Assembly: GCA_919901855.1 (NCBI GenBank) | Contig: CAKKQC010000013.1 | Span: 1-16,575, forward strand | Direction: 5' to 3' | DNA length: 16,575 bases | Origin: a bacterium | Lineage (GTDB): Bacteria; Oederibacteriota; CAKKQC01 | In this document: piece by piece, positions 1 to 16,575 of the stretch | Position numbering within the stretch: the first letter of the stretch is position 1 | Layout: every line of letters begins with the position of its first letter | Position numbers and translations under genes: made by a program | Notes under the pieces: generated by a model | Databases searched by the model: none | What the model was told of the DNA's origin: nothing | Seen by the model: the letters and a program-made list of their open reading frames with translations, nothing else

Positions 1-36
1 GCCGAGGCCCCAAATCAGTTGTCGTTGTTCACTTAA
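1..36 (+). CDS. 3' end of an unidentified gene ending in a clamp-binding-like motif (partial)
   Basis: Frame 1 is open from the first base and stops at TAA after 11 codons, reading AEAPNQLSLFT. QL-S-LF at or near an extreme C-terminus is the classical bacterial beta sliding-clamp binding motif, found on Y-family polymerases, MutS-type repair proteins and other clamp clients. Only 11 residues are visible, so the parent gene lies to the left of the window and cannot be identified. The base composition here is more AT-rich than in the following genes. The motif is short enough to occur by chance. Confidence 0.3.
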   Translation, partial: AEAPNQLSLFT

Positions 37-75
37 CGTTGGGACACTACTGATCTGGTCTCCATCTGTACAGGG

Positions 76-201
76 GTGGAGAAGACAATTCAGTGGCGGA
101 GCATCGATCGCCCGGAGGCCATCGGCTGGGTTGCCAGTGGAAGATGGATCTTGGCGAAGGACAAGGACTACTTCTATCTGGTGGGACTGAAGATCGACTA
201 G
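76..201 (+). CDS. possible small protein or C-terminal gene remnant (41 codons)
   Basis: After the TAA at 34-36 the same frame is open to TAG at 199-201. The first usual start codon is GTG at 76, which gives 41 residues. The end of the frame looks protein-like, with GRWILAKDKD followed by YFYLVGLKID: alternating charged and aromatic residues unlike the Arg/Ala/Pro-rich shadow frames elsewhere in the window. The stop overlaps the stop of the convergent glycerate kinase gene by four bases (CTAG). No family is recognised. It could be a genuine small gene, the tail of a decayed gene whose front was lost, or chance. Confidence 0.22.
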   Translation: MEKTIQWRSIDRPEAIGWVASGRWILAKDKDYFYLVGLKID

Positions 202-1373
202 GGGACCGTCCCGCGGAGAACCTCTCCTACTCTCTCCTCCAGCAACACCGCCGCGTTCCGCACCGATACACGCTTGCTGATCCCGCGTTCCGTCAGGCCC
301 CAGACGCCGCTGAGGCCCAGGGCCGAAACGGCCCTCGGGGGGAGCATGACGCGGCCGGCGAACGCCCACACGGGGATGCCGGAGCATCCCGCAGCGCCCT
401 TGGCGCTGCCGGGTACGCGCACGCGCCTCGCGTGCGCCGCGACCCGGGCGACGAGCTTGCCCTGGGCCGTCTGCGCGTCGAGCGAGCCCTCGCCCGTCAG
501 AACGAGATCGGCGTGGCGCAGGGCCGCGTCGAGACCGAGGAGCTCGAAGATCGTGTCGGCGCCGGGGACGAGCTTCGCTCCGAGCAACGCGACGAGCCCG
601 GCCCCGAGTCCGCCCGCGGCGCCTCCTCCCGGCAGCCGGGCGACGTCGAGCCCGAGGTCGCGCCGGACGACCCGGGCGAAGTTCGCCAGCGCCCGGTCGA
701 GGAGCCGCATCTGGGAGGGCGTCGCGCCCTTCTGGGCGGTGTAGAGGCGGGCGCCCCGGGGACCGAGCAGGGGACTGCGGACGTCGGTCGCGCCCAGCAC
801 GGTCACTCCGCGGAGCCGGCGCCGCACGGGGGACACGTCGATGCGGGCGAGGCGCAGGAGTCCGAGGCCGCCGGGCTCGATCGGCTTGCCGTCGGCATCC
901 AGGAGCTTCGCCCCAAGCGCCGCCGCCATCCCGGAGCCGGCGTCCACGGTCGCGCTGCCCCCGACGGTGACCACGATCCGGCGGGCGCGGGCGGCGAGGG
1001 CCGCGGCGAAGAGCTCGCCGACGCCGAAGGTCGTCGCGCGCACGGGATCGCGCCGCGCGGGCGGCACGAGCAGGAGCCCGGCGGCCTGCGCCATCTCGAC
1101 GACGGCGGTCCGGCGGGGGAGCAGGAGGAACCGGGCCCGGACGGGGTCGCCCAGCGGTCCCCTCACCCAACGGGCACTCAACCTTCCGCCCGCGTCCGCG
1201 AGCGCGTCGAGCGTTCCTTCGCCGCCGTCGGCGAGCGGCAGGCAGGTCACGCGCGCGTCCGGCCGGGCCGACCGGGCGCCGCGCGCCATGGCGAAGGCCG
1301 CGGCCCGCGCGGACAGACTGCCCTTGAACGAGTCGGGGCAGATCAGAATATGGAAGCGGCGGGGGAGGTTCAG
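198..1373 (-). CDS. glycerate 2-kinase (GlxK/GarK family)
   Basis: This enzyme phosphorylates D-glycerate with ATP to 2-phosphoglycerate in the cytoplasm, feeding glyoxylate, serine or sugar-acid breakdown into glycolysis. Family motifs are clear in order: PDSFKGSLSA near the N-terminus, ADGGEGT, a Gly-rich GGSATVDAGSGMAAALGAK segment, and TGEGSLDAQTAQGK near the C-terminus. About 391 residues from the chosen start matches the usual 380 or so. The start is odd. Family members begin M-K-I-L-I-x-PDSFKG, but here the Met position is TTC and there is no in-frame ATG, GTG or TTG nearby. I used CTG at 1373, which overlaps the stop of the upstream roadblock gene as CTGA, like the NTGA junctions elsewhere in the operon. 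ATT at 1349 is an alternative. It is the last gene of the minus-strand block, so its link to the GTPase genes may be only positional. Confidence 0.88.
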   Translation of the reverse strand: MNLPRRFHILICPDSFKGSLSARAAAFAMARGARSARPDARVTCLPLADGGEGTLDALADAGGRLSARWVRGPLGDPVRARFLLLPRRTAVVEMAQAAGLLLVPPARRDPVRATTFGVGELFAAALAARARRIVVTVGGSATVDAGSGMAAALGAKLLDADGKPIEPGGLGLLRLARIDVSPVRRRLRGVTVLGATDVRSPLLGPRGARLYTAQKGATPSQMRLLDRALANFARVVRRDLGLDVARLPGGGAAGGLGAGLVALLGAKLVPGADTIFELLGLDAALRHADLVLTGEGSLDAQTAQGKLVARVAAHARRVRVPGSAKGAAGCSGIPVWAFAGRVMLPPRAVSALGLSGVWGLTERGISKRVSVRNAAVLLEERVGEVLRGTVP

Positions 1374-1873
1374 CGGAGGACGGTCGGCGAGGCGGACTTG
1401 AGGACTTCCTGGACCAGGGCGTAGGCCGCTTCCGGGTACTCGGCGGGCAGGGTCCCGGGCGGAAGCACGTCCCGCTCGAGGTCGCCGAGGAGCGGATGCA
1501 GGCTGTGCGCGGCCTTGTCGGTGAAGACCTGGATGCGGCCCAGCGACCCGGCGTCCTCGAAGACGACGGCGAGGATGCCGCGTTCGCCGGCGCGCCGGAG
1601 GTAGAAGTGCTTCTTGTCCCCCTCGTGGAAGAGCACGGAGATGTCCTGGTCGCCGAGGTAGCTCGCGAGCTCGTGCGTGACGAGGAAGTTGCAGGTCAGG
1701 AGCGTCGTGAGCTCCGCGGGGTCGTTGCCCGGGATGACGCCCTGCTTGGCGATGAGGGAGCCCGACTCGTCGACCAGGAGGGCGCCCGACGCGCCCGCGC
1801 GCGACACGAGGTCCTGGAGGTGCCGCGCGATCTCGCGCACGGTCTCGGGGGTGGCGAGTAGGTGCCGGGGCAT
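1370..1873 (-). CDS. roadblock/LC7-family protein (MglB-like), 167 aa
   Basis: This is a single-domain roadblock/LC7 protein. The signature is an N-terminal helix (about residues 8-27), then the strand-turn-strand GALLVDESGSLIAKQG, a helix around LTTLLTCNFLVTHELA, and two strands containing ISVLFHEG and FYLRRAG, ending with ILAVVFED. Roadblock proteins dimerise and bind small GTPases; MglB in Myxococcus is the GTPase-activating partner of MglA. An mglA gene lies upstream on the same strand, and a second roadblock protein is encoded between them, so a regulatory or scaffold role is likely. The specific partner is inference. The C-terminal 40 residues or so form a helical extension. The start ATG lies 6 bases after the stop of the membrane-protein gene, and the stop overlaps the kinase. 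Confidence 0.85.
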   Translation of the reverse strand: MPRHLLATPETVREIARHLQDLVSRAGASGALLVDESGSLIAKQGVIPGNDPAELTTLLTCNFLVTHELASYLGDQDISVLFHEGDKKHFYLRRAGERGILAVVFEDAGSLGRIQVFTDKAAHSLHPLLGDLERDVLPPGTLPAEYPEAAYALVQEVLKSASPTVLR

Positions 1874-1879
1874 GACGGT

Positions 1880-2224
1880 CTAGTCTCCCATACCGTGGTA
1901 GTAGAGCCAACCCGCCACGGCGCTGAGGGCTCCGCAGGTCGTGAGGCACACGAGCGAGTACGTGCGAAGCCGCATGCTCTCGACGTACATCCCGGGGTCG
2001 GACGGGATCAGGGGCGTGAGCTGGACGGCCGCGAAGAGGTGGAGGCCGGCGGCGGCCACGAGCAGGATCGATCCCGCGAGCGGCAGGACCCAGAGTCGCC
2101 GGTGGCCGATGAGCGCCAGCAGGCTCCGGAGCACAAGCGCGTAGAGCACGAAGGCGACGGCCAAAAGGAGCAGGGCCGCCTCGTACCAGAGGACCTCGGG
2201 GGGGACCGTGTGGAGCCAGCTCAC
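1880..2224 (-). CDS. small integral membrane protein, three predicted helices (114 aa)
   Basis: No family is recognised. The protein has three hydrophobic stretches: about residues 11-38 (after VLWYE), 44-65 (LWVLPLAGSILLV) and 88-110 (YSLVCLTTCGALSAVAG). A short basic loop, GHRR, lies between the first two, which suggests that this loop is cytoplasmic. I chose GTG at 2224 because upstream of it the frame lies under the 3' end of the preceding membrane-protein gene and reads as Cys/Arg-rich shadow sequence. This leaves a 13-base gap after that gene. It sits in the tightly packed mglA operon immediately before the single-domain roadblock gene. Together with its upstream neighbour it could form a membrane anchor or sensor for the GTPase module; that role is inference. 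Confidence 0.7.
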   Translation of the reverse strand: MSWLHTVPPEVLWYEAALLLLAVAFVLYALVLRSLLALIGHRRLWVLPLAGSILLVAAAGLHLFAAVQLTPLIPSDPGMYVESMRLRTYSLVCLTTCGALSAVAGWLYYHGMGD

Positions 2225-2237
2225 GATGGGGTCTCGT

Positions 2238-2618
2238 TCATGGCATCCGGTCCTGGCGCGCCCGGCGCAGGGCGAGCCGCAACAGGAGCATCCACGTGGC
2301 CGCACAGGCGTAGAGCGATCCGGCGGCGGAGACGAAGAGGGCCCCGTAGGCGATTCCCCGCTCGACCTTGAGCCCGGGCACGGCCACGCCCGCGGTCCCC
2401 GCCGACGCGAGGGTGTAGACCGTGTAGAGGAGGATGCCCGAGGGCGCCCAGAGCAGGAGCCGCCAGCCGGTCGGGGTCTCGAACGCGCGCTCGAGCCGGC
2501 GGGCGATGAGGCCGAGGAAGAAGAACGACACCCAGAGCAGTACGCCGCCCAGGACGGCCACGTAGTTCGTGAGCACGACGTAGAAGAGGTAGTCCGAGGT
2601 GGTCAGCAGTTTCGCCAT
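2238..2618 (-). CDS. small integral membrane protein, three predicted helices (126 aa)
   Basis: No family is recognised. Hydrophobic segments lie at about residues 11-40 (YVAVLGGVLLWVSFFFLG), 52-71 (LLLWAPSGILLYTVYTL) and 88-113 (ending WMLLLRLALRR). Basic loops ARRLER after the first helix and RLALRRARQDR at the C-terminus suggest N-terminus out and C-terminus in by the positive-inside rule. The start ATG is 3 bases after the stop of the DUF4388-like gene. The next gene is a second membrane protein of similar size and helix number, so the pair may be distant paralogues or subunits of one complex. The conserved packing with mglA and two roadblock genes suggests a membrane partner of the GTPase switch. 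Confidence 0.75.
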   Translation of the reverse strand: MAKLLTTSDYLFYVVLTNYVAVLGGVLLWVSFFFLGLIARRLERAFETPTGWRLLLWAPSGILLYTVYTLASAGTAGVAVPGLKVERGIAYGALFVSAAGSLYACAATWMLLLRLALRRARQDRMP

Positions 2619-2621
2619 GGC

Positions 2622-3467
2622 CTAGAGCCCCACGTCGATCAGGCGGCCCACCGCGGACCGCATGACCGTGCCCAGCTCGCCCGCCCGCCGGGCGCCGATG
2701 AGCAGGCGGCACCGGGCGCGTAGGCCGTCGGCGAGCGCGTAAAACCCGCCCTTGCGCAGGTGCCCGGGCTCCCCGAGGTCCTGCCGGCGGACCTCGAGGT
2801 CGAAGAGGTAGTCCCCGAACCCGGGGACGAACTGCTCGACCGACCGGCGCAGGGTCTCGTAGAGCTCGAGGCGCTGTACATCCAGGTCCACGGTCCGGAG
2901 CGTGTCGGCGTCCGGGCACTCCCAGATCTCGCAGCGCTCCGCCCCGGCCTCCCACGGCTCCACCGGCGCGACCCAGCGGTCGGTGTCCGGCCACCACGCG
3001 CCCACGATCGCGCCGTCCGCGGCGAAGACGTGCAGGGGCCCCTCGGGCGCGTCGATGATGGCCGCGCCCGTCACCTTGCGCTCCTGGAAGACGGCCTCGA
3101 GCGCCGCGGGGTCCGCGGGGACCTTGTCGGTCTTGAGAATTCGCACCGTGCCGTGGTGGAACGCGAGCAGGGCCCGCAGGAGGTCGTAGTCGAGCCGGCA
3201 GATCTCGAGGAAGGCCCGGTGCTTCTCCAGCCAGGCGAGGAGTTCGACCAGGGCGTCGAAGCCCTTCGTGAGCTTCTCGTTGCGCTCGAGGACGGGCGCG
3301 ATGAGCTCGCCGTCGCGCAGGAACAGCACGGCCTCCGCCTCTTCCGCGACCATGCGCACGTAACCCGTGTGCGCCTCCCGGTGGAGGCTCTGGAGCACGC
3401 CGTCGAAGCGCACGTACGTGGTATCGAGGTTCCGTTGGAGGGCCTTGCCGCGGGGGAGACGAATCAT
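2622..3467 (-). CDS. DUF4388/PATAN-like protein of unknown function (281 aa)
   Basis: No firm family assignment. The first 60 residues or so follow the pattern of DUF4388/PATAN-like domains: a short start, then FDGVLQSLHREAHTGYVRM, an alternating stretch, and AVLFLRDGELIAPVLE, that is a helix, a TG-turn and a strand ending in a display-type DGEL. Such domains often accompany MglA, roadblock and response-regulator proteins in delta-proteobacteria-like genomes (established association, recalled rather than searched). The middle contains an alpha/beta region with TGAAIIDAPEGPLHVF, and the C-terminal third is mixed helix and strand. No membrane segment or signal peptide is visible, so it is probably cytoplasmic. 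Its ATG overlaps the stop of the roadblock-fusion gene by four bases (ATGA), implying coupled translation and a shared function. Confidence 0.75.
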   Translation of the reverse strand: MIRLPRGKALQRNLDTTYVRFDGVLQSLHREAHTGYVRMVAEEAEAVLFLRDGELIAPVLERNEKLTKGFDALVELLAWLEKHRAFLEICRLDYDLLRALLAFHHGTVRILKTDKVPADPAALEAVFQERKVTGAAIIDAPEGPLHVFAADGAIVGAWWPDTDRWVAPVEPWEAGAERCEIWECPDADTLRTVDLDVQRLELYETLRRSVEQFVPGFGDYLFDLEVRRQDLGEPGHLRKGGFYALADGLRARCRLLIGARRAGELGTVMRSAVGRLIDVGL

Positions 3468-4807
3468 GCACGTCCTCCATCGGAGGACGTGGGTCCTCCT
3501 TCCGCCGCGGCCGTGCTTTCCGACGGACCGGCCGGGGCTGACCGCTTCCGGCTCGTGGACCGCCGCAGGGCCTGGGCGAAGAGGTACCCGAGCGCGGGTT
3601 TGAGGCCCGGCGGCAGGGAGTCATCGGTGCGTGCGGCCAGGCCCGTCCGCCACCGCTCCACGAGTGCGTCACCCGCGGCGCGCCCGAGCAGCTTGTCGGT
3701 GACCCAGAGCCGGTTGAGCAGGAGGTCGAGGAAGGCCCGCGCCACCGCCTGCCGCCGCCGGTCCTTGGGCCAGCTCCGCAGGGCCGCGAGCCCGTCGTCG
3801 GGCAGGTGCCCGGCAACCGCCCGGCCGAGCACGTCCGGGTGACGGTCGACGGAATCCCGGTCCACGTTTCCGAGGATGGAGGCCGTGCGTTCCCCGAACA
3901 CGTCCGCGAACGGAGCTGCCGACTGGTCGACGAGCTGGTGCCAGATCTGGACCGACACGAGGTCCTCGTCCTCGACCTTCCGTTCGGCGATGACGCCCTC
4001 GTACGCCGCCATCAGGATCCTCTCGACGTCGGCCAGGAGCTTGCGGGTCTCGGCGGCCTCGCCGGCCGAGATCGTGGTCGCCACGCGCCCGATCAGGTCG
4101 CGGGCTTCGCGCCAGGCTTTGGCCGCCGACGTCGGGACGCCGGCCTTGACGCAGTCTTCGGCGAGCGTCTTGATCCGCCAGAACTTGCGGATCAGGTCCG
4201 CGGGAGGATTCTTGACCAGCTTCGAGGGCGCGGCGGCCGCGGGCGCTTTCGGGGAGGCGGCCGGCTTGCCGGTGGCGGGGGAAGCCGGGGCTGGGGTCTG
4301 GCCGGCCCGTTCGGCCTCCGCCGGGGTCGCCGGCGTCGCCGGCGCGTCCTCGACCGTGGCCTGCAGCACGTCGGGCCCGACCACGGCGCGTGGGCACTCG
4401 TCCAGCGTGTGGCGCAGGTCGGCCTGCACCTGGCGCACGAGTACGCGGACCGGTCCCAGCCCCTGCGCCTGGTCGAACAGGACGACGAGCAGGGACTCCT
4501 CGCCGACGGCCTGGAGGTAGACGTTGAGTTCGCGCTCCCGCTGGAAGACGAGCGAGAATTCTTTCTCTCCGACCCGGTGGGCGAGAGCCCGAGTGGTAGC
4601 GAAATCCCCCGCGGCGAGGGCGGCCACGGTCGCGAGCTCGAGGTGCCCGAGCCCGCCGGCGCCCGCGATGATCTTGCCGGCCGTGTCGATCAGGAGGACG
4701 CAGGCCACACCCTCCTTCGCCGTGAGCGTCTCCAGGGTGTGCTGGAACGCGGCCTGCTGCTCCGGGCCGATGAGCAGGTTGACGTTGCCGTCGGAGAGTT
4801 CGATCAT
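3464..4807 (-). CDS. roadblock/LC7 domain protein with helical C-terminal extension (447 aa)
   Basis: Residues about 15-130 form a roadblock/LC7 (MglB-like) domain: CVLLIDTAGKIIAGAG, a central helix region around LATVAALAAGD, and FSLVFQRE and LLVVLFDQ strands. Residues about 150-205 are an Ala/Pro-rich linker (for example PATPATPAEAE). Residues about 205-420 are helix-rich and unrecognised, followed by a disordered Ser/Arg/Gly-rich tail. Free MglB proteins are about 160 residues, so this is a fusion nearly three times the usual length. Its ATG overlaps the mglA stop by four bases, the closest possible coupling, which makes it the prime candidate for the GTPase-activating or GTPase-binding partner of MglA. 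Cytoplasmic; no membrane segment is seen. What the helical part does is unknown. Confidence 0.85.
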   Translation of the reverse strand: MIELSDGNVNLLIGPEQQAAFQHTLETLTAKEGVACVLLIDTAGKIIAGAGGLGHLELATVAALAAGDFATTRALAHRVGEKEFSLVFQRERELNVYLQAVGEESLLVVLFDQAQGLGPVRVLVRQVQADLRHTLDECPRAVVGPDVLQATVEDAPATPATPAEAERAGQTPAPASPATGKPAASPKAPAAAAPSKLVKNPPADLIRKFWRIKTLAEDCVKAGVPTSAAKAWREARDLIGRVATTISAGEAAETRKLLADVERILMAAYEGVIAERKVEDEDLVSVQIWHQLVDQSAAPFADVFGERTASILGNVDRDSVDRHPDVLGRAVAGHLPDDGLAALRSWPKDRRRQAVARAFLDLLLNRLWVTDKLLGRAAGDALVERWRTGLAARTDDSLPPGLKPALGYLFAQALRRSTSRKRSAPAGPSESTAAAEGGPTSSDGGRA

Positions 4808-5409
4808 GGCGTGGCTCCCGCGCCCGAACCCTCGGCCAGCCGCCGGACCGCGAGCCCGGCGGCGGTGCGCAGGGTGTCCATGACGCCGATTCCGTGCCGC
4901 GCGATGGCCTCGTGCGACGGGGCTTCGTGCGGGTTGAACCGCTTCTGGAGGATCTCGATGGGCATCCGGTCCTTGAGGTCGCGCTTGTTGAACTGGACGA
5001 CGAGAGGGATCTCCGCGGGGTCCAGCCCGATCTCCCGCAGGTCGTTCGCGATCAGGAGCTGGCTTTGTTCGTTGTCCGTCAGCCGGGCTTCCTGGGAATC
5101 CACGACGAAGACGAGGACGTCCAGACCCTTGAGGATCAGCTTGCGGCTCGCGCCGTAGTAGACCTGACCGGGCACGGTGTAGAGGTGCAGGCGCGTCGAC
5201 CAGCCTGCCGCGCTCCCGAGCATGACGGGGAGGAAGTCGAAGAACATCGTCCGTTCCGTCGCGGTGTCGAGCGTCAGGATTTCCCCGTGCCGCTCCGCGG
5301 GCAGGGTATCGGCGATGACCCGAAGATTCGTGGTCTTGCCGCCGAGACCGGGCCCGTGGTACGCGATCTTGAGGACGACCTCGCGAGTGAGTTTGTTGGC
5401 AAAGGCCAT
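4804..5409 (-). CDS. mglA: MglA-type small Ras-like GTPase
   Basis: A prokaryotic Ras-superfamily GTPase of 201 residues, close to the 195 of Myxococcus MglA. Visible motifs are the P-loop GPGLGGKTTN at residues 19-28, ERTMFFDFLP in the switch-1 region, LYTVPGQVYY as switch 2 (the MglA-type TVPGQ in place of DTAGQ), ASRKLILKG, FVVDSQ, and the guanine-specificity motif NKRD. In characterised systems MglA-GTP marks a cell pole and recruits motility or polarity machinery, and MglB resets it. Here the next gene, overlapping by four bases, is a roadblock protein, and a second roadblock gene follows further down. It probably cycles between cytoplasm and membrane; no lipidation site is visible. A TACGAT box 8 bases before the ATG may be its own promoter. 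Cellular role is inference. Confidence 0.93.
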   Translation of the reverse strand: MAFANKLTREVVLKIAYHGPGLGGKTTNLRVIADTLPAERHGEILTLDTATERTMFFDFLPVMLGSAAGWSTRLHLYTVPGQVYYGASRKLILKGLDVLVFVVDSQEARLTDNEQSQLLIANDLREIGLDPAEIPLVVQFNKRDLKDRMPIEILQKRFNPHEAPSHEAIARHGIGVMDTLRTAAGLAVRRLAEGSGAGATP

Positions 5410-5417
5410 GACAACCT

Positions 5418-5423
5418 ATCGTA
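5418..5423 (-). promoter_or_regulatory. possible -10 element of mglA (TACGAT)
   Basis: TACGAT matches the TAnnnT core of a housekeeping -10 box and ends 8 bases before the mglA ATG, so initiation would fall almost at the start codon. No convincing -35 is present; the region upstream is a G/C tract. There is also no Shine-Dalgarno sequence of the usual strength before the ATG. Confidence 0.35.
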
Positions 5424-5441
5424 GCCCAAGGGAGGCGTATT

Positions 5442-5461
5442 GGGGGGGGCGGCCGTCCCCC
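5442..5461 (-). terminator. GC hairpin between lipoprotein gene and mglA
   Basis: In the 56-base gap between the lipoprotein stop and mglA, a run of eight G (5442-5449) faces a run of five C (5457-5461) around a short CGGCCGT loop, giving a five-pair all-GC stem. There is no T tract on either strand, so this is a weak terminator or attenuator candidate. It could separate the dnaK-lipoprotein transcript from the mglA operon. Confidence 0.28.
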
Positions 5462-5465
5462 GTTG

Positions 5466-6008
5466 TTACCAGCGCAGGGGTTGCTGGGTTTCGGCCTCGA
5501 TGCGGGTCTTGGCCTTCTGGAGCTTGAGGGCGGACTCGTCCGCCAGCCGGCGGGTCTCCGGCGCGTTCCCGGACGCGAGCGCCCCGCGCGCCTGGTCCAG
5601 CAGTCCTTCGATCGCGGCGATGTCGTCCTTCACGAGCAACTGATACCCCGTCCCCTTGAGCCGGCCGAGCATGAGTTCGGCCTTCCGCACCTGTATCCCG
5701 GCCTTCGCCAGGTCGGAATCGGTCGAGATCGTCGACGACGCGGCCGCCACGGGCACGGCCGCCGTGGCGCCCACCTTCCTCGGCGCGGCGGTCTCCTCCG
5801 GAAGTTCCCAGCCTTCCGGGAACCCGTCCCGGCGCATGGCCGGCTTCGGGGGGGATTCGAACGCCTGGTCGATCGGTACATCGCGTCCTCCGGCCGTGGC
5901 GCCGAAGCCGCTCCGGACCGCGGACCGGCCCGCGCAACCGCCCAGCATGGCGCCGGCGGCGATCGCGAGGATCAGCGGGCGGGCCGGGCGGGTCGACCGG
6001 AACGGCAT
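5466..6008 (-). CDS. lipoprotein of unknown function (180 aa)
   Basis: A basic N-terminus and hydrophobic stretch (LILAIAAGAML) are followed by the lipobox LGGC with Cys25, so the protein should be exported, lipidated and anchored in a membrane. The mature N-terminal half is low in complexity (Gly/Pro/Ala). The C-terminal 80 residues or so are charged and helix-forming (LLDQARGALASGN, RRLADESALKLQKAKTRIEAE), perhaps a coiled coil. ATG at 6008 was chosen because it gives the lipoprotein signal directly; an adjacent GTG codon precedes it. It follows the DnaK-like gene by 32 bases and is probably co-transcribed with it. No family is recognised, and its relation to the downstream MglA genes is unclear. 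Confidence 0.78.
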   Translation of the reverse strand: MPFRSTRPARPLILAIAAGAMLGGCAGRSAVRSGFGATAGGRDVPIDQAFESPPKPAMRRDGFPEGWELPEETAAPRKVGATAAVPVAAASSTISTDSDLAKAGIQVRKAELMLGRLKGTGYQLLVKDDIAAIEGLLDQARGALASGNAPETRRLADESALKLQKAKTRIEAETQQPLRW

Positions 6009-6040
6009 CACGGTATGCCCCCTTCGCCCCCGCGCCCGTC

Positions 6041-7627
6041 CTAGGACGCTGGCGGGCCGGACGGGGCGCTGGCGACGGAGCCGCCGGGCGCGCGGGCTTC
6101 CTTCGCGAGGCGGTCCACCATGTCGCGGTCCAGCCCCGTCGAGGGCTTGATGACGATGGCCTGTTTCTGCCCGGTTTCCTTGTCCTTGGCCGTGACGCGC
6201 AGGAGGCCGTCCGCGTTGATCTCGAAGGTCACCTCGATGCGCGGCTTGCCCGCGGCCTGGGGCTTGACCCCGACGAGCTCGAACTCGCCCAGCGGATGGT
6301 TCTGCGACGCCTTCGGCTGCTCGCCCTGGAAGATGCCGATGCGCACGAACGTCTGGCCATCCTCCGTGGTCGTGAAGGTCTCGCTCCGCCGGATCGGGAT
6401 CGTCGTGTTCCGCTCGATCAGGACCTTGAACCCGTCGCCGACCGTGCGCAGGCCCAGGGAGAGAGGCGTGACGTCGAGGAGGAGGACCTCCGCGATCTCG
6501 CCGCCCATGATCGAGCCCTGGAGCGCGGCACCCGCGGCGACCACCTCGTCCGGGTTCGCGCGCACGTACGGGTCCTTGCCGAAGATCTCCTTGACCTTCG
6601 CCACGACGCGGGGCATCCGGGTCATCCCGCCGACGAGGACTATGGCGTCGACGTCCCGCGCCTGGACCCGAGCGGCCTCCAGCGCCTTGCGGCACGGGTC
6701 CTCGGTCTTGTCGACGAGGTCCTTGGTCATCGCCTCGAACTGCTCGCGCGTGAGCGAGGCTTCGAGCGACTTGTCCATGTGGATGAAGGGCAGGGCGATC
6801 GACGCGGAGTTCGCGCTCGAGAGCTCGATCTTCGCGGCCTCGGAGGCCTCCTTGAGGCGCTGCATGGCCTTGGGCTCGGCGTGCAGGTCCACGCCCTCGT
6901 TCTTCTTGAACTCGTCGATCAGCCACGACAGGATCCGCATGTCGAAGTCGTCTCCGCCGAGGTACGTGTTCCCGCTCGTCGCCTTCACCTCGAAGATGCC
7001 CTTGGCGAGCTCGAGCAGGGAGACGTCGAAGGTCCCGCCGCCCAGGTCGTAGACCGCGATGAGCATGTCCTGCTTGCCCCCGAGTCCGGAGGCGAGCGAC
7101 GCCGCGGTCGGCTCGTTGATGATCCGGACCACGTCCAGCCCGGCGATCGCGCCCGCGTCCTTCGTCGCCTGCCGCTGGGAGTCGTTGAAGTAGGCCGGCA
7201 CGGTCACGATGGCCTTCTCGATTGGTCCGCCCAGGTAGTGCTCGGCGTCGGCCTTGAGCTTCTTGAGGATCATGGCCGAGACCTCGGGGGGCGAGACGAG
7301 GGTGCCGCGGAGCTTGACCCGCACGTCGCCGTGCTGGGGGTCGGCGGCGAGTCCGTAGGGCAGGAGGTACTTGAGGGAGTCGATCTCGGGCTCGGAGAAC
7401 TTGCGGCCCATGAGCCGCTTCACCGAATAGATGGTCTCGGCGGGGTTTATGATGGCCTGCCGCTTCGCGGGCAGGCCGACGAGGACTTCGCCGTTGTCCT
7501 TGTAGGCGACGACCGACGGCGTGGTGCGTCCGCCTTCGCGGTTGGGGATCACGTTGGACAGCGAGCCCTCCGCGACCGCCATGCACGAGTTGGTCGTCCC
7601 GAGGTCGATTCCGAGTGTTTTGGGCAT
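6041..7627 (-). CDS. dnaK: DnaK/Hsp70-family chaperone lacking the C-terminal lid
   Basis: The ATPase domain is complete: phosphate-1 loop GIDLGTTNSC at residues 6-15, INEPTAASLA, phosphate-2 DLGGGTFDVS near 193-204, and adenosine motif VLVGGMTRMPRV near 325. The interdomain linker LLLDVTPLSLG lies near 378-388. A beta-sandwich substrate domain follows (ERNTTIPIRRS, GEFELVGV, VTFEINADGLLRVTAKD). The protein then stops shortly after the first lid helix (GLDRDMVDRLAKEAR), with a Gly/Ser/Pro tail, at 528 residues against about 610-640 for DnaK. Only 32 bases separate it from the next gene, so the lid is absent rather than frameshifted. No dnaJ or grpE is adjacent. A paralogue with a specialised client is more likely than the housekeeping DnaK. 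GGGAAG lies 8 bases before the ATG. Confidence 0.92.
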   Translation of the reverse strand: MPKTLGIDLGTTNSCMAVAEGSLSNVIPNREGGRTTPSVVAYKDNGEVLVGLPAKRQAIINPAETIYSVKRLMGRKFSEPEIDSLKYLLPYGLAADPQHGDVRVKLRGTLVSPPEVSAMILKKLKADAEHYLGGPIEKAIVTVPAYFNDSQRQATKDAGAIAGLDVVRIINEPTAASLASGLGGKQDMLIAVYDLGGGTFDVSLLELAKGIFEVKATSGNTYLGGDDFDMRILSWLIDEFKKNEGVDLHAEPKAMQRLKEASEAAKIELSSANSASIALPFIHMDKSLEASLTREQFEAMTKDLVDKTEDPCRKALEAARVQARDVDAIVLVGGMTRMPRVVAKVKEIFGKDPYVRANPDEVVAAGAALQGSIMGGEIAEVLLLDVTPLSLGLRTVGDGFKVLIERNTTIPIRRSETFTTTEDGQTFVRIGIFQGEQPKASQNHPLGEFELVGVKPQAAGKPRIEVTFEINADGLLRVTAKDKETGQKQAIVIKPSTGLDRDMVDRLAKEARAPGGSVASAPSGPPAS

Positions 7628-7652
7628 CAGTGGCTTCCCGACACAGCTTCTT

Positions 7653-7658
7653 ATGTTA
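7653..7658 (-). promoter_or_regulatory. possible -10 element of the DnaK-like gene (TAACAT)
   Basis: In the 107-base divergent gap, TAACAT on the minus strand lies 25 bases before the DnaK-like ATG, leaving room for a leader with the GGGAAG ribosome-binding site. No good -35 hexamer is visible at 16-18 bases upstream. No CIRCE repeat and no clear heat-shock sigma promoter were found. Confidence 0.3.
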
Positions 7659-7670
7659 GCGCGGGGATGG

Positions 7671-7688
7671 CCGGGAAGTCTCTCCCGG
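7671..7688. repeat. inverted repeat in the divergent promoter region
   Basis: CCGGGA, six bases, then TCCCGG form a perfect 6-bp inverted repeat between the divergently transcribed DnaK-like and methyltransferase genes. It could be an operator overlapping the leftward promoter, but an 18-base GC palindrome of this kind is also expected by chance in such GC-rich sequence. Confidence 0.25.
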
Positions 7689-7734
7689 GGGGAAACGCCT
7701 TGATTTTACGCGCCTCCGGAGGCAGACTGGGCGG

Positions 7735-8931
7735 ATGGCAGGGGAGCATCCGGTGGTGCGGTTGAATGCCGGCGCGCGCCGTCAGGCGGGCCATCCGTGG
7801 ATCTTCGACGGCGAGGTGGCCTCCATCGATCCGGCGCCGGAATCCGGGGCCCTCGTGCGCGTGGTCGGGGCCCGCGGGGAGGCGGTCGGCACGGGGTTCT
7901 GGAGTCCGGGAAGCCGGGCCCGGGTCCGCCTCCTCGTGGAGGGGGCGGAGGAGGTGCCGGATCTCGAGGCGTTGTTGAGAGCCCGGCTGGCCGCCGCCGT
8001 CGCCATGCGCGCGGCGCTGGGCCGCGCGGCCCCCGATGGGGCCGCGCGGATCGTATTCGGGGAGTCGGACGGCCTGCCGGGGCTCGTGGCCGACCGGTAC
8101 GGCGCCGTGGTTGTGATCCAGCTCGGGAGCGCGGGAATGGACGCCCGGCGCGATACGATCGTGGCGCTGCTCGGGGAACTCCTGGCGCCGGGGGCGATCG
8201 TCGAACGGAGCGATTCCGGAGGGCGCGAGCGGGAGGGCCTCGCCCCCGCGCGGGGGCTGCGGGCCGGGTCTCTGCCGCCCGGCGGGCTCGTGCCCTTCAC
8301 GGCCGGGGGACTCGATCTCGTTGCTGACGTCCTCGCCGGCCAGAAGACCGGCTTCTACCTCGACCAGCGGGACAGTTGGGAGGCCCTGCGGCCGCTGGGA
8401 AGCGGCCGGCGGATACTCGACGCCTGCTGCTACACGGGCGCCTTCGGCCTGTCGCTGCTCAAGGGCGGAGGAGAGGCGCTGACCGGAATCGACTCCTCCC
8501 AGCGTGCCGTGGAGTTCGCGCGCGAAGCGGCCGCGCGCAACGGTCTCGCGGAGCGCTCGACGTTCCTCCACGGTGACGCGGGCGAGACGATGGCGGCGCT
8601 TCGCGCGTCCGGCGAGCGGTTCGGTTTCGTCGTGCTCGATCCCTCGGCGTTCGCGAAGGCGCGCGCGCACGCCGGGATGGCGCGCCGGGCGTACGCGACC
8701 CTGAACGAGCTCGCGCTGGGCCTCGTCTCGCCCGGGGGCTTCCTCTATTCATGCTCGTGTACGCCCTGGGTGGGCGTGTCCGGACTCGCGGGGATAGCGA
8801 ATGCGGCGGCCCGTTCGGCGGGACGCCGCATACGGCTGGTCGAGGTCCGCGGCGCGTCGCGCGACCATCCTCCCCATGCGGCGATGCCCGAGACCGCCTA
8901 CCTGGCCGGCACCCTCTGGTATGTCGACTGA
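7735..8931 (+). CDS. rlmI: 23S rRNA (cytosine-C5) methyltransferase, RlmI/RlmK-like
   Basis: A class I S-adenosylmethionine-dependent RNA methyltransferase of 398 residues, the length of E. coli RlmI (396), which makes m5C1962 in 23S rRNA. Residues about 6-75 are a PUA-like RNA-binding domain (GHPWIFDGEV). The central EEHUD-type region has FGESDGLPGLVADRYG. The Rossmann domain shows GQKTGFYLDQR, the SAM loop DACCYTGAFGLSLLKGG near 228-244, and a C-terminal SCSC segment near 339 with the likely catalytic cysteine. The usual DPP in the active-site loop is DPS (LDPSAFAKAR), a mild departure. GGAGG lies 12 bases before the ATG. A weak TTGATT (7700-7705) with CAGACT 17 bases on could be its promoter. 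Its stop overlaps the start of the next gene by 11 bases. Confidence 0.87.
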   Translation: MAGEHPVVRLNAGARRQAGHPWIFDGEVASIDPAPESGALVRVVGARGEAVGTGFWSPGSRARVRLLVEGAEEVPDLEALLRARLAAAVAMRAALGRAAPDGAARIVFGESDGLPGLVADRYGAVVVIQLGSAGMDARRDTIVALLGELLAPGAIVERSDSGGREREGLAPARGLRAGSLPPGGLVPFTAGGLDLVADVLAGQKTGFYLDQRDSWEALRPLGSGRRILDACCYTGAFGLSLLKGGGEALTGIDSSQRAVEFAREAAARNGLAERSTFLHGDAGETMAALRASGERFGFVVLDPSAFAKARAHAGMARRAYATLNELALGLVSPGGFLYSCSCTPWVGVSGLAGIANAAARSAGRRIRLVEVRGASRDHPPHAAMPETAYLAGTLWYVD

Positions 8932-9577
8932 CCGGATCCCCTTTCGGCTGTACGCGATAACGGACCGCCTCCAGTTGGGCAATCGTCCGCTGGCGGAGGC
9001 GCTCGAGATGCTGGGCCGGGCGGGACTCAAGGGCGTTGAGGTGCGGGAGAAGGACCTGGACGAAGCGGCGCTCGGCGAGCTCGCGACCGCGTGCGGAACC
9101 GTCATGGACCGCTATCGCATCGCCTGGCTCGTGAACGGTCCTCCGGCGGTGGCGTTGGCCGCGGGCGCTACGGGCGTGCACGTGCCCGCGCCGGGCGACG
9201 CTGCGGCGGCCCGGGCCGCGGTGGGCCTGGAGCGGCTCGTGGCGCAGTCGGCGCACGGGGTCGCGGAAGCCAGGTCCGCCGCGCGGGCCGGCGCCGACTT
9301 CGTGGTCGTGGGCCCGATCTTCGAGACGCCGTCGAAGGCGCTGTTCGGGCCGCCGCTGGGGACCGGGGTCCTGGCCGCGGCCTGCGCGGCCGCGGCCCCG
9401 GTTCCGGTATTCGCGATCGGGGGTGTCACGCCGGAGCGCTCTCGCGCTTGCCTGGAAGCGGGCGCCGCCGGCGTGGCGGTGCTGGGGCCGCTCATGCGAG
9501 CGGCGGCGGGGACGTCGCCCGAGGGGATGGCTAGGGAAGTGTTGGCGCGGTACGCGGACGCCTTGGGGGCGCTCTGA
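8921..9577 (+). CDS. thiE: thiamine-phosphate synthase family protein (ThiE/TenI)
   Basis: A TIM-barrel protein of 218 residues, typical of ThiE (about 210). ThiE joins the thiazole and pyrimidine halves of thiamine in the cytoplasm; TenI is a thiazole tautomerase with the same fold. Seen: LYAITDR at the start, EVREKDLDE (R42, K44), GVHVPAPGD, the SAHG strand end, VVGPIFETPSK, and FAIGGVTPE. Against ThiE, the Mg-binding ND pair is NG (N72-G73) and HLGQ-ED is HVPAPGD, while FETPSK is closer to TenI. So the exact reaction is uncertain. I chose ATG at 8921 because the alignment starts there; it overlaps the methyltransferase stop by 11 bases, implying coupled translation. No other thiamine gene is in the window. 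Confidence 0.75.
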   Translation: MSTDRIPFRLYAITDRLQLGNRPLAEALEMLGRAGLKGVEVREKDLDEAALGELATACGTVMDRYRIAWLVNGPPAVALAAGATGVHVPAPGDAAAARAAVGLERLVAQSAHGVAEARSAARAGADFVVVGPIFETPSKALFGPPLGTGVLAAACAAAAPVPVFAIGGVTPERSRACLEAGAAGVAVLGPLMRAAAGTSPEGMAREVLARYADALGAL

Positions 9578-9598
9578 CCGGTATGGGAGGATAGAGGC

Positions 9599-10147
9599 AT
9601 GGACGACGAGTCGGCCGATCGAGAGGCTGGTTCCGGATCGGTGAGCCGGTCGGAGCCGGCCGTCTCCACTGCTGCCGCGTCCGCGCGGACGACGGCGGCC
9701 ATGATCGTCGGGGCGGTCGCTCTCGTGTCGGTCCTCGTCGTGGTCGGCTGGCGGCTCACGGTCCGGCCGAAGGCCGCCCCGCCGCCGGGGCCGGAGGCTT
9801 CGGTCGCGGACTCCATGGCGAAGGGCAGCTACAACGTGGTTCTCCAGGTCCGGGCGCAGGACCCGAGCGGCGGCATGGCGAGCGTCGGCACGACGCTCCC
9901 GGGCCGGCTCACGCTCAAGTTCCTCGACGCCGAGGGCAAGACCTACCTCGAGAAATTCGACCGCGTGGGGCTCTGGGCGATCGAGATGCTGCCCGGCACC
10001 TACTGGATTCCTCCCGCGCAGGACGGGCTGGGGGAGTGGAAGTGGAAGATCGCGGGCGAGACCCTCGTCTCCGACGGGGCGAAGGGGTGGAAGTTCACGC
10101 TGGCCGCGGGGACGATCAATCCCATGATCGAGCTCCTGCTGAAGTGA
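9599..10147 (+). CDS. hypothetical single-pass membrane protein (182 aa)
   Basis: No family is recognised. A polar N-terminal segment of about 33 residues is followed by one hydrophobic helix (MIVGAVALVSVLVVVGW, about 35-51), a Pro-rich stretch, and a domain of about 110 residues with alternating strands (YNVVLQVRAQ, GRLTLKFLDAEGKTYLEKF, WAIEMLPGTYWIPP, WKWKIAGETLV). It resembles a small beta-sandwich such as a carboxypeptidase-regulatory or DUF-type fold, but this is inference. The acidic, non-basic N-terminus with the downstream basic RLTVRPK suggests the orientation may be C-terminus in, so the location of the soluble domain is unsure. GGGAGG lies 10 bases before the ATG. It sits between thiE and recN with gaps of 21 and 22 bases. 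Confidence 0.72.
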   Translation: MDDESADREAGSGSVSRSEPAVSTAAASARTTAAMIVGAVALVSVLVVVGWRLTVRPKAAPPPGPEASVADSMAKGSYNVVLQVRAQDPSGGMASVGTTLPGRLTLKFLDAEGKTYLEKFDRVGLWAIEMLPGTYWIPPAQDGLGEWKWKIAGETLVSDGAKGWKFTLAAGTINPMIELLLK

Positions 10148-10157
10148 GCCGGCATGG

Positions 10158-10163
10158 CATAAT
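10158..10163 (+). promoter_or_regulatory. possible -10 element of recN (CATAAT)
   Basis: CATAAT, five of six matches to TATAAT, ends 6 bases before the recN GTG start. Transcription would begin at or next to the start codon, giving a leaderless message. No Shine-Dalgarno sequence lies in the gap. No clear -35 or LexA box is visible. Confidence 0.38.
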
Positions 10164-10169
10164 CGGGCC

Positions 10170-11870
10170 GTGCTGAAGGAACTGCGGATCCGGAACCTCG
10201 CGATCATCGAGGACGTGAACCTGGAGTTCGAGCCGGGGTTGACGGTCCTCACGGGCGAGACGGGGGCCGGCAAGTCGATTCTCGTGGACGGCCTCTCGCT
10301 CGTCCTCGGCGAGCGCGCCGACCGGGACCAGGTCCGTGCCGGAGCCGCCGAGGCCCGGATCGAGGCGGTCTTCGACCTGGAGGGGCAGATGGAAGTCCAC
10401 CGGCTCCTCGCGGAACTGGAGCTGCCCGACGAGGAGCCGGACCTGATCCTGCGGCGCGTGATCACGGCGGCGGGCAAGACCCGGTGCTCGGTGAACGGGT
10501 CGCCGGTGCCGCTCTCACACCTCAAGCGGATCGGCGACCTGCTCGCGGACCTGCACGGCCAGCACGAGCACCAGCTCCTGCTCGACCCGACCCAGCACCT
10601 GTTCTTCGTGGACGCCTTCGGCGGCCTCCTCCCGGCCCGCGAGGGCGTGCGGCGCGCCTGGGCGGCGTGGCAGGCGGCAAGAGTCGAGCTGGACGCCGCG
10701 CGCGCCGCCCTCCGGGGGCGGTCCGAGCGCCTCGACCTCCTGGTCTTCCAGGTCGACGAGCTGGAGCAGGCGAAGCTCGAGCCCGGCGAGGCGGACCGCC
10801 TCGCCGCCGAGCGCTCCAGGCTGGCGAACGCGCAGAAGCTCACCGAGGCCCTCACGCGTGCGCACGACTCCCTGCTCGCGGACGGCGGGGCCGGGGAGTC
10901 GCTCGGGGTGGCGATCAACGCCCTCCGGGCGGTGGCCGACTTCGACACCGAGCACATCGGCAGCGAACTCGAGTCGCTGCGCCGGCTCGTGGAGATGGTC
11001 CGGGACGAGGGGAACAACCTCCGGGGCCTGGTGGAGTCGCTCGAAGCGGACCCCCACCGGCTCGAGCAGATCGAGGAGCGGCTCGACCTCATCAGCCGGA
11101 TGGAGCACAAGTACGGGGGCTCCATCGAGTCCGCGCTGGCCACGCTCGCGTCCGCCAGGGGTGAGGCGGCGGCGCTGACCTCCTCGGACGAGACGGTGGC
11201 CGCGCTCGAGGCGAAGGCCGAGTCCGCCCGGCAGCTCCTGTCGAAGCAGGCCCTCGACCTCTCGGACGACCGTTCCCGCGCGTCCGCCAAGTTCGCCGAG
11301 CTCGTGGCCCGCGAGCTCGGGGAGCTGGCAATGGGGGGTGCGGATTTCGGCGTCCGGATGTCCCAGCAGGCCGATCCCGCGGGTCCCGTCGAATCCGACG
11401 ACGGACGGTACCGGGCCACGGCGGACGGCATCGACACCATCGAGTTCTACCTCGCCCCCAACGTGGGCGAGGGCACCCGCCCGCTCAAGGCGATCGCGTC
11501 GGGCGGCGAGCTCTCGCGGATCATGCTCGGCCTCAAGACCGTGCTCGCGGCCGTGGACCGGGTCGGGACCCTCGTCTTCGACGAGATCGATTCCGGGATC
11601 GGCGGACGGGTGGCGGAGGTCGTGGGCCGCAAGCTCCGCGAGATCGGTGCCGAACGCCAGGTCCTCGTCATCACCCACCTCCCGCAGATCGCGGCAAAGG
11701 CCGGGGTGCACATCCTCGTGGCCAAGATTGTGGAAGAGGGCCACACGAAGGTCGAGGCCGGCGTCGCGACCGGCAAGGCGCGGCTCAACGAGCTGGCCCG
11801 GATGCTCGCCGGCTCCGAGATCACGGCCTCGGCCCTCAAGCACGCGGAGACCCTGCTCCGGGAGGGATGA
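10170..11870 (+). CDS. recN: DNA repair protein RecN
   Basis: An SMC-like ATPase that acts early in double-strand break repair by recombination. At 566 residues it matches the family (about 550-570). Seen: N-terminal LKELRIRNLAIIEDV, Walker A GETGAGKS at 29-36, LVLGERAD, the Q-loop region LHGQHEHQLLLDP, two long charged coiled-coil arms in the middle, the ABC signature ASGGELSRIMLGLK near 443, and Walker B with D-loop VFDEIDSGIGGRVAEVVG near 467-482, followed by VITHLPQIAAKA. The start is GTG; no ATG fits better, because LKELRI aligns directly with the family N-terminus. It is preceded by a CATAAT box and no ribosome-binding site. An SOS operator would be expected in some bacteria but is not seen here. 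Confidence 0.96.
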   Translation: MLKELRIRNLAIIEDVNLEFEPGLTVLTGETGAGKSILVDGLSLVLGERADRDQVRAGAAEARIEAVFDLEGQMEVHRLLAELELPDEEPDLILRRVITAAGKTRCSVNGSPVPLSHLKRIGDLLADLHGQHEHQLLLDPTQHLFFVDAFGGLLPAREGVRRAWAAWQAARVELDAARAALRGRSERLDLLVFQVDELEQAKLEPGEADRLAAERSRLANAQKLTEALTRAHDSLLADGGAGESLGVAINALRAVADFDTEHIGSELESLRRLVEMVRDEGNNLRGLVESLEADPHRLEQIEERLDLISRMEHKYGGSIESALATLASARGEAAALTSSDETVAALEAKAESARQLLSKQALDLSDDRSRASAKFAELVARELGELAMGGADFGVRMSQQADPAGPVESDDGRYRATADGIDTIEFYLAPNVGEGTRPLKAIASGGELSRIMLGLKTVLAAVDRVGTLVFDEIDSGIGGRVAEVVGRKLREIGAERQVLVITHLPQIAAKAGVHILVAKIVEEGHTKVEAGVATGKARLNELARMLAGSEITASALKHAETLLREG

Positions 11871-11900
11871 CCCCGGCCCCTTCGGCCCGCCCGTTCACGG

Positions 11901-11906
11901 TAGAAT
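11901..11906 (+). promoter_or_regulatory. possible -10 element of thyX (TAGAAT)
   Basis: TAGAAT preceded by GG lies in the 48-base recN-thyX gap and ends 12 bases before the thyX ATG. A transcript starting about 6-7 bases on would have a leader of some 5 bases. The -35 region (about 11878-11886) is CCCTTC or TTCGGC, a poor match. There is no Shine-Dalgarno sequence before the ATG. Confidence 0.42.
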
Positions 11907-11918
11907 GAACGCCTGATC

Positions 11919-12848
11919 ATGGGACGCACGGCGGAGACGAACCGGACCAGCGAGCACGAGGCTTCCTCCCGCCACGTCACGCGCCGCGCGACCGTGCCGG
12001 CGCTGGAAGCCGTCCTCGGCCGGGCGTTCCCAGTCCTGGACCACGGGTTCGTCCGCGTCGTCGACTACCTCGGCGACGACGCCGCGATCGTGCAGGCGGC
12101 GCGCGTTTCCTACGGCCGGGGCACGAAATCGGTCTCGAACGACCGGGGCCTCATCCGCTACCTCCTGCGACACGCGCACACGACGCCCTTCGAGATGTGC
12201 GAGATCAAGTTCCACGTGAAATTGCCGATATTCGTGGCCCGGCAGTGGGTCCGGCACCGGACGGCGTCCGTGAACGAGATGTCGGGACGGTACAGCATCT
12301 TGGATCGCGAGTTCTATTCGCCCCAACCGGCTGTGCTCGGCGTGCAGGACGCGTCGGCCCGGCAAGGCCGCGGGAAAGCGCTGCCGGGCCCCCAAGCGCG
12401 ACGCATCCTCTCCATATTGAAACGGGATGCCACCACCGCGTACGCGCATTACGGCGAATTCCTCGGCCCGCGCGGGACGGAGCAACCGCTGGCCAGGGAA
12501 CTCGCGCGAATCGGGCTGCCTGTCAGCTTCTACACCCAGTGGTACTGGAAGATCGACCTGCATAATCTCCTGCATTTCATCGCCCTGCGGCTCACCGGCC
12601 ACGCGCAATTCGAGATTCGCGCGTACGCCCAGGCCATGGCCGCGATCGTCAAGCGCTGGGTCCCGCTGGCGTGGGAAGCGTTTGACGACTACCGGATGAG
12701 CGCGGTCAGGCTTTCGCGCGTCGAGGCCGGCGTCGTGCGCGCCCTGTTGCGCGGCGGGGACGCGCGGGCGCTCGCCGCGCAGCTCTCGGCGCGCGAGCGA
12801 GATGAGCTGGCCGCGGCGCTGGGGATTGACCTGAACCGGCTCGCGTGA
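11919..12848 (+). CDS. thyX: flavin-dependent thymidylate synthase ThyX
   Basis: Makes dTMP from dUMP using methylene-tetrahydrofolate and FAD/NADPH, replacing ThyA. The ThyX signature RHRxxSxNExSxR is present as RHRTASVNEMSGR at 112-124. Other features are VLDHGFVRVVDYLGDD, ARVSYGRGTKSVSNDRGLIRYL, RHAHTTPFEMCEIKFHVKLP, and the C-terminal QWYWKIDLHNLLHFIALR with EIRAYAQAM. At 309 residues it is the long form common in alpha-proteobacteria and relatives, not the 220-residue form of Thermotoga. The first 35 residues or so are poorly conserved and polar, so the true start could be a little downstream, although the upstream TAGAAT box fits ATG 11919. The rpmH promoter lies over its last codons and stop. 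Confidence 0.96.
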   Translation: MGRTAETNRTSEHEASSRHVTRRATVPALEAVLGRAFPVLDHGFVRVVDYLGDDAAIVQAARVSYGRGTKSVSNDRGLIRYLLRHAHTTPFEMCEIKFHVKLPIFVARQWVRHRTASVNEMSGRYSILDREFYSPQPAVLGVQDASARQGRGKALPGPQARRILSILKRDATTAYAHYGEFLGPRGTEQPLARELARIGLPVSFYTQWYWKIDLHNLLHFIALRLTGHAQFEIRAYAQAMAAIVKRWVPLAWEAFDDYRMSAVRLSRVEAGVVRALLRGGDARALAAQLSARERDELAAALGIDLNRLA

Positions 12849-12856
12849 GGTACAAT
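12826..12856 (+). promoter_or_regulatory. sigma-70-like promoter of the rpmH operon
   Basis: TTGACC (12826-12831) and TACAAT (12851-12856) match housekeeping -35 and -10 hexamers, five of six each. The spacer is 19 bases, slightly long, and a G directly before TACAAT recalls the GG seen before other -10 boxes here. The -35 lies inside the end of thyX. It would give a leader of about 55 bases before rpmH. Confidence 0.55.
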
Positions 12857-12918
12857 GAAAGGCGTTGTAGGCTCCGGCTCTAGGAGCAGTAGAAGTCAGC
12901 AGTCGTAGGAGTGTTGAC
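12857..12918 (+). other. 5' leader of rpmH with a small hairpin and ribosome-binding site
   Basis: The leader holds a possible hairpin, GCTCC (12871-12875) with GGAGC (12883-12887) around a 7-base loop, and a good Shine-Dalgarno sequence AGGAG (12907-12911) seven bases before the GTG start. It is not a tRNA or a riboswitch that I recognise. Confidence 0.35.
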
Positions 12919-13074
12919 GTGCCCAAACGAACGTTCCAGCCACATGTGATTCCCCGCAAGCGAACCCACGGGTTCCTCACACGCATGAGCTCTCCCGGCG
13001 GACGGCGCACGCTCGCGCGTCGCCGGGCCAAGGGTCGCTGGCGCATCGGCGTCGCCGGACGGCGGCACGAGTGA
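12919..13074 (+). CDS. rpmH: 50S ribosomal protein L34
   Basis: A short basic protein of 51 residues from a GTG start. [18 protein letters not shown] and [13 protein letters not shown] align along the whole length with E. coli L34 (46 residues). There is one extra residue at the start and a short basic C-terminal extension (AGRRHE). L34 binds 23S rRNA in the large subunit. AGGAG seven bases upstream decides the GTG start. The stop overlaps the next gene's GTG as GTGA, the conserved rpmH-rnpA linkage. Confidence 0.96.
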
Positions 13075-13541
13075 CGGCGCGAGGGATTCCGAAGGACGGA
13101 GTCAAGACGGCCGCGAGCCGCCGGAACGGCGGCAACGGCCACGATCGAAAGAACGGAGACGGGGCGGTATTGGCCAACGCGAAGACCCAGGGATTCCCCA
13201 GCGGCGATCATCTGGCCGGGATGGACTTCCTGCGTGTCATGGCGAAAGGCGAGAAGAAATCCTGCCCGTCGTTCCATCTCTATTTCATGCCCGCCGACGA
13301 GTTCCAGGCGGGCGTCTGTGTGTCGCGCCGGCTCGGCGGTGCGGTCGTGCGTAACCGGATCAAGCGTGTTCTGCGCGAGGCGATTCGCATGACGCGGAGC
13401 GATCTGTGCAAGCCCTGTCACCTGGTCCTGGTGGCGCGGCTGGGCGCGGACCGGCTCGATTTGGAGCAGGCGCAGAGCTCGTTGACCGAGCTGTACACGT
13501 CGGCCCGCCTGCTGGCGATCGAAACCACGGTGATGTCGTGA
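13071..13541 (+). CDS. rnpA: ribonuclease P protein component
   Basis: The protein subunit that helps the RNase P RNA cut tRNA 5' leaders. The family signature [13 protein letters not shown] is intact, preceded by [13 protein letters not shown], and upstream [11 protein letters not shown] matches the usual helix DFxxVxxxG. The length from GTG 13071 is 156 residues against 110-130 normally. The first 33 residues or so ([24 protein letters not shown]) are an extra Lys/Arg/Gly-rich segment. TTG at 13170 would give a normal 123-residue protein, but the GTGA overlap with rpmH favours the long form through translational coupling. Which start is used is undecided. The end overlaps yidD as GTGA. Confidence 0.9.
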
Positions 13542-13807
13542 GTGCGGACTGCGCCGTCGAGGGGCGCGTCGTGAAGGGGATTCTTTTCCTGCTGACCTCC
13601 GGGTTGCTGACGGCGCTGCGCGGCTACCGCCGCTGGATCTCGCCGATGCTCGGAAGTCACTGCCGGTTCTACCCCTCCTGTTCGGCCTACGCCGAGGAAG
13701 CGGTGGTCCTGCATGGGCTGCTGCGCGGCGTCGGGCTTGGCGTGTGGCGGCTCATGCGCTGCCATCCGTTTCATCCGGGAGGCGTCGACCCGGTGCCCCT
13801 TCGCTAG
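13538..13807 (+). CDS. yidD: membrane protein insertion efficiency factor YidD
   Basis: A small protein of 89 residues that assists YidC and SecYEG at the inner membrane. Family landmarks are [20 protein letters not shown], where the CRFYPSCS cysteines are characteristic, then [11 protein letters not shown], and the C-terminal [14 protein letters not shown]. The N-terminal hydrophobic segment [11 protein letters not shown] is amphipathic or membrane-associated. GTG at 13538 overlaps the rnpA stop (GTGA). GTG at 13571 would give 78 residues, nearer the average, and remains possible. It lies in the standard order rnpA-yidD-yidC. Confidence 0.93.
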
Positions 13808-13844
13808 CCCCCCCGAAGCGCTGACGCGCGATACCAGGACCTCG

Positions 13845-13851
13845 AAGGAGG
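13845..13851 (+). promoter_or_regulatory. ribosome-binding site of yidC (AAGGAGG)
   Basis: A perfect Shine-Dalgarno sequence ends directly against the ATG at 13852, which is too close for normal use. It lies 9 bases before an in-frame CTG at 13861, a normal spacing. It therefore raises the question of which codon starts yidC. Confidence 0.55.
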
Positions 13852-15654
13852 ATGGGTCAACTGAGCACTGAACAGCGCCTGTTGCTGGCGATCGTCCTGT
13901 CGACCGTCATCATCATCGGCTACTCATTCCTGGCGCCACGGCTCCTGCCTCAGCCGGCGATGCCCGCCGCCACGGCCGAAACGGGCGCCGCCGTCTCGCC
14001 TTCCGCGGAACCGTCGCGCGCCCCTGCGGCACCCTTGTCCGCCAAGGAGCGGCGGCGCGCCGAGCGGGCCGCGCTCGCGGCGGTTTCGGCTGCCCGCACC
14101 ACTGTCCGGTCGCCCAAGGCCGGAGTGGCCTCCGACGCCACCGGTTCCGAGGTCGAGGTCGCCACCGGCGCCGTCCACGCGAGATTCTCCACGAACGGGG
14201 GCCGTGTGCTCAGCTGGCAGCTCAAGGCCTACCGCGCGACGGGCTCTACTCTCTACGAGGAGCTCGTGAGCCTCCGGGCCGCGAAGTCCGCCGCCGGGCC
14301 GCTCTCGGTCCGGCTGTCCGACTTCCCCGATGCCGCCGCCTGGCCCGCGGTCGCCTCCCTCGCGAAGCTCGATGTCGGGAAGGCGGGCATCGAGCAGCGC
14401 CTCCCGGGCCGGGGGGGGGAGACCGTCGTGATTCCGCGTGGCCCCGCGGGGGTTCCGGCCGGCGAACTCGTCTTCACCCAGGCGCTGCCCGGCGGCCGGA
14501 CGCTGGTCAAGCGCCTGCGGTTCCCGGCCACCGGGTACGAGGTCGGGGTCGAACTGGAGCTGACGGGGCCGGCACCGGAGACGCTGGACCTGGTCTGGAC
14601 GCCCGGGGTGGGGCTGGCACCAGACGAGGAAGAGGCCCTCGGACGGACCTCGACCTACCAGAACGACGCCACCGCGATCATCCTGTCGGGGCAGGGCCTG
14701 GCCTCGGGCAAGCAGGATCTCCTCAAGCAATCGGACGCGAAGAAGCCGGCGGAGAAGTCCGGGGAGGCGCCCTTCTGGGCCGCGGTGCGCAACCGGTACT
14801 TCGTCGCCGCCCTCGTCCCACCGAGGATCGGCGATTGCGAGGGCGTCCTGGCCGTGACCGGTATCGCGGCGTCGGACGGACAGCCGCACGCCCTGACGGC
14901 CGCCCTCCGGTTCTCGCTCCAGCCCGGGGCGCGCCGGGTGCGCATCCCCGTGACCGCGTACCTTGGGCCGCAGGAGTTCGGAGCCCTGGGGGCGGCCGGT
15001 TCCCGGCTCGACCGCGTGCTCGATCTCGGGTGGTTCGGCTGGATCGCGCTTCCGATGCTCCAGACCCTCAAGTTCCTGGCGAAGTTCACGCGGAACTACG
15101 GGGTGGCGATCATCCTCCTCACCCTCATCGTGCGGGGTCTCCTGTGGTGGCCGAGCCAGTGGGGTCTGAACCAGATGAAGCGCATGCAGCAGGTCAAGCC
15201 GCAGATGGACTTCATCAACACGCAGTTCAAGAATGACCCGGCGCGCAAACAGGAGGAGCTCATGCGCCTCTACAAGGAGCAGAAGATCAATCCCGTGGGC
15301 GGCTGCCTGCCCCTGCTGCTCCAGATCCCCATCTTCTTCGCGTTGTACTCGGCGCTGAGCAGCGCCGTGGAGTTGCACGGTACGCCGTTCGCATTCTGGA
15401 TCCAGGACCTCTCGGCGATGGATCCGTATTACATCCTGCCGGTGCTCGTCGGCGGGACGATGTTCATCCAGCAAGCCATCACGCCCGTCGTCGGTGATCC
15501 GGCGCAGGCGAAGATGATGCGGTGGATGTCGGTCGTGTTCGCTTTCATGTTCATGAAGATGCCGTCCGGGCTGATGCTCTACTGGCTGGTCCAGAACCTG
15601 TTCCAGATCGTCCAGCAGTGGCGCACCAATCGAATGACCGCCCAGACGGCCTGA
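13852..15654 (+). CDS. yidC: membrane protein insertase YidC
   Basis: Inserts and folds inner-membrane proteins, alone or with SecYEG. At 600 residues it is the Gram-negative long form. It has an N-terminal helix (LLLAIVLSTVIIIGY), an Ala/Ser-rich linker, and a periplasmic beta-super-sandwich domain to about residue 370. The conserved core follows from about 395: YGVAIILLTLIVRGLLWWP with the groove arginine near 428, MKRMQQVKPQMDFIN, NPVGGCLPLLLQIPIFFALY, and the last helices near 525-590 (MKMPSGLMLYWLVQN). The chosen start is ATG, but AAGGAGG directly touches it; CTG four codons on is better spaced. The difference is only three residues. It follows yidD by 44 bases. Confidence 0.96.
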   Translation: MGQLSTEQRLLLAIVLSTVIIIGYSFLAPRLLPQPAMPAATAETGAAVSPSAEPSRAPAAPLSAKERRRAERAALAAVSAARTTVRSPKAGVASDATGSEVEVATGAVHARFSTNGGRVLSWQLKAYRATGSTLYEELVSLRAAKSAAGPLSVRLSDFPDAAAWPAVASLAKLDVGKAGIEQRLPGRGGETVVIPRGPAGVPAGELVFTQALPGGRTLVKRLRFPATGYEVGVELELTGPAPETLDLVWTPGVGLAPDEEEALGRTSTYQNDATAIILSGQGLASGKQDLLKQSDAKKPAEKSGEAPFWAAVRNRYFVAALVPPRIGDCEGVLAVTGIAASDGQPHALTAALRFSLQPGARRVRIPVTAYLGPQEFGALGAAGSRLDRVLDLGWFGWIALPMLQTLKFLAKFTRNYGVAIILLTLIVRGLLWWPSQWGLNQMKRMQQVKPQMDFINTQFKNDPARKQEELMRLYKEQKINPVGGCLPLLLQIPIFFALYSALSSAVELHGTPFAFWIQDLSAMDPYYILPVLVGGTMFIQQAITPVVGDPAQAKMMRWMSVVFAFMFMKMPSGLMLYWLVQNLFQIVQQWRTNRMTAQTA

Positions 15655-15660
15655 CTTAAA

Positions 15661-15665
15661 GGAGG
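15661..15665 (+). promoter_or_regulatory. ribosome-binding site of khpB/jag (GGAGG)
   Basis: GGAGG in the 19-base gap after yidC lies 8 bases before ATG 15674 and fixes that ATG as the start of the next gene. Confidence 0.7.
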
Positions 15666-15673
15666 CACCAGCG

Positions 15674-16575
15674 ATGGATCGGATCGAGATGGAAGGTGAA
15701 ACGGTCGAAGAGGCGGTGGACGCCGCGCTTCGTGAGATGGGGCGGAGCCGGGAGGACGTCGATATCGAGGTCCTCGTCGAAGGCAGCCGCGGGCTGTTCG
15801 GGCTCGGTAAGAAGGCGGCGAAGGTCGTCGTGAAGCTCAAGGAGGGCGGGCTCCTGCCGCCGGACGCGGTCGAGCGCGCGACGAAGTTCCTGATCGAGGT
15901 AGTTCGGCGGATGGGGATGGACGTCGAGGTCGAGGCCAAGCAGATCGGCAACGAGCTCTACCTCGAGGTCGACCAGGGCGCCGGCGGGATCCTGATCGGG
16001 CGGCACGGCACGACCCTGGCCGCGCTCTCGTACCTGATGGAGCGCATCGTGAGCCACAGCGAGGACGCGAACGTCAAGGTCTTCGTGGACGTGGCCGGGT
16101 ACCTCGAGCGGCGGCGCCGGACGCTGGTCACATTGGCGCACGAGACGGCCGACCAGGTGAAGGCGTCGGGCCAGCCGGTCGAGCTGGACGCCATGTCGGC
16201 CTTCGAGCGCAAGGTCGTCCACACGACCCTGCACGACGATGCCACAGTGCGCACGTTCAGCCGGGGTGAGGGCGAGGAGCGCCGGGTCGTGATCGTCCCG
16301 GCGAGCACGCCAGTGAGCGACGAGGAGCGCGACGGCGGCCGGGGCGAGCGCGGTGGCCGGGGTGGCCGCTGGGGCGGCGGCGGACGCGGCGGACGCGGCC
16401 GGGGCGATCGTCAGGATCGCGGCGCGCCGCGCGACAGTGATCGCGGCGGTCGAGACGACCGCGGGGGCGACCCCGTGGCGGTCGGGCCCGAGGGGGTGCG
16501 GGACCCCGGGCCGCTGGAGGATGCCGGCGGCGGCGGGTATGGCGGCGGCGGACGCGGCGGGGACGGCGGCGGGCG
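15674..16575 (+). CDS. khpB: RNA-binding protein KhpB/Jag with RGG-rich tail (3' end outside window)
   Basis: Reading from ATG 15674 there is no stop to the window edge (300 codons). Residues 1-56 are a Jag_N domain (ending GSRGLFGLGKKAAKVVV). Residues about 64-140 are a KH domain with the RNA-binding loop GRHG at 109-112. Residues about 145-209 are an R3H domain with R179 and H183 (ERKVVH). Known KhpB/Jag proteins pair with KhpA as RNA chaperones that affect cell elongation and division, and the gene normally follows yidC, as here. From about residue 216 the protein is unlike typical Jag: an Arg/Gly/Asp-rich low-complexity tail with RGG-type repeats (GRGGRWGGGGRGGRGRG), continuing past the edge. 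The usual length is about 200-260 residues, so this one is longer. Confidence 0.9.
   Translation, partial: MDRIEMEGETVEEAVDAALREMGRSREDVDIEVLVEGSRGLFGLGKKAAKVVVKLKEGGLLPPDAVERATKFLIEVVRRMGMDVEVEAKQIGNELYLEVDQGAGGILIGRHGTTLAALSYLMERIVSHSEDANVKVFVDVAGYLERRRRTLVTLAHETADQVKASGQPVELDAMSAFERKVVHTTLHDDATVRTFSRGEGEERRVVIVPASTPVSDEERDGGRGERGGRGGRWGGGGRGGRGRGDRQDRGAPRDSDRGGRDDRGGDPVAVGPEGVRDPGPLEDAGGGGYGGGGRGGDGGG
16373..16560 (+). repeat. direct repeats encoding the RGG tail of KhpB
   Basis: The 20-base unit GGCGGCGGCGGACGCGGCGG occurs at 16373-16392 and again at 16541-16560 in the same reading frame, each coding Gly-Gly-Gly-Gly-Arg-Gly-Gly. The stretch between is also GGC/CGC-rich. This suggests tail growth by repeat expansion. 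Such sequence is prone to slippage and assembly error. Confidence 0.6.

Follow-up and report, generated by a model that had tools for sequence, protein, structure and literature searches.

A six-gene MglA locus as one of two apparently old copies of a candidate membrane-tethered signalling unit

The partners of most bacterial Ras-like GTPases beyond a few model systems are unknown, and the locus described here raises the question of whether an MglA GTPase that is encoded tightly beside two roadblock proteins, a DUF4388 protein and two small membrane proteins works with all of them as one dedicated unit. The window that was analysed (16,575 nucleotides) is the entire contig C13 of a genome of 4.68 Mb in 91 contigs (called 'G000'). 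The gene context offers a candidate connection for the GTPase, namely a conserved membrane pair and a domain that was seen, among the loci examined, only directly upstream of that pair.

Genes and layout of the locus

The six genes lie on the minus strand in the order MglA, RblL, D4388, MP1, MP2 and RblS. MglA/RblL and RblL/D4388 overlap by 4 bases, and D4388/MP1, MP1/MP2 and MP2/RblS are separated by gaps of 3, 13 and 6 bases, respectively. A first-pass annotation had reported six minus-strand genes joined by 4-base overlaps or gaps of 3 to 13 bases, and all six open reading frames were found as it had given them; the gene identities were likewise recovered, as MglA, two proteins matching Robl_LC7, one matching DUF4388, and two three-helix membrane proteins. 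The transcription unit may reach beyond the six genes, since the genes for a predicted lipoprotein (5466..6008, minus strand; weakly DUF4398-like, with a Pfam match below the cut-off), a DnaK-like protein of 528 amino acids (6041..7627, minus strand; HSP70 match) and, on the other side, a glycerate kinase (198-1343, minus strand) share the strand and are separated by short gaps. The lipoprotein and DnaK genes are possible upstream members, and the order DnaK, lipoprotein, MglA was also kept in a relative from the same family (G001). The HSP70 match of the window DnaK ends at profile position 515 of 599, and a second DnaK of the genome, on contig C1, is full length and longer. Further along the window (11919-16573, plus strand), translations read by eye indicated a ThyX-like gene followed by an rnpA-yidD-yidC-jag-like cluster.

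MglA (201 amino acids; 4804..5409, minus strand) is a Ras-like GTPase whose best relatives among PDB sequences were themselves MglA proteins, matched over nearly the full length (5ymx, E 5e-57; 3t12, E 4e-54). Its motifs are canonical (P-loop, Arg53, Thr54, Gln82 and NKRD), and the arginine finger Arg53, Thr54 and the switch-2 residue Gln82, which have been linked to switching and hydrolysis in MglA (PMC6876712), were conserved in an alignment of 15 MglA proteins. RblS (167 amino acids; 1370..1873, minus strand) is an MglB-like roadblock protein, scoring 41.4 bits against Robl_LC7 (cut-off 23) and matching MglB among PDB sequences (E 1e-14), while RblL (447 amino acids; 3464..4807, minus strand) consists of an N-terminal roadblock domain (4475-4741; Robl_LC7 29.0 bits) and a long helical region that was modelled poorly (pLDDT 50). 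Both proteins stayed below the cut-off of 200 of the NCBIfam MglB equivalog NF052242 (72.5 for RblS and 58.4 for RblL). Two further MglA genes of the genome, on contigs C33 (L055 6838-9072) and C10 (L056 7828-9592), are fused to a roadblock domain and are each followed by another roadblock gene, without genes for MP-type membrane proteins.

D4388 (281 amino acids; 2622..3467, minus strand) passed the Pfam DUF4388 cut-off marginally (25.6 bits relative to 25). Its AlphaFold2 model (mean pLDDT 82) comprised two PATAN-like alpha/beta segments and a C-terminal domain of four helices, hereafter called the adaptor domain (residues 189-281; 2625..2903, minus strand). Searches with the D4388 model by Foldseek and VIA-align gave no informative match.

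MP1 (126 amino acids; 2238..2618, minus strand) and MP2 (114 amino acids, GTG start; 1880..2224, minus strand) were characterised by family searches, alignments and hydropathy, the last of which indicated three helices in each. The charges of the loops suggested for both an N-out/C-in topology with a cytoplasmic TM1-TM2 loop. Neither window protein matched any Pfam or NCBIfam family, and their relatives gave only weak, scattered matches in Pfam, NCBIfam and PDB sequences, so that both are treated here as orphan families, which may nevertheless have remote relatives among the known ones. Paralogy between MP1 and MP2 received an hhalign probability of 22%, and some MP2 proteins from outside the phylum also matched the MP1 profile.

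A second copy and the history of the locus

A second set of the six genes was found in the same genome on contig C42, in the order D4388, MP1, MP2, MglA, RblS and RblL. The proteins of the two sets share an identity of 0.50 for MglA and 0.29-0.36 for the other five, which indicates that the duplication is old; the C42 copy of D4388 had no match to Pfam DUF4388, although it is homologous to the C13 copy. In G001 the C42-type set is complete, and the C13-type set runs to a contig end after DnaK, lipoprotein, MglA and RblL, so that the complete MglA-linked set was seen in two genomes of one family, with the C13-type copy of G001 truncated. Comparison of G000 and G001 gave dN/dS values of about 0.10-0.28 for all six C42-type genes, as expected under purifying selection. 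The reordered recurrence of the set on contig C42, together with the low dN/dS, argues that the grouping of the six genes is more than chance.

Trees of MP1 and MP2 agreed on the main groups (CheY-type, large-D4388 type, MglA-type and outside type), and the C13 and C42 copies grouped together in both; branches were long, so that neither the deep branching order nor the position of the window copy is certain, and the adaptor tree was too poorly resolved to contribute. The best explanation of these sequence comparisons is that the locus represents one of two old duplicates of a putative membrane-tethered MglA signalling unit. The window lipoprotein and an otherwise unrelated-looking protein encoded beside the C42 set (L054 4623-5780, plus strand) have a similar helical C-terminal stretch (PLRW and PIRW, respectively), but the similarity, with an E-value of 0.004 from one comparison, was considered too slight to be relied on.

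The membrane pair and the domain encoded upstream of it

Within the phylum (FCPU426/Goldbacteria), MP1 was found in 20 of the 45 genomes examined, at 27 loci, all of which had MP2 adjoining it. D4388 preceded MP1 at 25 of these loci, and at the other two MP1 was located at a contig end. An mglA gene was present at three of the loci and absent from 24; a CheY-like gene followed MP2 at 13 of the latter, and a histidine kinase with a response regulator at two, leaving nine with neither, several of which were interrupted by contig ends. Only three of the 45 genomes (G000, G001 and G008) contained mglA, and the G008 locus was without MP genes. A second type of DUF4388-MP1-MP2 locus was noticed in the phylum (L062, L066-L068, L070 and L072), in which D4388 is roughly 440-570 amino acids long and has a big insertion within the DUF4388 domain; by eye the insertion resembles the N-terminal domain of pilus ATPases, without confirmation by Pfam.

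Outside the phylum, MP1 was detected with strong E-values in seven of about 340 sampled genomes (an eighth match, weak and full of stop codons, was ignored). No additional lineages with MP1 emerged from another broad sample of 386 genomes, which overlapped with the earlier one, and this marks MP1 as a rare family. It was present in all genomes examined of three small phyla (10/10, 4/4 and 1/1) and in one of two genomes of a fourth. MP2 adjoined MP1 at 16 of 16 outside loci, and thus at all 43 MP1 loci when both sets are taken together. Of six outside loci with roadblock genes that were viewed at length, five had the gene order lipoate-ligase-like gene, DUF4388, roadblock A, roadblock B, MP1 and MP2, and the sixth was cut by a contig end. 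Roadblock A matched Robl_LC7 weakly (18.4 bits relative to the cut-off of 23) and roadblock B had no Pfam match, so that the roadblock nature of both rests on weak similarity and on reading of the sequences. All 15 outside genomes compared contained mglA, always on a contig other than that of MP1. Since the outside roadblock genes are kept with MP1-MP2 without an adjacent mglA, the link between roadblock and membrane proteins may predate the cis link to MglA; and since these loci carry roadblock-like proteins and their genomes encode MglA, the GTPase link may have come first and the receiver later, an order that is not established. Genes for membrane or periplasmic proteins precede the lipoate-ligase-like gene at L135 and L138-L140, approximately 1.5-5 kb upstream of DUF4388; by eye they look alike between these loci and may be part of a larger unit.

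A profile of D4388 proteins matched the C-terminus of roadblock B of the other phyla (E 2e-8 to 2e-10), and hhalign gave 97.8% for the common C-terminal domain of the two. With a joint profile of this adaptor domain, searched against the 3795 ORFs of all extended loci, 32 of 32 matches (including one locus recorded twice, as L083 and L095) immediately preceded MP1 in the same orientation, and no other DUF4388 or roadblock gene among these ORFs carried the domain. The joint profile was trained on these same proteins, and the informative results are therefore the absence of other matches and the independent match between D4388 and roadblock B. In one genome (G284) MP1-MP2 is not preceded by an adaptor gene, and a search for a helical domain shared by RblL and the adaptor found none. 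On the simplest interpretation, the adaptor domain would dock the upstream protein on MP1-MP2, and the N-terminal part of that protein would meet a variable switch.

As far as gene order across these loci indicates, the invariant unit does not comprise the whole operon and consists of a soluble protein that ends in the adaptor domain, followed by MP1 and MP2. This bears on the first-pass annotation, which had read the operon as a self-contained, membrane-linked GTPase switch differing from the simple mglBA pair. The difference from mglBA stands, as G000 has all six components twice and G001 has one complete set, and no described MglA system found in the literature included MP1, MP2 or the adaptor domain. 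A self-contained unit dedicated to MglA was not supported, in view both of the 24 phylum loci without mglA and, when neighbourhoods were checked outside the phylum, of the separation of mglA and MP1 onto different contigs. The locus probably does encode a membrane-linked GTPase unit, but not one that is self-contained or MglA-specific; the constant part is the adaptor protein with MP1 and MP2. This three-protein membrane module is previously undescribed, and its gene neighbours suggest a plug-and-play signalling platform with a lineage-dependent switch.

Comparison with known systems and possible function

The locus resembles the MglA-MglB system of Myxococcus xanthus (with RomR/RomX and RomY) in its conserved MglA catalytic residues, an MglB-like protein and more than one regulator, but differs in combining two roadblock genes, a DUF4388/adaptor protein and two membrane proteins in one operon, in which no RomR, RomX or RomY was identified. 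The proximity of PATAN (DUF4388) proteins to mglA and mglB has been reported (Makarova 2006; PMC4316618) and is found again here, with PATAN beside MglA and roadblock genes, whereas the available text of that report describes neither the adaptor domain at the C-terminus nor the two orphan membrane proteins. The cyanobacterial PATAN-CheY regulators PixG, PixE and LsiR (PMC7690835) are comparable in that FCPU426/Goldbacteria also encode PATAN and a CheY-like receiver close together, but as separate proteins with MP1-MP2 between them, and the window's family has MglA instead of the receiver. Conservons, the actinobacterial G protein systems CvnA-D, are similar in that their operons bring a small GTPase together with a membrane protein and a roadblock protein of the MglB type. 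The membrane component of the window differs in not being a histidine kinase; no kinase family of Pfam or NCBIfam was matched by any of the six proteins, and MP1 and MP2 are unrelated to conservon proteins by the searches made. In eukaryotes, membrane-anchored roadblock complexes act on small GTPases, as in Ragulator-Rag. That likeness is one of logic only, the membrane anchor of the window being different; a Rag GEF activity of Ragulator has been mentioned (PMC9481161).

The presence of the adaptor protein with MP1-MP2 but without mglA at most loci, and of MglA and roadblock genes without that module on contigs C33 and C10, would fit an MglA/roadblock system standing beside an unrelated adaptor-MP1-MP2 module, the two being co-transcribed with no biochemical link. 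Such independence is considered unlikely, given that all six genes are kept in both copies despite the changed order, that roadblock proteins adjoin MP1-MP2 in other phyla too, and that the adaptor domain is there fused to a roadblock-like protein. With a similarly small probability, MP1 and MP2 could be no signalling platform but a transporter, a channel or a redox unit whose activity the soluble proteins gate. Polar residues within predicted helices of MP2 (Tyr14, Glu15 and His62) are kept within the phylum, His62 in nearly all relatives, and the MP1 and MP2 profiles found a single match in the PDB, between MP2 and a cytochrome b subunit, at chance level (E 0.75). Glu15 is not kept outside the phylum, however, His62 is lost in one member, each protein has just three helices, and no transporter or cytochrome family was matched above cut-off.

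A canonical MglA, an MglB-like roadblock protein and type IV pilus genes on another contig of the genome would also fit an MglA polarity module of the usual kind, the membrane and DUF4388 proteins being dispensable lineage-specific extras. This reading appears very improbable, as the membrane pair and the adaptor have been kept together across several phyla, are under purifying selection and have no counterpart in the literature descriptions of the Myxococcus polarity module that were found. A defence role was also considered, and PADLOC gave no match.

The reading preferred here, to which about an even chance is given, is a membrane-tethered MglA unit in which MP1 and MP2 would assemble into a hetero-oligomer that serves as an inner-membrane platform, D4388 would be docked on the cytoplasmic face of this platform by the adaptor domain, and the PATAN part of D4388 would read the switch. 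In the window's family that switch would be MglA, turned off by RblS as an MglB-type GAP, and RblL would act as a further scaffold or regulator of the roadblock kind; in many relatives within the phylum, the partner of the platform appears instead to be a CheY-like receiver or a histidine kinase together with a response regulator. As for the direction of the signal, the membrane pair acting as input is slightly favoured over MglA-GTP driving the membrane pair. More tentatively, with somewhat less than an even chance, the adaptor protein with MP1 and MP2 could be a new bacterial membrane signalling platform of several small phyla, on which a two-component receiver and a Ras-like GTPase with its roadblock regulators have replaced one another as the controlling switch. 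The occurrence of the same module with either kind of partner makes the exchangeability of GTPase and phospho-receiver as inputs testable, and three unnamed families (MP1, MP2 and the adaptor) gain a common context in FCPU426/Goldbacteria and several other phyla.

The likeliest output would be spatial or activity control of an envelope machine, for which type IV pili are the leading candidate, and pilus control is plausible. An envelope machine was proposed because PATAN proteins have been reported near mglA and mglB (PMC4316618), because PATAN-CheY regulators have been linked to the motor of type IV pili (PMC7690835), and because pilus-type genes are present in the genome, among them two T2SSE-type ATPases, PilC-, PilD- and PilM-like proteins and a secretin in a cluster on contig C6. 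The six-gene operon contains no pilus gene, and the earlier statement that no motility gene is near holds within the window but not for the genome, in view of the type IV pilus genes on C6. A few kilobases past that pilus cluster (L057 5990-8036), C6 also encodes a TPR-roadblock protein and one single-domain roadblock protein.
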